A stretch of DNA of 64,000 bases from Bacteroidales bacterium (GTDB lineage: Bacteria; Bacteroidota; Bacteroidia; Bacteroidales; VadinHA17), in NCBI GenBank assembly GCA_003142255.1, contig PLLO01000006.1, forward strand, positions 275,419-339,418, given 5' to 3'. The stretch's first letter is position 1, and the number at the start of each line of letters is the position of its first letter. The notes under the pieces were generated by a model. That model did no database searches. It was given only the letters and a program-made list of their open reading frames with translations, and had not been told where the DNA came from. The position numbers were made by a program, and so were the translations under genes. Positions 1 through 64,000 of this stretch are shown here, piece after piece.

Positions 1-1
1 T

Positions 2-2107
2 CTTCTATACAGGTATGGTTATTTCACTCAAAAGCTGGGACCGAAAGGAGAGCAGCTTGCAATTTATGAAGCCGAAGAATTCTCGAGGATCCCAATAAAA
101 CCCATAAAGGATTCCAGTGGCAATCATCTGTCAGTAAGTCTGGCATGGCCAGGCAGAACTGTCAAGATCCGTGTCTGGGAAGCTATGGTAGGCAAGGTAA
201 AGCTTGTACTGCTCGATACTGATTTTGATGATAATACGCCGGAAGACCGTACGATTACCCATTATTTGTATGGCGGAGATATTGAGAACAGGCTTCGCCA
301 GGAGCTTATCCTCGGAATTGGAGGAATAAGGGCCCTGGCAGCTTTGGATATCAAACCAGATCTTTTTCACAGCAACGAAGGTCATTCAGCATTCATAAGC
401 CTTGAGAGACTAAGGACACTTATCGAGGAATATCACCTGACTTTCAGCCAGGCACTTGAGGCTGTCAGGGCTTCAACCCTCTTCACCACTCACACTCCTG
501 TGCCGGCAGGACATGATGCATTTGAAGAAGATCTTCTGAGAAAATACATTTCCCATTATTCCAGCCGCCTCAATATTTCATGGGATGAGCTTATGGCCCT
601 TGGCAGGTGTGAGGGTGATGCCGACAGGAAGTTCAATATGAGCTTTCTGGCTACAAGGATGTCGCAGGAGGTGAACGGGGTAAGCAAGCTTCATGGGGAA
701 GTAAGCCGGGTTATGTTCAACAAGTTATGGCCGGGATATCTCAAGGATGAATTATTCATTGGCTATGTAACCAATGGGGTTCATCATCCTACCTGGATAG
801 CGCCTGAATGGGAAGAGGTATATAAGGATATAACAAAATCAGATAATTTTGATCAGACTGACAGGAGCCTTTGGGAGAGACTCTACAATGTTGATGATAA
901 AAAAATATATGAATTAAAGAAAGGTTTGAAAAGGAACCTCTTCGATAATATACGCAAGAGACTTCAAATTGATATGATAGAGCGGCATGTCAGTCCCCGC
1001 ACCCTGATGAACATAAGCAGCCATCTTGATGAGAAGGCTCTTACAATTGGATTTGCACGGCGTTTTGCCACCTACAAGAGAGCTTCATTATTATTCAGGG
1101 ACCTTGACCGGCTTGCCAAAATTGTCAATAATCCGGAGAAGCCTGTACAGTTTATTTATGCCGGGAAGGCACATCCCAATGATGGAGGAGGACAGGACCT
1201 TATAAAAAGAGTGCTGGAAGTATCTCAGATGCCACAGTTTACAGGCAAGGTAATATTCCTTGAAAACTATGATATTGAACTTGCTAAATACCTTGTAAGA
1301 GGCGTTGACGTCTGGCTGAATACACCAACAAGGCTAATGGAAGCCTCGGGGACAAGCGGCGAAAAAGCCGTAATGAACGGGACTATTCATTTCAGTGTTC
1401 TGGATGGCTGGTGGGTTGAAGGTTATCGGGCATTTGCCGGGTGGGCTCTTCCAAAGAAAAGAACCTTCGAGAACCAGGAGCTTCAGGATGATATAGATGC
1501 TGAGACAATTTATAATATGCTTGAATTTGAAATAATACCGGCTTACTATTCTTACAATGAAAGCGGAATACCTGTTGAATGGGTAAGCCTTATTAAAAAT
1601 ACAATGATCAAGATTGCCCCGGAATTCACAATGAAAAGGCAACTTGATGATTATTGTGAAAAATATTACTCTAAACTTTTCACCCGAAGCAAATATCTTA
1701 TTGCCGACAATTTTGAGAAGGCTAAAGAGCTGGCCACGTGGAAGAAGACCATGAAGGATGAGTGGGATACTATAGAGGTGTTGAACTACAGTTTTGAAAA
1801 GCCCAGGGAGAATGTATACCATTCAGGGCACGACTACAGGGCCGAGATTGCTCTTAATGTTCATATGATACCGAAGGAAAATGTAGGAGTGGAGTTTATT
1901 ATCACCTATATGAGCAAGAAGGGCGAGCATGAGTTTGTCGCCAGCAGGGAATTCACACTGGTAAGCAGTAAGGGAAGCAAGTGCCTTTACAGAGCTAACA
2001 TGGTACCTGAAAATGCAGGTACATTCTTTTATGGTATCCGTATTTATCCAAAGCACAAGGACCTTCCGCACAAGCAGGATTTTTACCTTTTGCGCTGGAT
2101 AGATTAA
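2..2107 (+). CDS. glgP: Alpha-glucan phosphorylase (GT35), 5' end outside window
   Basis: Phosphorolysis of alpha-1,4-glucan (glycogen) to glucose-1-phosphate in the cytoplasm. The frame is open from base 2, and the translated stretch before the first ATG (185) reads as normal phosphorylase sequence, so the gene begins left of the window and the ATG at 185 is internal. The PLP-binding region is visible as EASGTSGEKAVMNG (about bases 1340-1380), the equivalent of the EASGTGNMK motif of the family, and it is followed by a conserved LDGWWVEG segment. This is the short bacterial/archaeal-type phosphorylase; in some Bacteroidota it is fused behind a glycogen-synthase-like domain, which cannot be judged here. 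Its stop overlaps the stop of the convergent branching enzyme by 4 bases (shared TTAA). Family call is sure; the N-terminal architecture is unknown. Confidence 0.93.
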   Translation, partial: LLYRYGYFTQKLGPKGEQLAIYEAEEFSRIPIKPIKDSSGNHLSVSLAWPGRTVKIRVWEAMVGKVKLVLLDTDFDDNTPEDRTITHYLYGGDIENRLRQELILGIGGIRALAALDIKPDLFHSNEGHSAFISLERLRTLIEEYHLTFSQALEAVRASTLFTTHTPVPAGHDAFEEDLLRKYISHYSSRLNISWDELMALGRCEGDADRKFNMSFLATRMSQEVNGVSKLHGEVSRVMFNKLWPGYLKDELFIGYVTNGVHHPTWIAPEWEEVYKDITKSDNFDQTDRSLWERLYNVDDKKIYELKKGLKRNLFDNIRKRLQIDMIERHVSPRTLMNISSHLDEKALTIGFARRFATYKRASLLFRDLDRLAKIVNNPEKPVQFIYAGKAHPNDGGGQDLIKRVLEVSQMPQFTGKVIFLENYDIELAKYLVRGVDVWLNTPTRLMEASGTSGEKAVMNGTIHFSVLDGWWVEGYRAFAGWALPKKRTFENQELQDDIDAETIYNMLEFEIIPAYYSYNESGIPVEWVSLIKNTMIKIAPEFTMKRQLDDYCEKYYSKLFTRSKYLIADNFEKAKELATWKKTMKDEWDTIEVLNYSFEKPRENVYHSGHDYRAEIALNVHMIPKENVGVEFIITYMSKKGEHEFVASREFTLVSSKGSKCLYRANMVPENAGTFFYGIRIYPKHKDLPHKQDFYLLRWID

Positions 2108-4131
2108 ATATCGGTAGCTTTTCTGATTGCTTCTCTTTTAAAAACGAGAGCTGTCCTCGACGGCAGATAAATATAAAGGTAGAATGGAACATTTATAGAG
2201 TTCCTTTCTGCTTTTTTGACAGAGGTATAAGCAGCTTTTCTGTCGATGCGATCAAATCCTCCAAAATCAGGGTCGTCGGAATCAATAATAATTCTGAATT
2301 TGCCTTTCAGCGGAATTCCATAATCAGTGAAAGACTTACTCGGATTAAAATTAAATACGAACAGCAGATCATTTCTCACGAAGGCAATCACCTTATCATA
2401 GTTGTTTTCATAAATCCTTTCAATGTAAAGGTTGTCGAGGAGGCTGAATTCATGCTGAAGAGACACCATTTTCCTGTCAAAGGCTGCGAGGAAGCGGTAT
2501 TTAAGATCATTGTTTTCAGCCAGGCTCCATTGTCTTCGTGCATATTTGAAGTTCCAGTTGTTGCCTGCACGGGGGAAATCGATCCATTCAGGATGGCCGA
2601 ATTCATTACCCATAAAATTAAGATAACCACCGCCCGCAGTGCTGAATGTAAGCAGCCTGATCATTTTATGAAGTGCTATGCCCCGATCCATCGGAAAACT
2701 GTGATACGATTCCGACATGCCGGTATACATTTCAGCATCGAGCATCCTGAAGATGAGGGTTTTGTCGCCAACCAATGCCTGGTCGTGCGACTCACAATAT
2801 GATATTATCCTTTCTTCAGGCCGGTGCTGGGTAAGCTCATGCATCAGCTTTCCCATATCCCAGTTTTCATCAAGGGTTTCCTTAACCAGCTTGATCCATA
2901 AGTCAGGAACACCCATTGATAACCTGAAATCAAATCCAAACCCCTTTTTACCCGTCCCGGCTGCCAGCCCGGGCATTCCACTCATCTCTTCTGCGACTGT
3001 TATGGATCCGGGTTTGAATTCGTGAATCATTTTATTTGCCAGGTAGAGGTAGATCAGAGCATCAATATCCTGTCCGCCGTCAAAGTACTCTCCATATGAG
3101 GTGAAATTCTTCTCAAGGCCATGATCAAAATATATCATGCTGGTGACACCATCAAACCTGAACCCGTCAAAATGATATTCCTCGAGCCAGTAACGGCAAT
3201 TTGACAATAGAAAATGGATCACATTATCCTTCCCATAATCAAAGCATAAAGAATCCCAGGCCTTGTGAACTCTCCTCTGATTGGTATGAAAATACTGACC
3301 GGGAGAGCCATCAAACAACCCGAGGCCCTCATTCACATTTTTTACCGAATGTGAATGAACAAGATCCATTATAACCCTGAGTCCCGCTTTGTGAGCTGTA
3401 TCAACTAACTCCTTAAGCTCCTCCGGTGTGCCGAAACGCGACGATGCGGCAAAGAAACTTGAGACATGGTATCCAAATGATCCATAGAACGGATGCTCCT
3501 GGATAGCCATCAGCTGAATGGTATTGTAACCTGATTTTGCAATTACAGGAATGACATTCTCGGCGAATTCACGATATGTACCGATTTTTTCTTCCTCAGT
3601 CGCCATGCCTACATGGGCTTCATATATAACAGGCGATATGTCCCTGGGGCTGAATTTTTTTAGCTTCCAGGCATATGGTTTTTCAGGGTTCCAGACCTGA
3701 GCCGAAAAAATCTTTGTTTTATCATCCTGGACAACCCTGGTTGCATAAGAGGGAATGCGTTCACCTTTCCCGCCCGCCCAGTGAACTGAAAGCTTAAACA
3801 GGTCACCATGATTCAGGGTCCCTTGTGGAAGGGTAATCTCCCAGTCGCCGTAAGTATTGATCCTGGACATTTGGTAAGCGGATATCTCTTTCCACCCCGA
3901 AAATGTCCCTGTCAGGTAAATATCGGTGGCATTAGGAGCCCATTCCCTGAAAACCCATCCGCCCTCCGTTCTGTGAAGCCCATAATAGTGGTGCCCCATT
4001 GCAAAATCAGAGAGGGAACTATTCCCGGCGAGATGTTTTTCCTTCAGTTTACATTTACTGATGCGCTCTTCAATCACACCGGTAAAAGGTTTCAGCCAGG
4101 GGTCAACAGTATAAAAATTTACTTCACTCAT
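2104..4131 (-). CDS. glgB: 1,4-alpha-glucan branching enzyme, GH13 subfamily 8 type
   Basis: Makes the alpha-1,6 branches of glycogen. 675 aa, the length of eukaryotic-type (GH13_8) branching enzymes rather than the longer GH13_9 GlgB of E. coli. Visible in order: an N-terminal CBM48-like region (about residues 60-160, with VFREWAPNATDIYLTG), the catalytic barrel with YEAHVGMA, MAIQEHPFYGSFGYHVSSFF, the nucleophile region DGFRFDGVTSM (Asp near residue 325), the acid/base region VAEEMSGMPG (Glu near 380) and the CESHDQALVGDKT motif, then a C-terminal beta domain. All catalytic residues appear present. It converges with the phosphorylase and diverges from the GT4 fusion gene at 4285, so it is part of a glycogen locus. 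Confidence 0.93.
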   Translation of the reverse strand: MSEVNFYTVDPWLKPFTGVIEERISKCKLKEKHLAGNSSLSDFAMGHHYYGLHRTEGGWVFREWAPNATDIYLTGTFSGWKEISAYQMSRINTYGDWEITLPQGTLNHGDLFKLSVHWAGGKGERIPSYATRVVQDDKTKIFSAQVWNPEKPYAWKLKKFSPRDISPVIYEAHVGMATEEEKIGTYREFAENVIPVIAKSGYNTIQLMAIQEHPFYGSFGYHVSSFFAASSRFGTPEELKELVDTAHKAGLRVIMDLVHSHSVKNVNEGLGLFDGSPGQYFHTNQRRVHKAWDSLCFDYGKDNVIHFLLSNCRYWLEEYHFDGFRFDGVTSMIYFDHGLEKNFTSYGEYFDGGQDIDALIYLYLANKMIHEFKPGSITVAEEMSGMPGLAAGTGKKGFGFDFRLSMGVPDLWIKLVKETLDENWDMGKLMHELTQHRPEERIISYCESHDQALVGDKTLIFRMLDAEMYTGMSESYHSFPMDRGIALHKMIRLLTFSTAGGGYLNFMGNEFGHPEWIDFPRAGNNWNFKYARRQWSLAENNDLKYRFLAAFDRKMVSLQHEFSLLDNLYIERIYENNYDKVIAFVRNDLLFVFNFNPSKSFTDYGIPLKGKFRIIIDSDDPDFGGFDRIDRKAAYTSVKKAERNSINVPFYLYIYLPSRTALVFKREAIRKATDI

Positions 4132-4192
4132 GCTTTCCGGATTTCAGATAACTCCTATAAAATTACAAAAACAAAATCATTTATCTAAGCAT

Positions 4193-4206
4193 CTGCCAGG
4201 TGGCAG
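4193..4206. promoter_or_regulatory. Short inverted repeat between divergent glgB and GT4 fusion gene
   Basis: CTGCC-AGGT-GGCAG lies in the 153-bp divergent spacer (4132-4284) between the branching enzyme and the glycosyltransferase fusion. A 5-bp stem is short, so it could be a small operator or chance. No clear TAnnTTTG promoter was found in this spacer on either strand. Confidence 0.25.
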
Positions 4207-4284
4207 CTAATAAGATTAGGATTTTGGTTATCTTTAAATCTCAATAATCATGTCCTGGTTACTCCAAATAAAAATCTGTAAATT

Positions 4285-6519
4285 ATGAAGCTCGCATATA
4301 TTGGAACTTATCCTCCCCGGGAATGCGGTATTGGTACTTTTACCAGGAACCTTTATAATTCCATGGTAATAAACAATGAAACAATTAAGGATTCAATTGA
4401 AGGATTCATTGTAGCCATGAACGATCATGATCAAACCTATAATTATCCGGAAGAAGTCAAATTTACCATAAGGCAGGAGCATCAAAGAGATTATTTATCG
4501 GCAGTAAAATTTATTAATCTCAGCGGTGCAGATCTTTGCATACTTGAACATGAATTTGGAATATTTGGCGGACAGGATGGTGTATATATCCTTTCTTTGA
4601 TCCACAGGCTTGAAATTCCCCTGATTGTGACCCTTCATACAATTATCAAATCTCCATCCTACAACCAAAAAGCAATATTAGTGGAAATATGCAGAATGGC
4701 TAATAAAATAGTAGTAATGAGCCATAAAGCGATTGAGTTTCTCACAAGCATTTATAATATTGAAAAGGAGAAAATTGTATTCATTGAACATGGTGTGCCG
4801 GATTTTCAGTTTAGCCATGTTCAATCTAAAGAGGAGTTCAATCTCGAAAACAAAAAGGTCCTGCTTACCTTTGGTTTTATTGGCAGGAATAAAGGGATTG
4901 AGACGGTAATAAAAGCGTTGCCAAAAGTTATTGAAAAGTATCCGGATGTTTTATATATGGTTTTAGGGAAAACTCATCCTAATGTTCTTCGGTATTCAGG
5001 CGAAGAATACCGGAATTATCTTCAACATTTAGTTAAAAGTCTTAACCTGAACGATCATGTTTTTTTTCTGAATGAGTACATTAATCAAAAAGAATTGTTT
5101 AAATATTTATCTGCGTCTGATATTTACATTACACCTTACACAAATGAGGCACAGATTACCAGCGGCACACTTTCCTACGCAATAGGTGTGGGGTCTGCAG
5201 TTGTTTCAACACCTTACTGGCATGCTTCAGAACTATTGGCGGATGGGAGAGGGAAACTTTTTGACTTTAATGATTCAGATGGTCTTTCTGCTGTTCTTTT
5301 GGAACTGTTGGATAACCCGGAGGAATTGAAGAATTTTCGGAAAAAAGCATATGATTATGGTAGAAAAATAACATGGCCTAAGACAGGAGAAAAATATGTT
5401 GCAGTAGCTAATAAAATTCTGGAGGATAAGCCAAACGTATTATTAAAAAAAGAAATCACTCTTGATCCGCTTATTCTGCCACCATTTTCACTTGCTCATA
5501 TTAAAAGGTTAACAGATGATACCGGTATCATCCAACATGCAAATTTTGGTATTCCAAATTTAAAAGAAGGCTACTGTCTTGATGATAATGCACGGGCTTT
5601 GCTTATGGTACTGATGGCGTACAGGCAAAAAAAGAATACTCTTGCCCTTGATTTATCTCCCATCTATTTAAGCTATATCAATTATATGCAAAACAAAGAT
5701 GGGACATTCAGGAATTTTCTCAGTTTCAACCGTAGCTTTCTCGATGAAGCGGGTTCAGAAGATTCTTTCGGAAGGACCATCTGGGCTCTCGGATACCTGC
5801 TTGGTAATGCTCCTAATGATGCATATTACCAGACTGGCAGATCTATTTTCTTTAATGCATCTCCCAATTTTGAGAAACTTCAGTCTGTCAGAGGTATTGC
5901 CAATACTATAGTGGGCATCAGTTATTACCTCATGGTTAATCCTTCTGATGATTCAATGATAGAAAGATTAAGAAGTCTATCATTTAAATTAATCAAACAA
6001 TATGAAGAAAACAGTATTGCTGACTGGAAATGGTTCGAACCCCTGTTAGCTTATGATAATGGAATGATACCGCTTGCCCTTTTACATTCGGCATATATCC
6101 TTAAGGATAGTAAAATAACCTCGACTGCAATAGAAACCATGAATTTCCTGACAGAGATTACACTTAAGGATGGTTATTTTTCAGCCATTGGCAATGAAAA
6201 ATGGTATAGCAAAGGAGGCGAACGTTCCCTGTTTGCCCAACAACCGGTGGATACCCTTGCTATGGTATTGATGTATCATCAGGCTTTTCATTTGACACAG
6301 GATAAAGAATATCTTACAAAATTATTTGCCTGCTTCATGTGGTTCCTGGGAGAAAATGATCTCAGGATGAATTTGTTTGATTTTGAAACCGAAGGATGTT
6401 GCGATGGCTTTGAAAGTTATGGGGTAAACCGTAACCAGGGTGCAGAGAGTTCACTGTCCTATTTGATTTCTCACTTAACAGTGCTTCTGGCATTTGAAGA
6501 ATTTGAAAAAATAAATTAA
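4285..6519 (+). CDS. GT4 glycosyltransferase fused to a C-terminal (alpha/alpha)-barrel domain
   Basis: 744 aa. Residues 1 to about 385 are a GT-B fold GT4 transferase: N-terminal YIGTYPPRECGIGTF nucleotide-sugar glycosyltransferase start, LEHEFGIFGG, and a C-terminal half with TFGFIGRNKGIE, YITPYTNEAQITSGTLSYAIG and the nucleotide-sugar binding region. Residues about 400-744 are an all-helical part with repeated helix pairs and conserved acidic/aromatic patches (YCLDDNARALLMVL, SEDSFGRTIWALGY, DWKWFEPLLAYDNGMIPLAL, SYGVNRNQGAESSLSYL), which reads like a six-hairpin glycosidase-type toroid. No signal peptide, so probably cytoplasmic. The fusion suggests one protein that both adds and processes or recognises a sugar chain. 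Neighbours are glycogen genes on one side and a GH130/PIG-L/GT4/GH100-like operon on the other (convergent, 56-bp gap). The sugar transferred cannot be told from sequence. Confidence 0.8.
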   Translation: MKLAYIGTYPPRECGIGTFTRNLYNSMVINNETIKDSIEGFIVAMNDHDQTYNYPEEVKFTIRQEHQRDYLSAVKFINLSGADLCILEHEFGIFGGQDGVYILSLIHRLEIPLIVTLHTIIKSPSYNQKAILVEICRMANKIVVMSHKAIEFLTSIYNIEKEKIVFIEHGVPDFQFSHVQSKEEFNLENKKVLLTFGFIGRNKGIETVIKALPKVIEKYPDVLYMVLGKTHPNVLRYSGEEYRNYLQHLVKSLNLNDHVFFLNEYINQKELFKYLSASDIYITPYTNEAQITSGTLSYAIGVGSAVVSTPYWHASELLADGRGKLFDFNDSDGLSAVLLELLDNPEELKNFRKKAYDYGRKITWPKTGEKYVAVANKILEDKPNVLLKKEITLDPLILPPFSLAHIKRLTDDTGIIQHANFGIPNLKEGYCLDDNARALLMVLMAYRQKKNTLALDLSPIYLSYINYMQNKDGTFRNFLSFNRSFLDEAGSEDSFGRTIWALGYLLGNAPNDAYYQTGRSIFFNASPNFEKLQSVRGIANTIVGISYYLMVNPSDDSMIERLRSLSFKLIKQYEENSIADWKWFEPLLAYDNGMIPLALLHSAYILKDSKITSTAIETMNFLTEITLKDGYFSAIGNEKWYSKGGERSLFAQQPVDTLAMVLMYHQAFHLTQDKEYLTKLFACFMWFLGENDLRMNLFDFETEGCCDGFESYGVNRNQGAESSLSYLISHLTVLLAFEEFEKIN

Positions 6520-6575
6520 TGCCAGATGCAGTATCAGAACAATATCAGCTGCAGAACCTGCAATTTCTCCTGTTA

Positions 6576-7766
6576 TTATAATTTTGATTCAGCTGAATAA
6601 TTTCGTATTATGTCGAAGAAGGGAGTTCTTTTTTCTTCAACACATTTTACAGCATACAGATAAAGCGCAGCACTCCAGGTTTGCCACTCCTGCCCCATGG
6701 TTTTGCCATTTTGGGCTTTCAGCCATTCGTTAAATCCAAATTCTAAGTTACCGGAATTGGACTTCTTAATAATATTTGTAAGTGCCACGAGCTTTTCCCC
6801 GGCAAGCTCGAACCTTTTGGCAGCAACCAGGGCTGCCACGTAAAGCCCGCAAACAAAAGGCCATATGCCGCCATTGTGGTACTCACCCGGCATATTATAT
6901 AATTTATAACGGGGCAGCCAGTCAGGATCTTCAGGTTTAATAAAAGGGAAAAAATTAGGAGGCAGATCAACGGCAAGTTCATCACTTTTTGCCATTTCTG
7001 CACATTCATCTTCGATCCAGGAAATCATTTTTTCTGCCCGTGAGGGTGATGCGATTCCGGAGAGAATGGCAAGACTGTTACCAAGAAGGTCGAACCGTTC
7101 GCTGCTATGAATTTTATATGACCAGAAAGCAAAGTATGGCTTATGTTTTATCACAAAACCCTCATGGACATGGCGTGGCTGTATTCCTCCCGTGATCGTG
7201 AACTTCCTCATTTCTTTACACATCAAATTTGCTTTTTCATGCTTACCCAGTAGCCGGAGGTAACTATATACTATCGTATTAACATACAGGCCATAACCAG
7301 TCATCCACTGTTCATCGCGCCAATCACTAGTTGGCTGATGAGCAACCAGGTACCGGTCAGAAGGGCTTTGAAACTCCATCCATGTCAGGGCTTTACGAAC
7401 AGCATCCTGAAGAAAATCATGTTCTCCAGTCACCTTTCTGAATATACCGACACCTAACAAAAATAAAGGAGTTGTATCGCTTGATCCACGGTCTTCCTTG
7501 TCATGCACCAGCGAGGGGATATGACCATGGCTGGTCTGATTTGCCGACAGAGTTTTCAGAACCTTCCGTATGCTGTCTAACAGCTTCTGATTCTCAGAAA
7601 CCCCAATTCCCAATATGGAAAACATCAAATCTCTTGTATAGGGTTCCGGGTATCCCCATCCTGCTGTACGCGGTAGTCCGTGATAAGATCCATGAGCATT
7701 GTGAAGCAGCACTTCAATAGCTGCTTTTTGTGCCTCTTTTATTTTCTGCCAGTTTGCTGGTTGCAT
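6576..7766 (-). CDS. GH100 (neutral invertase)-like (alpha/alpha)6 glycosidase
   Basis: 396 aa, no signal peptide. The sequence follows the GH100 alkaline/neutral invertase pattern: PYTRDLMFS near residue 42 (invertase YVRDF), an SSDTTPLFLL segment with Asp97 where the family has its catalytic Asp in a VDSGFWW context, LGNSLAILSGIASP (invertase LGNCVAILSSLATP), and YHNGGIWPF (invertase YHNGGSWP). GH100 enzymes of plants and cyanobacteria split sucrose; bacterial relatives are commonly named glycogen-debranching-like. It is the last gene of the operon GH130 - PIG-L - GT4 - this gene (12-bp gap to the GT4). Whether it cleaves sucrose, or a glycoside made by the neighbouring transferases, is open; the context favours the second. 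Confidence 0.7.
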   Translation of the reverse strand: MQPANWQKIKEAQKAAIEVLLHNAHGSYHGLPRTAGWGYPEPYTRDLMFSILGIGVSENQKLLDSIRKVLKTLSANQTSHGHIPSLVHDKEDRGSSDTTPLFLLGVGIFRKVTGEHDFLQDAVRKALTWMEFQSPSDRYLVAHQPTSDWRDEQWMTGYGLYVNTIVYSYLRLLGKHEKANLMCKEMRKFTITGGIQPRHVHEGFVIKHKPYFAFWSYKIHSSERFDLLGNSLAILSGIASPSRAEKMISWIEDECAEMAKSDELAVDLPPNFFPFIKPEDPDWLPRYKLYNMPGEYHNGGIWPFVCGLYVAALVAAKRFELAGEKLVALTNIIKKSNSGNLEFGFNEWLKAQNGKTMGQEWQTWSAALYLYAVKCVEEKRTPFFDIIRNYSAESKL

Positions 7767-7778
7767 AAATTTGATAAT

Positions 7779-8921
7779 TTATGTTATTCCCAATCTTTCA
7801 GTTATTATCTGTACAAATCGTTTTGCAACCACACGATAATCGAAATATTTAACTACACGCTTTCTTGCGGCTTTGCCCATTTTTTCGCGTAATTCCGGAT
7901 CAGTCATAAGATCCATTAAATAGTTAGCAATATCATGAACACTTGCACGATAGTCCACTGTCCGTGGATTTTCAAATACAACTTTGTGTTTATTTTTAAA
8001 ACCAGATTCGTCACCAAGAATCACTTCATTCACGATGATTTTCTGTGCCACATTTGCCAGGAATGCAGTTTTGCCATGTACAAGTGTATCGAGCATTCCC
8101 ATGGCCTTTATACCTATAACCGGTTTTTCGCAAGCTCCTGCTTCCACTTGCGGCATTCCAAAGCCTTCAAGTCGAGAAGGTGCCGCATATATGTCGCAGG
8201 CGCCTATCAGATAAGGCATGAAATTCCGTGAAATTATATTTGTTGCATAAGTAACATTTTTTTCGATCCCTAAGGTTGTCGCCAGTTCGAGATCAGCCAG
8301 GTTTTGCAGTTTGGTCCGGGGCTGGGGCCATACTTTACAGACGTATTTCCAATCAGGCGCTTTAGTATCAATTATGGAAAGTGCCTGCATCACCTCCTGT
8401 GCGCCTTTAGAAGCAGCATCGCCTCCTACAGTCAGAATCATCAATTGATCACGCGAAATACCCAGCGATTCACGCACGGCCAGAATTTTCGGATCATCTT
8501 TATCACAAGGGGCAAAAGCATCAGTATCACAGCCAACGGGTAACACTTCAATAATATCACTATCTATCCCATCGCGGACGTACATCTCTTTTACCCAATT
8601 TGATGTTACCAGGATTAATGGAAGTGCATTAAGCACCTCCTGATAGTTTGCAATATAACCATCAGCAACCAGCCATGGTACAGGCTGAACTCCATATCGT
8701 TGCGGATGAAGGATCAGATGCGGCGTATGTCCCCAATATCCTACACCAACTACGATATCCGGCTCAAACCATCGATAGTACCATTCCTTCTCCTGAGGTG
8801 ATTCGAAATTAACCACATGGACATCAATTCCCATTTTAAGAAGTCCCTTGTATAATAATTCTCCCTGGGTCGCAAGTCCTCCGGGGGAAGCAGGGTAGTC
8901 GTATAATAATAATACTTTCAT
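7779..8921 (-). CDS. GT4 family glycosyltransferase
   Basis: 380 aa retaining GT-B glycosyltransferase. N-terminus KVLLLYDYPASPGGLATQGELL is the usual Rossmann start with the glycine-rich acceptor loop; the C-terminal half has LTVGGDAASKGAQEVMQAL and the nucleotide-sugar motif PSRLEGFGMPQVEAGACEKP, whose Glu pair is typical of GT4. No signal peptide or membrane span, so cytoplasmic or membrane-peripheral. It sits between the PIG-L deacetylase (61-bp gap upstream) and the GH100-like gene, and is unrelated in detail to the GT4 fusion at 4285. Donor and acceptor are unknown. Confidence 0.85.
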   Translation of the reverse strand: MKVLLLYDYPASPGGLATQGELLYKGLLKMGIDVHVVNFESPQEKEWYYRWFEPDIVVGVGYWGHTPHLILHPQRYGVQPVPWLVADGYIANYQEVLNALPLILVTSNWVKEMYVRDGIDSDIIEVLPVGCDTDAFAPCDKDDPKILAVRESLGISRDQLMILTVGGDAASKGAQEVMQALSIIDTKAPDWKYVCKVWPQPRTKLQNLADLELATTLGIEKNVTYATNIISRNFMPYLIGACDIYAAPSRLEGFGMPQVEAGACEKPVIGIKAMGMLDTLVHGKTAFLANVAQKIIVNEVILGDESGFKNKHKVVFENPRTVDYRASVHDIANYLMDLMTDPELREKMGKAARKRVVKYFDYRVVAKRFVQIITERLGIT

Positions 8922-8982
8922 GTGATAATAATTTATTTGTTTTGAGTTTTATGGAACTGATCCCTACAAAACGGGGCTCTTT

Positions 8983-9657
8983 TCATGATAAAACGCCTCC
9001 ATTATTAAGCCATTTTTGAGCATCGCGAGGATTTGAAAATTGCCAGAATGATTCTGTCTTCGGTGTTGTTACTGCTTCCCAACTGGTTTTTTCAAATCCG
9101 TATGTTTCTGTAATTATTCTGTATTTTTTCTGCCAAACCTGTTCAGTAAGTTTATAGCAGGCATCAGCGGTTTTTACAGGTCTTGGATAGTATTTTTTAT
9201 CACCGTCTTCATAAGCGAAAGTCCAGAGTTCATTTGCATAGACCTTGCCTGCGTGCCAAAGTTTAATAACTGCCTTGCCTGTTTCCTCATGTCTGATATG
9301 TCTTGTATATTCACCACCTGGACTATGGGAAATAATCATGTCGAATTGCTTAGAAGGCAATAACTGCAGTATTGTATGCTCCATCTCATTTTCGTCCAGA
9401 GGTTTTTGTTCGGGGCCATCGTCCAAATCGCCCATTATTCCGTCAGACCCTAGAATTTGTAACGTTTTTAAGAACCTGGGAGCACGATCTTTATCATTTT
9501 TTCTGCAAAGACAGACAATAAACCATTGCCATGACGGATGGCTTAATATGGTTCCGCCGGCCCATAATGTTTCATCGTCGGGATGAGCTACAATAACGGC
9601 GACTCTTTTTGATTTTTCTTTTTCACAGCTGCTGCTATTTTGAGTTCTTAAGCTCAT
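8983..9657 (-). CDS. PIG-L/LmbE family deacetylase
   Basis: 224 aa zinc-dependent N-acetylglucosaminide-type deacetylase. The metal/catalytic motif AHPDDETLWAGG is at residues about 24-35 (AHPDD, the hallmark), and a second His motif, YTRHIRHEETGKAV, is near residue 135. Family members remove acetyl groups from GlcNAc-linked substrates (GPI precursor, mycothiol and bacillithiol precursors, antibiotics). The start codon lies 23 bases inside the end of the GH130 gene, showing translational coupling. In this operon it suggests that the glycoside contains an N-acetylated sugar, but that is inference. Confidence 0.88.
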   Translation of the reverse strand: MSLRTQNSSSCEKEKSKRVAVIVAHPDDETLWAGGTILSHPSWQWFIVCLCRKNDKDRAPRFLKTLQILGSDGIMGDLDDGPEQKPLDENEMEHTILQLLPSKQFDMIISHSPGGEYTRHIRHEETGKAVIKLWHAGKVYANELWTFAYEDGDKKYYPRPVKTADACYKLTEQVWQKKYRIITETYGFEKTSWEAVTTPKTESFWQFSNPRDAQKWLNNGGVLS

Positions 9658-11107
9658 TCAGGAGTGCATTTAAATTAACAGTAGCGTAAGTGGATGCGCA
9701 GTCTGATATACCATAAGGAATAATCAGATTTCCATTGTGGATAATAGAACCGCAAGAGTAAACGACGTTGGGTACATAACCTTCTCTTTCTTCAGCATTG
9801 GGAGACAATAAAGGTGTCTTTAGCCTGCCAATTTCTTTTTCAGGATTATCAAGTTCATATAATGATGCTCCTAATACATATTCCCTCATAGGTCCTACTC
9901 CGTGCGTTATAACCAGCCAGCCTTCTTCCGTCTCTAAAGGAGAGCCGCAATTTCCAACCTGTACCAGATCCCAGGGGAATTTTGGTTTCTGAATGAGTTT
10001 GGCCTCGCGCCAGATATTTATATTATCTGAACAAGCTATATAATTATTCGCTCCATCAATTCGGCATAACATCGCATATTTACCTTTGATCTTTTTTGGA
10101 AACAATGCCATTCCTTTATTCTGAGCAATTTCACCATGAATGGGTAATGATTTGAAACGATAGAAATTTTTAGTTTCAAGTAATTTTGGTAATATGGTCA
10201 TACCATCATAAGCAGTATAGGTAGCATAATAAGTTACTTCGCCGTCATCTTCTGTGAATTTAACAAAACGTGCATCTTCAATGCCATTTCTTTCAGTTTC
10301 GGAGGTTGGGAAAATAACTCTCTCAGAAATTGCCGAATCAAGTGAAAATTCAAGTTCGTAGTGAGACTTCGCCAGCCACATCATTTGATTAATGATTAAC
10401 TCCTTATTTAATGAAAGTTCATGTGTTTTTCTGGTCTCTTCTACGGCCCTTTTCAAATCGCCATAAGTAAAACTGTCGCCCAATTTTTCTAATACAAAAA
10501 CCGGTGAAATTTTATTATCGAACTCACGCATTTCATCCAGCTTCTTTATAAATGATTTTTTATTATAAATATGCCTTTTTATTCGCTCAGCTTCTGCCAG
10601 CATTCTGCCGACAGGTTCAGTAGTCAAATTACTATTCTTATCAAGAATACCTGAACGAAAAACAATGGACGAAATATGCCCTTCGCCAGTTGCCCTGAAA
10701 CTAAGAATCACTCTTTTATCATCCGGACCTAATTCCGACTGATCGGGATCTTCTACGATGGATGGATTAAAAAAAGCTGCTGATTCTATGGAATATTCCA
10801 TTGTGAAATATGAACCTATAAGCAGCTTCCGTGACTGATTAACCTTGCCTGGTTTAATTTCCAACTCCTCAAACAAATTAGTCAGTTTATTAAAATACGT
10901 TTCAAATATCAGTGAAATATTTCTATGACGTCTGGAATAACCTCTAAGCACCTTGTTTAATGCTGCATCTACCTCACTATCAGGCATAGCCAGCACATTA
11001 AGGATAATATTTTTACTTCTTTCATTGGAAGTATAATGGAAGCGGGCGATTACCCTGCTGGGATCAGGGAGAAATTTAACGCCCTTTCTGATAACGGTGA
11101 CTTGCAT
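9635..11107 (-). CDS. GH130 family glycoside phosphorylase/hydrolase
   Basis: 490 aa. GH130 enzymes act on beta-mannosides, mostly as phosphorylases (beta-1,4- or beta-1,2-mannosides), with some hydrolases. The five-bladed propeller signatures are in the second part: FFNPSIVEDPDQ (near residue 135), FPTSETERNGIEDARFV (near 280; GIEDARF is the family mark), PKFPWDLVQVGNCGSPLETEEGWLVITHGVG and LYELDNPEKEIGR. The first about 120 residues are an N-terminal extension beyond the common 330-350 aa form. No signal peptide, consistent with a cytoplasmic phosphorylase. First gene of the four-gene operon. Whether it uses phosphate or water cannot be decided by eye. Confidence 0.82.
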   Translation of the reverse strand: MQVTVIRKGVKFLPDPSRVIARFHYTSNERSKNIILNVLAMPDSEVDAALNKVLRGYSRRHRNISLIFETYFNKLTNLFEELEIKPGKVNQSRKLLIGSYFTMEYSIESAAFFNPSIVEDPDQSELGPDDKRVILSFRATGEGHISSIVFRSGILDKNSNLTTEPVGRMLAEAERIKRHIYNKKSFIKKLDEMREFDNKISPVFVLEKLGDSFTYGDLKRAVEETRKTHELSLNKELIINQMMWLAKSHYELEFSLDSAISERVIFPTSETERNGIEDARFVKFTEDDGEVTYYATYTAYDGMTILPKLLETKNFYRFKSLPIHGEIAQNKGMALFPKKIKGKYAMLCRIDGANNYIACSDNINIWREAKLIQKPKFPWDLVQVGNCGSPLETEEGWLVITHGVGPMREYVLGASLYELDNPEKEIGRLKTPLLSPNAEEREGYVPNVVYSCGSIIHNGNLIIPYGISDCASTYATVNLNALLNELKNSK

Positions 11108-11305
11108 AGATCTTTTATTTGATTTTAAAATTAATTTATAAATATAATATTTATTCCTTTATTAGATTGCACAGAAACCAGGGGTTAACCAAGTCATGTT
11201 TTCTTCATTATAATCAACATCCTTGAAGCTGAGTATAAAAGATGTTCTGTTCTGGTATATTAATTCTCCCGGGCTTTGCTAATTTTACGGGCATAATCTT
11301 CAGGT

Positions 11306-12235
11306 ATGATTATTCATAAAGGATATGAGAATCTCAATTTTGATTCGCCCGTTGTAACACTGGGTATTTTTGATGGTGTACACAGGGGTCATAGATTTCT
11401 TCTTGACAGACTTGTTTCGCTGGCCGGGGAGACTCATGGAGAATCTGTTGTGATTACTTTTCATCCTCACCCTCGCCTGATACTCGAAAAGGATAGTTCA
11501 GGACTCTTTTTTCTTTCAACTTTTGATGAAAAAATATTACTCCTTGATAAAACCGGGATAGGCCATCTTATAATTATTGAATTTAATCACGAATTCAGTA
11601 TGATGAGAGCATGTGATTTCGTTAGCAAAGTACTCGTTGCTAAAATCGGGACCAGGCATCTTATTGTTGGCCATGACCATCATTTCGGATACAGGGGAGA
11701 AGGTAATTTTGATATGATCAAAGATTGCGCAGAATCCTCAGGAATAATGGTGGAGCAGGTAGGCGGATTTCAATATGATGGAGGAACTGTGAGCTCATCC
11801 ATTATAAGGGAAGAATTGCTGAAGGGCAATCCTGTAAAAGCTAATGAACTGCTTGGTTACTGCTATTCCATTAAAGGCATCGTTATTGAAGGGAAAAAAC
11901 TCGGCAGGAAACTCGGTTTTCCAACTGCCAATATCAGGCCGGTTGACGAGCATAAACTGGTACCTGCCGATGGAGTATATGCAGTCGAAGTTACGGCGGA
12001 CAAGCACAAATATAAAGGTATGCTGAGCATTGGTAGGAATCCGACTGTCAATAAGGGATCAGCAGGGAGATCTGTTGAAGTGAATATTTTTGATTTCGAC
12101 AAGGATATTTACGGCGAAAAGATTGAGATTATCTTCAGATTCCGCCTTCGTGACGAGCAAAAATTCAGCAACGTAAGCCAGCTTTCTAAACAACTGGAAC
12201 TCGATAAAAGAGATGCTTTACAATTGCTCTCCTGA
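11306..12235 (+). CDS. ribF: Bifunctional riboflavin kinase / FAD synthetase
   Basis: Converts riboflavin to FMN and then FAD. 309 aa, normal for the family. The N-terminal FAD synthetase (nucleotidyltransferase) half has TLGIFDGVHRGHRFLL and TFHPHPR; the C-terminal flavokinase half has KLGRKLGFPTANI and PADGVYAVEV. The 198-bp spacer to the divergent GH130 operon (11108-11305) shows no clear promoter or FMN riboswitch. Followed 63 bp later by ahcY. Confidence 0.95.
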   Translation: MIIHKGYENLNFDSPVVTLGIFDGVHRGHRFLLDRLVSLAGETHGESVVITFHPHPRLILEKDSSGLFFLSTFDEKILLLDKTGIGHLIIIEFNHEFSMMRACDFVSKVLVAKIGTRHLIVGHDHHFGYRGEGNFDMIKDCAESSGIMVEQVGGFQYDGGTVSSSIIREELLKGNPVKANELLGYCYSIKGIVIEGKKLGRKLGFPTANIRPVDEHKLVPADGVYAVEVTADKHKYKGMLSIGRNPTVNKGSAGRSVEVNIFDFDKDIYGEKIEIIFRFRLRDEQKFSNVSQLSKQLELDKRDALQLLS

Positions 12236-12256
12236 ACAACCACATCATTTTTTTGT

Positions 12257-12264
12257 TATTTTTG
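12257..12264 (+). promoter_or_regulatory. Candidate -7 box upstream of ahcY
   Basis: TATTTTTG matches the Bacteroidota -7 consensus TAnnTTTG, 34 bases before the ahcY start. The -33 TTTG is not convincing, so the call is moderate. Confidence 0.45.
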
Positions 12265-12298
12265 CAGCCTCTAAACTGATAATAAGCAGGATATAAAT

Positions 12299-13693
12299 AT
12301 GGAATACAAAGTAAAAGACATAGCACTTTCCGATTTCGGAAGGAAGGAAATAGAGATTGCTGAGAAAGAGATGCCGGGACTGTTGTCCATCAGGAAGAAA
12401 TACTCTTCTAAAAAGCCGCTCAAGGGAGCAAGGATAACCGGTTCCCTGCATATGACAATTCAGACTGCGGTATTGATTGAGACTCTTAAAGAGCTTGGCG
12501 CTGATGTAAGGTGGGCAAGCTGCAATATCTTCTCCACTCAGGATCATGCAGCTGCTGCAATCGCAGCGGAAGGGATACCTGTTTTTGCCTGGAAGGGCGA
12601 GACTCTGGAGGAGTACTGGTGGTGTACCGCACAGGCACTCACTTTCCCCGGAGGAAAAGGGCCGAACCTTATTGTTGATGATGGCGGCGACGCTTCACTG
12701 CTGGTTCACCTGGGATTTAAGGCAGAAAATGATCCTTCATTTCTCGATAAGAAACCTGAATCGAGGGAGGAAGGGATTATATTTTCAACAATAAAAGATC
12801 TTCTTGCAAGCGAGCCAGGCAAATGGCACCGGATTGTCAAGGAGCTTAAGGGGATTTCAGAAGAGACCACCACTGGCGTTCACAGGCTCTACCAGATGCT
12901 TGAGAACAAGGAACTCCTGGTTCCCGCTATCAACGTCAACGATTCTGTGACTAAGTCTAAATTTGATAACCTTTACGGTTGCCGCGAATCGCTGGCTGAC
13001 GGAATAAAGAGGGCAACCGACGTTATGATAGCCGGTAAAGTGGTTGTAGTCTGCGGATATGGTGATGTTGGCAAAGGCTGTTCCAAGTCAATGAGAGCTT
13101 ATGGAGCAAGGGTAATTGTCACCGAAATTGACCCGATCTGCGCCCTGCAGGCTTCTATGGAAGGCTTTGAAGTAAAAAGGGTTGAAGATTCCCTTGATGA
13201 AGGGAACATTTTTGTCACTGCCACAGGCAACCGCGATATAATAACCCTCAATATGATGAAGAGGATGAAGGATCAGGCTATCGTTTGCAATATCGGCCAC
13301 TTTGACAACGAGATTCAGATCGATGACCTTAATGCTCTGAAAGGTGTCAAAAAAATCAATATTAAGCCTCAGGTCGACAAGTATGTATTCCCTGACGGTC
13401 ATGCAATCTTTATTCTTGCCGAGGGAAGGCTCGTAAACCTTGGATGCGCAACAGGTCATCCTTCTTTTGTAATGAGCAATTCCTTCAGCAACCAGACTCT
13501 TGCGCAAATGGATCTGTGGGAAAATAATTACGAGATCGGGGTTTACAGGCTTCCGAAATATCTTGACGAAGAGGTTGCAAGGCTGCATCTCGATCAGCTA
13601 GGAGTTAAGCTTACAACTCTTACAAAAGAACAGTCTGATTATATAGGAGTAAAACCTTCAGGGCCCTACAAGCCTGATCATTACAGGTACTAG
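12299..13693 (+). CDS. ahcY: Adenosylhomocysteinase (SAH hydrolase)
   Basis: Hydrolyses S-adenosylhomocysteine to adenosine and homocysteine, recycling the product of methylation. 464 aa. Substrate domain with [15 protein letters not shown] and [18 protein letters not shown] domain with [21 protein letters not shown] (about residues 250-270), and the conserved C-terminal end KPDHYRY that reaches into the partner subunit. Its stop codon overlaps by 4 bases that of the convergent lipoprotein gene (CTAG). Confidence 0.97.
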
Positions 13694-14169
13694 TGGTTCC
13701 AGACCCTTACATATCTTCCATCAAAACTGGTCTTATAGTTTTTAAGAGGGTACCGGCCAGGGCCTGAGATAGGTTGTCCGTATGCAGATAAGGCATAGTA
13801 AGTGCTGCAGACAGGACAGACAGCATTGATGAAGTCGACATTAACCCTGACGGTCTTGTTTTTAACAACGTAATCATAGGGACAAGTACGGTCGTATGCA
13901 TTAAATTCTTCTTCAGAAGTCCTGTAAACAATTATTCCGCTGCTGTCAAACCCTGCTGAAGCATATCCCCCGTTATTTGTTAAATAATTAACAATCACCG
14001 AGTTGGTCGGCGATAACAGATCCCTGAATAGGATGTCATAAGAAATATCCATTGTAAATTCGACATAAACGTTGGGAATGACATCATTTTTATTGTTTTC
14101 ACATGATGCCGGGAGCAGTAAAAATGCAAGCGAAATAAAAAAATATTTTATTTTTGATCCTGCAGCCAT
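13690..14169 (-). CDS. Lipoprotein with degenerate Rieske-like fold
   Basis: 159 aa. Signal peptide with lipobox ending LPASC (Cys23), so probably a lipid-anchored envelope protein. The C-terminal half is patterned like a Rieske [2Fe-2S] domain: a first box TCPYD (Cys96, where Rieske proteins have C-x-H), a second box CPVCSTYY (Cys118/Cys121, where they have C-x-x-H), and the following [21 protein letters not shown], which matches the usual GPA.RPL..Y strand. The first His is Tyr98 and the second is Cys121, so a normal Rieske cluster is unlikely. Such proteins are common in Bacteroidota and uncharacterised. Convergent with ahcY. Confidence 0.7.
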
Positions 14170-14252
14170 CTGGAGATTAATGATTTTACAAAATTAACAT
14201 TACCTTCGGATATGCAACGGAGCTTTTTAATGATTATTGTAATTGACATAAT

Positions 14253-14645
14253 ATGAATAATTTGCCATTTAAAAGATTAATTATCTCCTTACTGATACTC
14301 GCACTTGCAGTACCTGTAGGCCAGGCCCGGTCTTTTGACCGGCTTTCTGCGCCAAGGCAGCAGAAAACTTCCTCCAAGGGTCCGCTGAAGCATAAGAAGA
14401 CAGTTAAGGTCAAGGGTCCGCGGGCAGCAGAAAAATCAAAGAAGGACCAGGTGGCAAAGCAGAGCAAGCTTAAGAAAGATTATGGAAAATATGTAAAGGA
14501 GAATCAGAAGAGGTCAATTGATATTCAATCCCCGGAGGTCAAAGACCGAATGAAGCAAAATATAAAGAATGCTGACGCCAGTTACAAGACAAAGCATAAG
14601 AATTCAGCTACCCGTACAAGGAGAGCCGGGAAAAAGTACAGGTAG
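14253..14645 (+). CDS. Small secreted, very basic hypothetical protein
   Basis: 130 aa. A clear signal peptide (hydrophobic LIISLLILALAVPVGQA, cleavage after about residue 25) is followed by about 100 residues very rich in Lys/Arg/Ser/Ala, low in hydrophobics and ending GKKYR. It is likely exported and unfolded or nucleic-acid/polyanion binding; no domain recognised. The start ATG at 14253 follows an AT-rich leader. It lies between the divergent lipoprotein and greA. Confidence 0.6.
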   Translation: MNNLPFKRLIISLLILALAVPVGQARSFDRLSAPRQQKTSSKGPLKHKKTVKVKGPRAAEKSKKDQVAKQSKLKKDYGKYVKENQKRSIDIQSPEVKDRMKQNIKNADASYKTKHKNSATRTRRAGKKYR

Positions 14646-14696
14646 CGGTTTTTACATTTGCCCATTTGTAAATCACTTATTTACAGGATTTATTTT

Positions 14697-14728
14697 TTTG
14701 TAATTAATTAAATTATTTTGTATATTTG
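14697..14728 (+). promoter_or_regulatory. greA promoter (-33 TTTG, -7 TATATTTG)
   Basis: TTTG at 14697-14700, 20-bp spacer, TATATTTG at 14721-14728: a full match to the Bacteroidota sigma-ABfr consensus. Expected start of transcription is near 14735, directly at the hairpin described next. Confidence 0.75.
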
Positions 14729-14734
14729 TCTTAC

Positions 14735-14772
14735 GAAGAGTTCCGGAAAACCGGAATTCTTCCTTTTTTTTA
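14735..14772 (+). terminator. Terminator-like hairpin in the greA leader
   Basis: A 12-bp stem (14735-14746 with 14751-14762, one G-U pair), AAAA loop, then C and a run of T. It has full intrinsic-terminator form but lies between the greA promoter and its start codon (14789). It may end transcripts of the gene upstream, and/or act as an attenuator that releases a tiny leader RNA. Confidence 0.7.
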
Positions 14773-14788
14773 AATATAACAGAGCAAA

Positions 14789-15262
14789 ATGTCAGAGGTT
14801 TTATATGTAACGGAAGTAGGTCTTCAGAAGCTGAAAGAAGAACTTGATCAGTTAAGAACTGTTGAGCGACCTGCGATATCGAAGTTAATAGCTGAAGCCA
14901 GGGACAAGGGCGATCTGTCTGAAAACGCAGAGTATGCCGCCGCAAAAGAAGCCCAGGGGATGCTTGAGATGAAGATCTCGAAACTCGATGATATTATCGC
15001 CCGGTCGCGGATAATTGATGGATCGAAGATTGATACCACAACGGTCAGGATACTTAATAAAGTAAAGATCAGGAATAAGGTAAACAATACCATTATGGAA
15101 TATCAGCTTGTACCTGAGAGTGAAGCAAATCTGAAAATCGGGAAATTAGCTATAAGCTCACCAATTGCCCAGGGGCTCATTGGGAAAAAAGTCGGCCAGA
15201 TTGTCCAGGTGAAGGTTCCTTCAGGGATTATTCCCTTTGAGATTATTGCTATCTCAGTATGA
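14789..15262 (+). CDS. greA: Transcription elongation factor GreA
   Basis: Rescues backtracked RNA polymerase by stimulating transcript cleavage. 157 aa, standard. The N-terminal coiled coil (residues about 8-75) includes EARDKGDLSENAEYAAAKE, the conserved tip with the acidic catalytic pair; the C-terminal FKBP-like domain has SPIAQGLIGKKVGQIVQV. It starts the run greA - HIT - comF on the + strand (24-bp gap to the HIT gene). Confidence 0.96.
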   Translation: MSEVLYVTEVGLQKLKEELDQLRTVERPAISKLIAEARDKGDLSENAEYAAAKEAQGMLEMKISKLDDIIARSRIIDGSKIDTTTVRILNKVKIRNKVNNTIMEYQLVPESEANLKIGKLAISSPIAQGLIGKKVGQIVQVKVPSGIIPFEIIAISV

Positions 15263-15286
15263 TTATTAAATCGTAATCAGATCATT

Positions 15287-15685
15287 ATGGCATCACTTTT
15301 CACAAGAATCATTAAAGGAGAGATACCTTGTTATAAAGTTGCTGAGGATGACAGGTATTTTGCATTTCTCGATATCAATCCGTTAAAGAAGGGACATACC
15401 CTTGTTGTTCCGAAACAGGAAACCGATTATATATTTGACCTGAGTGACGAATCGCTTGCCGGTCTGATCCTGTTTTCAAAGAAGGTGGCAAAAGGGATCA
15501 AAAGCGCTTACCCCTGCAACAGGGTAGGGGTCGCAGTGATTGGACTGGAAATCTCTCATGCTCATATTCATCTGGTCCCGATGGATTCGATGGGAGACAT
15601 GAATTTTAAAAATAAGAAGCTCAAATTCACTCCTGAAGAGTTTAAGAAAATCGCAAAAAACATCAGCGAAAAAGTCATACTGTAA
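15287..15685 (+). CDS. HIT family nucleotide-binding protein
   Basis: 132 aa histidine-triad hydrolase (purine nucleoside phosphoramidate or dinucleotide hydrolase). FTRIIKGEIPCYKVAED start, DINPLKKGHTLVVPK in the middle, and the triad SHAHIHLVPM near residue 90 with the catalytic His. Directly after greA, a pairing frequent in Bacteroidota. Confidence 0.93.
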   Translation: MASLFTRIIKGEIPCYKVAEDDRYFAFLDINPLKKGHTLVVPKQETDYIFDLSDESLAGLILFSKKVAKGIKSAYPCNRVGVAVIGLEISHAHIHLVPMDSMGDMNFKNKKLKFTPEEFKKIAKNISEKVIL

Positions 15686-15721
15686 TTATTATTATCTTTA
15701 TTGGATAATTCTGCTCGCTGC

Positions 15722-16423
15722 ATGAGTTATCTGTATGATTTATGGGATGATCTGCTGAGTATTCTGTTTCCGCGGCTTTGTTATGCATGCGGCAATCAGC
15801 TGTTGAGAAATGAGTTTCTGATATGCACGGAATGCCATGTGCTGATACCGCAGACAAATTATCATCTTGAAGACGATAATCCGGTTGCACGGCTTTTCTG
15901 GGGAAGGTGCAGGATAGAAAAAGCTGCTGCCTTCTCATTCTACAACAAGGACAGCCGCATACGAAAGCTGATCCATAATCTGAAGTATAAGGGAATAACG
16001 GAGATAGGATTCGAGCTGGGGAAGATCTATGGGGAGTCATTAATCAGATCAGATTTTCTGACCGGAATTGATGTTATTATTCCGGTTCCCCTTCATCAGT
16101 CTAAAAAAAGAGCCAGAGGTTTTAATCAGAGCGAAATCATCTCTGACGGGATATCTTCAGCAACCGGCATCATGGTTAACCGCGATTCACTTCAGCGGAT
16201 AACAGTCTCTGAAACACAGACAAGGCGGTCAAGGTTTGATAGATGGATAAATGTTGAAGGTATATTCTGTGTTAAAGATGCTTCGCTCCTGGAAGGGAAG
16301 CATATCTTGCTTATTGATGATGTAATTACAACCGGTTCGACCCTCGAATCTTGCGCAAATGAGCTTCTTAAGGTTGAGGGGGTGAAGGTTAGTGTTGCAG
16401 CACTGGCTATGGCTGTAGTATAA
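15722..16423 (+). CDS. ComF family phosphoribosyltransferase-like protein
   Basis: 233 aa from ATG 15722. A TTG seven codons upstream (15701) is possible, but the ATG gives the normal family start. N-terminal four-Cys zinc knuckle (CYACGN then CTECH), PRTase domain with VIPVPLHQSKKRARGFNQSE and the PRPP loop LLIDDVITTGSTL. Homologues take part in DNA uptake or are of unknown role; in non-competent Bacteroidota the function is not known. Converges with ruvC. Confidence 0.9.
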   Translation: MSYLYDLWDDLLSILFPRLCYACGNQLLRNEFLICTECHVLIPQTNYHLEDDNPVARLFWGRCRIEKAAAFSFYNKDSRIRKLIHNLKYKGITEIGFELGKIYGESLIRSDFLTGIDVIIPVPLHQSKKRARGFNQSEIISDGISSATGIMVNRDSLQRITVSETQTRRSRFDRWINVEGIFCVKDASLLEGKHILLIDDVITTGSTLESCANELLKVEGVKVSVAALAMAVV

Positions 16424-16431
16424 GCCGAAGA

Positions 16432-16992
16432 CTATTTTACCCTGCCGGGATTCTTCTTCATGAAATCTTTCCAGCCAGTAAAAGCCTTTTCATGTACCGG
16501 ATTATTCGTCTGGTAAAAGTGGCAAAGGGCAGCAGCCAGACCATCAGTTGCATCGAGCTTGATCTTTATCTCCTTGAATTTTAAAATGCTCATCAGCATA
16601 GCCGCGACTTGTTCTTTTGATGCGGCCCCCTGACCTGTTATGGACATTTTTATTTTCCGCGGTGCATATTCAAATATAGGCATGGAACGCGACAAGGCCG
16701 CTGCAATTGCAGTACCCTGTGCCCTCCCCAGCTTCAGCATTGACTGGACATTTTTCCCATAAAAGGGTGCTTCAATTGCCAGTTCATCGGGGTGGTATTC
16801 ATCAATTATCTCTGTTATCCTGTCAAATATTTTCTTTAGTTTTAAGTAGTGGTCACCCGATTTTGAAAGATCGATTATGCCCATGGCAACAAGTTCAGGG
16901 TTACTGCCGGAGATCTTGATTACTCCATAACCGGTTACATTTGTACCAGGGTCAATTCCCAGAATGATTCTCTCTTTTGGTTTTCCCTTCAA
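16432..16992 (-). CDS. ruvC: Holliday junction resolvase RuvC
   Basis: Endonuclease that resolves four-way junctions with RuvAB. 186 aa. The first catalytic Asp is in [14 protein letters not shown] (residues about 10-23); the second acidic site is [13 protein letters not shown]; later [16 protein letters not shown] and the C-terminal Asp in [14 protein letters not shown]. The only usable start is TTG: a stop codon lies two codons upstream, and no ATG precedes the first catalytic strand. Confidence 0.95.
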
Positions 16993-17014
16993 CTTTCAGA
17001 ATTAAAGCAAGTTA

Positions 17015-18340
17015 TTACTTTTCAACTACGAAAGTGTTGTTCATCCAGGCAGGTTTTTCTCCGTACTTGACAGAACGACTGAATTTTTCTTCGCCTTTGC
17101 CTGAAGAGAATGCTCCCGTTTCAAGATAAAGAATCGCTTCTTTCAGGCATTTTTCGTTTTTATCACTGAAATCGCGGGTGATATCATCGGTCGCGATCTT
17201 ATCCGGCACAATGCCGTTAAAATATTCGCCCTGATCTGCAGAATTTACCAGCTTAAAAGTAATAGGCCAGAACCAATACTTCTGACCGCATGGCCAGCCA
17301 TTCATCCCGACTGGTTTTCCATCGGTGGTATCACCGACACTTACGACTGTTATATGAGGTTTAAGCCCGTTCATGACCGCTTCACTTGCTGAGGCTGTGA
17401 GACGGGTGGTGATCACAACGACCTCCGGGAGTGACAACAGATTGCTTGAATTAATTCTATCAGTATAAAAAGGATAGGTCGAATTAGCTGCCTGCATTTT
17501 ATTGTTATATGACATTTTAGCGAATGTTGTTGATGCCAGGCTGGATCCTGCAAGATAATAGGCAAGCTCCTGCGCAATATATAGATACCCGCCTCCATTA
17601 TATCTTAAGTCGAGTATGAATTTTGTAACATTTTGTGCTTTAAAATAGGCGAATGCCGTTTTTAGTTCGTCTTCAGACGGCTCGATGAACGATTCGAATA
17701 CTAAATGTCCTGCTATTGCTCCTGTTTTAAGATGAAGGGTATCATAAACCAATACCGAGTTGATTGTAAAGGTCGATTTTGCAGAAGTGATTGTAGTATC
17801 CTTTCCATTGGGTTTCCGGAACAGGATCGTATTTGAATAGCCTGCAGTGGACGGACCCCAGGCATTGTTATATGCGGTTGTATTTTTAGCAATAATTAAT
17901 GGTGCAATAGCCACTCCACCCACTGTTTTTACGATCCAGCCGCGCCTGACCCCGCTTGCATACAACGGAGAGTTGTTATAAATCATGGCTATTCGCGCAA
18001 GAGAATCAGTATCGAGACCTACCCTTATACCATGCCCAACAAAGGTACCGTTCATCTCGGCGTTAAACTCATCATAGTCTGCAACAAAGCTCCACTTGTC
18101 AAGCGGCTGATACCTCATGGCTTCAAGCAGTTTGTAAGGATCCGAATAGTTTTTCTTTATGTCTGTTGTGATGGAGGTAACTGATGGCATATTGTACCAG
18201 TAGTACCACTGTTTCATTATTAAAAACAATGTATCCCTTGCCTCTGCTGCCGTAACCGTGGTATTGACAATGGGCTCTGTCTTTTTACATGACCCTGCTA
18301 TCAGCATCATGAAAACGAAGAAAATAATAAGCTTTTTCAT
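17015..18340 (-). CDS. S41 family C-terminal processing peptidase-like lipoprotein
   Basis: 441 aa. Lipobox IAGSC (Cys18). An N-terminal helical region (ARDTLFLIMKQWYYWYN) is followed by a PDZ-like part around residues 105-180 (GHGIRVGLDTDS, ASGVRRGWIVKTVGG) and the S41 core: LVFESF, ILDLRYNGGGYLYIAQELA, and the catalytic Ser in TASASEAVMNGL with DGKPVGMNG after it. It is of the Bacteroidota type that digests peptides at the cell surface or periplasm; the substrate is unknown. Upstream of ruvC on the same strand, 22-bp gap. Confidence 0.85.
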   Translation of the reverse strand: MKKLIIFFVFMMLIAGSCKKTEPIVNTTVTAAEARDTLFLIMKQWYYWYNMPSVTSITTDIKKNYSDPYKLLEAMRYQPLDKWSFVADYDEFNAEMNGTFVGHGIRVGLDTDSLARIAMIYNNSPLYASGVRRGWIVKTVGGVAIAPLIIAKNTTAYNNAWGPSTAGYSNTILFRKPNGKDTTITSAKSTFTINSVLVYDTLHLKTGAIAGHLVFESFIEPSEDELKTAFAYFKAQNVTKFILDLRYNGGGYLYIAQELAYYLAGSSLASTTFAKMSYNNKMQAANSTYPFYTDRINSSNLLSLPEVVVITTRLTASASEAVMNGLKPHITVVSVGDTTDGKPVGMNGWPCGQKYWFWPITFKLVNSADQGEYFNGIVPDKIATDDITRDFSDKNEKCLKEAILYLETGAFSSGKGEEKFSRSVKYGEKPAWMNNTFVVEK

Positions 18341-18386
18341 AACCAGTTCAAATTAAACTATAATAAACAATCTCAAAGATAATAAT

Positions 18387-19277
18387 TTATGATCTCCGGG
18401 ATTTGATGTTCTGGATCAATATGCCCGAAATTATAAGGATCAGCCCTGCCGGAGTCGTATAGTAAACGGGTTCATGAAGAATAAAGTGTACGAAAACCAG
18501 CGAAAGGAAAGGAGCTATGTAAACCAGGTTACTGACTTTATCGGTTGATGTTGCCAGTTGAAGGGCTTTCAGCCAGAACCAGAAAGTAATTCCCATTTCA
18601 AAAATGCCAATATATATTGCCGCAGCAAAACCTTTAAAAGATGCTCCTTCGATATTCCATTTGCCGGTTATTGTCATTGCTGCCAGCAGGTAAATTGTTC
18701 CAAACAAAAAGTTCATGAACAGCTTTATCGTTTCCTCCCTCTTGTCCCTGACATTCAGGATAAAGAAAAATGCCCAGAACACCGAGCTGCCGGTGGCGAG
18801 AAGGACACCCCTTATGTCTGAATGCATATGGCCGAAAAGGTATCCCTGTGAAGAGATTATATAAACTCCTGCAAAGCTTATGAAAAGGGCAATATAGCTT
18901 TTGAGCCCTATTTTCTGTCCAAGCAGGGGTACTGAAAGAAAAACAAGTATTATCGGCCAGATCATGTTAAGTGGTTGTGCAACCTGTGCCGGAAGGAGCT
19001 GGTAAGCCCGAAGTAATATAAGGTAATATAAAAATGGATTTATAAGCCCGAGCAGCGCAGAGCTCAGAATTTCTTTTCCTGTGTTGTCCCTGAGAAGGTT
19101 AACTTTTCTGCCGGCTGCCAGGATAATGAAAAGCACAACCGTCGAAACGAGTGAAGCAATAGTAAGCATCTGGAGAATGCCGAGCTCCTTAAGGCAGATT
19201 TTAAATGCCGTAGGAACCGTCGACCAGAACAGAATTGCCAACAGCGCATAAATATAGGATTGGCGAGATTTCTCCAT
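18387..19277 (-). CDS. EamA/DMT family transporter
   Basis: 296 aa inner-membrane protein with about ten hydrophobic segments in two repeated halves, as in the drug/metabolite transporter superfamily (EamA). Conserved starts of halves: LAILFWSTVPTAFKI and GVLLATGSSVFWAFFFILNV. Likely exports metabolites; substrate cannot be read. 46-bp gap to the S41 gene downstream. Confidence 0.87.
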   Translation of the reverse strand: MEKSRQSYIYALLAILFWSTVPTAFKICLKELGILQMLTIASLVSTVVLFIILAAGRKVNLLRDNTGKEILSSALLGLINPFLYYLILLRAYQLLPAQVAQPLNMIWPIILVFLSVPLLGQKIGLKSYIALFISFAGVYIISSQGYLFGHMHSDIRGVLLATGSSVFWAFFFILNVRDKREETIKLFMNFLFGTIYLLAAMTITGKWNIEGASFKGFAAAIYIGIFEMGITFWFWLKALQLATSTDKVSNLVYIAPFLSLVFVHFILHEPVYYTTPAGLILIISGILIQNIKSRRS

Positions 19278-19286
19278 TTTACATTT

Positions 19287-19377
19287 GGCCCCCCAACCCC
19301 CTGAAGGGGGCTCAATAGTACATTGATATTAAGTTAGTTGAACTGAATTAACCCCCCTTTATGGGGGCAGGAGGGCC
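19287..19377. repeat. Palindromic intergenic repeat, copy A (CCCCCT-AGGGGG family)
   Basis: A 91-bp element between the EamA gene and serS. Its ends are 15-bp imperfect inverted repeats (19287-19301 and 19363-19377), and each half holds its own hairpin of the type CCCCCTGAAGGGGG. The AT-rich middle is unrelated to the other copies. Same family as copies B (36262-36292) and C (42756-42857). Confidence 0.75.
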
Positions 19378-19381
19378 TCTT

Positions 19382-20656
19382 TCAGTTGATCATATCAAAT
19401 CCTGTATAGGGCACCAGCACTGCAGGGATCTTTATTCCGGCTTCAGACTGGTTGTTTTCAAGTAGTGCAGCAACTATTCTTGGTAATGCAAGAGCGCTGC
19501 CATTCAGGGTATGCGCAAGACGGGTCTGCTTTTCGCCTTTTTCCTTAAACCTGCATTTCAACCTGTTGGACTGGAATGATTCAAAATTGGAAGTGGAGCT
19601 AACCTCCAGCCACCGTTTCTGAGCGCCCGACCACACTTCAAAATCGTAAGTAAGAGCCGAGGTGAATGACATGTCGCCTCCGCAAAGCCTCAGAATACGA
19701 TAGGGAAGACCCAATTTCGAAATGAGTCCTTCAACATGGGAAACCATCTCCTCAAGCGATTCATATGAATGATCGGGATGGGCAATCCGGACAATCTCGA
19801 CCTTATCGAACTGATGAAGCCTGTTAAGTCCTCTGACATGGGCGCCCCATGAGCCTGCTTCCCTCCTGAAGCACGGTGTATACGCCATATTTTTAACAGG
19901 AAGATCTTCAGCATTAAGGATCACATCCCTGTAGATATTGGTTACGGGAACTTCAGCGGTGGGAATGAGATAGAAGTTGTCGATATCGGCATGGTACATC
20001 TGTCCCTCCTTATCGGGCAGCTGCCCTGTACCAAAACCCGAATCCTCATTTACCATTATGGGTGGCATTATCTCCAGGTAACCGGCTTTTGCTCCCTCAT
20101 CGAGGAAGAAATTGATCAGAGCTCTTTCCAGCTTGGCTCCCTTGCCTTTATAAACAGGGAATCCGGCACCGGTCAGCTTAATCCCTAGATCAAAGTCAAT
20201 GATATCATATTTTTTAATCAGGTCCCAGTGAGGGAGAGCCGATTCAGGTAAGACAGGGATCTTTCCGCCCTCCTTCACCTTCACGTTATCATCTGCTCCA
20301 TGTCCCGGGGCAACAGATTCATGAGGGAGATTCGGCAGCTTTACTATTTCATTTTTAAGCTCTGTATCAATAGGAACGATCTTTTCAGAAAGAATCTTTA
20401 TCTTATCCTTGAGTTTATAAGTTTTCTCCTTGGCTTCCTCTGCCTCATTCTTTTTTCCATCCTTCATAAGAGAACCGATCTCTTTTGAGATCCTGTTCAT
20501 TTCAGCCTGCATCAGGTCAGTCTTAGTCTGTATTTCGCGGCGTGAAGCATCGAGTGAAATTATTTTATCGAGGATCTCAGCAGCATTAAAATTCTTTATT
20601 TTAAGACGTTCAATGATGAAATCTCTTTTTTCGCGGATCAGGTTAAGTGTTAGCAT
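19382..20656 (-). CDS. serS: Seryl-tRNA synthetase
   Basis: Charges tRNA-Ser. 424 aa class II synthetase. N-terminal coiled-coil arm (residues about 30-105, Lys/Glu-rich), then the catalytic core with LIPTAEVPVTN, motif 2 CFRREAGSWGAHVRGLNRLHQFDKVE split around residues 260-285, and motif 3 LNGSALALPRIVAALLENNQ. All normal. Confidence 0.97.
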   Translation of the reverse strand: MLTLNLIREKRDFIIERLKIKNFNAAEILDKIISLDASRREIQTKTDLMQAEMNRISKEIGSLMKDGKKNEAEEAKEKTYKLKDKIKILSEKIVPIDTELKNEIVKLPNLPHESVAPGHGADDNVKVKEGGKIPVLPESALPHWDLIKKYDIIDFDLGIKLTGAGFPVYKGKGAKLERALINFFLDEGAKAGYLEIMPPIMVNEDSGFGTGQLPDKEGQMYHADIDNFYLIPTAEVPVTNIYRDVILNAEDLPVKNMAYTPCFRREAGSWGAHVRGLNRLHQFDKVEIVRIAHPDHSYESLEEMVSHVEGLISKLGLPYRILRLCGGDMSFTSALTYDFEVWSGAQKRWLEVSSTSNFESFQSNRLKCRFKEKGEKQTRLAHTLNGSALALPRIVAALLENNQSEAGIKIPAVLVPYTGFDMIN

Positions 20657-20710
20657 GATTAGTATATTAAATAAAAAAGCAGGCTGAATGAGCCCGCTGT
20701 AAAAATATTA

Positions 20711-20759
20711 AAAAACTCCCGATAATTATTTTCTTCTTCAGAAAAGTATTACGGGAGTT
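20711..20759 (-). terminator. Terminator after rpmA
   Basis: On the minus strand AACTCCCG and CGGGAGTT form an 8-bp outer stem (20752-20759 with 20714-20721) around a second small stem (TTTTCT/AGAAAA), followed by T residues (complement of 20711-20715). It lies just past the rpmA stop. Confidence 0.7.
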
Positions 20760-20779
20760 CTATTTCTTTTTGATTACAA

Positions 20780-21040
20780 TTATTCGCTTACCGGCTTAAC
20801 CGACACGTAACTCCTGTTATCTTTTCTTTTTTTGAATTCCACTTCACCATCAGCAAGTGCAAAAAGTGTATGGTCTTTCCCCAATCCTACATTCAGACCA
20901 GGATTGTGTTTTGTACCTCTCTGGCGAACTATAATATTGCCTGCTTTAGCGCTCTGACCGCCGAAGAGTTTCACGCCAAGGCGTTTGCTCTGCGAATCGC
21001 GACCGTTACGTGAACTACCTGCTCCTTTCTTGTGTGCCAT
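20780..21040 (-). CDS. rpmA: 50S ribosomal protein L27
   Basis: 86 aa. Starts [20 protein letters not shown], the mature-type N-terminus that reaches the peptidyl-transferase centre, with no cleavable prefix as in Firmicutes, followed by [21 protein letters not shown]. Co-transcribed with rplU (35-bp gap), the conserved L21-L27 order. Confidence 0.98.
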
Positions 21041-21075
21041 GATAAACTATATTTAATTTCCTCTGTTTCTTACTA

Positions 21076-21591
21076 TTATTTATTCCCTTTTGCGGGTTTT
21101 TTTGCTTCTGCCTTTTTTGCAGCGGGTTTCTTATCAGCTGTTTTTTTGGCTTCAGGCTTTTTTGTTTCTTCTTTCTTTGCAGCGGTTTTTTTCTTCTCAG
21201 CAACTTTCTTTTCAGCTACAGGCTCTGCAGCAGGTGCTTCAGCAGCTACTTTTTTTACTGCCTGTTTCTTTGGTAATGATTTGCCGTTTATGCTGACTAT
21301 TTCGACCTGGGTAAAGTTCTGGCGGTGGCCATTTTTAACCCGGTAGCCTTTTTTTCTTTTCTTTTTGAATACAATAACCTTGTCGCCCCTTACCTGATTC
21401 ACGACTTTCCCTTCAACTTTGGCATCCTTAATAACAGGTTCCCCTATTGTTATCTTGCCTTCGTCCTCAATTAAAAGAACCTTTTCAAAATCGATCTGTT
21501 TTCCGTCCTCTGCTTTAAGCGTGTGAACAAAAATCTTCTTTCCTTCTTCTACTTTAAACTGCTGACCTGCAATTTCTACGATTGCGTACAT
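21076..21591 (-). CDS. rplU: 50S ribosomal protein L21 with long Lys/Ala tail
   Basis: 171 aa counted from ATG 21591; a GTG just before it is less likely. Residues 1 to about 103 are ordinary L21 (YAIVEIAGQQFKVEEG, VFKKKRKKGYRVKNGHRQ). The remaining about 65 residues are a low-complexity tail of Lys, Ala, Glu and Pro with repeated AAKK/EAKKP units, ending KGNK. Typical L21 ends near residue 103. The tail is disordered by composition and may bind rRNA or neighbours. Confidence 0.96.
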   Translation of the reverse strand: MYAIVEIAGQQFKVEEGKKIFVHTLKAEDGKQIDFEKVLLIEDEGKITIGEPVIKDAKVEGKVVNQVRGDKVIVFKKKRKKGYRVKNGHRQNFTQVEIVSINGKSLPKKQAVKKVAAEAPAAEPVAEKKVAEKKKTAAKKEETKKPEAKKTADKKPAAKKAEAKKPAKGNK

Positions 21592-21605
21592 CACTTTTTG
21601 TTATT

Positions 21606-21649
21606 AAGTTACTCCGTGAGGCGTATCTGACCAACAAATGAGATAACTT
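21606..21649 (-). promoter_or_regulatory. Stem in the rplU leader, candidate ribosomal-protein leader
   Basis: On the minus strand AAGTTA-t-CTC pairs with GAG-TAACTT: a 9-bp stem with one bulge (21640-21649 with 21606-21614), closing 15 bases before the rplU start in an about 90-nt leader. It has the position and form of an autoregulatory r-protein leader; this is inference. Confidence 0.4.
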
Positions 21650-21686
21650 TCAATAGCCCCGGCCGGATTTATTCAAATTTGGACTG

Positions 21687-21716
21687 CAAAGATATACAAA
21701 ATAGATTATTTTCAAA
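21687..21716 (-). promoter_or_regulatory. rplU-rpmA promoter
   Basis: Minus strand TTTG (21713-21716), 18-bp spacer, TATCTTTG (21687-21694): matches the Bacteroidota -33/-7 consensus. Predicted start near 21680. Confidence 0.7.
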
Positions 21717-21928
21717 CCATTTGATATAATTTTTTAATATGGAATAAACCCGGGGGAACCGGTTGAGATTAATTATTTAAATGAGCTATAAGCCGGCAAA
21801 CGAGCATGGTCAGGGTTTATAAATGTTGAAAAAAAAGCAAATCATTGGCCGGGGAGTTACTTCTATTATCTTTATATTTGCTGAAGTGACAGAAATTTGG
21901 ATACAATGCCTGCGTTTATACAATTGGT

Positions 21929-22522
21929 ATGAAGAGGATTAAGCTTAAAGTGATGGGGATTTCGTATAGCCAGACTCAATCAGGAGCTTATGCCCTGCTT
22001 CTGATTGAAGAAGATGGCGAAAGGAGAATTCCAATTATTATCGGTGGCTTTGAAGCACAGGCTATTGTTTTAAAGCTTGAGAATCTTGAACCCCCGCGTC
22101 CGATTACTCATGACTTGATTAAGAAAATCGCCGATCAGTTCGATATTAAGGTCACTGAGGTGATGATCTATAAGCTTGAAGAGGGTGTTTTTTATTCAAA
22201 AATAGTATGCAATAATGGTGAAAAGGAATATTCCATTGACAGCAGGACGTCTGATGCTGTTGCCATTGCCCTCAGGTTCGGATGTCCGATATATATCGAC
22301 AATGACATTCTTGAAAAAGCCCAGCTAACCAACACTCCTTCTGACGTTGACCTGGTTTCATCAGGCGAATCAGGAAGCCTGAACGAACCCAGCTCCAAAT
22401 ACAGCTCACTGAGCGATGATGAACTTTATAAATTGATTGATGATGCTGTGAAAACGGAAGATTATGAACGGGCAGCGTCCATCAGGGACGAGATCGAGAA
22501 AAGAAAAAAGAAAAACGAGTGA
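21929..22522 (+). CDS. Bifunctional nuclease family protein with UVR motif
   Basis: 197 aa. Residues 1 to about 130 form a BFN/DUF151 domain (RRIPIIIGGFEAQAIVLKLE, then SRTSDAVAIALRFGCPIYID), a family with DNase/RNase activity reported in some members. Residues about 160-195 form a UvrB/UvrC-type motif (DDELYKLIDDAVKTEDYERA followed by SIRDEIEKR). The combination is the usual Bacteroidota form. The upstream gene in a BFN - GH97 - thyA - folA series. Confidence 0.88.
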   Translation: MKRIKLKVMGISYSQTQSGAYALLLIEEDGERRIPIIIGGFEAQAIVLKLENLEPPRPITHDLIKKIADQFDIKVTEVMIYKLEEGVFYSKIVCNNGEKEYSIDSRTSDAVAIALRFGCPIYIDNDILEKAQLTNTPSDVDLVSSGESGSLNEPSSKYSSLSDDELYKLIDDAVKTEDYERAASIRDEIEKRKKKNE

Positions 22523-22607
22523 GCCCCGGCTGCCTTGGTGCTATTCTCACCTCAATGAAGAATTATTTTTGGAACAAGTTGTGAAATCGGAACATAAAAT
22601 ATTAATT

Positions 22608-24557
22608 ATGAAACGTACATTTTTGGGGATCTTATTGTTAATGTTTGCTACGAGTTATTTAAATGCAAAGGAATATAAGCTGAGCTCACCTGACGGGAAG
22701 ATCATCATGACCGTCAAAGCAGGAGCAAGTCTGGAATGGTCAGCCACCTTCGAGGGGAAGGAGATTATTTCCTCAGTAAAAGCCGGAATATTACTTGGAG
22801 ATGATAAGGTGCTTGGAATGAATGATTTTGTCAAAAAGACCGTGAATGGCAGCATTAATCAGGTAATCGAACCCGTAGTCGCATATAAAAGATCAAAGGT
22901 CACAGACAACTGCAATACTCTTTTGATAACTTTCAAATCTGGCTTGTCCGTTCAGTTCAGGGCATACAATGATGGAGTAGCCTATCGGTTTGAAACAGCT
23001 TTTAAGAATGAGCTGACAATCAAAGACGAGATAACGGACATAAGCTTTCCGAAGGGCTCATTCGCATGGTACCCGCTCGAAGATAGCTTCATGTCGCATA
23101 ACGAAAGATTGTTTATTTACTCATCACTCGATACAATAACGAAAAAGCACTTAGCCAGCCTCCCGGTCCTGTTCAAGTCAAATGATGCTGATGTCCTCAT
23201 AACAGAGTCAGACATTGAAGATTATCCCGGAATGTGGCTAAGAGGTGCCGGTTCAGGCAAACTGACAGGCGTCCACCCGGCATATCCTGAAACGGAAAAA
23301 GCAAAGAACGACCGCGATATTGCAGTTACTGCTACAAAGGATTATATCGCAAAGACAGCGGGAACAAGAAGCTTTCCATGGAGAGTATTTATCATTGCCG
23401 GAAATGACGGGCAGCTGGTGGAAAACGACCTGGTGTTCAGGCTTGCTGCTCCCTGCAGGCTTACCGATACTAAATGGATAAAACCAGGAAAGGTAGCCTG
23501 GGACTGGTGGAATGCAAATAATATCTATGGCGTTGATTTCAGGGCAGGTATTAACAATGAAACCTATAAATACTATATAGATTTTGCCTCAAAAAACGGG
23601 ATAGAATATGTAGTGCTTGATGAAGGATGGTACAAGCTGGGAGACGCTCTTCAGCAGGTGCCTTCCATAAATGTTGAGGAGCTGGTAAGATATGGCCAGA
23701 GCAAAAACGTTGGCATAATCCTGTGGGTTGTTTGGAAAAGTCTCTCGGATAAAATGGATGAAGGTCTCGCCCAGTATGAGAAATGGGGTGTAAAGGGAGT
23801 TAAGGTCGATTTTATGCAAAGGGACGATCAGAAAATGGTTAATTTCTATTACGAATCTGCCCGTAAAGCAGCTGAACATCACATGCTTATCGATTTCCAT
23901 GGCGCTTATAAACCTGACGGTCTCGGAAGAACTTATCCCAATGCCCTTACAAGAGAAGGGGTGAAGGGGCTTGAGAATGACAAGTGGAGCAAGGATATCA
24001 CTCCCGAGCATGATGTCACGCTTCCATTTACAAGAATGGTTGCTGGCCCTATGGATTACACCCCGGGCGCAATGGTAAATATGGAGAGGAATAACTTTAA
24101 TCCTGTTTTTACGCGGCCGGCAAGTCAGGGCACAAGGGTCCACCAGATGGCATTATACGTGATCTATGAAAGTCCTTTGCAGATGCTGGCTGATTCGCCT
24201 TCAAACTACATGAAGGAACAGGAGTGCACTGATTTCATTGTCAGGGTACCTGTTGTATGGGACGACATTAAGGTTCTTGATGCAAAGATCGGAGATTATC
24301 TTCTTCTTGCAAGGAGATCTGGCAGAGAGTGGTTTGTAGGGGCTCTTACAGACTGGACCAGGCGTGAACTTGAATTGGACCTGTCATTCCTCCCTTTCGG
24401 GAATTACACCATTGAAGTTTTCCGCGATGGGATAAATGCTGACAAGTATGCCCAGGATTATAAGCATCTTAAAACTGATATAAAATCAGGCGATAAGATG
24501 ACTTTAACACTGGCTCCGGGTGGCGGTTTTGTTGCAAGGATAACGCCGAAACAATAA
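22608..24557 (+). CDS. Glycoside hydrolase family 97, probably retaining type
   Basis: 649 aa from ATG 22608; this start gives a signal peptide ([18 protein letters not shown]), whereas the longer open frame back to 22464 would overlap the nuclease gene and bury it. Periplasmic or surface alpha-glycosidase. N-terminal beta-sandwich, catalytic barrel (about 290-540), C-terminal beta domain. Motifs: VLDEGWYK (Asp338/Glu339), [12 protein letters not shown] (Asp401), [13 protein letters not shown] (Glu467), [10 protein letters not shown]. In GH97 the inverting SusB type lacks an Asp at the KVDF site while retaining alpha-galactosidase-type members use it as nucleophile, so Asp401 points to the retaining group (from memory). 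Gap to thyA 16 bp. Confidence 0.85.
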
Positions 24558-24573
24558 ATTTTTCCAGAAAAGA

Positions 24574-25368
24574 ATGAAGCAGTACCTTGATCTTCTTGAT
24601 CATGTTTTAAAGAACGGCACTAAAAAAATGGACCGAACAGGCACCGGGACAATAAGTGTCTTTGGTTACCAGATGAGGTTTAACCTGCAAGATGGATTCC
24701 CGTTACTTACCACCAAGAAGCTTCATCTTAAATCGATAATTCATGAGTTGCTCTGGTTCATATCCGGTGATACAAATATCAGGTATCTGAATGAAAATGG
24801 AGTTAAGATATGGAATGAATGGGCTGATAAGGATGGGAATCTGGGGCCGGTATATGGATACCAGTGGCGTTCATGGCCTGCATCTGACGGAAAGAAGATT
24901 GACCAGCTGACAGAGGCGATAAACGCCATTAAAAAATCGCCCGACTCGAGGCGGATCATCGTAAGTGCCTGGAATGTAGGGGAAATAGAAAAAATGGCCC
25001 TTCCGCCATGCCATGTGATGTTCCAGTTTTACGTGGCAGGTGGTAAAATGTCGTGCCAGCTATACCAGCGCAGCTGCGATATATTCCTTGGAATACCCTT
25101 CAATATTGCATCCTACGCACTTCTGACACTGATGGTCGCTCAGGTAACCGGACTAAAACCGGGAGATTTTATTCATACACTTGGCGATGCCCATATTTAC
25201 CTCAACCATATCGAACAGGTAAAACTTCAGCTTACAAGGGAGCCATACCCTCTGCCGGCTATGATAATCAATCCGTCGGTCAATGATATCTTTAAGTTCA
25301 GGTATGAGGATTTTACCCTTGAAAATTATACTGCACACCCTCATATAAAGGGTGACATTTCAGTTTAA
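24574..25368 (+). CDS. thyA: Thymidylate synthase
   Basis: Methylates dUMP to dTMP using methylene-tetrahydrofolate. 264 aa, E. coli ThyA length. [31 protein letters not shown], the active-site Cys in [12 protein letters not shown], and [19 protein letters not shown] are intact. 11 bp before folA, which regenerates the folate it oxidises. Confidence 0.98.
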
Positions 25369-25379
25369 TATTTATCCGG

Positions 25380-25892
25380 ATGATATCAATAATAGTTGCT
25401 GTTTCGGAAGACCTTGGAATAGGGAAAGACAATGACCTCCTGTGGCATCTGCCGGAAGATATGAAGAGATTCAAAAGACTTACTACCGGAAATACGGTAA
25501 TTATGGGCCGGAGAACCTGGGAATCGCTTCCCCGTAAACCGCTTCAGGGCAGAAGGAACATTGTAATCACTGATATTCCGGGTGAAGAATTTGAAGGCGC
25601 GGAATCAGCTTCTTCAATAAATGATGCTGCTTCAAAATGCAAAAAAGATGAAGGAGCTTTTATAATAGGAGGCGGGAGCGTTTACAGGCAATTCATGCCC
25701 CTTTCCGACAGGCTTTATATTACCCATGTGCACAAAAAAGCTCCGGCCGATGTTTTCTTTCCGGAGATTGATCCAAAGATCTGGAAAGTAATAGAGAAAG
25801 AGGAGTTTGAGACAGATGATTCAAACAGGATTCCCTATACATATGTAATATATGAAAGGAAGAGGGAGATTCCTAGCTACCGCTCGGGATGA
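25380..25892 (+). CDS. folA: Dihydrofolate reductase
   Basis: Reduces dihydrofolate to tetrahydrofolate with NADPH. 170 aa. ISIIVAVSEDLGIGKDNDLLWHLPEDMKRF is split across residues 2-31 with the catalytic acidic residue in LPEDM; VIMGRRTWESLP and FIIGGGSVYRQFMP (NADPH binding) follow. The conserved body ends near YVIYERK; the last residues and the stop codon (IPSYRSG-stop) are encoded by a dispersed repeat that begins at 25866 (see repeat entry). Confidence 0.97.
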   Translation: MISIIVAVSEDLGIGKDNDLLWHLPEDMKRFKRLTTGNTVIMGRRTWESLPRKPLQGRRNIVITDIPGEEFEGAESASSINDAASKCKKDEGAFIIGGGSVYRQFMPLSDRLYITHVHKKAPADVFFPEIDPKIWKVIEKEEFETDDSNRIPYTYVIYERKREIPSYRSG

Positions 25893-26015
25893 CAAGTCGG
25901 ATCGGGGGGCACACGGAAAAGAGGAGGCGGTTCGCGATGGCGAACCGCCTCCTCTTTTCTCCAATTATTTAAAGGGTTGTCATTCCGAATGGAGCGCAGC
26001 GGAATGAGGAATCTC
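25866..26015. repeat. Inverted pair of dispersed repeats around a hairpin
   Basis: 25866-25894 (GAGATTCCT ... GGGATGACA) and 25978-26015 (TGTCATTCC ... AGGAATCTC) are inverted versions of one repeat type, the GTCATTCCGA...AGGAATCTC sequence common between genes in this and other phyla. Between them lies the perfect hairpin 25917-25958. The left copy runs into folA. The rest of the folA-lipoprotein spacer (26016-26184) is AT-rich with a possible -7 box TATCTTTG at 26043-26050. Confidence 0.7.
25917..25958. terminator. Perfect 19-bp hairpin, bidirectional terminator
   Basis: AAAA plus a 15-bp GC-rich arm (25917-25935), GATG loop, the exact complement and TTTT (25940-25958). Intrinsic terminator of the thyA-folA transcript; works in both directions by symmetry. 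Confidence 0.85.
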
Positions 26016-26184
26016 CTTATTATTTTCTCCTCCTTATAAAAATATCTTTGATAACTTAGATTGCAATCCGGTTATATAATCTGTCTTTCGATCCAATAAA
26101 AATATTTATTTTCCGATTAAACTTTTCGCGGCAGCATGCATCTAATTGTTTATTAATCGGAATTACTTACTTAAAAACAATACA

Positions 26185-27036
26185 ATGAAAACAAAAGCTC
26201 TTTTAATGTTTGCAGCCATTGCAATTTTTTCTGTTATGTCATGCAACAAGAAGTCCAGCCTTGATCAGACTAGTGTAAACGTAGCTGATGACGATGCTGT
26301 TAGTAACGCAGTTTTTGAAGATGTTTCAAATACAGCTGATATAGCCGATCAAACGCTTGACAATTACCAGGCTGGCACTAAATCGCTGACAGTGACAGAT
26401 TCCTGTCCGTCAGTTACCATCGATCATCCCACGGATGCAATCTGGCCAAAGACAATAACCATCGACTACGGATCAGGTTGTACCGGATTTTACGACAACA
26501 CAAGGTCGGGCAAGATTATAATTGTTGTTACAGGACCAAGAAAGACCACAGGTTCTATAAGGACAATCACCTTTGATAATTATTACTTCAACGGCATCAA
26601 GGTTGAAGGGACCAAAACCATTGAGACCATGGGGTACAACGGTAACCAGAACATGGTTTTCCATGTCAAGCTGACTGATGGTAAGCTCACCCTTCCCAAC
26701 AACGCCGTTATTGAACGCTCTTTTGACCATCAGCGTGAATGGATAGCCGGTTTTAACACCAGAAACATATGGGACGATGAAGTTCTTATAACAGGGACAG
26801 CAAGCGGAGTGACTATTAACGGTGTCGCCTATACCAATTCGATTACAACTGCATTGCACTGGACCCGGGCATGCAAGTTCATAGTCAGCGGGATAATCGA
26901 TATTGAAAGAGAGGGGAAAGACAGTATTGTGCTTGATTTCGGAAGCGGAAGCTGTGATGCTGTTGCCACTGTAACAAAGGGAGGAGAAACCAAAGAAATA
27001 ACTCTGAGACACAAATACAGGGTAATGGGCAGGTAA
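26185..27036 (+). CDS. Hypothetical lipoprotein
   Basis: 283 aa from ATG 26185; a TTG start 39 bases upstream would only add residues before the signal peptide. Lipobox SVMSC (Cys20). After an acidic, Ser/Thr/Asp-rich linker (to about residue 65) comes a beta-rich domain with paired Cys (SCPSVTID, GSGCTGFYD, later GSGSCDAVATV), repeated IDYGSG/LDFGSG strands and a basic C-terminus. No family recognised; the type is frequent in Bacteroidota envelopes. Confidence 0.65.
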   Translation: MKTKALLMFAAIAIFSVMSCNKKSSLDQTSVNVADDDAVSNAVFEDVSNTADIADQTLDNYQAGTKSLTVTDSCPSVTIDHPTDAIWPKTITIDYGSGCTGFYDNTRSGKIIIVVTGPRKTTGSIRTITFDNYYFNGIKVEGTKTIETMGYNGNQNMVFHVKLTDGKLTLPNNAVIERSFDHQREWIAGFNTRNIWDDEVLITGTASGVTINGVAYTNSITTALHWTRACKFIVSGIIDIEREGKDSIVLDFGSGSCDAVATVTKGGETKEITLRHKYRVMGR

Positions 27037-27091
27037 TGGAATTCTTTCTTTTCACCTGAGCTATCTTCAGGATCGGGTGGCGACGATAAAA

Positions 27092-27121
27092 AAAGAAAGG
27101 CTGATTTTTCAGTCTCTCTTT
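27092..27121. terminator. Terminator between convergent lipoprotein gene and clpX
   Basis: Imperfect 13-bp stem (27092-27104 with 27109-27121, one mismatch, one G-U) with A-run on one side and T-run on the other, so usable in both directions. Confidence 0.65.
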
Positions 27122-27124
27122 TTT

Positions 27125-28339
27125 TTATGATGCTTTGAGCACCTTCATATCTATATGCTCCAGCTTGTGAGCTGCGTAATCAATGGTTATCATCAGTTCA
27201 TCCTTGCCGAGAGAAGGCATCTCAAACATTGCATCAAGCATTATGGATTCACAGATGGATCTTAATCCGCGTGCTCCCAGCTTGAACTCAATGGCTTTGT
27301 CGACAATGAACTCAAGAACTCCATCGTCAAATGTGAGTTCAATGTTATCCATTTTAAAAAGCTTGATATACTGTTTCACGAGTGCATTCTTTGGTTCTGT
27401 AAGGATAGCCCTGAGAGCTTTCCTGTCAAGAGGATCGAGATGTGTCACCACTGGAAGCCTTCCGATAATCTCAGGAATGAGCCCGTAAGCCCTCAGGTCC
27501 TGTGGAGCGATGTATTTAAGAAGGTTATCCTTGTCAACCTTTTCCCTTATTTTGGCTGCGCCATAACCGACTATCTGGGTATTCATTCGCTGAGCGATCT
27601 TTTTTTCGATACCTTCGAAAGCGCCACCGCAAATGAAGAGAACATTCTTTGTATCAACAGGGATCATTTTCTGTTCCGGATGCTTGCGGCCTCCCTGCGG
27701 AGGCACATTTACAATTGATCCTTCAAGCAGCTTGAGAAGACCTTGCTGGACTCCCTCTCCGGATACATCCCGGGTAATGGAGGGGTTGTCGCCTTTCCTC
27801 GCGATCTTGTCGATCTCATCGATAAAAACAATTCCTTTTTCAGCTGCCTTAACATCATAATCGGCATTCTGGAGAAGACGGGTCAGCAGGCTTTCAATGT
27901 CCTCGCCAACATAACCAGCCTCTGTAAGCACGGTAGCATCGACAATTGTAAAAGGGACATGAAGCATCTTTGCGACTGTTCTGGCCAGGAGTGTCTTGCC
28001 AGTGCCTGTTTCACCTACAAGGATTATATTGGATTTTTCTATTTCAATGTCATCTCCATCAGACTTTTGCATTAGCCTTTTATAGTGGTTGTAGACAGCC
28101 ACTGAGATGATCTTTTTGGCCATATCCTGACCTATAACATATTGATCGAGGAAATTCTTTATTTCGGCAGGCTTAAGGAGGCTTATGGTATCGAATGAGA
28201 TGTTCTTCTTCGATCCAAGCTCCTCATTCATAATAGAATATGCCTGTTCGATGCAATGGTCGCAAATATGTCCTTCGAGCCCTGCAACCAGGAGGTTAGC
28301 CTCCTTTTTGGTTCTGCCGCAGAATGAACATTTGTCCAT
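27125..28339 (-). CDS. clpX: ATP-dependent Clp protease ATP-binding subunit ClpX
   Basis: AAA+ unfoldase of ClpXP. 404 aa. N-terminal zinc domain with four Cys (CSFC ... CDHC, residues 4-33), Walker [12 protein letters not shown], pore loop GYVGEDIE, Walker [11 protein letters not shown], sensor region [18 protein letters not shown]. Encoded 6 bp after clpP, so one operon. Confidence 0.98.
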
Positions 28340-28345
28340 TTTATA

Positions 28346-29023
28346 CTAATGTTCGTTTTTCTGAAGTATCTCGTCAATCATTCCGTAATCCTTTGCCTCC
28401 TGGGAAGTCATCCAGTAATCCCTGTCGGAATCCTTCTCAACTCTTTCAACAGGATTGCCTGTGTGAAATGCTATAATTTCGTACAGCTCTCTTTTCAGCT
28501 TAATGATCTCCCGTGCCTGTATTTCTATATCAGAAGCCTGGCCTTCAAATCCGCCTGCAGGCTGATGGATCATTATCCGCGAATGTTTCAGCGCAGATCT
28601 TTTCCCCTTTTTGCCCGCCGTAAGAAGAACCGCACCCATCGATGCAGCCATACCGGTACAGATAGTTGCAATATCGGCAGAAATATACTGCATGGTATCA
28701 TAGATACCCAGTCCGGCATGAACCGATCCTCCGGGAGTGTTAAAGTATATCTGGATATCTTTTCCGGGATCAGATGAATCGAGATAAAGCAGCTGTGCCT
28801 GTATTATATTTGCCACATAATCGTCAATTGGGAGACCCAGAAAAATAATCCTGTCCATCATAAGACGGGAAAAGACATCCATTGAAGCAATGTTCAACTG
28901 TCTTTCCTCAATAATTGTCGGAGATATGTAACTGTTCTCTGCTTTTGCATATCTCTGAAGGGAAAGACTGCTTATGCCATACGTGCTTCTTGCATATTTA
29001 CTGAAATCGTCACCTATGTTCAT
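28346..29023 (-). CDS. clpP: ATP-dependent Clp protease proteolytic subunit
   Basis: 225 aa. Catalytic Ser in GMAASMGAVLL and His in HSRIMIHQPAGG, Asp in the later KDSDRDYWM region; N-terminal extension of about 25 residues before the conserved IIFLG core, as usual in the phylum. First gene of clpP-clpX. A -7 box TATCTTTG is at 29051-29058 on the minus strand. Confidence 0.98.
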   Translation of the reverse strand: MNIGDDFSKYARSTYGISSLSLQRYAKAENSYISPTIIEERQLNIASMDVFSRLMMDRIIFLGLPIDDYVANIIQAQLLYLDSSDPGKDIQIYFNTPGGSVHAGLGIYDTMQYISADIATICTGMAASMGAVLLTAGKKGKRSALKHSRIMIHQPAGGFEGQASDIEIQAREIIKLKRELYEIIAFHTGNPVERVEKDSDRDYWMTSQEAKDYGMIDEILQKNEH

Positions 29024-29050
29024 TTTACAGCTTTTTTTTAATTAAGAAAA

Positions 29051-29058
29051 CAAAGATA
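29051..29058 (-). promoter_or_regulatory. Candidate -7 box upstream of clpP
   Basis: TATCTTTG on the minus strand, 28 bases before the clpP start; matches TAnnTTTG. The -33 region is TTTTAGG, not a perfect TTTG. It would let clpPX be transcribed apart from tig. Confidence 0.5.
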
Positions 29059-29092
29059 CAAAAATTAAATTTAACACCTAAAACGTTGATTC

Positions 29093-30442
29093 CTATTCAA
29101 AAAGCTTATTGAATTCTTCTGCTGTTATGCTTTTATCCTCGATTTTAATGACATCTTTCAGGGTTCCGATAACCTTATCGTCAAGTATTTTGTCTGCAAT
29201 CCTTTTCGCATCTTCCTCCTTTTTAAGGGTCTCTTTTGCATAGTTTGCGATTTGCTCATCGGTAGCATAAAAGAGGCCATACTGACGGAATTGGATTCTT
29301 GTTATATTTTCGGACTCCTTCTGCAGTTCCTCCTCCGTGATCTTTATCTCATTCTCTTTTGCAACCTTATTCTTAATAAGCTGCCATTTAAGATCGTTCC
29401 TGAAACTATCGAACTCCTTGTCGATCTGTTCTGCCGTAGTATTTTCATTTACTTTGAGCAGCCATCTCTTGAGAAAATCCTCAGGCAATTTGAAATCTGT
29501 CTTTTCAATAGTCAGCTTCTTGATATCCTGCATGAGCTTGAAGTCACTTTCTGTATTAAGGCTTGCTGTGATCTCCCCTTCGATCTTGGTTGAGAATTCT
29601 TCCTCGCTGTTTACGATTCCCTCGCCATAAATCCTGTCAAAGAGTTCTTTCCCGATCTCTGCAGGATGGAATCTTGTTATCTCATTTACCGTGAATCTGA
29701 AATTACCCTCTATTCCCTCTACCTCTTCCTTTTTCTTTTTCAGCAGGCCTGCAATCTCGTTGTCATTCGGGAATGCTTTTTTAATATCGAAATCGATCGA
29801 TTCGTTTTCCTTAAGGCCGATAAATGACTTCTTGATTTCTTCGTCCTTTATGACGTCGACAGCCAGTGATGAAAAATCGTTAGCCGGACCATCGGCAATC
29901 AGGTTGCCATTATTATCCACGGCTTCTATTTTCCCTTTCAGGATGTCCTTATCTTCAGTTGTTTCAGCCTTCCTGAGTTCACCATAACGACGGGTATAAT
30001 TGCTTATATAGTCGTTTTTCATTTTGTCGTCGATGGTGATGGTATATAAATTCACCTCGTCCTTCTTGCTTATACCGAGTTCAATTGAAGGGGCAAGGCC
30101 AAGTTCAAATGAGAAGTCAAACTCATCCTGGACATCAAAATCGAAATTATCATGTTCATTGATCTTTGGCAGCGGATCGCCCAGTATCTCAATCTTCTCA
30201 TCGGTGAGGTATTTCTGGATATTCTCGGTTACGCATTTATTTATCTCGTCAACTTTAATAGCCTTGCCGTACATCTTTCTAACCAGCCCTATGGGTACCA
30301 TTCCGGGACGGAATCCTTTTATATTTGCCTTCTTGCGATAGTCTTTCAGAACATTCTCTACTTTCTCCTCATAATCGGTTTTCTCGATCTTGACATTCAG
30401 AACAGCATTCAGCTCATCGGTATTTTCTCTTGTAATTTTCAT
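29093..30442 (-). CDS. tig: Trigger factor
   Basis: Ribosome-bound chaperone. 449 aa from ATG 30442. The open frame continues upstream to 30556, but that part runs into a tRNA gene and is not protein-like. N-terminal ribosome-binding domain with the loop GFRPGMVPIGLVRKMYG (residues about 40-57); a degenerate PPIase-like middle; helical C-terminal arms with Glu/Lys-rich sequence. The typical order tig-clpP-clpX is kept. Confidence 0.95.
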   Translation of the reverse strand: MKITRENTDELNAVLNVKIEKTDYEEKVENVLKDYRKKANIKGFRPGMVPIGLVRKMYGKAIKVDEINKCVTENIQKYLTDEKIEILGDPLPKINEHDNFDFDVQDEFDFSFELGLAPSIELGISKKDEVNLYTITIDDKMKNDYISNYTRRYGELRKAETTEDKDILKGKIEAVDNNGNLIADGPANDFSSLAVDVIKDEEIKKSFIGLKENESIDFDIKKAFPNDNEIAGLLKKKKEEVEGIEGNFRFTVNEITRFHPAEIGKELFDRIYGEGIVNSEEEFSTKIEGEITASLNTESDFKLMQDIKKLTIEKTDFKLPEDFLKRWLLKVNENTTAEQIDKEFDSFRNDLKWQLIKNKVAKENEIKITEEELQKESENITRIQFRQYGLFYATDEQIANYAKETLKKEEDAKRIADKILDDKVIGTLKDVIKIEDKSITAEEFNKLFE

Positions 30443-30514
30443 TATTAATAGTTTATTCCATTTAAAAACCGCCAAACACACCATCAATGGGGGAAAGGCG
30501 GTTTGATATATTTG

Positions 30515-30597
30515 TGCGGATGAAGGGACTCGAACCCCCACGTCATTAAGACACAAGATCCTAAGTCTTGCTCGGCTACCAATTACGACACATCCGC
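30515..30597 (-). tRNA. tRNA-Leu (anticodon TAG)
   Basis: 83 nt. Acceptor GCGGATG/CATCCGC with discriminator A, D-loop with AATTGGTAG, anticodon stem CAAGA/TCTTG around loop CTTAGGA (anticodon TAG, reads CUA/CUN Leu), long variable arm as expected of a class II tRNA, T-loop TTCGAGT. CCA is not encoded. It lies 72 bases before tig on the same strand. Confidence 0.93.
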
Positions 30598-30608
30598 ATA
30601 AAGCGGTG

Positions 30609-30639
30609 CAAAAGTACTATAAATAATTGTTTTTACAAA
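30609..30639 (-). promoter_or_regulatory. Promoter of tRNA-Leu and tig
   Basis: Minus strand TTTG (30636-30639), 19-bp spacer, TACTTTTG (30609-30616): full consensus. Transcription would start a few bases before the tRNA 5' end (30597). No other promoter was seen between the tRNA and tig. Confidence 0.72.
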
Positions 30640-30647
30640 TACGTGGG

Positions 30648-31373
30648 TCACCTGCGGAGCTCAAAGTTCTTACCCAGATAGACTTTTCTTACATATTCGT
30701 CTTCAGCCAGTTGCGAAGAAGTCCCTGATTTCAGAATCTTACCTTCAAAAAGAAGGTATGCCCTGTCGGTGATGGAAAGCGTCTCATGGACATTATGGTC
30801 GGTTATCAGGATGCCGATGTTTTTAGTTCTCAGGTGGGAGACGATGGCCTGTATGTCTTCGACAGCTATGGGATCAACGCCGGCAAATGGCTCGTCGAGA
30901 AGGATGAACTTTGGCTTAAGGGCAAGCGCCCTGGCAATTTCCGTACGCCTTCTCTCTCCTCCGGAGAGCTGAGTCCCCTTGCTCTTTCTTATTTTTTGAA
31001 GCCCGAACTCAGTAAGCAATGATTCAAGGCGTTCCTTTTGCTCTGATTTTGGGAACCCTGACAATTCAAGGACTGCCTTCAGGTTATCTTCAATCGACAG
31101 GTTCCTGAATACAGACGCTTCCTGTGCAAGGTAGCCAATTCCCCTGCGGGCACGCATATAAACCGGCAGTGTTGTAATATCTTCGTTGTCAAGGAAAATC
31201 TTTCCTTCCCTTGGCCTGATGAGGCCTACTATCATATAAAATGAAGTAGTCTTGCCGGCTCCATTGGGTCCCAGCAATCCGACTATCTCTCCCTGTTCCA
31301 CTTCAATTGAAACATGGTCGACAACAGTGCGGTTATGGTACTTCTTTACAAGGTTATTGGTATATAATTTCAT
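30648..31373 (-). CDS. lptB: LPS export ABC transporter ATP-binding protein
   Basis: ATPase of the LptB2FG machine that extracts LPS from the inner membrane. 241 aa. Walker [20 protein letters not shown], signature [15 protein letters not shown], Walker [20 protein letters not shown] with the family's typical PIAV sequence, switch His in [10 protein letters not shown]. Follows tatC by 8 bp. Confidence 0.95.
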
Positions 31374-31381
31374 GGCAGGAC

Positions 31382-32287
31382 TTATGATGTTGTTGTTTCC
31401 GTTTTTGCTGAAGTGTCATCATCCATGAATGTATCATGATCTTTAGTTTTTTGCTTCATTACCCTGGCAGAAATAAAAATGCTTACTTCATAAAGAATAA
31501 GAAGCGGTATTGCAACAAGTGTCTGGGAAAAGACATCAGGCGGGGTAATTATTGCAGCTACAATAAAAATGACAACAATTGCATGTTTTCTGTATTTTCT
31601 CATAAAAGTGGGTGTGATGACCCCGATTTTGGTGAGGAAAAATGCAACTATCGGCAGCTCAAATACAACACCAGTTGCAAGGCAAATTGAGGTCAGGGTA
31701 CCAATAAATGATCTGACATTTATCTGGTTAACCACATCGGTGCTTATCTGGTAAGAGGTCAGAAAATAAATTGAAAGCGGAGCAAGCAGGAAATATCCAA
31801 ACATGACACCAATGAAAAAAAGTAAAGATGAAGCAAGAACAGCACCCCGGGCATATTTTGCTTCATTCGAATGGAGGGCTGGCTTGAAAAACAACCAGAA
31901 TTCACGTATAATAACAGGAAATGCAAGAATCAATCCCGCAACCATGGCTACAGTAATATGAGTAGTAAGCTGTCCAGCCATTTTAATGGCTATCAGGTTT
32001 ACTGGTTTTGTATTAATGCACAAAACATCTGGATTTTTTTGAAATAAATTCAGGTGCTGAGCCAGATAGTGTCCGAACTGGCAAAGTAACCTGTTAGTAA
32101 TGAAAGTCGGATTTTTCGGAGCCAGGACTATATCATTAAAAAGCACATTTTTAAAACAAAAGGCAACTATCATCAGGATCACTACTGCCAGCAATGAACG
32201 GATGATGTGCCATCTTAATTCTTCAAGATGTTCGAGGAATGACATCTCGCCATCGCCTTTTGCACCTTTCTTCCCTTTTAACGCCAT
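31382..32287 (-). CDS. tatC: Sec-independent protein translocase TatC
   Basis: 301 aa, six membrane segments. N-terminal [17 protein letters not shown] is the TatC signature. A larger than usual periplasmic loop lies after TM1 ([20 protein letters not shown] and on), typical of Bacteroidota. Polar C-terminal tail. TatA/B genes are not in the window. The 205-bp spacer to recQ is AT-rich without a clear promoter. Confidence 0.95.
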
Positions 32288-32492
32288 CAGCTATAAGTAA
32301 AAAATTCAGCGTGTAAAGATGATAAATCTTATTCTGCAAAACAATATGAACAAAGCGTTATGTAGATGGAATATGGAACATTTATGTTAATTATTAGTTA
32401 AAACTGGTAAATGATAAAGAAATTTATTAATTTAGTTTAACTCTTGCATAAAAGAGTTTTTAATACCCGTCAGATTTATCAATTGAGGAAGA

Positions 32493-34673
32493 ATGTTAAC
32501 CGATTCAACCATACATGATTACTTAAAGAAGTATTTTGGCTTTGACACTTTCAAGGGGAATCAGGAGGATATAATCAAAAATGTCCTTGATGGCAAGGAT
32601 ACTTTTGTCCTTATGCCCACCGGAGGAGGCAAATCGCTTTGTTATCAGCTGCCTGCAGTTATGGGAGAGGGAACTGCCATTGTAATATCCCCGCTGATTG
32701 CCCTCATGAAGAACCAGGTTGATGCAATGCGCAACTTCAGTACCAATGACGATGTGGCTCACTTCCTGAATTCCTCTCTGACAAAGACCGAGATTCAGCG
32801 TGTTAAGAAAGATGTTCTCGAGCAGCAGACAAAACTTCTCTATGTGGCTCCGGAATCGCTGACAAAGGAGGAAAATATTGAATTTCTGAAAAACATCAGG
32901 ATATCATTTTATGCTGTTGATGAGGCACACTGCATTTCGGAATGGGGACATGATTTTAGGCCTGAATACAGGCGCATAAGGCCTATCATTGATATAATCG
33001 GAAGATCTCCGATTATTGCCCTCACTGCTACTGCCACACCCAAGGTTCAGCATGATATCCAGAAAAACCTCGGCATCCTCGATGCCGGTGTCTTCAAATC
33101 CTCATTCAACAGGCCGAATCTTTATTATGAGGTAAAATCAAAGCAGGACGTCACAAAAGAGATTATAAAATATATAAAGAACAATGCAGGGAAATCAGGC
33201 ATAATTTATTGCCTGAGCCGAAAGAAGGTTGAAGAGATAGCCGAGGTGCTTAAAGTCAACGGAATCAAGGCTCTGCCATATCATGCAGGAATGGATTCTG
33301 CAACCCGCACCCAGAACCAGGACAAATTCCTGATGGAGGAGGCCGATGTCATCGTTGCTACAATCGCTTTTGGAATGGGAATAGATAAACCGGATGTCAG
33401 ATTTGTTATCCATTACGACATTCCCAAAAGTCTGGAGGGCTATTACCAGGAGACAGGACGCGCAGGCCGCGACGGGGGAGAGGGGAACTGTATTGCATAT
33501 TATTCCTACAACGATATTGTAAAGCTCGAAAAATTCATGCAGGGAAAACCGATTGCCGAACAGGAAATTGGAAAGCAGCTCCTTCTTGAAACAGTATCAT
33601 ATGCAGAATCTTCGGTTTGCCGAAGGAAACTCCTGCTTCATTATTTCGGCGAGGAGTATGAGAAAGAAAATTGCGAGGCCTGCGACAACTGCCTGCATCC
33701 CAAGGCGCAATTCGAAGGAAGCGATTCTGTGGTACTTGTCCTTGAAACTATCCTTGCCGTAAAGGAAAAATTCAAAGCCGATCATATAGCTCATATACTT
33801 TCCGGTAAAGTCACTTCATCGATTAAATCATATAAGCATAATAAGCTTGAGTTTTTCGGGGCAGGTGAAGATAAGGATGAAAAGTACTGGAACATGGTTA
33901 TCAGACAGGCTCTGATCGCAGGAATGCTGACAAAGGATATCGAGAACTACGGGCTTCTGAAAATCACTCAGAAAGGGATGGACTTTATTGAGAAACCTGT
34001 CTCTTTTATGCTGGCTGAGGACCACGACTATGCCGATACAACTGATGAAGAAAATGCATTCGGTGCAAAAACAGCAGCCGTTGATGAAGAGCTTTTCAGC
34101 GTCCTGAAAGACCTGCGCAAAAAAATATCAAAGCAGAAAGATGTTCCGCCTTTTGTGATCTTCCAGGATCCTTCTCTGGAGGATATGGCAATTCAATACC
34201 CTATAACTCTTGATGAATTGCAGAATATTTCAGGAGTCGGAGCAGGGAAGGCACAACGCTATGGACAGGAATTCATAGAGATAATTAAAAAATATGTCGA
34301 GGAGAAAGAAATATTAAGACCTCTCGACATGGTGGTAAAGTCCGTTGTAAATAAATCTGGCATGAAGGTTTATATCATCCAGAGCATCGATATGAAAAGG
34401 CCCCTCGAGGATATTGCTGAAGCAAAAGGACTCGAAATGGGCGAACTCTTATCCGAGATAGAGGCAATAGTAAACTCAGGCACTCGCCTGAATCTCGATT
34501 ATTATATCAATTCAATGGTTGATCAGGAGAGGCAGAATGACATTTATTTATATTTCAGGGAAGAAGCTGAAACAGATTCTCTTGAAGATGCCATCAGGGA
34601 ACTGGGCAATGAATTTGAGGAGGACGAGATAAGGCTGGTCAGGATAAAATTCCTTTCCGAAATGGGGAATTAA
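32493..34673 (+). CDS. recQ: ATP-dependent DNA helicase RecQ
   Basis: 3'-5' helicase for recombination and fork repair. 726 aa, longer than E. coli RecQ (about 610). Walker A MPTGGGKSLCYQLP, DEAH box AVDEAHCISEWGHDFRP, motif VI QETGRAGRDG, zinc site of four Cys (CRRKLL ... CEACDNC), RQC winged helix, HRDC (about residues 530-610, LFSVLKDLRKKISKQ), then an about 100-residue helix-turn-helix C-terminal domain found in Bacteroidota and Firmicutes homologues. Converges with the GT2 gene, one base between stops. Confidence 0.95.
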   Translation: MLTDSTIHDYLKKYFGFDTFKGNQEDIIKNVLDGKDTFVLMPTGGGKSLCYQLPAVMGEGTAIVISPLIALMKNQVDAMRNFSTNDDVAHFLNSSLTKTEIQRVKKDVLEQQTKLLYVAPESLTKEENIEFLKNIRISFYAVDEAHCISEWGHDFRPEYRRIRPIIDIIGRSPIIALTATATPKVQHDIQKNLGILDAGVFKSSFNRPNLYYEVKSKQDVTKEIIKYIKNNAGKSGIIYCLSRKKVEEIAEVLKVNGIKALPYHAGMDSATRTQNQDKFLMEEADVIVATIAFGMGIDKPDVRFVIHYDIPKSLEGYYQETGRAGRDGGEGNCIAYYSYNDIVKLEKFMQGKPIAEQEIGKQLLLETVSYAESSVCRRKLLLHYFGEEYEKENCEACDNCLHPKAQFEGSDSVVLVLETILAVKEKFKADHIAHILSGKVTSSIKSYKHNKLEFFGAGEDKDEKYWNMVIRQALIAGMLTKDIENYGLLKITQKGMDFIEKPVSFMLAEDHDYADTTDEENAFGAKTAAVDEELFSVLKDLRKKISKQKDVPPFVIFQDPSLEDMAIQYPITLDELQNISGVGAGKAQRYGQEFIEIIKKYVEEKEILRPLDMVVKSVVNKSGMKVYIIQSIDMKRPLEDIAEAKGLEMGELLSEIEAIVNSGTRLNLDYYINSMVDQERQNDIYLYFREEAETDSLEDAIRELGNEFEEDEIRLVRIKFLSEMGN

Positions 34674-34674
34674 T

Positions 34675-35760
34675 TTATTTTTTCATCTCAGCTGGCACAA
34701 AATAGCTGATCACCACCAATAAGACATAAAAAGGATAAATGATCCCTGACAACGGGAACCATTTAATAAGTTGTCTTTTGCCATATCTTGTGGCAGTATT
34801 CATTACTATAAGATAATCCACAGACGATTTTATAAGGAATGCTGCCAGGAAAACCCAAAGATAAACAGGATTGAATATCCCTGCGACCAGTAGAGAAAGC
34901 TGAAGGAAAACTGCAGCAAATGTTACAATTCCCAGGATCCTGGTAAATCTGTCCTTATATGCCCCGGCCTTTGATATCCATCTTGCTCTTTGCCTGAAAA
35001 ATGCTGATAATGTTTCTGAAGTAATTGTAGATACCCTTGCCTCAGCAGATTCAAGCCACATAATTTTATTTCCAGGGTCACTTTTTATCCCGTGAAGCAG
35101 AAACACATCATCGCCGCTGATAAGTTCATCGTGAAGATTTCCAGAATACCTGTTATATACTTCTTTGGTGAAGGCAAGATTTGCCCCGTTGCACATCACT
35201 GGTCTTCCCCGTAACGCCGTTCCTGCCGTTATGCCCTGAAGACTCAGGAATTCAAGCTGCTGAAATCTCCGGAAAAACCCCATGCCTTCCTCCATCTCAA
35301 CTGGAAGGATAATCATCTCAGGTTTATTCTCTTCAAAGAAAGATGCAATAGTTTTCAGCCAGCTTTTCCCCATCCTGCAATCCGCATCTGTTGTTACTAT
35401 TAGGCTTCCTTTTGATACGCTTATACCTTGCCGGATAGCAGATTTCTTACCTCTGTCGCTGTTTTGTAAAACGACAAGATTATTCATTCCTTCAAATCCC
35501 GAGGCGATGGCTGATGTTTTGTCGTTTGAATTATCGTCAATAATCAGGATCTCGAAAAAGTCAGGGTCGTAATCCTGTTCAGAAAGATGCCTGAGGAGAA
35601 CCGGCAGGTTTTTTTCTTCGTTGCGGCAGGCAACTACTATTGAAAGAAAACGGCCCGGTATTGATTGAGAGTGATAATATTTGATTTGAGTAAGACTTTT
35701 GTAAATCCGGCTGAGCAGATATATATAAGGTGTGATGAATATTAGCAGAAGCCATTGCAT
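34675..35760 (-). CDS. GT2 family glycosyltransferase, membrane-bound
   Basis: 361 aa. An N-terminal membrane helix (WLLLIFITPYIYLLSRI), then a GT-A domain with IVVACRNEEKNLPVLL, LIIDDNSNDKTSAIA, the DxD-like TTDADC, and the processive-type QRARW motif, then two or three C-terminal membrane helices. Resembles synthases that make polysaccharide or glycolipid at the inner membrane. Substrate unknown. 3 bp after the GNAT gene, so probably co-transcribed. Confidence 0.88.
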   Translation of the reverse strand: MQWLLLIFITPYIYLLSRIYKSLTQIKYYHSQSIPGRFLSIVVACRNEEKNLPVLLRHLSEQDYDPDFFEILIIDDNSNDKTSAIASGFEGMNNLVVLQNSDRGKKSAIRQGISVSKGSLIVTTDADCRMGKSWLKTIASFFEENKPEMIILPVEMEEGMGFFRRFQQLEFLSLQGITAGTALRGRPVMCNGANLAFTKEVYNRYSGNLHDELISGDDVFLLHGIKSDPGNKIMWLESAEARVSTITSETLSAFFRQRARWISKAGAYKDRFTRILGIVTFAAVFLQLSLLVAGIFNPVYLWVFLAAFLIKSSVDYLIVMNTATRYGKRQLIKWFPLSGIIYPFYVLLVVISYFVPAEMKK

Positions 35761-35763
35761 CGC

Positions 35764-36213
35764 TTATTTCCTCATCCATTCGTAGAAAGAATAGTGTTCG
35801 GAACTCATTCCCAGGGCTTCATAGGTTTTCCTCGCCCGTTCATTTTTCGTTTCGACATACAGGCGTAGTCCGGCAATATCCTGTTCTTCAGCTATATTCC
35901 TTATATATGCATACATGTTCCTGAATATCCCCTGCCTTCTGAATTCAGGGACAACATAAACTGATTGAAACCACCAGACATTGCAGTTTCGCCAGTCGCT
36001 CCATTCGAATGTTATCAGCAGCGAGGCAATGACCCTGCCGGTAGCTTCCGCCACATAGTACTGTCCGCGGGAAGGATCCTCGAAAACGGCTTTTACTCCT
36101 TTTATAACAACGTCAGGGTCAAGTGTCATACGCTCGGTCTCCCATGCCATTTTAAGCTGGAAATCAGCTATGGATGGCGAATCGGCAAGAATAGCTTTTC
36201 GGATTGTTATCAT
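35764..36213 (-). CDS. GNAT family N-acetyltransferase
   Basis: 149 aa from the ATG at 36213 (MITIRKAILADSPSIADFQ, the usual GNAT start); an ATG nine codons upstream is possible. Acetyl-CoA loop VVPEFRRQGIFRNMYAYI and C-terminal ARKTYEALGM. Acceptor unknown. Upstream of the GT2 gene. Confidence 0.88.
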   Translation of the reverse strand: MITIRKAILADSPSIADFQLKMAWETERMTLDPDVVIKGVKAVFEDPSRGQYYVAEATGRVIASLLITFEWSDWRNCNVWWFQSVYVVPEFRRQGIFRNMYAYIRNIAEEQDIAGLRLYVETKNERARKTYEALGMSSEHYSFYEWMRK

Positions 36214-36261
36214 ATATTTATTATTACCACGGGAATACATTGAGATTGCTACTTCAGAAAA

Positions 36262-36292
36262 CCCACCCCTACCCCTCCCAAGAGGGGATTTA
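36262..36292. repeat. Palindromic intergenic repeat, copy B (half element)
   Basis: CCCACCCCTACCCCTCCCAA then GAGGGGATTTAA: one hairpin (CCCCTC/GAGGGG, 36272-36287) with the flanking C-rich stretch and AT sequence seen at the left ends of copies A and C. Only a single arm is present, between the GNAT gene and carB. Confidence 0.6.
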
Positions 36293-36317
36293 AGTAATTA
36301 ATCCTCAACTCTTCAAC

Positions 36318-39300
36318 CTATTTATATTCATCCCAGCTCTTTATTGCAAGATCTTCCATTTTTATGTTGCAAAAAGCAAGGATAAATGCACTTGCAAGCC
36401 TTGCATTCGTAATAAGGGGAACATTGAAATCGATAGCGCTTCTTCTGATAGTATAATCATTATCCAGTTCAGTTGCGCTGAGATCCTTTGGTATGTTCAC
36501 CACAAGGTCAACTTCGCGGGTCTTTATGAGCTCTATGGTATTCGGTGATTTATTCTCATCAGGCCAGTAGGCCACGTGCGCTTCAACGCCTGCATTTTCG
36601 AGAAACTGCTGGGTTCCCCTTGTTGCGTATAGTTTATGTCCCCTCTCGGTGAGGGCCCTTGCGCTGTTTAAAAGTTCTACCTTTGAACGGGCAGGCCCGG
36701 TGGAAAGCAGGATGCTCTTTTTAGGTACCCTGTACCCGACAGAGAACATTGCCTTCAGTATTGCCTCGTAAAAACCTTCTCCGATGCAGCCAACCTCGCC
36801 AGTCGATGACATATCGACGCCAAGGATGGGATCGGCTTTGGCCAGGCGCGAGAAGCTGAACTGCGGCGCTTTTACCCCTACATAGTCAAGTTCAAAAAGC
36901 GATTTATCAAGTTTTTTTACGGGTATTCCAAGCATTACCTTCGTTGCCATTTCTATAAGGTTTGCTTTTAAGACTTTGGAAACAAACGGCATGCTGCGGC
37001 TTGCACGAAGGTTGCATTCAATCACTTTAATATCATTGTCCCTGGCAAGGAACTGAATATTGAAGGGACCGGTTATATTAAGCTCCCTTGCTATCTGTTT
37101 TGATATTCGTTTTATTCTCCTGACTGTCTCCAAATATATCTTCTGAGGGGGAAATACAATTGTTGCATCGCCCGAATGGACGCCGGCAAATTCTACATGC
37201 TCGCTGATGGCATATGCTATTATTTCTCCTTCTTTTCCAACGGCGTCTATTTCAATCTCCTTGGCATTCTCTATGAATTCGGAAACTACAACCGGGTACT
37301 GCTTTGATACCTGGGATGCCAGTTCGAGGTAATGAGTAAGTTCATTCTTATTTGAGACCACATTCATTGCTGCTCCGGACAATACATAAGAAGGCCTGAT
37401 AAGTACGGGAAAGCCTATACGGTCGACAAATTCGAAAATATCGTCGATAGAAGTGAGCTCTTGCCACCTCGGCTGGTCGATGGCAAGGTTATCGCACATC
37501 TTTGAGAACTTATGACGGTTTTCAGCCCTGTCAATTGAGAGCGGCGAAGTCCCCAGTACGGTAACATTTTCCCTGAAAAGCCTCATCGCCAGGTTATTCG
37601 GTATTTGTCCACCTACCGAAACAATTACTCCTCCCGGATGTTCGAGGTCAATAATATCAAGGACTCTTTCGAAAGTGAGCTCATCGAAGTAAAGCCTGTC
37701 GCAGATATCATAATCAGTACTTACGGTTTCGGGATTGTAATTGATCATTATTGAACGGAAGCCCTCTTTCTTAATTGTTTCGATTGCATTGACCGAACAC
37801 CAGTCGAACTCAACGCTTGACCCTATCCTGTATGCTCCTGACCCAAGTACGATTATTGACTTTCTGTCCCTCTCGTACACGATATCATTCTCAGTTCCTC
37901 CGTAAGTAAGGTACAGGTAATTTGTGATAGCCGGATACTCGGCTGCAAGGGTGTCGATTTGTTTTACACAGGGAACAATGTCGAGGTTCTTCCTTCTCTG
38001 CCTGACCTTAAGAAGATCTTCGTTGATTTCTGACGGACCTGACCTGAGTACATGCCTGGCAATCTGAAAGTCGCTGAATCCGTTTATCTTGGAATGAGAT
38101 AACAGCTCTGTCGGAATACTTTCAATGGTTTTGTATTGGCTGAGCTCATCTTTGATATTGATGATATTTCTGAGCTTGAACAGGAACCACTTATCGATCT
38201 TTGTGAGTTCATAGATCCTGTCGATAGACATTCCCTTATCGAGAGCCTCGGCAATAGAGAATATCCTCATGTCGGTCGGCTCGGCAAGCTCTTTCTCGAT
38301 ATCCCTGAATTTAATTTCATGGTTGCCGGTAAATCCATGCATTCCCTGGCCTATCATCCTGAGTCCCTTCTGGATGACCTCCTCGAAATTTCTCCCGATT
38401 GCCATAACTTCACCGACGCTTTTCATGCTGCTGCCTATGGCATGCGATACACCCTCGAATTTATTAAGGTCCCATCTCGGGATCTTGCAGACAATATAAT
38501 CGAGGGCAGGTTCAAAGCATGCGGTGGTGGTTTTTGTCACAGAATTCTTCAGTTCATGAAGTCCGTATCCGAGACCAAGCTTTGCAGCCACGAATGCAAG
38601 AGGGTAGCCTGTTGCTTTTGATGCCAGGGCACTTGAACGCGAGAGCCGCGCATTGACTTCAATTACCCGGTAATCTTCCGAATCGGGAGAGAGTGCAAAC
38701 TGAACGTTGCATTCACCGACGATCCCAATATGCCTTATGATCCTTATAGAAAGTTCCCTAAGCTTATGATATTCGCTGTTTGTCAGGGTTTGCGACGGAG
38801 CCACCACAATACTTTCTCCGGTATGAATACCAAGGGGATCGAAGTTCTCCATATTGCAGACAGTTATGCAATTGTCGAATTTGTCCCTGACAACTTCATA
38901 TTCGACTTCTTTCCATCCTTTAAGCGATTCTTCAACGAGTATCTGGTTTGTAAAGGAAAAAGCCCTGGAAGCAAGGTTGTTCATCTCGGCCTTGCTTGAT
39001 GCAAATCCGCTTCCCTGACCTCCCAGGGTATATGCAGCCCTGATAATAATCGGAAATCCCAGTTTTTCAGCTGCTTCAATGGCATCATCAACACTTTGGA
39101 CTGCGATACTGCGAGGTGTTTTAACGTCTATCTCTCCGAGCTTCCTTACAAAAAGCTCCCTGTCCTCCGTATCCATGATGGCAGAAACCGGAGTACCCAG
39201 CACCCTTACATTATATTTCTCAAATATTCCGTTTTTGAAAAGATCCGTTCCGCAGTTGAGAGCTGTCTGTCCGCCAAAGGAAAGCAGGATGCCGTCGGGC

Positions 39301-39539
39301 CGCTCCTTTTCAATAACCTTCTCTACAAAATAGGGAGTTATAGGAAGAAAATATATTTTTCCGGCAATCTCCTCCGAAGTCTGAACCGTTGCTATGTTGG
39401 GATTTATCAGGACGGTTTTGATACCTTCCTCTTTTAATGCCTTAAGTGCCTGTGACCCCGAATAATCGAATTCACCTGCCTCACCAATTTTAAGGGCGCC
39501 GGATCCCAGGATTATCACCTTTTTCAAATCATCTTTCAT
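36318..39539 (-). CDS. carB: Carbamoyl-phosphate synthase large subunit
   Basis: Makes carbamoyl phosphate for arginine and pyrimidines. 1073 aa, full length. Two homologous halves, each starting with an ATP-grasp module (IILGSGALKIGEAGEFDYSG and IVLGSGAYRIGSSVEFDWCS), an oligomerisation region near 400-550, and a C-terminal MGS-like allosteric domain (from about 935, ILLSTGPARSKVELL). Divergent from argR; the small subunit carA is 3.3 kb away beyond argRGH. A -7 box TATTTTTG lies at 39557-39564 (minus strand). Confidence 0.98.
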   Translation of the reverse strand: MKDDLKKVIILGSGALKIGEAGEFDYSGSQALKALKEEGIKTVLINPNIATVQTSEEIAGKIYFLPITPYFVEKVIEKERPDGILLSFGGQTALNCGTDLFKNGIFEKYNVRVLGTPVSAIMDTEDRELFVRKLGEIDVKTPRSIAVQSVDDAIEAAEKLGFPIIIRAAYTLGGQGSGFASSKAEMNNLASRAFSFTNQILVEESLKGWKEVEYEVVRDKFDNCITVCNMENFDPLGIHTGESIVVAPSQTLTNSEYHKLRELSIRIIRHIGIVGECNVQFALSPDSEDYRVIEVNARLSRSSALASKATGYPLAFVAAKLGLGYGLHELKNSVTKTTTACFEPALDYIVCKIPRWDLNKFEGVSHAIGSSMKSVGEVMAIGRNFEEVIQKGLRMIGQGMHGFTGNHEIKFRDIEKELAEPTDMRIFSIAEALDKGMSIDRIYELTKIDKWFLFKLRNIINIKDELSQYKTIESIPTELLSHSKINGFSDFQIARHVLRSGPSEINEDLLKVRQRRKNLDIVPCVKQIDTLAAEYPAITNYLYLTYGGTENDIVYERDRKSIIVLGSGAYRIGSSVEFDWCSVNAIETIKKEGFRSIMINYNPETVSTDYDICDRLYFDELTFERVLDIIDLEHPGGVIVSVGGQIPNNLAMRLFRENVTVLGTSPLSIDRAENRHKFSKMCDNLAIDQPRWQELTSIDDIFEFVDRIGFPVLIRPSYVLSGAAMNVVSNKNELTHYLELASQVSKQYPVVVSEFIENAKEIEIDAVGKEGEIIAYAISEHVEFAGVHSGDATIVFPPQKIYLETVRRIKRISKQIARELNITGPFNIQFLARDNDIKVIECNLRASRSMPFVSKVLKANLIEMATKVMLGIPVKKLDKSLFELDYVGVKAPQFSFSRLAKADPILGVDMSSTGEVGCIGEGFYEAILKAMFSVGYRVPKKSILLSTGPARSKVELLNSARALTERGHKLYATRGTQQFLENAGVEAHVAYWPDENKSPNTIELIKTREVDLVVNIPKDLSATELDNDYTIRRSAIDFNVPLITNARLASAFILAFCNIKMEDLAIKSWDEYK

Positions 39540-39584
39540 CTGACGGATTTGAAGGTCAAAAATAGCACAAATTTTTATTAGAAG

Positions 39585-39614
39585 CTTGTTTTTAATGAAA
39601 TATGAATATATTTG
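39585..39614 (+). promoter_or_regulatory. argR promoter
   Basis: CTTG (39585-39588), 18-bp spacer, TATATTTG (39607-39614). The -7 box is inside the first ARG box. It also excludes the TTG at 39612 as the argR start. Confidence 0.65.
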
Positions 39615-39639
39615 CAGAAAAAATGTATAAATATGCAGA
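39601..39639. promoter_or_regulatory. Two tandem ARG boxes (ArgR operator)
   Basis: Box 1, 39601-39618, TATGAATATATTTGCAGA, has one mismatch to the core TGnAT-n4-ATnCA; box 2, 39622-39639, AATGTATAAATATGCAGA, is a perfect match. Each is 18 bp and they are 3 bp apart (21 bp centre to centre), the arrangement known for ArgR hexamer operators in E. coli. They cover the -7 box and the start codon of argR, so autorepression of argR-argG-argH is expected. Confidence 0.75.
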
Positions 39640-40118
39640 AAACAAAACGGCTTCTGGCAATTGAAAAGTTAATTACAGAGGAGGAAATATCATCGCATGA
39701 AGTACTGCTGAAAAAGCTGAAAGGCAAAGGTCTCAATTGCACTCAGGCAACTCTTTCCCGCAATTTAAGGCAGCTGGGAGCCGGTCGTATTCCTGACGGA
39801 AGAGGTGGCTACAAATATTTCCTGCCCGACAATTCCGGTAATTTGCCTTCGAAAGCAGCCAAGATCCAGGTTCTTCCGGCAATTCGCGAGATTGTTGAGG
39901 CAAAAGGCCTTCTTGTAATAAAAACAATACCAGGCAATGCCAGTAATACTGCATTTTATATAGATAATACATCAAGGTTCGAGATTGCAGGAACCATAGC
40001 TGGTGACGATACCATTCTCGTCATTCCGCGTGACGGTATTTCAATTAATCAGGTGCATACATGCCTCGAGATCATTCTGCCAGGTCTGCATGAGCAAATA
40101 AAAAAGAAAAATATCTGA
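39633..40118 (+). CDS. argR: Arginine repressor ArgR
   Basis: 161 aa from ATG 39633. The longer frame from TTG 39612 would start inside the promoter -7 box. N-terminal winged helix (RLLAIEKLITEEEISSHEVL, NCTQATLSRNLRQLG), C-terminal hexamerisation/arginine-binding domain with IAGTIAGDDTILVIPRD (the GTIAGDDT motif binds arginine). First gene of argR-argG-argH. Confidence 0.95.
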   Translation: MQKTKRLLAIEKLITEEEISSHEVLLKKLKGKGLNCTQATLSRNLRQLGAGRIPDGRGGYKYFLPDNSGNLPSKAAKIQVLPAIREIVEAKGLLVIKTIPGNASNTAFYIDNTSRFEIAGTIAGDDTILVIPRDGISINQVHTCLEIILPGLHEQIKKKNI

Positions 40119-40158
40119 TATAAATATTAAATAGTAATTAACAGTTAAATTTCATAAA

Positions 40159-41391
40159 ATGAAAGAAAAAGTTGTTTTGGCGTACAGCGGAGGATTGGAT
40201 ACTTCGGTAATACTTAAATGGTTAATCGAAAAGGGTTTTGATGTGATTGCATTTGTAGCAGATGTTGGCCAGGCAGAGAATTTTGAGGAGTGCAGGAAAA
40301 AAGCTCTGTTGCTTGGTGCATCCAAAGTCATAATAGCCGATCTGAAAAGGGAATTTGTCGAGAAGTATGTTTTGAAGGCGATAATGGCAAATGCAATTTA
40401 TGAAGACAGGTATCTTCTTGGCACTGCACTGGCCAGGCCGCTGATCGCTAAAAAACAGATTGAAGTTGCCAGGGAGGAGGGCGCCTCTGCCGTTGCTCAT
40501 GGCGCAACCGGTAAAGGCAATGACCAGGTGAGATTTGAACTATGTTATTATGCTCTGATGCCGGGGGTCAAGGTAATTTCACCATGGAAAGACAAGGAAT
40601 TCCTTGCACAATTCAAGGGCAGGACAGATCTTCTTAAATACGCTTCTGAAAAAAAGATCCCTGTGAAAGCCAGTATCGATAAGCCTTATAGCGAAGACGA
40701 TAACCTTATGCATATAAGCCATGAGGCAGGAGTACTTGAAGATCCCATGTATACGCTTCACAAAAGCATGCTCGAAAAAATGGTCATGCCACAGGATGCC
40801 CCGGACAAAGAGACACGTATTGTGATCCACTTCAAGAACGGACTGCCGGTTAAGCTTGTAAACAAGGAAGATGGCACTATAAAAGAAGACCCCTATGATA
40901 TGTATATATATCTGAATGAGCTTGCCGGGAAAAACGGGATCGGATTGCTCGACATGGTAGAGAACAGGTTCGTGGGAATCAAATCGAGAGGTGTCTACGA
41001 GACCCCGGCAGCGACTGTCCTGCATATTGCCCATAAGGATATTGAGGGAATTGCCATGGACCGCGAGGTAATGCGACTTGTTAATATGCTGACCCCTAAA
41101 TTTGCAGAGATAATCTATAATGGATTCTGGTTCAGTCCTGAAATGGATTTTCTGATGGCAGCTATAGAGAAGAGCCAGGAGCTGATCGACGGCAGCGTTC
41201 ATCTTTGCCTTTACAAGGGGAATGTAATTATAGAAGGGCGTGAGTCTCCATCTTCATTATACAATAAAAAGCTATCCAGCATGGATATCGAGGGTGGATT
41301 TGATCAGACCGACAGCAAGGGATTCATAAAGATAAATGCTATCAGGCTCATGGCTCACCGGGCAATTATAGAGGAGAACCGGAATAAATAA
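40159..41391 (+). CDS. argG: Argininosuccinate synthase
   Basis: Joins citrulline and aspartate with ATP. 410 aa. P-loop-like [46 protein letters not shown]. 40 bp after argR with no own promoter seen; 18 bp before argH. Confidence 0.97.
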
Positions 41392-41409
41392 CATAAAAAA
41401 CAAGATTTT

Positions 41410-42750
41410 ATGAAACTTTGGGAAAAAGGGATAACCCCGGAACCTGCAATCATTGAATTTACAGCAGGTGAAGACAGGATGACTGATCTTGCACTTGCCA
41501 AGTGGGATATTATCGGATCAATGGCCCATGTAATAATGCTCAATAATGTCGGGCTGATCGTGGAAGAAGAGAAGAATGATCTGTTAAAAGCACTTCATTC
41601 TCTCTTTGTATGGGATGAAGAGGGGAGTCTTGTAATTGAGAAAGATGTTGAAGACATTCATTCCCAGATAGAGAAAGAGATATCATCGATCCTCGGCACA
41701 ACCGGCAAAAAAATCCATACCGGGCGGTCCAGGAACGATCAGGTTCTGGTCGACATCAGGCTTTATACGCGGGAGGAGATAGATAAGCTCGCCATTCTGG
41801 TTGGGAAGCTCTTTTCAAGGCTTCAGGCCCTGAGCGAACAGCATCGCGAGGTGCTTCTTCCGGGTTATACCCACATGCAGCCGGCAATGGTTTCATCTTT
41901 CGGTCTCTGGTTCGGGGCCTATGCCGAATGCCTTGCAGAGGATATACTGATGCTCTCATCGGCAAGGGCTCTCAATAACAGGAATCCTCTTGGAACGGCT
42001 GCCGGGTTTGGGACAACATTACCCCTGAACAGAAAACTGACTTCCGAGCTACTGGAATTCGATGATCTGCTTTATAATTCAGCATATGCCAGTCTCAGCA
42101 GGGGGAAGGTAGAGTTGTCTGTCGCCTCATCTCTGGCTTCACTGGCCCAGACTCTGTCAAGGTTCTCTATGGATGTATGCCTCTATATGAGTGCAGAGTT
42201 CAGGTTTATTGATTTTCCCGATGAGTATGTGACAGGATCCAGTATAATGCCTCAGAAAAGAAATCCCGATGTCTTCGAGCTTATCCGCGGGAGATCCAAT
42301 ATCATTCAGACTATTCCGAATCAGATTGTCATGCTCACGTCGAATCTTCCTTCCGGTTATAACAGGGATCTGCAGCTATTGAAAAAAATTATATTTAGCG
42401 CATTTCATGAGCTCACGGAATGTATTGAAATCATGCTGCTGATGCTCAATAATATTATAATTCGTAAAAACATAACGGAGAATCCGCTTTACAACACTAT
42501 TTTCAGCACCGAGGAGATAAACAGGCTTGTTAGAGATGGTATTCCATTTCGGGATGCATACCAGGCAGTCTCCGAAATGGTTAAAAATTCTACGTTTTCA
42601 AAGACGGTAATTTCAGATTATGCTCATGAGGGAAGCATCGGCAACCTTTGCAACGAGCAGATTGCAGAATTATTCAACAAGAGGATGGAGTGCTTTAAAA
42701 ACAAGTCGGCTGCAGAAATGGCTGAAAAGATGATGGAGTATGTAAAATGA
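41410..42750 (+). CDS. argH: Argininosuccinate lyase
   Basis: Releases arginine and fumarate. 446 aa, fumarase/aspartase fold. HTGRSRNDQVLVDIRLY, GYTHMQPAMVSSFGLW, and the mobile loop GSSIMPQKRNPDVFELIRG with its catalytic Ser. Ends 5 bp before repeat copy C; converges with carA. Confidence 0.97.
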   Translation: MKLWEKGITPEPAIIEFTAGEDRMTDLALAKWDIIGSMAHVIMLNNVGLIVEEEKNDLLKALHSLFVWDEEGSLVIEKDVEDIHSQIEKEISSILGTTGKKIHTGRSRNDQVLVDIRLYTREEIDKLAILVGKLFSRLQALSEQHREVLLPGYTHMQPAMVSSFGLWFGAYAECLAEDILMLSSARALNNRNPLGTAAGFGTTLPLNRKLTSELLEFDDLLYNSAYASLSRGKVELSVASSLASLAQTLSRFSMDVCLYMSAEFRFIDFPDEYVTGSSIMPQKRNPDVFELIRGRSNIIQTIPNQIVMLTSNLPSGYNRDLQLLKKIIFSAFHELTECIEIMLLMLNNIIIRKNITENPLYNTIFSTEEINRLVRDGIPFRDAYQAVSEMVKNSTFSKTVISDYAHEGSIGNLCNEQIAELFNKRMECFKNKSAAEMAEKMMEYVK

Positions 42751-42755
42751 TATGT

Positions 42756-42857
42756 CCCCCATCCCCCCTGAAGGGGGACTTAATATATTAAAGATTTAGA
42801 TTGTAACGGGATTTGAAGCCCCCTTTAGGGGGCAATCCGTCGTCTGACGGATGGGGG
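42756..42857. repeat. Palindromic intergenic repeat, copy C (full element)
   Basis: 102 bp filling the argH-carA gap almost exactly: 9-bp perfect terminal inverted repeats CCCCCATCC/GGATGGGGG (42756-42764, 42849-42857), internal hairpins CCCCCCTGAAGGGGG and GCCCCCTTTAGGGGGC, and a small CCGTC/GACGG hairpin near the right end. The right end touches the carA stop codon. It may double as a bidirectional terminator. Confidence 0.8.
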
Positions 42858-43937
42858 CTATTTTGATCTTTTAATATTCTCTATGAATACATCAAAAAGG
42901 TAATCGGTATCCGTTGGTCCACCGGAGGCTTCAGGGTGGAACTGAGTTGAGAAGAATGGCTTGGTTTTGTGCTTCATTCCCTCATTGGTCTTGTCATTTA
43001 TATTTATAAAAAGCGGATCCCACTCTTTTCCGAGGGTATTGTTATCGACTGCAAATCCGTGATTCTGCGAGGTTATATATGCTTTATCAGTACCAACATG
43101 GATAACCGGCTGATTGTGGCTTCGGTGTCCGTACTTCAGTTTATATGTGTCGGCACCTGATGCCAGCGCCATAAGCTGGTTGCCAAGGCAAATCCCGAAA
43201 ATCGGTATTCCCTTTTCAAAGGATTTTCTTATGTTTTCAATTGTAATGCCGCACATTTTAGGATCGCCGGGTCCGTTTGAAAGAAAGAGACCATCAAATT
43301 TCTCTGAATGATAATCGTAATCCCATGGAACTCTTATTATTGTTGCGTCTCGCTTCAGCAGGTTCCTGATTATGTTATATTTAACGCCACAGTCAACAAG
43401 CAGTATCCTGTATTTACCGCTGCCATAGATTTTCTTTTCTCTGGTGCTTACCTCGGCAACAAGATTGAACTTGTTCGGGTCATAAAAAGGAACTGATGCC
43501 CCTTCAGGTTCTACTTTCCCGAGCATTGCTCCCTTTTCACGGATCCTTTTGGTAAGGGCACGTGTATCAATTCCATAAACTCCGGGAACTTTATTCCTTT
43601 TAAGCCATTCATCAAGGCTTTCAGTGGCGTTCCAGTGGCTGTACTCGAAGGAGTAATCTGATACTATGAGTCCCGAAATATGAATTGAAGAAGATTCATA
43701 AAAGCGGTAAAGGTCGTTCTCCTCGTTTTTTGCGGGGGCTCCATAATTGCCTACCAGAGGATAAGTAAGACAAAGTATCTGTCCCCTGTAAGATGGATCA
43801 GTAAGGCTTTCCGGGTAACCAGTCATTGCAGTATTGAAAACAACTTCTCCTGCAGCAGCAACCACAGCACCAAAGGATCTTCCATGGTAAACCGTTCCGT
43901 CTTCCAGCGTCAGAGTGACTTTAGTTCTTTCTTCCAT
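42858..43937 (-). CDS. carA: Carbamoyl-phosphate synthase small subunit
   Basis: Glutaminase subunit that feeds ammonia to CarB. 359 aa. N-terminal CPSase domain (LTLEDGTVYHGRSFGA, FNTAMTGYPESLTDPSY) and class I amidotransferase domain with Cys in IFGICLGNQLMALASGA and His in TQFHPEASGGP. Encoded 10 bp after patB, so probably one transcript with it, apart from carB. Confidence 0.97.
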   Translation of the reverse strand: MEERTKVTLTLEDGTVYHGRSFGAVVAAAGEVVFNTAMTGYPESLTDPSYRGQILCLTYPLVGNYGAPAKNEENDLYRFYESSSIHISGLIVSDYSFEYSHWNATESLDEWLKRNKVPGVYGIDTRALTKRIREKGAMLGKVEPEGASVPFYDPNKFNLVAEVSTREKKIYGSGKYRILLVDCGVKYNIIRNLLKRDATIIRVPWDYDYHSEKFDGLFLSNGPGDPKMCGITIENIRKSFEKGIPIFGICLGNQLMALASGADTYKLKYGHRSHNQPVIHVGTDKAYITSQNHGFAVDNNTLGKEWDPLFININDKTNEGMKHKTKPFFSTQFHPEASGGPTDTDYLFDVFIENIKRSK

Positions 43938-43947
43938 CCGTAGGTTA

Positions 43948-45132
43948 TTATTTTAATTGTCTAACTTCTGCAACTGCCTTTTCAATCTGCTCCAGAGCCT
44001 GAGCGACAATCTGCCTGGTTGTACCGATATTCATTCTCATAAAACCTTCACCCCCGGGGCCAAAAGCAGATCCCTCATTCATCCCGACACCTGCCTTATC
44101 GACAAAAAAGCTCTGCAGTTCTTTTCCGTTCATTCCAAATTTCCGGCAATCGAGCCATATCATATATGTTGCCTCATTTCTTACTGGTATTATCTCCGGG
44201 ATGCGCTCCCGGCAATAATTCAGAACCAATTCTGCATTCTTGTTGAGGTACTCAAGCAGCTCCCCAAGCCACTCTTCGCCTTCAGAATAAGCAGCTATTG
44301 AAGCAACTGTTCCAAAGATATTTCCATTTCCGATATGCAGGCTTTCGATCTTCCTGTTGAAGTACTTTCTCAGCACATGGTTTGGAATTATCAGGGATGA
44401 TGTTGATAGTCCGGCGAGATTGAAGGTTTTGCTCGGAGCGATGCATGTAACTGTAATATTAGCGATCTCTTCGGAGATTGATGCTATCGGCGTATACCTG
44501 TATCCGGGAAGCACCAGGTCGCAATGTATCTCATCGGAGAGGATAAGGATATTGTTTTTAAGACAAATGCCGGCAAGTGTTTGGAGTTCCTCGCGTGACC
44601 ATGCTCTGCCGACAGGATTATGGGGATTGGAGATAATGATCATTTTTGTTGATTCGTTCAGAGAAGCTGCCAGTGAGTCAAAGTCCATACTCCATTTTCC
44701 GTCCTTTTCAATCAGCTGGTTGTAAACAATATTTCTGCCATGGCTCTCGACGGCAGAGAAGAAAGGAGTGTACACCGGAGGCTGAACGATTATTGAATCA
44801 CCCGGCCTGGTAAATGACAGGGTGCATAAATTCAGTGCCGGAACAACACCGGGGCAGAAGCATATCCACTCGTTCTCAATTCGCCAGCCGTGTCTTTTTT
44901 CAACCCACCGGGAAATTGAATTATAATACTCTCCCGGGCGGAAAGTGTATCCCATTATTTCATGCTGAAGGCGGGTTCTTAATTTATCAATGATGAACTC
45001 CGGCGTTTTAAAATCCATGTCGGCCACCCACATCGGGATAATATCCTTTTTCCCGAAAGTCTCAAGCCTTAGATCATACTTGACACAGTCAGTTCCCTCT
45101 CTTTCAATATATTCATCAAAATTCCATCTCAT
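43948..45132 (-). CDS. patB: PatB/MalY-type PLP-dependent C-S lyase/aminotransferase
   Basis: 394 aa, fold type I PLP enzyme. IPMWVADMDFKTP is the PatB/MalY signature; ISNPHNPVGRAWSREEL, SDEIHCDLVLPG and the PLP lysine in APSKTFNLAGL are present. Members cleave cystathionine or cysteine C-S bonds. Upstream of carA in the same direction, without a known functional link. Confidence 0.9.
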   Translation of the reverse strand: MRWNFDEYIEREGTDCVKYDLRLETFGKKDIIPMWVADMDFKTPEFIIDKLRTRLQHEIMGYTFRPGEYYNSISRWVEKRHGWRIENEWICFCPGVVPALNLCTLSFTRPGDSIIVQPPVYTPFFSAVESHGRNIVYNQLIEKDGKWSMDFDSLAASLNESTKMIIISNPHNPVGRAWSREELQTLAGICLKNNILILSDEIHCDLVLPGYRYTPIASISEEIANITVTCIAPSKTFNLAGLSTSSLIIPNHVLRKYFNRKIESLHIGNGNIFGTVASIAAYSEGEEWLGELLEYLNKNAELVLNYCRERIPEIIPVRNEATYMIWLDCRKFGMNGKELQSFFVDKAGVGMNEGSAFGPGGEGFMRMNIGTTRQIVAQALEQIEKAVAEVRQLK

Positions 45133-45157
45133 TGGGAGTGCAATAATTTCAGGGGTT

Positions 45158-45165
45158 CAAAGATA
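45158..45165 (-). promoter_or_regulatory. Candidate -7 box upstream of patB-carA
   Basis: TATCTTTG on the minus strand, 26 bases before the patB start; the -33 region (GTTTATC) is an imperfect match. Confidence 0.5.
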
Positions 45166-45359
45166 TATAAAATCACTGATAAACACGTGAGGCTGTTGAT
45201 CAGGGATATAAATTGAAGATTACAGGGGTATCAAATACTGATTGGCTGGCAAACATCATATTTCTTATCAAAATGGGGCGCTTTTTGAGTATTTTCAATA
45301 TAATTTATTACTTTTATGGGCGGGTTTAATTTAACTTTTGTAACTAAAAAAGATCATTT

Positions 45360-46181
45360 ATGAAAAAGGCGATTGCAATTTTGATTCTTCCGGCTCTCCT
45401 GTTAAGTTTCGCTTCCATTACAGGATGTAAAAACAAGAAAGCCAATAACGAGCAGAAGAAGGTTGAAGTTCAGGCAGTTGATACAATTAAAAAGAATATA
45501 GAAGCAAATGTTTATCCGCTGCCAACATCTGCAGAGGTTATTAAAATGCTCTCTGACCTTGAGGTCGGATATATTTTCGGAATATCCAATCCGGTAGAGA
45601 ATTCAAAGAAATACTTCAGCAGTACTGCCAGATCAATTAATATGGGAGTATACGGAGCAGACCTGAGCTATGCAACTCTGTATAATATCCAGCAGTCGGT
45701 TATTGACTATATGGATGCGATCAGGAACCTGGCAAATGAGCTCAATATGTCAAAGATATATGATGCTTCACTATACGATAAAATCAAACAGAATTTCGAC
45801 AACAAGGACGAGCTGGTTAAGATTCTTACCGCAGCATTCAATGATACTTATAATTATCTGGCTGACAATGACCAGCAACCTCTGGCACTTCTTGTCGTAG
45901 GTGGCGCCTGGGTTGAGGGGATGTTCCTTACAACGCATGTCTCTGCTGCTGCATATCAGGTAGCCGGGATATCCAAAAACCTTCTGGATCAGAAAAAGTC
46001 GTTCGAATTATTTTTAGAGATTACCAAACCATATGGAAATGATCCTATAGTAAGCGACTTTGTTAAGGCTCTTGACCCGGTTAAGAAAGTCTATGACAGA
46101 CTGGGAACAAGTTTGACCGAACAGAATATAAAGGATATAACAAAAGCAATTGAAGAAGTAAGGGGACAAATTATCAAATAG
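45360..46181 (+). CDS. Conserved hypothetical lipoprotein
   Basis: 273 aa. Lipobox SITGC (Cys23), then a Lys-rich linker and an all-helical domain (about residues 55-273) with LSDLEVGYIFGISNPVEN, LLVVGGAWVEGMFLTTHV and a C-terminal amphipathic end. No family recognised by name; looks like a protein class widespread in Bacteroidales. Ends 18 bp before a strong terminator. Confidence 0.7.
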   Translation: MKKAIAILILPALLLSFASITGCKNKKANNEQKKVEVQAVDTIKKNIEANVYPLPTSAEVIKMLSDLEVGYIFGISNPVENSKKYFSSTARSINMGVYGADLSYATLYNIQQSVIDYMDAIRNLANELNMSKIYDASLYDKIKQNFDNKDELVKILTAAFNDTYNYLADNDQQPLALLVVGGAWVEGMFLTTHVSAAAYQVAGISKNLLDQKKSFELFLEITKPYGNDPIVSDFVKALDPVKKVYDRLGTSLTEQNIKDITKAIEEVRGQIIK

Positions 46182-46198
46182 CTGATTTTTAAATATAT

Positions 46199-46232
46199 GA
46201 CCGCAAAGTGTTTCCTTTGCGGTCTTTTTTTT
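46199..46232 (+). terminator. Intrinsic terminator
   Basis: GACCGCAAAG, 6-nt loop, CTTTGCGGTC, then eight T. 10-bp perfect stem after the lipoprotein gene. Confidence 0.88.
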
Positions 46233-46249
46233 ATTGCTGAGATATCTGT

Positions 46250-49200
46250 ATGAGAGAATCTGTTCTGTTAGCATTGATTCATATTTTTGCCATTGTCTCT
46301 ACCATTAGTCCGGTAGGGATAACGTCAAGGGGCAAGAAGATCCTCCGAAGCTACCTCAGGCGTTATCTTAACAGGGAGCTTGAAGAGGAGTACTATGCTC
46401 TGTTTGAAAATAACCTGGAGTTTTATTCAAATGAGCTCAAAAGCGTGAATAAGGCCGAGCTGGCTGATGAGGATTCGCTGATATCTTTCCAGATAACAAA
46501 TATATGCCGTCAGATAAAAAAGGGACTCTTCCTGGAAGAGAGAATGATAGTTTTCCTCCAGCTCATTGAATTTGCTTTCGAGGACGGGCTTATCTCAGAC
46601 CAGGAGAAGACAATTATTGATATTGTTGCCAAAACTTTTAACATCTCAAAAAAAGAGTATGATAATGCTTCTGCCTTCATGATCGGCAGAACGTTTGATG
46701 AGATATCACCTGAATGCGTGCTGATTATCGAGAGCGACAACCCGGAACTTTCGGGTTCTTCCACCTTCAAGAATTATGAACAATGGCGTCATATAAGGAT
46801 AAAGGGGTTCAAGGGGCAACTGATAATCCTACATATTGAAAGTACCGGAACACTTCTTCTTACATACGACGGTCCGCTGCCCCTGTACTTCAAAGGGAGA
46901 GATATAATTGCGTGCAGGCCGTACCTGCTTGAGCGAGGGGTAAATATAAAAGGGCAGGGCATTGAACCTATCTATTATTCAAAGATTTACAAAAAGTTTG
47001 TTTCGAGGAACTTTCCTGAAAAAATAGTTTTTGAAGGACATGATATTGAATACATGTTCAAAAACTCAGAAAACGGAGTCCGCAAAATGAACTTCCATGT
47101 CGAATCGGGAAACCTTATCGGAATAATGGGAGGGAGCGGCGTTGGGAAGTCAACTATGCTTAATCTTCTCCATGGAAAGATCAAGCCGACAAGCGGTAAC
47201 ATCTATCTTAACGGGTATGATCTCAATTCCGAAATTGAGGAGCTGAAGGGAATTATCGGCTATGTTCCACAGGATGATATGCTGATCGAAGAACTTACCG
47301 TATATCAGAACCTCTATTTTAACGCACGTCTGTGTTTTGGAGATTACACTGAGGAACAACTGGCGGAGTGTGTCGATAAAATTCTTATTGACCTTGATTT
47401 GTTTGATATCCGGGACCTTCAGGTTGGAGATGTTCTTAACAAGAAAGTGAGCGGTGGCCAGAGAAAACGGCTCAACATAGGCCTGGAGCTGATGCGTGAA
47501 CCTGTAGTCCTGTTTGTTGATGAACCTACCTCAGGATTATCCTCGTTTGATTCTGAAATGGTTATGAGCCTTTTGAGGAACCAGTCCCTGAGCGGCAAGC
47601 TTGTATTTTCAATCATTCATCAGCCTTCGTCAGATATTCTGAAGATGTTTGACAAGATCTGGATTCTGGACAAGGGCGGCTATATGATCTATGACGGTGA
47701 TCCCGTTGAGGCTCTGGTTTATTTCAAGACAGAAACATCGCAGGCCAACGCTGCTGAAAGCGAGTGCCCAAGCTGCGGAAATATCGAGACCGATAATATC
47801 CTTCATATCGTTGAGGTAAAGGTAATTGGTAATGACGGATTGCCAGGGAAAGACAGGCAGGTAAGCCCGAAGGAGTGGTACGATAAATACAAGAAAAAAA
47901 TGATGCCGCACCTTGAGAAGAAGCCCTCAAGAATGCCAATCACTCCGGGTAATTTCAGAGTCCCCCGAAAATCATACCAGATAAAAACATTTATCAGACG
48001 AAACGTATTAAGGAAGATTGCAGACAGACAATATATGACTATTAACCTGGTCGAAGCACCCCTGCTTGCATTAATCCTGGGATTCATTTCAAAGTACAGC
48101 GAAACCGGCATCTATATTTTTTCGGCAAATAAAAGCTATCCCATCTTCCTCTTTATGGCGATAATTGTAGCTCTTTTTATCGGGCTTACAGTAAGTGCAG
48201 AAGAGATATTCAGAGACAGGAAAATACTTGAGCGTGAAAAATTCCTTGACCTCAGCAGGCTGAGCTACCTGTTATCGAAGATCACATTCCTTTTTACCCT
48301 TTCAGCAATACAGACCCTTTCATTTGTAATTGTGGCTGACCTGATCCTTGGGGTACATGGAATGCTTCTTCAGCAATGGCTCATTCTCTTTACCATAGCT
48401 TGTTTCGGAAACCTTCTTGGACTGAACATTTCAGCAGGTATGAGAACTGCCATAAGCATATATATCCTTATCCCGCTTATACTGGTGCCCCAGCTTCTCC
48501 TTGGCGGTGCAATGATAAAGTTTGATGACCTTCACAAATCTTTGACACGAAAAATATATGTTCCCGTTATCGGGGATATTATGACAACCAGATGGGCATA
48601 TGAAGCCATCAGCGTTGAAGAGTTCAGGAATAACAAGTTTGAAAAGCCGTTTTTCAGATCCGAGATGGAAATGAGCCAGGACGACTGGTACTCTTATTTT
48701 CTTATTCCGTTGCTGAAGGCAAAAACTGATGCCTGCATAAAAAATACCCTGAGGCCGATTGAAAAGCAGGAAGCTGTAAATAACCTGGAGGAGGTTAAGT
48801 ATCATATCTCAGACCTGAGCGCAATTGCAGGCATAGTGCCCGGAAAATGGACAGATAACCTTGAATATTCTCGTTTTGACAATATTACAGGCAATAACGC
48901 TATAATCTTCCTTGACTCACTTAAAGCAACCTTCAGGGGAAGATATAAACTCGCTTCGGCAAGTCATGATCTGGTTTACAATGCCATTAAGGACAAAATT
49001 GGTGCGGATATGTTTTATCGTCTGAAGGAGAATAACCTTAACGCTAGCCTGGAGGACCTTGTTCTTAACAGGATGACCACCTCAAAGATTTATGATACCG
49101 GGAAGAAAATTATTCAGAAAGCTGATCCGGTCTTCATGGCTCCCGGGTCGAAAATCGGACGCGCACATTTTTTTGCTCCCTATAAACTGATTGGGAACCT

Positions 49201-49363
49201 GAAGATCTCCACACTCATATTTAATATGGCAGCGATTTGGATTATGATTGCCGGCCTTTTCGTGACATTGTACTATAATGTTCTGAAAAGATTCATTATG
49301 TGGCTCGACAGCCTCAAACTACCAATAACAAGAAAATTCGGCAGGGATATGTTCCAGCTCTAA
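46250..49363 (+). CDS. ABCG-type ABC transporter with N-terminal TerB-like domain
   Basis: 1037 aa in one chain. In order: N-terminal hydrophobic segment (1-25), TerB-like helical domain (about 85-150, FLQLIEFAFEDGLISDQEK), a beta-rich, possibly FHA-like domain (about 150-255), ABC ATPase with Walker A Lys300 (GGSGVGKSTM), signature VSGGQRKRLNIGLE near 400 and Walker B FVDEPTSGLSS, a short CPSCGN Cys pair near 507, then an ABC2-type membrane part with about five helices (600-780), a large soluble loop of about 200 residues, and a last helix near 990-1010. The ATPase-before-membrane order is that of ABCG half transporters. Substrate unknown. Confidence 0.85.
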   Translation: MRESVLLALIHIFAIVSTISPVGITSRGKKILRSYLRRYLNRELEEEYYALFENNLEFYSNELKSVNKAELADEDSLISFQITNICRQIKKGLFLEERMIVFLQLIEFAFEDGLISDQEKTIIDIVAKTFNISKKEYDNASAFMIGRTFDEISPECVLIIESDNPELSGSSTFKNYEQWRHIRIKGFKGQLIILHIESTGTLLLTYDGPLPLYFKGRDIIACRPYLLERGVNIKGQGIEPIYYSKIYKKFVSRNFPEKIVFEGHDIEYMFKNSENGVRKMNFHVESGNLIGIMGGSGVGKSTMLNLLHGKIKPTSGNIYLNGYDLNSEIEELKGIIGYVPQDDMLIEELTVYQNLYFNARLCFGDYTEEQLAECVDKILIDLDLFDIRDLQVGDVLNKKVSGGQRKRLNIGLELMREPVVLFVDEPTSGLSSFDSEMVMSLLRNQSLSGKLVFSIIHQPSSDILKMFDKIWILDKGGYMIYDGDPVEALVYFKTETSQANAAESECPSCGNIETDNILHIVEVKVIGNDGLPGKDRQVSPKEWYDKYKKKMMPHLEKKPSRMPITPGNFRVPRKSYQIKTFIRRNVLRKIADRQYMTINLVEAPLLALILGFISKYSETGIYIFSANKSYPIFLFMAIIVALFIGLTVSAEEIFRDRKILEREKFLDLSRLSYLLSKITFLFTLSAIQTLSFVIVADLILGVHGMLLQQWLILFTIACFGNLLGLNISAGMRTAISIYILIPLILVPQLLLGGAMIKFDDLHKSLTRKIYVPVIGDIMTTRWAYEAISVEEFRNNKFEKPFFRSEMEMSQDDWYSYFLIPLLKAKTDACIKNTLRPIEKQEAVNNLEEVKYHISDLSAIAGIVPGKWTDNLEYSRFDNITGNNAIIFLDSLKATFRGRYKLASASHDLVYNAIKDKIGADMFYRLKENNLNASLEDLVLNRMTTSKIYDTGKKIIQKADPVFMAPGSKIGRAHFFAPYKLIGNLKISTLIFNMAAIWIMIAGLFVTLYYNVLKRFIMWLDSLKLPITRKFGRDMFQL

Positions 49364-49389
49364 TACCGGATTAATATATTATTTTACAC

Positions 49390-50175
49390 ATGAGTAGGGT
49401 ACAACCTAAAAAAAACCTTGGTCAGCATTTCCTGAAAGACAAAACCATTGCTGAAAGGATTGCCGGTACGCTGACAGGCAACGGCTACGGAACAGTACTC
49501 GAAATCGGGCCGGGAACCGGTATTTTGACTGAATTTCTGGTCAGAAGAAATTTCAGTGACTTCAGGGTAATAGAGATAGACAATGAGTCGGTTCATTTTC
49601 TGAAAGAGAAATTCACTGAAGGCATTGAAATAATCCGCGGCGATTTTCTCGAGATGGACATCGATTCATGTTTCAACGAAAAGCTGGCAGTTATCGGGAA
49701 TTTCCCTTACAATATTTCCAGCCAGATTCTCTTTAAAGTTCTTAAGCACAAGGATAAGATCTCTGAGATATGCGGCATGCTTCAGAAAGAGGTAGCTGAA
49801 AGGATATGTGCCTCACCCGGATCGAAAACATATGGGATACTCAGTGTGCTGCTGCAGGCTTTTTATTCTGCTGAATATCTTTTTACTGTTCAGGAAACTG
49901 TATTTGTTCCGCCTCCAAAAGTAAAATCGGGTGTTATAAGGCTCACCAGGAATAATGTAACTGATCTTGGGTGCGATGAGGCGCTGTTTAAAAGGGTTGT
50001 AAAAGCCTGTTTCAACCAGAGGAGGAAGACACTCAGAAATTCAGTAAGATCTGCTTTTACCCTTAAGCGGGAAGATTATACCGATTTTGGATTAAGACCC
50101 GAACAGCTCTCCGTGGAGAGTTTTGTCAGACTCACAAACTGGATAAGTGAGAATATGATCTATCCGAATGAGTAG
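49390..50175 (+). CDS. rsmA: 16S rRNA dimethyladenosine transferase
   Basis: Dimethylates the two adjacent adenosines in helix 45 of 16S rRNA. 261 aa. KKNLGQHFLKDKTIAERI, SAM motif EIGPGTGILTEFL, catalytic NFPYNISSQILFKVL, and basic C-terminus with NQRRKTLRNS. Its end overlaps the convergent permease gene by 16 bases. Confidence 0.97.
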   Translation: MSRVQPKKNLGQHFLKDKTIAERIAGTLTGNGYGTVLEIGPGTGILTEFLVRRNFSDFRVIEIDNESVHFLKEKFTEGIEIIRGDFLEMDIDSCFNEKLAVIGNFPYNISSQILFKVLKHKDKISEICGMLQKEVAERICASPGSKTYGILSVLLQAFYSAEYLFTVQETVFVPPPKVKSGVIRLTRNNVTDLGCDEALFKRVVKACFNQRRKTLRNSVRSAFTLKREDYTDFGLRPEQLSVESFVRLTNWISENMIYPNE

Positions 50176-51413
50176 CCGATAGCCTCGACAGGATCCATTT
50201 TTGCAGCCGAATAGGCCGGTGCGTAACCGGCAATTATGCCTATTACCCCTGAAATTACAATTGCCATTATGATATTGCCTGTAGTCAGGTACATATTCAG
50301 ATCGTACAGGTAGTTGATAAACAAGGTTCCGATAAAAACCAGAATTAAACCAACCACTCCACCGATAATAGACAGCAGTACGGACTCAGTAAGAAACTGC
50401 ATAAGAATGAAAGAGCGTTTTGCCCCCAGTGCTTTTTGAATGCCTATCTGGTTTGTTCTTTCCCTCACAGAGACGAACATAATGTTTGCGATGCCGAAGC
50501 CTCCTACAATTATTGCAAGTCCGCTTATGAACCATCCCGCCAGGTTAATTCCGGCAAATACCGAATTAAATCCTTGTGTAATCATGCTTGCCTGATTGAC
50601 GGAAAAAGTAGATACCGCTTCAGGCTGGAGCCTCCTGGAAGCCCGGAGTATCATTGTTGTTTCATCACTCAGCTCGCTTATATTGACGCCAGGTTTTGCC
50701 TTTATCATCAGCTGGGATTCAACAAATCTGTTACGGAAGTTTATGAATGTTTTACCAAAATTCACAGGGATTATGGTAATCTCATCCATCCCTGAATCAG
50801 CTATTCCTCCCTTGCCTTCTTTTTTTATTACTCCGATGACGGTAGTTTTAAAACCTGCAATTGTAATCTCCTTGCCAACCGGATCGGCTTCAGCAAACAG
50901 GTTCTTTGCAACTTCCGACCCGATTATTGCGACATTCTTTCCTGAAGCTGCTTCAAACTGTGAAAAGTATCTTCCCTTATCTATTTCAAATGTTCTTATA
51001 TCTTTAAACTCCGGGGTAGTGGCTGCAACAGTCGCTTCAGGGGCAACGTTTTTTTTGTATTTAACAGGTTCATTCTGATATACGGTAAGGCATGCAGATT
51101 CGCTTTTTGTCGATTTGTTGCGAATGGCATTATAGTCATCCATCGCTATTGGAGGCCATTTAATCATATCCCACCATGCCAGGTTGGGGTCATTGAATGT
51201 CCAGGGCCATTTCTGAACATAGACCACATTATCGCCCATTGAGGCTATAGTGTCGTGAACAGATTTTTCCATCCAGTCGAGAACAGTAAAAACCGAGATT
51301 ATCGAAACAATGCCGATAGTTATCCCGAAAAGAGAAAGGAAAGTCCTGAACTTATTAACCATTATGGAGCTAATCGCAAACAGAAATCCCTCCTTGAACA
51401 GTCTGAAAAACAT
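50160..51413 (-). CDS. MacB/FtsX-type ABC transporter permease
   Basis: 417 aa from ATG 51413; a TTG ten codons upstream is less likely. One N-terminal helix (FRTFLSLFGITIGIVSIISV), a large periplasmic MacB core domain (about 50-280), and three C-terminal helices with NIMFVSVRERTNQIGIQKALGAKR and the end MDPVEAIGYSFG. The matching ATPase is not adjacent here. Probable efflux or lipoprotein/peptide export role. Confidence 0.9.
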   Translation of the reverse strand: MFFRLFKEGFLFAISSIMVNKFRTFLSLFGITIGIVSIISVFTVLDWMEKSVHDTIASMGDNVVYVQKWPWTFNDPNLAWWDMIKWPPIAMDDYNAIRNKSTKSESACLTVYQNEPVKYKKNVAPEATVAATTPEFKDIRTFEIDKGRYFSQFEAASGKNVAIIGSEVAKNLFAEADPVGKEITIAGFKTTVIGVIKKEGKGGIADSGMDEITIIPVNFGKTFINFRNRFVESQLMIKAKPGVNISELSDETTMILRASRRLQPEAVSTFSVNQASMITQGFNSVFAGINLAGWFISGLAIIVGGFGIANIMFVSVRERTNQIGIQKALGAKRSFILMQFLTESVLLSIIGGVVGLILVFIGTLFINYLYDLNMYLTTGNIIMAIVISGVIGIIAGYAPAYSAAKMDPVEAIGYSFG

Positions 51414-51592
51414 TTTCCCCTTGTTTTGATATTTGAAGATCAAAGATAAGAAAAATCATATGTCATTACCATGAAAATTTCTTTATTGCCGAATTCCTTG
51501 CAATCATAATGTTATTATGTTGAGGTTAATAAAAAAATATCTATTTTTAATCGCCGTTTGGAACGTAGGCCAGCAATCATAATTATCTGGTA

Positions 51593-53116
51593 ATGAGTGA
51601 GAAGAAAATAAGCAGCGCTTTAATTTCTGTATTTTACAAGGATGGTCTCGATGATATAGTCAAAACTTTGTCCGGGCTGAATGTAAAGATATACTCAACA
51701 GGAGGGACATACTCTTTTATAAAGGATCTTGGAATTGATGCGGAAAAAGTTGAAGATATTACCGGCTACCCCTCGATTCTCGGAGGCAGGGTAAAAACGC
51801 TGCATCCCTCAGTTTTTGGGGGGATACTTGCCCGCAGGGAAAACAAGGATGACATGGAGCAGATGGCAAAATATAAGATCCCTGAAATCGACCTGGTCAT
51901 TGTCGATCTATACCCGTTCGAAGAAACTCTGAAAACTTCAAATATCGAAGAAGATATAATTGAGAAGATCGATATCGGAGGCATTTCTCTGATAAGGGCA
52001 GCTGCAAAAAACTATAATGATGTGCTTATAATCTCAGGAAGAGAGCAATACCCAGGTTTACTTGCCCTGCTCAGGGAAAAGAAAAGCACCTGTTCGCTTT
52101 CGGACCGCCGTTTTTATGCAGCTGAGGCATTTAAAACTTCTTCAAATTACGACACTGCAATTTTCAGGTATTTCAACCGTGAGGCAGGCATTCCGGTATT
52201 CAGGGAAAGCATTAATGCTTCTTATCCCCTCCGTTATGGCGAGAATCCTCACCAGAAAGGGGTCTTCTTCGGTGATCCTGATCAGCTTTTTGATAAACTT
52301 CACGGCAAGGAGATCTCATATAATAATTTTCTCGATATCGAAGCTGCCCTGAGCCTGATTGACGAATTCCCGGAGACAACTGTTATCATTATCAAGCATA
52401 ATAATGCCTGCGGTGTAGCCTCAAGAAATGATATTACCGAGGCATGGAAAGCAGCACTTGCCTGCGATCCGGTATCAGCCTACGGGGGAGTTGTCGTTAC
52501 AAACTGTCCGGTAAATGATTCTGCTGCCGCTGAAATTGACAAGCTGTTTTTCGAAATAATCATTGCCCCTCAATATTCAGAAAAGGCACTTGATATTCTG
52601 AAGCAGAAGAAGAACAGGATTATCCTGCGGAGGAAGGAGACTTTTAAAGCATCTTACAGCTTCAGGTCCCTGCTGAACGGCGTCCTCTGGCAGGAACGCG
52701 ACAACAGCACCGAATCAGATGCAGACCTGAAACCAGTCACTCCGATAAAACCGGGACAGGTTGAAATAGATGACCTTATATTTGCAAACAAGATAGTAAA
52801 GCACAGTAAATCCAATGCGATCGTGATTGCAAAGAACCTTCAGCTCTGTGCAAGTGGCATCGGCCAGACATCAAGGGTTGATTCGCTAAAGCAGGCTATT
52901 GAAAAGGCAAGATCGTTCGGCTTTGATCTTAAAGGTGCAGTTATGGCATCTGATGCTTTTTTCCCGTTTGGTGATTGTGTTGAGATTGCGCATAAAGCAG
53001 GGGTCACTGCAATTGTACAGCCAGGGGGATCAGTCCGGGACAATGAATCGATTGATTATTGCTCAGCAAACGGAGTCGCAATGGTATTTACAGGAGTAAG
53101 ACATTTTAAACATTAA
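51593..53116 (+). CDS. purH: Bifunctional AICAR transformylase / IMP cyclohydrolase
   Basis: Last two steps of IMP synthesis. 507 aa. N-terminal MGS-like cyclohydrolase (STGGTYSFIKDLGI, GGRVKTLHPSVFGGIL) and C-terminal formyltransferase with YGENPHQKG and IIKHNNACGVASRNDI, ending GVRHFKH as in homologues. 23 bp before mreB. Confidence 0.97.
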   Translation: MSEKKISSALISVFYKDGLDDIVKTLSGLNVKIYSTGGTYSFIKDLGIDAEKVEDITGYPSILGGRVKTLHPSVFGGILARRENKDDMEQMAKYKIPEIDLVIVDLYPFEETLKTSNIEEDIIEKIDIGGISLIRAAAKNYNDVLIISGREQYPGLLALLREKKSTCSLSDRRFYAAEAFKTSSNYDTAIFRYFNREAGIPVFRESINASYPLRYGENPHQKGVFFGDPDQLFDKLHGKEISYNNFLDIEAALSLIDEFPETTVIIIKHNNACGVASRNDITEAWKAALACDPVSAYGGVVVTNCPVNDSAAAEIDKLFFEIIIAPQYSEKALDILKQKKNRIILRRKETFKASYSFRSLLNGVLWQERDNSTESDADLKPVTPIKPGQVEIDDLIFANKIVKHSKSNAIVIAKNLQLCASGIGQTSRVDSLKQAIEKARSFGFDLKGAVMASDAFFPFGDCVEIAHKAGVTAIVQPGGSVRDNESIDYCSANGVAMVFTGVRHFKH

Positions 53117-53139
53117 CTATAATTAATTTATCTCATTCG

Positions 53140-54162
53140 ATGGGACTATTTTCATTTTTAACGCAGGAGATTGCTATTGACCTCGGGACAGCTAATACGA
53201 TTATTATTCATAATGATAAAATAGTAGTAGATGAACCTTCAATTGTTGCAATTGACAAGAACACGGGGAAACTCATAGCAATAGGTGAACAAGCCAGGCA
53301 GATGCATGGAAAGACTCATGATAACATAAAAACTATCAGGCCGTTGCGCGATGGTGTAATTGCAGATTTCAACGCTGCCGAGCTGATGATAAGGGGAATG
53401 ATAAAAATGATAAACAAGGGACCTCAGCTTTTTTCTCCATCACTAAAGATGGTCGTTTGCATCCCCTCCGGGAGTACCGAGGTTGAGATACGTGCAGTGC
53501 GTGACTCATCGGAACATGCCGGCGGGAGGGATGTATACATGATCTATGAACCTATGGCAGCTGCCATAGGTATAGGCCTTGATGTTGAAGCACCTGAGGG
53601 ATGCATGGTAATTGATATCGGTGGAGGTACAACAGAAATTGCTGTCATAGCCCTTGGCGGAATCGTCTGCAATAAGTCAATAAGAATAGCCGGAGATGGA
53701 TTTACGGCTGATATTCAGGCTTATATGAGACATCAGCACAATATTAAGATCGGCGAAAGAACCGCCGAGGATATTAAAATAGGAGTGGGTGCTGCCTTGC
53801 CTGATATTGAAAATCCGCCTGCAGATTATGTCGTAAGGGGACCTAATATCATGACTGCGCTTCCTATTGAAATACCGATCTCTTACCAGGAAATTGCATA
53901 TTGCCTTGATAAGTCATTATCAAAAGTTGAGGCTGCCATTCTTAATGTTCTCGAACAGACGCCTCCAGAGCTTTACGCAGATATTGTAAACAAGGGGATA
54001 TATATGGCCGGCGGCGGCGCTCTTTTAAGGGGTCTGGATAAAAGGCTTACTGATAAGATAAACATTAAATTCAACGTGGTTGAAGATCCGCTCCACTCGG
54101 TTGCACGCGGGACCGGAGTTGCGCTTAAGAATGTGGATAAGTTCCCGTTCCTGATGAGATAA
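53140..54162 (+). CDS. mreB: Rod shape-determining protein MreB
   Basis: Actin-like filament protein guiding lateral wall growth. 340 aa. Phosphate 1 IDLGTANTIIIHNDKIVVDEP, EPMAAAIGIGLDVEAPEG, phosphate 2 VIDIGGGTTEIAVIALGG, adenosine loop MAGGGALLRGLDKRL. First gene of mreB-mreC-mreD-mrdA-rodA. Confidence 0.98.
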   Translation: MGLFSFLTQEIAIDLGTANTIIIHNDKIVVDEPSIVAIDKNTGKLIAIGEQARQMHGKTHDNIKTIRPLRDGVIADFNAAELMIRGMIKMINKGPQLFSPSLKMVVCIPSGSTEVEIRAVRDSSEHAGGRDVYMIYEPMAAAIGIGLDVEAPEGCMVIDIGGGTTEIAVIALGGIVCNKSIRIAGDGFTADIQAYMRHQHNIKIGERTAEDIKIGVGAALPDIENPPADYVVRGPNIMTALPIEIPISYQEIAYCLDKSLSKVEAAILNVLEQTPPELYADIVNKGIYMAGGGALLRGLDKRLTDKINIKFNVVEDPLHSVARGTGVALKNVDKFPFLMR

Positions 54163-54174
54163 TTGCGGATATGA

Positions 54175-54996
54175 ATGAGAAACCTTCTTAATTTTCTGGC
54201 GAAGTATAACAACCTTATCATCTTTCTTATACTTGAAGGGATTTCATTCTATTTGCTTACAACCGGAAACACTTATCATAATACACAGATTGTAAAAGGA
54301 GTCAGGGGATTGACCAGGGGTATTGATGAGAGAATCAGCAATACCAGGAATTATTTTCATCTCCGGGATATAAACCAGGCTCTCGCATATGAAAACTCAA
54401 GCCTCAAAAACAACATCTACCTGCTCAGGAACAAAGAGAACCTGCAGTTTATACCCGTCTCCGATACAAATTACAAGCAGCAGTACCAGTTCACTTTTGC
54501 TGAGGTCGTAAATAATTCAGTAACGCGTCAGAAGAATTTCTTCACTCTGAACAAAGGAAGCAGGCAAGGGATGGCCGTCGACATGGCTGTTTCCTCAGGC
54601 GCGGGAATTGCAGGTGTAATTGTGGGCTGCTCACGGAATTACTCGATAGCCATGTCATTGCTGAACCTTGATTTTAAAGTGAGTGCCAGGCTCAAATCAA
54701 ACGGATATTTCGGATCGCTGGGCTGGGATGGGAAAGAATATAAGTACGCTGTATTGAGTGAAATTCCCCAGCACGTTACCTTTGGAATTGGAGATACTAT
54801 CGAAACGACAGGTTATTCAGCCATATTCCCCGAAGGGATAGTTATCGGAACGGTAAGCGGTTTTGAGAAATCGGGCGGCGATTTTTATAAAATAAAAGTT
54901 TTGCTGCAGACAGATTTTAAAAAACTTCATTTTGTGTCAGTCATTGGCAACATAAAGAAGAAGGAACAACTTGAACTTGAAAAACAATTTCAATGA
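54175..54996 (+). CDS. mreC: Rod shape-determining protein MreC
   Basis: 273 aa. One N-terminal membrane helix (YNNLIIFLILEGISFYLL), a coiled coil (about 60-90, LAYENSSLKNNIYLLRNK), then the periplasmic beta-barrel domain with LNKGSRQGMAVDMAV and SGAGIAGVIVGCS. Links MreB to the wall enzymes. Last 4 bases overlap mreD (ATGA). Confidence 0.95.
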   Translation: MRNLLNFLAKYNNLIIFLILEGISFYLLTTGNTYHNTQIVKGVRGLTRGIDERISNTRNYFHLRDINQALAYENSSLKNNIYLLRNKENLQFIPVSDTNYKQQYQFTFAEVVNNSVTRQKNFFTLNKGSRQGMAVDMAVSSGAGIAGVIVGCSRNYSIAMSLLNLDFKVSARLKSNGYFGSLGWDGKEYKYAVLSEIPQHVTFGIGDTIETTGYSAIFPEGIVIGTVSGFEKSGGDFYKIKVLLQTDFKKLHFVSVIGNIKKKEQLELEKQFQ

Positions 54997-55499
54997 TCAA
55001 CAGGATATTAAGATTCAGCCTGATCTTTGTTTTGCTGATCCTCATGCAGGTTCTGGTATTTGATAATATACGGTTCGGAGGATATATAAATCCGTACATA
55101 TATGTCATGTTCATTCTCCTGCTGCCGGTTGAAATACCTTCCTGGCTTCTGCTGCTTATTTCTTTTGGCACGGGAGCGGTAATGGATATATTCTGCGGTT
55201 CGCCCGGCATGCATACTTCCGCAACTGTTCTCGCTGGTTTTGTACGACCGTACGCATTAAGGATCATCTCACCCCGTGACGGATATGAACCCGGCGCCGA
55301 TCCGTCAATGTTGATTTACGGTTTGAGATGGTTCCTTATATATACATCATTTATTATTCTTATCCATCACACCGCATTATTTTACCTCGAAGTTTTCAGG
55401 TTTGCCGACTTTTTCCACACATTGCTGAGGGTATTCATGAGCTCTGCTTTTTCAATTACCTTTATTATTCTGCTTGAATACTTCAGGAAAGGAAAGTAA
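54993..55499 (+). CDS. mreD: Rod shape-determining protein MreD
   Basis: 168 aa, about five membrane helices, poorly conserved family; the call rests on hydrophobicity (LIFVLLILMQVLVFDNI, INPYIYVMFILLLPVEIP, GTGAVMDIFCGSPGMHTSA) and on its place between mreC and the PBP2 gene. Confidence 0.9.
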   Translation: MINRILRFSLIFVLLILMQVLVFDNIRFGGYINPYIYVMFILLLPVEIPSWLLLLISFGTGAVMDIFCGSPGMHTSATVLAGFVRPYALRIISPRDGYEPGADPSMLIYGLRWFLIYTSFIILIHHTALFYLEVFRFADFFHTLLRVFMSSAFSITFIILLEYFRKGK

Positions 55500-55505
55500 A
55501 CAGCC

Positions 55506-57380
55506 ATGAAGGATGCATTCGTAAATCGGAAATACATGGTAATGGGACTTATAATCATTGCTGCCGTAGCATTGATTATAAGGCTGTTTATCATTCAGGT
55601 TGTCAAGGATACATACAGATTATCGGCCGATAACAATGTTCTAAGGTATGTAACTCAATACCCTGCCCGCGGTTTGATATATGACCGGTATGGTAATCTT
55701 ATCGTTTTCAACCAGGCAGCCTACGACCTGATGGTCGTCCCTGCCCAGACAGCAAAACTCGACACTATAACTTTTTGCAACGATCTGGGAATCTCAATCG
55801 AGGTGTTCAGGGAAAGGATGAAAGCAGCAAAGATTTATTCCCGGAGAGCACCATCGGTCTTCCTGAAGCAGATTTCAATGGAGACTTATGCAAAATTCCA
55901 GGAGAAATTGTTTACATATCCGGGCTTTTATGTTCAGCCCAGGACACTGCGAAAATATTCACGCCCTGTAGCTGCTCACCTGCTGGGATATGTCAGCGAG
56001 GTCGATGAAGCCCTGGTAAAAAAGGACCCTTACTACAAAACCGGCGATTATATTGGAAAGCTTGGAATTGAGGAAGCCTATGAAAAGGATCTCAGGGGGA
56101 GGCGTGGTGTTAAGATTTTCATGGTCGATGTTTACAGCCGCTTAAAAGGATCGTACGCAAAAGGGGAGATGGATACCGTTGCCGAACATGGCTCGGATAT
56201 CATTTCAGGACTGGACCTTGATCTGCAGGAGTATGGTGAAAAACTGATGCAGAACAAGACAGGCAGCATAGTCGCCATTGAGCCGGAGTCAGGAGAGATA
56301 CTTGCGCTTGTCTCTTCTCCCAATTATGATCCCGGATTACTGGTAGGCCGTGTGCGTTCCGAAAACTTTGCCAGGCTACAGTCAGATACAATTTATAAAC
56401 CACTGTTTAACAGGGCATTCATGGCATCATACCCTCCGGGATCAACGTTTAAACCAATTAACGGACTTATAGGTCTGCAGGAGAGGGTTATTGTTCCTTC
56501 AACAGAGTTTGGGTGCAGCAACGGCTACCATGCCGGATCGATTACAGTAAAATGTCATTCACACCGTTCACCTCTTAATCTGGTAGAGGCTATTGCAATT
56601 TCATGTAACTCATACTTCTGCCAGACATACAGAAGGATCCTTGAAAATCCGGAGTATAGTTCGATTTCCGAAGCATTTGACAAATGGAAAACCTACTTAA
56701 ACGAGTTCGGCTTCGGCAAGAAGCTCGGATCGGAATTTCCAAATGAGCTTAATGGTGTAATTCCTTCTTCAGCATATTTCGACAAATTATATCACAAAGG
56801 CGGATGGAAAGCCCTGACAGTGATCTCAATGGCGATTGGACAGGGAGAGATCGGTACAACACCACTTCAGATGGCCAACATGACTGCCGCAATCGCGAAC
56901 AGGGGTTACTATTATACTCCTCATATTGTAAAGTCAATTGGTAGTGATCACAAAATCGATCCGCGTTTTACAGTTAAGCACACTATCAGTATTGATTCGA
57001 TTAATTTTGAATCAATCATTAAAGGAATGGAAGATGCCGTTAATGGAGGTCCCGGTGCTACAGCACGAGGTGCCGCCCTTGACAGTATAATTATATGCGG
57101 AAAGACAGGAACAGCCCAGAACCCGCATGGAGACGATCACTCGGTTTTTATTGCCTTTGCACCCAAAGATCATCCTAAAATTGCCATCGCAGTTTACGTT
57201 GAAAATTCGGGATTCGGAGCAACCTATGCTGCCCCCGTTGCCAGCCTGATGATTGAAAAGTATTTGAGACGAAGAATTACAAACAAACCAATGGAGCAGA
57301 GGATGCTTGAGCTGAACCTGATCCATAAACTTACAGAACCGAAAATTGAGAAGCAGCGTACTTATCTGGAGGGGGATTGA
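55506..57380 (+). CDS. mrdA: Penicillin-binding protein 2
   Basis: Class B transpeptidase of the elongasome. 624 aa. N-terminal membrane anchor (LIIIAAVALIIRLFII), PBP dimer domain, transpeptidase domain with SxxK in YPPGSTFKPINGL, SxN in AISCNSYFCQ and KTG in CGKTGTAQNPHGD, all intact. The last 35 bases overlap rodA. Confidence 0.97.
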   Translation: MKDAFVNRKYMVMGLIIIAAVALIIRLFIIQVVKDTYRLSADNNVLRYVTQYPARGLIYDRYGNLIVFNQAAYDLMVVPAQTAKLDTITFCNDLGISIEVFRERMKAAKIYSRRAPSVFLKQISMETYAKFQEKLFTYPGFYVQPRTLRKYSRPVAAHLLGYVSEVDEALVKKDPYYKTGDYIGKLGIEEAYEKDLRGRRGVKIFMVDVYSRLKGSYAKGEMDTVAEHGSDIISGLDLDLQEYGEKLMQNKTGSIVAIEPESGEILALVSSPNYDPGLLVGRVRSENFARLQSDTIYKPLFNRAFMASYPPGSTFKPINGLIGLQERVIVPSTEFGCSNGYHAGSITVKCHSHRSPLNLVEAIAISCNSYFCQTYRRILENPEYSSISEAFDKWKTYLNEFGFGKKLGSEFPNELNGVIPSSAYFDKLYHKGGWKALTVISMAIGQGEIGTTPLQMANMTAAIANRGYYYTPHIVKSIGSDHKIDPRFTVKHTISIDSINFESIIKGMEDAVNGGPGATARGAALDSIIICGKTGTAQNPHGDDHSVFIAFAPKDHPKIAIAVYVENSGFGATYAAPVASLMIEKYLRRRITNKPMEQRMLELNLIHKLTEPKIEKQRTYLEGD

Positions 57381-58770
57381 TAAGACAACAGTTCTTATTT
57401 TCCTGCTTATGATCGTCATGGGCTGGTTCAATATTTATGCAGCCGTATATAATGATGAGCATGGGGAGATCTTCGACTTCACCCAGAGATATGGGAAACA
57501 GTTCATATGGATAATAGCAACCCTTGTGCTGGCTGTTTTTATCATGATTATAGACAGCAGGTTTTATCTCTTTTTTGCATGGTTCATTTATGCCATAACG
57601 ATGCTTCTATTAATTCTTGTTTTGGTTTTAGGCAAGGATATTAACGGTGCCAGGTCGTGGTTTGAATTTGGTCCGATCAGCCTTCAGCCCTCAGAATTTG
57701 CTAAATTCGGAACTGCACTTGCCCTGGCAAGCTTTCTTAATAACCGAAGTAATGATCTTTCAAAGCTTAAGGTCATCGCTCCTGCAGTAGGTATAATTCT
57801 TTTTCCGGCACTCCTTACTTCACTTCAGCCTGATCTTGGTTCGACAATAGTTTTCTTTTCTTTTTTTCTTGTGCTATTCAGAGAAGGAATGAGCCCTTTC
57901 ATCTTTGTTTCGGGATTACTGATGGTATTGCTTTTCTTCCTCACAGTTCTGTTCAACAACGTGTACCTGGGAATCGTACTTATTGCAATAGCTTTCCTCA
58001 TGGTCTGGCTTTCCACAAGAAAATGGAAACTCTTGCTTACAGGGCTGGTAACGATGCTCTTTATCGGAGGAATATTGTATACCCTTAATTATTTTGTCAT
58101 TAAATCACTTGGCAATGAGACCATCCTGGTAATAACCCTGTTGCTTTCAGGAGTTGCCTACGCATATTATTTTTATACTAAAAAAGCAATTACCCTTTTT
58201 GTAATCTATCTCTTCCTTATGGGAAGCGTACTATACATCAATTCAGTTGATTTTGCATTCAATCACGTACTTAAACCCCATCAGAAGGAAAGAATTGAAA
58301 TTATGCTTGGTTTTAAAACTGACACTCACGGTACAGGATACAATGTCAACCAGTCTATAATTTCAGTTGGTTCAGGCGGATTCAAGGGCAAGGGTTATCT
58401 CCAGGGCACCCAGACAAAATTCAAATTTGTTCCTGCCCAGAGTACTGATTTTATTTTCTGCACTGTCGGTGAAGAATGGGGTTTTCTCGGATCTCTGGTT
58501 GTGATCGGATTGTATGTTTTCCTTCTTATCAGGCTGATAATACTTGCAGAGCGGCAGCGATCGAATTTTTCAAGGATTTATGGTTATGGCGTCGTAAGCA
58601 TCCTCTTCATGCATTTCTTCATTAATATCGGAATGGCAATTGGTCTGGTACCCGTTATCGGCATTCCTCTTCCATTTTTCAGTTACGGGGGAAGCTCGCT
58701 TTGGGGATTCACACTGCTGCTGTTCATCTTTCTGAGGCTTGATGCCGGCAAGACTGAGTACCTGGCATGA
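57346..58770 (+). CDS. rodA: Peptidoglycan glycosyltransferase RodA
   Basis: SEDS polymerase partner of PBP2. 474 aa, about ten or more membrane helices, with the SEDS Asp region and motifs GARSWFEFGPISLQPSEFAK, LQPDLGSTIVFFSFF, FVPAQSTDFIFCTVGEEWGF, PLPFFSYGGSSLWGF. The start taken is TTG 57346, which gives MRSSVLIWRGIDKTTV before the first helix as homologues have; the next ATG (57408) lies inside that helix. Confidence 0.95.
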   Translation: MRSSVLIWRGIDKTTVLIFLLMIVMGWFNIYAAVYNDEHGEIFDFTQRYGKQFIWIIATLVLAVFIMIIDSRFYLFFAWFIYAITMLLLILVLVLGKDINGARSWFEFGPISLQPSEFAKFGTALALASFLNNRSNDLSKLKVIAPAVGIILFPALLTSLQPDLGSTIVFFSFFLVLFREGMSPFIFVSGLLMVLLFFLTVLFNNVYLGIVLIAIAFLMVWLSTRKWKLLLTGLVTMLFIGGILYTLNYFVIKSLGNETILVITLLLSGVAYAYYFYTKKAITLFVIYLFLMGSVLYINSVDFAFNHVLKPHQKERIEIMLGFKTDTHGTGYNVNQSIISVGSGGFKGKGYLQGTQTKFKFVPAQSTDFIFCTVGEEWGFLGSLVVIGLYVFLLIRLIILAERQRSNFSRIYGYGVVSILFMHFFINIGMAIGLVPVIGIPLPFFSYGGSSLWGFTLLLFIFLRLDAGKTEYLA

Positions 58771-59382
58771 TCAGAACGGGATGGTGATCCTGTGCGAAAT
58801 CTCTACACCGAAATCTTTCTCCACATAATCGATAAGCTGCGGAAAAAATTCCATAAAATCTTCCTGGAGAGAGGAATAGTTTTTTTTCAGGGCACGCATG
58901 GCAAAGCTGGTCTCATTTGGCAGAGTGGTCCTTTTGCTGAGTGTCCTTAGCACATGCCGGATACCATTCAGGGTCTGGTAAGATTCTATCCAGTTGTTGA
59001 TAATAAAAAATGGCATCATTTCCCGGACGTTATCGGGTAGTATCTCGTAATTGTTCACCAGGGCCCTGTAAAAATTATAGGTCACACTTTCAAGAGGGCG
59101 ACGCGAAAAAAAATCCCACTCCCTGGTAAGGAAATGATCGTAAATAATATCTGTAATGACACCTGAATATTTATGGTATTTTTTTGAGAAGAAGATTTTG
59201 CTGCGGTGAACAACCGGATGGCTGTCGGTGAAACCATCGATGTTCCGGTGAAGTATTATTCCCTTCCTGATAAGATCAGGATATTTCAGATAGTCGCGGC
59301 CCTTTACATAATCACCTATGTAATTGCCGATAATTATTTGATCAGAATCACCGGAAAGGTATATGTGGGCCAGAACATTCAT
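58771..59382 (-). CDS. acpH: Acyl carrier protein phosphodiesterase-like protein
   Basis: 203 aa, AcpH family: MNVLAHIYLSGDSDQIIIGN start, DYVKGRDY, HRNIDGFTDSHPVV with metal-binding His/Asp, and DIIYDHFLTREWDFFS. E. coli AcpH removes phosphopantetheine from ACP; the in vivo role in Bacteroidota is less clear. Convergent with rodA; stops are directly adjacent. Confidence 0.88.
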   Translation of the reverse strand: MNVLAHIYLSGDSDQIIIGNYIGDYVKGRDYLKYPDLIRKGIILHRNIDGFTDSHPVVHRSKIFFSKKYHKYSGVITDIIYDHFLTREWDFFSRRPLESVTYNFYRALVNNYEILPDNVREMMPFFIINNWIESYQTLNGIRHVLRTLSKRTTLPNETSFAMRALKKNYSSLQEDFMEFFPQLIDYVEKDFGVEISHRITIPF

Positions 59383-59564
59383 ATAGATTTATAATAGTAC
59401 AAAGAATCTGCCATATCTGTTTATGTTATAGAGAACATTTTGTCATACATGGTTGCAAATCATCAATAAAACAAAGTTAGATGATTGTTTTACAGAAGGA
59501 TAATACATAGTGACGGTATATAAAAAAATCCCTTTAAACACTCGGAATTACGGTACGCAAATTA

Positions 59565-59572
59565 TACATTTG
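59565..59572 (+). promoter_or_regulatory. Candidate -7 box for the cDPGS-like gene
   Basis: TACATTTG matches TAnnTTTG, 64 bases before the start codon; no good -33 box. The rest of the 254-bp spacer (59383-59636) is AT-rich with no gene. Confidence 0.45.
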
Positions 59573-59625
59573 TTGATTCATTTTAAAATGGATTTTCTTT
59601 CAACTCAAAAATAAATATTTCAAAC

Positions 59626-59632
59626 AAGGAGG
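59626..59632 (+). promoter_or_regulatory. Strong Shine-Dalgarno AAGGAGG
   Basis: AAGGAGG four bases before ATG 59637. It is a perfect anti-SD match, of a kind not seen before the other genes I checked in this window. Confidence 0.7.
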
Positions 59633-59636
59633 ATTT

Positions 59637-60989
59637 ATGACCAGGAGAAATGTCATTATTATTGGAGCCGCCGGCAGGGATTTTCACAATTTCAATACTT
59701 ACTTCAGGGATAATGAAAATTATAATGTAGTTGCATTTACTGCAGCTCAGATACCCGATATTGCAGGGAGAAAATATCCTAAAGAGCTGGCAGGCAAGCT
59801 TTACCCCAAAGGAATTCCAATCTATGTCGAAGCTAATCTTCCTGATCTCATAAAGAAATTAAAGGTAAATGATTGTATTTTTTCATACAGCGACGTACCA
59901 TATCAGAGGGTAATGTCTGTCAGTGCTATTGTAAATGCAGCCGGTGCCAGTTTTGTTCTTCTCGGCCCTGATGATACAATGGTCAAAAGCACAAAACCGG
60001 TAATTGCCGTAGGCGCGATCCGAACAGGATGCGGTAAAAGTCAGACCTCGCGAAGGATTATCGAGATACTCATGGCTAAAGGATTAAAGGTAGTAGCAAT
60101 TCGTCACCCTATGCCGTACGGCGACCTGAATGTCCAGAAGGTTCAGCGCTTTGCAGTTGTGAAGGATCTTGAAAAACATAAATGCACGGTCGAGGAGATG
60201 GAGGAATATGAACCTCATATTGTCAGGGGTAATGTGATTTATGCAGGAGTCGATTACGAAGCTATTCTCAGGAAGGCTGAAAAAGATCCTGCCGGTTGCG
60301 ACGTTATTCTCTGGGACGGAGGAAATAACGATTTTCCTTTCTATAAGCCGGACCTTATGATTACAGTTACAGACCCTCACAGGGCCGGCCATGAACTTAG
60401 ATATTACCCTGGCGAAGTCACCCTTCGTATTGCCGATGTGGTAGTGATCAATAAGATGGACAGCGCCTCGCCTGAATCTATCCAGATTGTCCGTGAAAGC
60501 ATTGAAAAGGTGAATCCAAAAGCAATCGTCATCGACGGAGCATCACCAATTAAAGTTGATGATCCGTCATTGATCAGAGGGAAGAGAGTGCTCGTTGTAG
60601 AGGATGGGCCGACGCTTACCCACGGTGAAATGAAAATAGGTGCAGGTGTTGTGGCTGCCCGTAAATTCGGCGCTGCTGAACTCGTTGACCCGCGTCCATA
60701 TACGGTAGGGAAAATGAGTGAGACATTCAGGCTCTATCCGAATATCGGAACATTGCTTCCTGCAATGGGATATGGCGATGAGCAGCTTCACGACCTGGAG
60801 AAAACGATCAACTATACAAAATGTGACAGTGTCATCATAGCCACGCCTATCGACCTGAACAGGATAATAAAGATTAAGAAGCCCAATACCAGGGTTTACT
60901 ATGACCTTCAGGAGATCGGCGATCCTAATCTGACACAAGTGCTTGATGAGTTTGTAAAGAAGCACAAACTTACAGGAAAGAAAAAGTGA
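59637..60989 (+). CDS. Cyclic 2,3-diphosphoglycerate synthetase-like GTPase
   Basis: 450 aa, cytoplasmic. N-terminal Rossmann-like part (RRNVIIIGAAGRDFHNFNTY, 1-115), then a P-loop GAIRTGCGKSQTSRR (126-140), DVILWDGGNNDFPFY, and NKMD (the guanine-specificity motif, near residue 270), and a C-terminal part with PNIGTLLPAMGYG. It matches the family annotated after archaeal cyclic-2,3-diphosphoglycerate synthetase. Bacterial members are mostly of unknown function. Single-gene transcript with its own leader and terminator, next to pgi and a sugar kinase. Confidence 0.75.
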   Translation: MTRRNVIIIGAAGRDFHNFNTYFRDNENYNVVAFTAAQIPDIAGRKYPKELAGKLYPKGIPIYVEANLPDLIKKLKVNDCIFSYSDVPYQRVMSVSAIVNAAGASFVLLGPDDTMVKSTKPVIAVGAIRTGCGKSQTSRRIIEILMAKGLKVVAIRHPMPYGDLNVQKVQRFAVVKDLEKHKCTVEEMEEYEPHIVRGNVIYAGVDYEAILRKAEKDPAGCDVILWDGGNNDFPFYKPDLMITVTDPHRAGHELRYYPGEVTLRIADVVVINKMDSASPESIQIVRESIEKVNPKAIVIDGASPIKVDDPSLIRGKRVLVVEDGPTLTHGEMKIGAGVVAARKFGAAELVDPRPYTVGKMSETFRLYPNIGTLLPAMGYGDEQLHDLEKTINYTKCDSVIIATPIDLNRIIKIKKPNTRVYYDLQEIGDPNLTQVLDEFVKKHKLTGKKK

Positions 60990-61004
60990 TATCTATATAA
61001 TATA

Positions 61005-61034
61005 AAAAGAGCCGTTGCATGCAACGGCTCTTTT
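61005..61034. terminator. Perfect palindromic terminator
   Basis: AAAAGAGCCGTTGCA/TGCAACGGCTCTTTT, a 15-bp perfect palindrome between convergent genes (cDPGS-like and the PfkB kinase), usable in both directions. Confidence 0.88.
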
Positions 61035-61062
61035 ATTTTAAGACTTATAGGTTATTAAAATA

Positions 61063-62142
61063 TTATCGTTTTATCCTCGCGTTGCCTTTCCAGATGCTCC
61101 AGACCTGTTCTTCATCGGCAGGCTGGCCATAATCAGTAAAAACTGTTGTTGCAAGAGCACCGGTAGCCCATCCGAACTGGATCCATTTTTCCGGTTCCCA
61201 TCCCTTCAGTATGGCATAAAGCAATCCTCCCACGAACCCGTCTCCGCCTCCAATGCGGTCGAGAACATGTATTTCGCGGGGTTCTACAACATGCCAGTTG
61301 TCACCCTCAAGCATAATCGCTCCCCAGAGATGTTCATTAGCGTTTATCACCTGGCGCAGGGTTGTTGCAAAAACTGATGCATTCGGGAATGTCTTTTTTA
61401 CCCTGCTGATCATTTCCTTGAAGCTCTCTATTTTGGCAGCAAGATCTTTTCCACCCTCTTCCGGACCCTTGATTCCCAGGCAGAGCTGAAAATCTTCCTC
61501 ATTGCCCACCAATATATCGGCAATGCCTGCAATCTCCCTGAATATGGCAGCCAGATCTTTTTCGCGGTTCTTCCAGAAGGTAGCCCTGTAGTTAAGGTCG
61601 AATGCTATGCGGGTTCCATGTTTCTTTGCAGCTCTTGCCAGCTCAAGACAGAAGTTGCCTGTTTCGGGCGACATGGCGGCGATTAATCCTGAAAGATGCA
61701 GTATCTGTACACCTTCGGTTACAAAAAGGCGATTAAGATCGAAATCCTTAACGTTCAGTGTTCTTCCCACTTCACCTGCCCGGTCGTTATGTACTCTTGG
61801 CCCGCGTGATCCATATCCGCTGTCGGCAATATTGAACTGGTGCCGATAACCCCATGGGCCACCCTGCTCAACCTCAACACCTTCATATACAATATGCCTG
61901 CTGCTGAGATCATCTTTGATGAATCTTGCGATCGGGCTCTCTTTTACAAAAGTTGTGAGCACCTTGACCGGAAGTCCGAGATAAGATGAAACACTTGCTA
62001 CATTTGTTTCAGCGCTGGTAGCCTGCATATGGAACATATTGCTGCAATGAACGGGCTGACCGTTTAAAGGTGTGATTCGTACTCCCATGCTCGAGGGTAC
62101 AACCAGTGACCACATGAAATCTTTCTTAAGTTCTATTTTCAT
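61063..62142 (-). CDS. kdgK: PfkB family sugar kinase, 2-keto-3-deoxygluconate kinase-like
   Basis: 359 aa ribokinase-fold kinase. Substrate side with QATSAETNVASVSSYLGLPV and FDLNYRATFWKNRE (as in KDG kinases), ATP/catalytic signature DRIGGGDGFVGGLLYAI with the base Asp. No KDG aldolase gene in view, so the substrate is inferred. 28 bp after pgi on the same strand. Confidence 0.8.
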   Translation of the reverse strand: MKIELKKDFMWSLVVPSSMGVRITPLNGQPVHCSNMFHMQATSAETNVASVSSYLGLPVKVLTTFVKESPIARFIKDDLSSRHIVYEGVEVEQGGPWGYRHQFNIADSGYGSRGPRVHNDRAGEVGRTLNVKDFDLNRLFVTEGVQILHLSGLIAAMSPETGNFCLELARAAKKHGTRIAFDLNYRATFWKNREKDLAAIFREIAGIADILVGNEEDFQLCLGIKGPEEGGKDLAAKIESFKEMISRVKKTFPNASVFATTLRQVINANEHLWGAIMLEGDNWHVVEPREIHVLDRIGGGDGFVGGLLYAILKGWEPEKWIQFGWATGALATTVFTDYGQPADEEQVWSIWKGNARIKR

Positions 62143-62170
62143 AATGATTATACTTAAAACAGCTTAGTAT

Positions 62171-63514
62171 TTATTTTAATCTTTCCTTCAGTTTCTTGCC
62201 GGCTTCTTCAAATCCGGGTTTGTTAAGCAGTGCGAACATATTTTTCTTATAAGCTTCAACTCCGGGCTGATCGAATGGATTGACATCAAGAATATATCCG
62301 CTTACGGCACAAGCCAACTCGAAAAAATAGATCAGTTGCCCGGTGTAGTACTCATCAAGCATCGGGATCTCTATTTTTATTACCGGGACATTGCCATCAT
62401 TATGGGCGAGGATAGTTCCGGTTTCGGCATTGTGATTTACCTCGGAGAGTCTCTTCCCGGCAAGGTAATTAAGCTGGTCGGAATCATCTTTTTCAAGCGG
62501 GATAATAAGTTTCTTCCCGGGTTCCTTTACCGAGATAATGGTTTCGAATAGGATCCGCTGCCCATCCTGGATGTATTGTCCCATCGAATGGAGATCAGTT
62601 GTGAAGTCAACGGAAGCAGGGAAAATGCCTTTCCCGTCTTTCCCCTCACTCTCGCCAAAGAGCTGCTTCCACCATTCTGAGAAATAGTGAAGCTTTGGCG
62701 TAAACCCGACGAGTATCTCAACAGGCCTGCCGGTCCGAAGGACCAGGTTTCTTGCCGCAGCATAGATCAGTACTGGGTTGGCAGCGCCATTTTTATTATT
62801 AACTGTTGCTTCCTCCATGGAAAGAGCACCTTTAACGAGCGCTCTGATATCGATCCCGCTGACTGCAATTGGAAGTAAGCCGACGGGAGTAAGGACAGAG
62901 TACCTTCCTCCGATATTGTCAGGGATCACGAATGTCTCATATCCGTTTGTTTCTGCGAGAGACCTTAATGCACCCTTTTTTTCATCGGTAATTGCCACTA
63001 TCCTTTCAGCAGTCTTTTGCTTGCCTATTTTCTTTTCAAGATTATCCTTCAGCATTCTGAATGCAATCGCAGGCTCAGTGGTTGTGCCTGATTTGGAGAT
63101 TACAATTATTGAATAGTTTCTGTCTTCAAGTATTTCGAGCAGATCCGACATATAATCCTCACAAATATTCTGTCCGGCAAAGATTATCTCATGATGTTTT
63201 TTCTTTAAAAGCGGAGTAAAGGAATGGGAGAGAGCTTCGATTACTGCTTTTGCACCCAGGTATGATCCTCCTATGCCAATAACAACTGTTGTATCGGAAA
63301 CAGACCTGAGCTGTTTTGCTTTTTTTTCAATCTTATCAAACTGAGCAGCTATATCACAGGGAAGGGTGAGCCAACCAAGAAAATCGCTCCCGGCTCCGGT
63401 GCCTTCCTTCAGTATCTCAAGGTGCCGTACCGATTGCTGGGCTAAAGCAAATACTTCTTCAGAGGGGACAAATCCCTCTGCATTTTTAAGGTTTATGCTT
63501 AAAATATCTTTCAT
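62171..63514 (-). CDS. pgi: Glucose-6-phosphate isomerase
   Basis: 447 aa from ATG 63514 ([17 protein letters not shown]); twelve more codons upstream are open but run back into the predicted promoter. Bacterial short form. [50 protein letters not shown] and [13 protein letters not shown] are the PGI signatures. A -7 box TAACTTTG is at 63548-63555 on the minus strand. Confidence 0.96.
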
Positions 63515-63556
63515 CTGGTTTAAATTTTCGAAAATTCCTAAGGTATACAAAGTTAC

Positions 63557-63585
63557 AAAAAAACCGTCAGGAACGACCCTGACGG
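63557..63585 (-). terminator. Terminator after the GIN-domain gene
   Basis: Minus strand CCGTCAGG/CCTGACGG stem (63578-63585 with 63564-63571) followed by seven T (complement of 63557-63563), between the GIN-domain gene and pgi. Confidence 0.82.
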
Positions 63586-63621
63586 CTTGTAATAAATGTG
63601 ATATATATAATTGAGAAGAGA

Positions 63622-64000
63622 CTACTTTTTATGAATGCCGCCGGCACTGGAAGCATGTGCGTCAATAAGCCTGGGATCTCCCTTATAATTTATATCCCCG
63701 GCACTTGAGGCCCTTGCCGTAAGCTTGTCGGTTACGAAGACATCTGCATCACCAGCACTTGAAACTGAAACATCTGCCTCTCTGGTCTTTAGATTGTATG
63801 CATAAAGATCGCCTGCGCTGCTTAAATCTGCCTCAAGCATATCAGTTTCACCGGTAAGGGAGATATCTCCTGAGCTGCTGCCATCAACTTTAATTTCTTT
63901 TGCATATACCTCAAGCCTGATATCGCCTGCACTGCTTGCATTCAGTTCGAGATTATCAGTTTTTACCGGCGTTACACCCACAATATCTCCTGCACTTGTA
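63622..64000 (-). CDS. Head-GIN domain (DUF2807) protein, C-terminal part only
   Basis: The frame stays open to the window edge and upstream codons continue the same repeat, so the gene starts outside. About 126 residues of a right-handed beta-helix-like repeat, with SSAGDI or a variant roughly every 18-20 residues ([46 protein letters not shown]). Typical of the putative auto-transporter adhesin head-GIN family, abundant and uncharacterised in Bacteroidota; probably exported. Confidence 0.85.

Follow-up and report, generated by a model that had tools for sequence, protein, structure and literature searches.

A probable ArgR operator of tandem ARG boxes overlapping the predicted promoter and the start codon of argR in a Bacteroidales genome

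In a 64-kb window (the whole stretch of DNA that was analysed) from a Bacteroidales genome, two ARG boxes are arranged in tandem over the predicted promoter and the start codon of argR, and we consider it very probable that they form an operator through which ArgR represses its own gene together with argG and argH. Direct reading of the sequence bore out the first-pass annotation of this DNA, which had described two 18-bp boxes, 3 bp apart, with one perfect core. ARG box 1 occupies positions 39601-39618 of the plus strand, and its core, TGAATATATTTGCA (39603-39616), has one mismatch to TGNATN4ATNCA; ARG box 2 (39622-39639, plus strand) has a core, TGTATAAATATGCA (39624-39637), that matches perfectly. 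The spacer covers 39619-39621, and the core-to-core distance is 21 bp. The ArgR-operator reading is favoured because the spacing, the overlap with the -7 element, the adjoining argR gene, the conservation and the co-occurrence with ArgR all agree, and the same agreement upholds the earlier suggestion that the gammaproteobacterial operator layout, as known from E. coli, is present here on a Bacteroidota-type promoter.

The argR gene (39633-40118, plus strand), assigned from protein family matches, encodes an arginine repressor of 161 aa. It is followed on the same strand by argG (argininosuccinate synthase, 40159-41391), which begins 40 bp after it, and by argH (argininosuccinate lyase, 41410-42750), which begins 18 bp after argG. 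On the minus strand, carB (36318-39539, with its start at 39539) is divergent from argR, and carA converges from the far side of argR-argG-argH, so that the region extends over 36318-43937. Of 11 near-relative loci compared, 10 show the order carB-argR-argG-argH and one (L006) stops inside argG; carA comes next in nine, the sequences of L006 and L157 ending before it. As a separate observation, the two minus-strand genes carA and carB are split by the plus-strand argR-argG-argH, likewise in 9 of the 11 loci, and a gene for a PatB-family C-S lyase (43951-45132) lies directly upstream of carA. The argR product is the sole ArgR match in the window's genome, and it has both the DNA-binding and the C-terminal Arg_repressor domains of Pfam (61.4 bits with a cut-off of 27, and 63 bits with a cut-off of 25, respectively). 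Its score against the NCBIfam equivalog TIGR01529 argR_whole is below the cut-off (118.5 vs 130.45 bits). By sequence, the best solved relative is 1f9n (E 2.3e-23), which we take to be AhrC from B. subtilis.

Single boxes were rejected as evidence, since those with at most one mismatch are found 46 times in the 64-kb window, which is a chance-level count (mean of 50.2 in shuffles). The tandem pair, rather than the single boxes, is the distinctive feature, and TGTATAAATATGCA is the sole perfect TGNATN4ATNCA in the window. With a tandem pattern that allows W at one position per box, there are 0 mismatches at argR and 3 at each of the four other listed places, the W having been picked after box 1 had been viewed. 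Because this choice was made post hoc, the independent test is a profile from which the window's family is absent. Such a model (R2, built from 27 sites upstream of argR in other families) matched the window site at E 1.8e-7 in its own 3.73-Mb genome, as the only match reported at E≤0.01 under the stricter filters that were run in large genome searches and that lose weak matches. For comparison, a model of 41 argR-upstream sites that includes the window's own (R1) gave E 6.5e-9 for this site and E 0.14 for the next-best one in the same genome.

The earlier placement of the boxes on the -7 element and on the ATG also holds. Box 1 contains the predicted argR -7 element, TATATTTG (39607-39614, plus strand), of the TAnnTTTG class, which we recognised from the sequence and from the consensus given in an excerpt of PMC6847099, and box 2 contains the ATG at 39633, including codon 1 of argR and the first two bases of codon 2. 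Like other ARG-box operators, which overlap the promoters of arginine genes or of argR, the site overlaps the argR promoter, here a promoter predicted from consensus only and of a type that a sigma-70 promoter scan does not cover. A possible -33 element, TTG (39586-39588, plus strand), lies 18 bp upstream of the -7 element. In a set of 38 different sequences, which come from the genus and from near relatives and were themselves selected by the box pattern, TAnATTTG is always present, and TTG or TTTG occurs 18-19 bp upstream of the -7 element in 26, with none found in 12. According to the same excerpt, the distance from the -7 element to the transcription start is 4-5 nt (PMC6847099), which would place the argR transcription start at 39619 or 39620 on the plus strand and leave a leader of 13-14 nt. 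Box 1 deviates from the consensus at a single base, with TTGCA instead of ATNCA, and T occupies the deviant position in 42 of the 45 sites compared from the order and from near relatives, all of them selected with A or T allowed there. This mismatch appears to be near-fixed, and it coincides with the TTTG of the predicted -7 element.

We compared the site with near relatives through nine loci (L001-L009) that were obtained by searching genome contigs with the ArgR protein, without using the operator. All nine keep the tandem at a spacing of 21, with the ATG at the identical place (at most 0.1 expected from shuffles), and the boxes are thus conserved in relatives, a point on which the first-pass annotation had made its reading depend. 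Within the window's genus, ArgR exceeds the cut-off in 53 of 58 genomes; G753 has a sub-cut-off fragment at a contig end, and four genomes have no match. The R2 model matches over the argR start (E≤9.1e-4) in 51 of the 53 ArgR genes, in 50 of them at the identical offset. Both exceptions are close to the rule: in G779 the layout is kept but box 1 is weaker, and in G771 box 1 is followed by two unknown bases at the place of box 2 and the start, which is an assembly gap. Of the four genomes lacking an ArgR match (G732, G761, G776 and G778), only one shows an operator match, a weak one (E 0.0064), and the other three show none.

Across the order, an ArgR match was found in 160 of the 393 genomes drawn. 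The operator scan covered 107 argR loci, that is, the 110 (30 + 80) taken from 109 genomes minus L049, L058 and L140, which were dropped for their short upstream sequence. Using the W pattern and allowing each relaxed core up to one mismatch, we found the tandem in 47 of the 107 loci, compared with 0.7 expected from shuffles, and did not find it in the other 60; 37 of the 47 positive loci have a spacing of 21, and 2 come from the window's genus. Across the phylum, 111 of 296 genomes drawn had ArgR, and the tandem was found in none of 29 argR loci outside the order, the lone positive among the 30 scanned (L028, from G230) belonging to the order. Thus, as far as tested, the operator is a Bacteroidales trait.

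The site also tends to occur with ArgR. In 198 order genomes, R1 matched at E≤1e-4 in 42 of 76 with ArgR vs 2 of 122 without it (Fisher 1.4e-19), a contrast that is inflated because some of the ArgR-bearing genomes had contributed training sites to R1; at E≤1e-3, the counts are 49 of 76 vs 12 of 122. The exceptions are the 34 of 76 ArgR-bearing genomes with no R1 match at E≤1e-4 and one genome in which no ArgR was matched, G439. In this last genome, a strong operator-like site (locus L239, E 1.9e-8) is surrounded by six ORFs of at least 80 aa.

In the mechanism that we propose, the arginine-bound ArgR hexamer would occupy both boxes on one face of the helix, the cores being 21 bp apart, and bound ArgR would span about -19 to +20 of the predicted transcription start, hiding the -7 element from RNA polymerase. 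Plentiful arginine would then switch argR off and, by read-through, argG and argH as well. We infer the binding, the hexamer, the arginine dependence, the transcription start, the read-through and the direction of the effect, and for arginine as the ligand and the exclusion of polymerase we draw on the ArgR family.

It might be argued that this is a real ArgR site whose main role is to serve the divergent carB, or that it switches between overlapping divergent argR and carB promoters. Indeed, carB is divergent in all 11 near-relative loci compared, its predicted -7 element (TATTTTTG, 39557-39564, minus strand) is largely conserved, being similar, though non-identical, across all rows of a 20-sequence alignment, and the carB -33 region would overlap that of argR. 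Nevertheless, the operator sits on the -7 element and the start of argR, 36 bp from the predicted carB -7 element, and elsewhere in the order it stays with argR, often with argC downstream, so we regard a main role at carB as improbable. Slightly less probable still is that ArgR binds here and activates argR-argG-argH, or that its ligand is a different one, for instance citrulline or ornithine. This alternative would suit a genome in which no argC was found and whose pathway is thus unlike the classical one; however, a protein lying over about -19 to +20 should stand in the way of polymerase, and the C-terminal stretch of this ArgR aligns with solved arginine repressors, where two of three alignments show GDDTIL and the other shows GDDTCL.

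One point against any ArgR reading is that parts of both boxes would be kept even without a repressor, box 1 for its -7 element and box 2 for its start codon. That the conserved letters are merely these two things, a -7 element and an A-rich start-codon region with an incidental likeness to ARG boxes, is nevertheless very unlikely, for although TATATTTG does lie in box 1 and the ATG in box 2, and although adenines at -3 and -6 promote initiation in Flavobacterium johnsoniae (PMC6847099, in the part available), the TGnAT half-sites are conserved outside both elements save for one base, the spacing of 21 is kept where the ATG is elsewhere, and the presence of the operator tracks that of ArgR.

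Taking the site as an ArgR operator, its fusion with the start codon deserves separate consideration. The ATG lies inside box 2 in 36 of 36 inspected genus loci (35 genomes, the window's included), a count that is not independent of the boxes, as all loci except the window were fetched via operator models. Outside the genus, only one (L144, from G348 of another family) of the three positive loci in which the ATG does not follow box 2 shares the in-box position, and the arrangement is therefore nearly genus-specific. The first-pass annotation had held that the boxes settle the argR start codon; conservation gives the ATG at 39633 good support, but the boxes cannot decide the matter by themselves, because 42 of the 45 positive loci outside the genus have their ATG beyond box 2 (0-4 nt beyond it in 24 of the 45). 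In the 38 sequences mentioned above, mean information amounts to 1.85 bits for either core, 1.10 for the stretch between them and 0.52 for the sequence upstream; since these sequences were chosen by the core pattern, the invariance of the cores is partly a product of selection, while the contrast between the inter-core and upstream values is not. Each of the 38 has CAA, CAG or CAT as codon 2, the CA of which belongs to the selecting pattern. A occurs at -3 in 37 of the 38, at -6 in 38, at -12 in 27 and at -13 in 14, the four positions at which, in the same part of PMC6847099, adenines are described as favouring initiation in F. johnsoniae. We propose that, in the window's genus, where box 2 provides the start codon together with its A-rich surroundings, 14 bp serve at once as half-operator, translation start and codons 1-2.

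Box 2 also creates an out-of-frame ATG (39623-39625), located 10 nt before the argR start, which opens a 13-codon frame in the window and is present in 33 of the 38 related sequences; AUG is underrepresented near starts in the phylum, according to the available text of PMC6847099. No leader RNA hairpin was indicated, the palindromic box folding with a z of only -0.96.

A related question is how much of the arginine pathway this operator governs. No argC over the cut-off was found in any of the 58 genus genomes, including that of the window, and 52 of them have weak argC matches; in the window's genome, the sole such match was discarded as an argC candidate, being an aspartate-semialdehyde dehydrogenase. 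In the order, argC exceeds the cut-off in 56 of 198 genomes, 40 of which also have ArgR, and in 32 of these 40, it is on the strand of argR and no more than 5 kb downstream of it. Given that argC is so often downstream of argR elsewhere, the operator plausibly governs a longer arg operon in those genomes and argR-argG-argH in the window's genome. Genes for carbamate kinase and ornithine carbamoyltransferase are found side by side elsewhere in this genome (L154, 6324-8560). In the 18 kb scanned there, no tandem operator was found next to these genes, and one tandem with 2 mismatches (L154, 517-551; 0.14 expected) lies more than 5 kb from both; no tandem was found in 10 kb around a second OTCace match, nor any ArgR-like frame at nine weaker operator-match loci of the same genome (L160-L168). 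The argR site is the only strong tandem site in the window's genome.

Tentatively, and with slightly less than an even chance of being right, we suggest that the arginine regulon of the genus may have shrunk to one strong operator per genome, merged with the argR start, with box 1 as a near-fixed compromise between an ARG box and a -7 element, and that ArgR controls only itself and the last two steps of the pathway. If so, the downstream half-site, ATGCA, would be both a repressor contact and codons 1-2, the steps under ArgR would, without argC, be those from citrulline to arginine, and the out-of-frame AUG at -10 might damp ArgR translation.

No study of ARG boxes in Bacteroidota was recognised, by titles and the starts of abstracts, among the literature matches listed, and the portion of PMC7366714 available does not mention ArgR. 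An earlier in silico prediction of Bacteroidota ArgR sites is quite possible, for example in RegPrecise 3.0, which, in the part available, includes a Bacteroidaceae collection with 35 regulators (PMC3840689). The site would belong to a known kind of operator, of which its sequence makes it a well-supported new member. Its interest lies in the indication that the ArgR operator design of E. coli, with the same spacing, is used on a divergent Bacteroidota-type promoter, in a profile that can readily be used to search Bacteroidales for ArgR sites, and in the merging of operator and start codon throughout the genus, where three constraints meet compactly in a single short sequence.

Among known systems, the ArgR operators of E. 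coli are described in the available part of PMC6640053 as two 18-bp imperfect palindromes, 3 bp apart, that overlap the promoter. The window site resembles them in its paired 18-bp boxes, its 3-bp spacer and its promoter overlap, and differs in its TAnnTTTG promoter element, in the near-fixed change of ATNCA to TTGCA in box 1 and in the start codon under box 2. To ArgR/AhrC of the Bacillus type, the likeness is in the protein, through 1f9n. Further parallels are the other operators upstream of argR in Bacteroidales, which have the same tandem, mostly the same spacing and the same overlap with TAnnTTTG, but in which the ATG mostly comes after box 2 and argC is often found downstream of argR.
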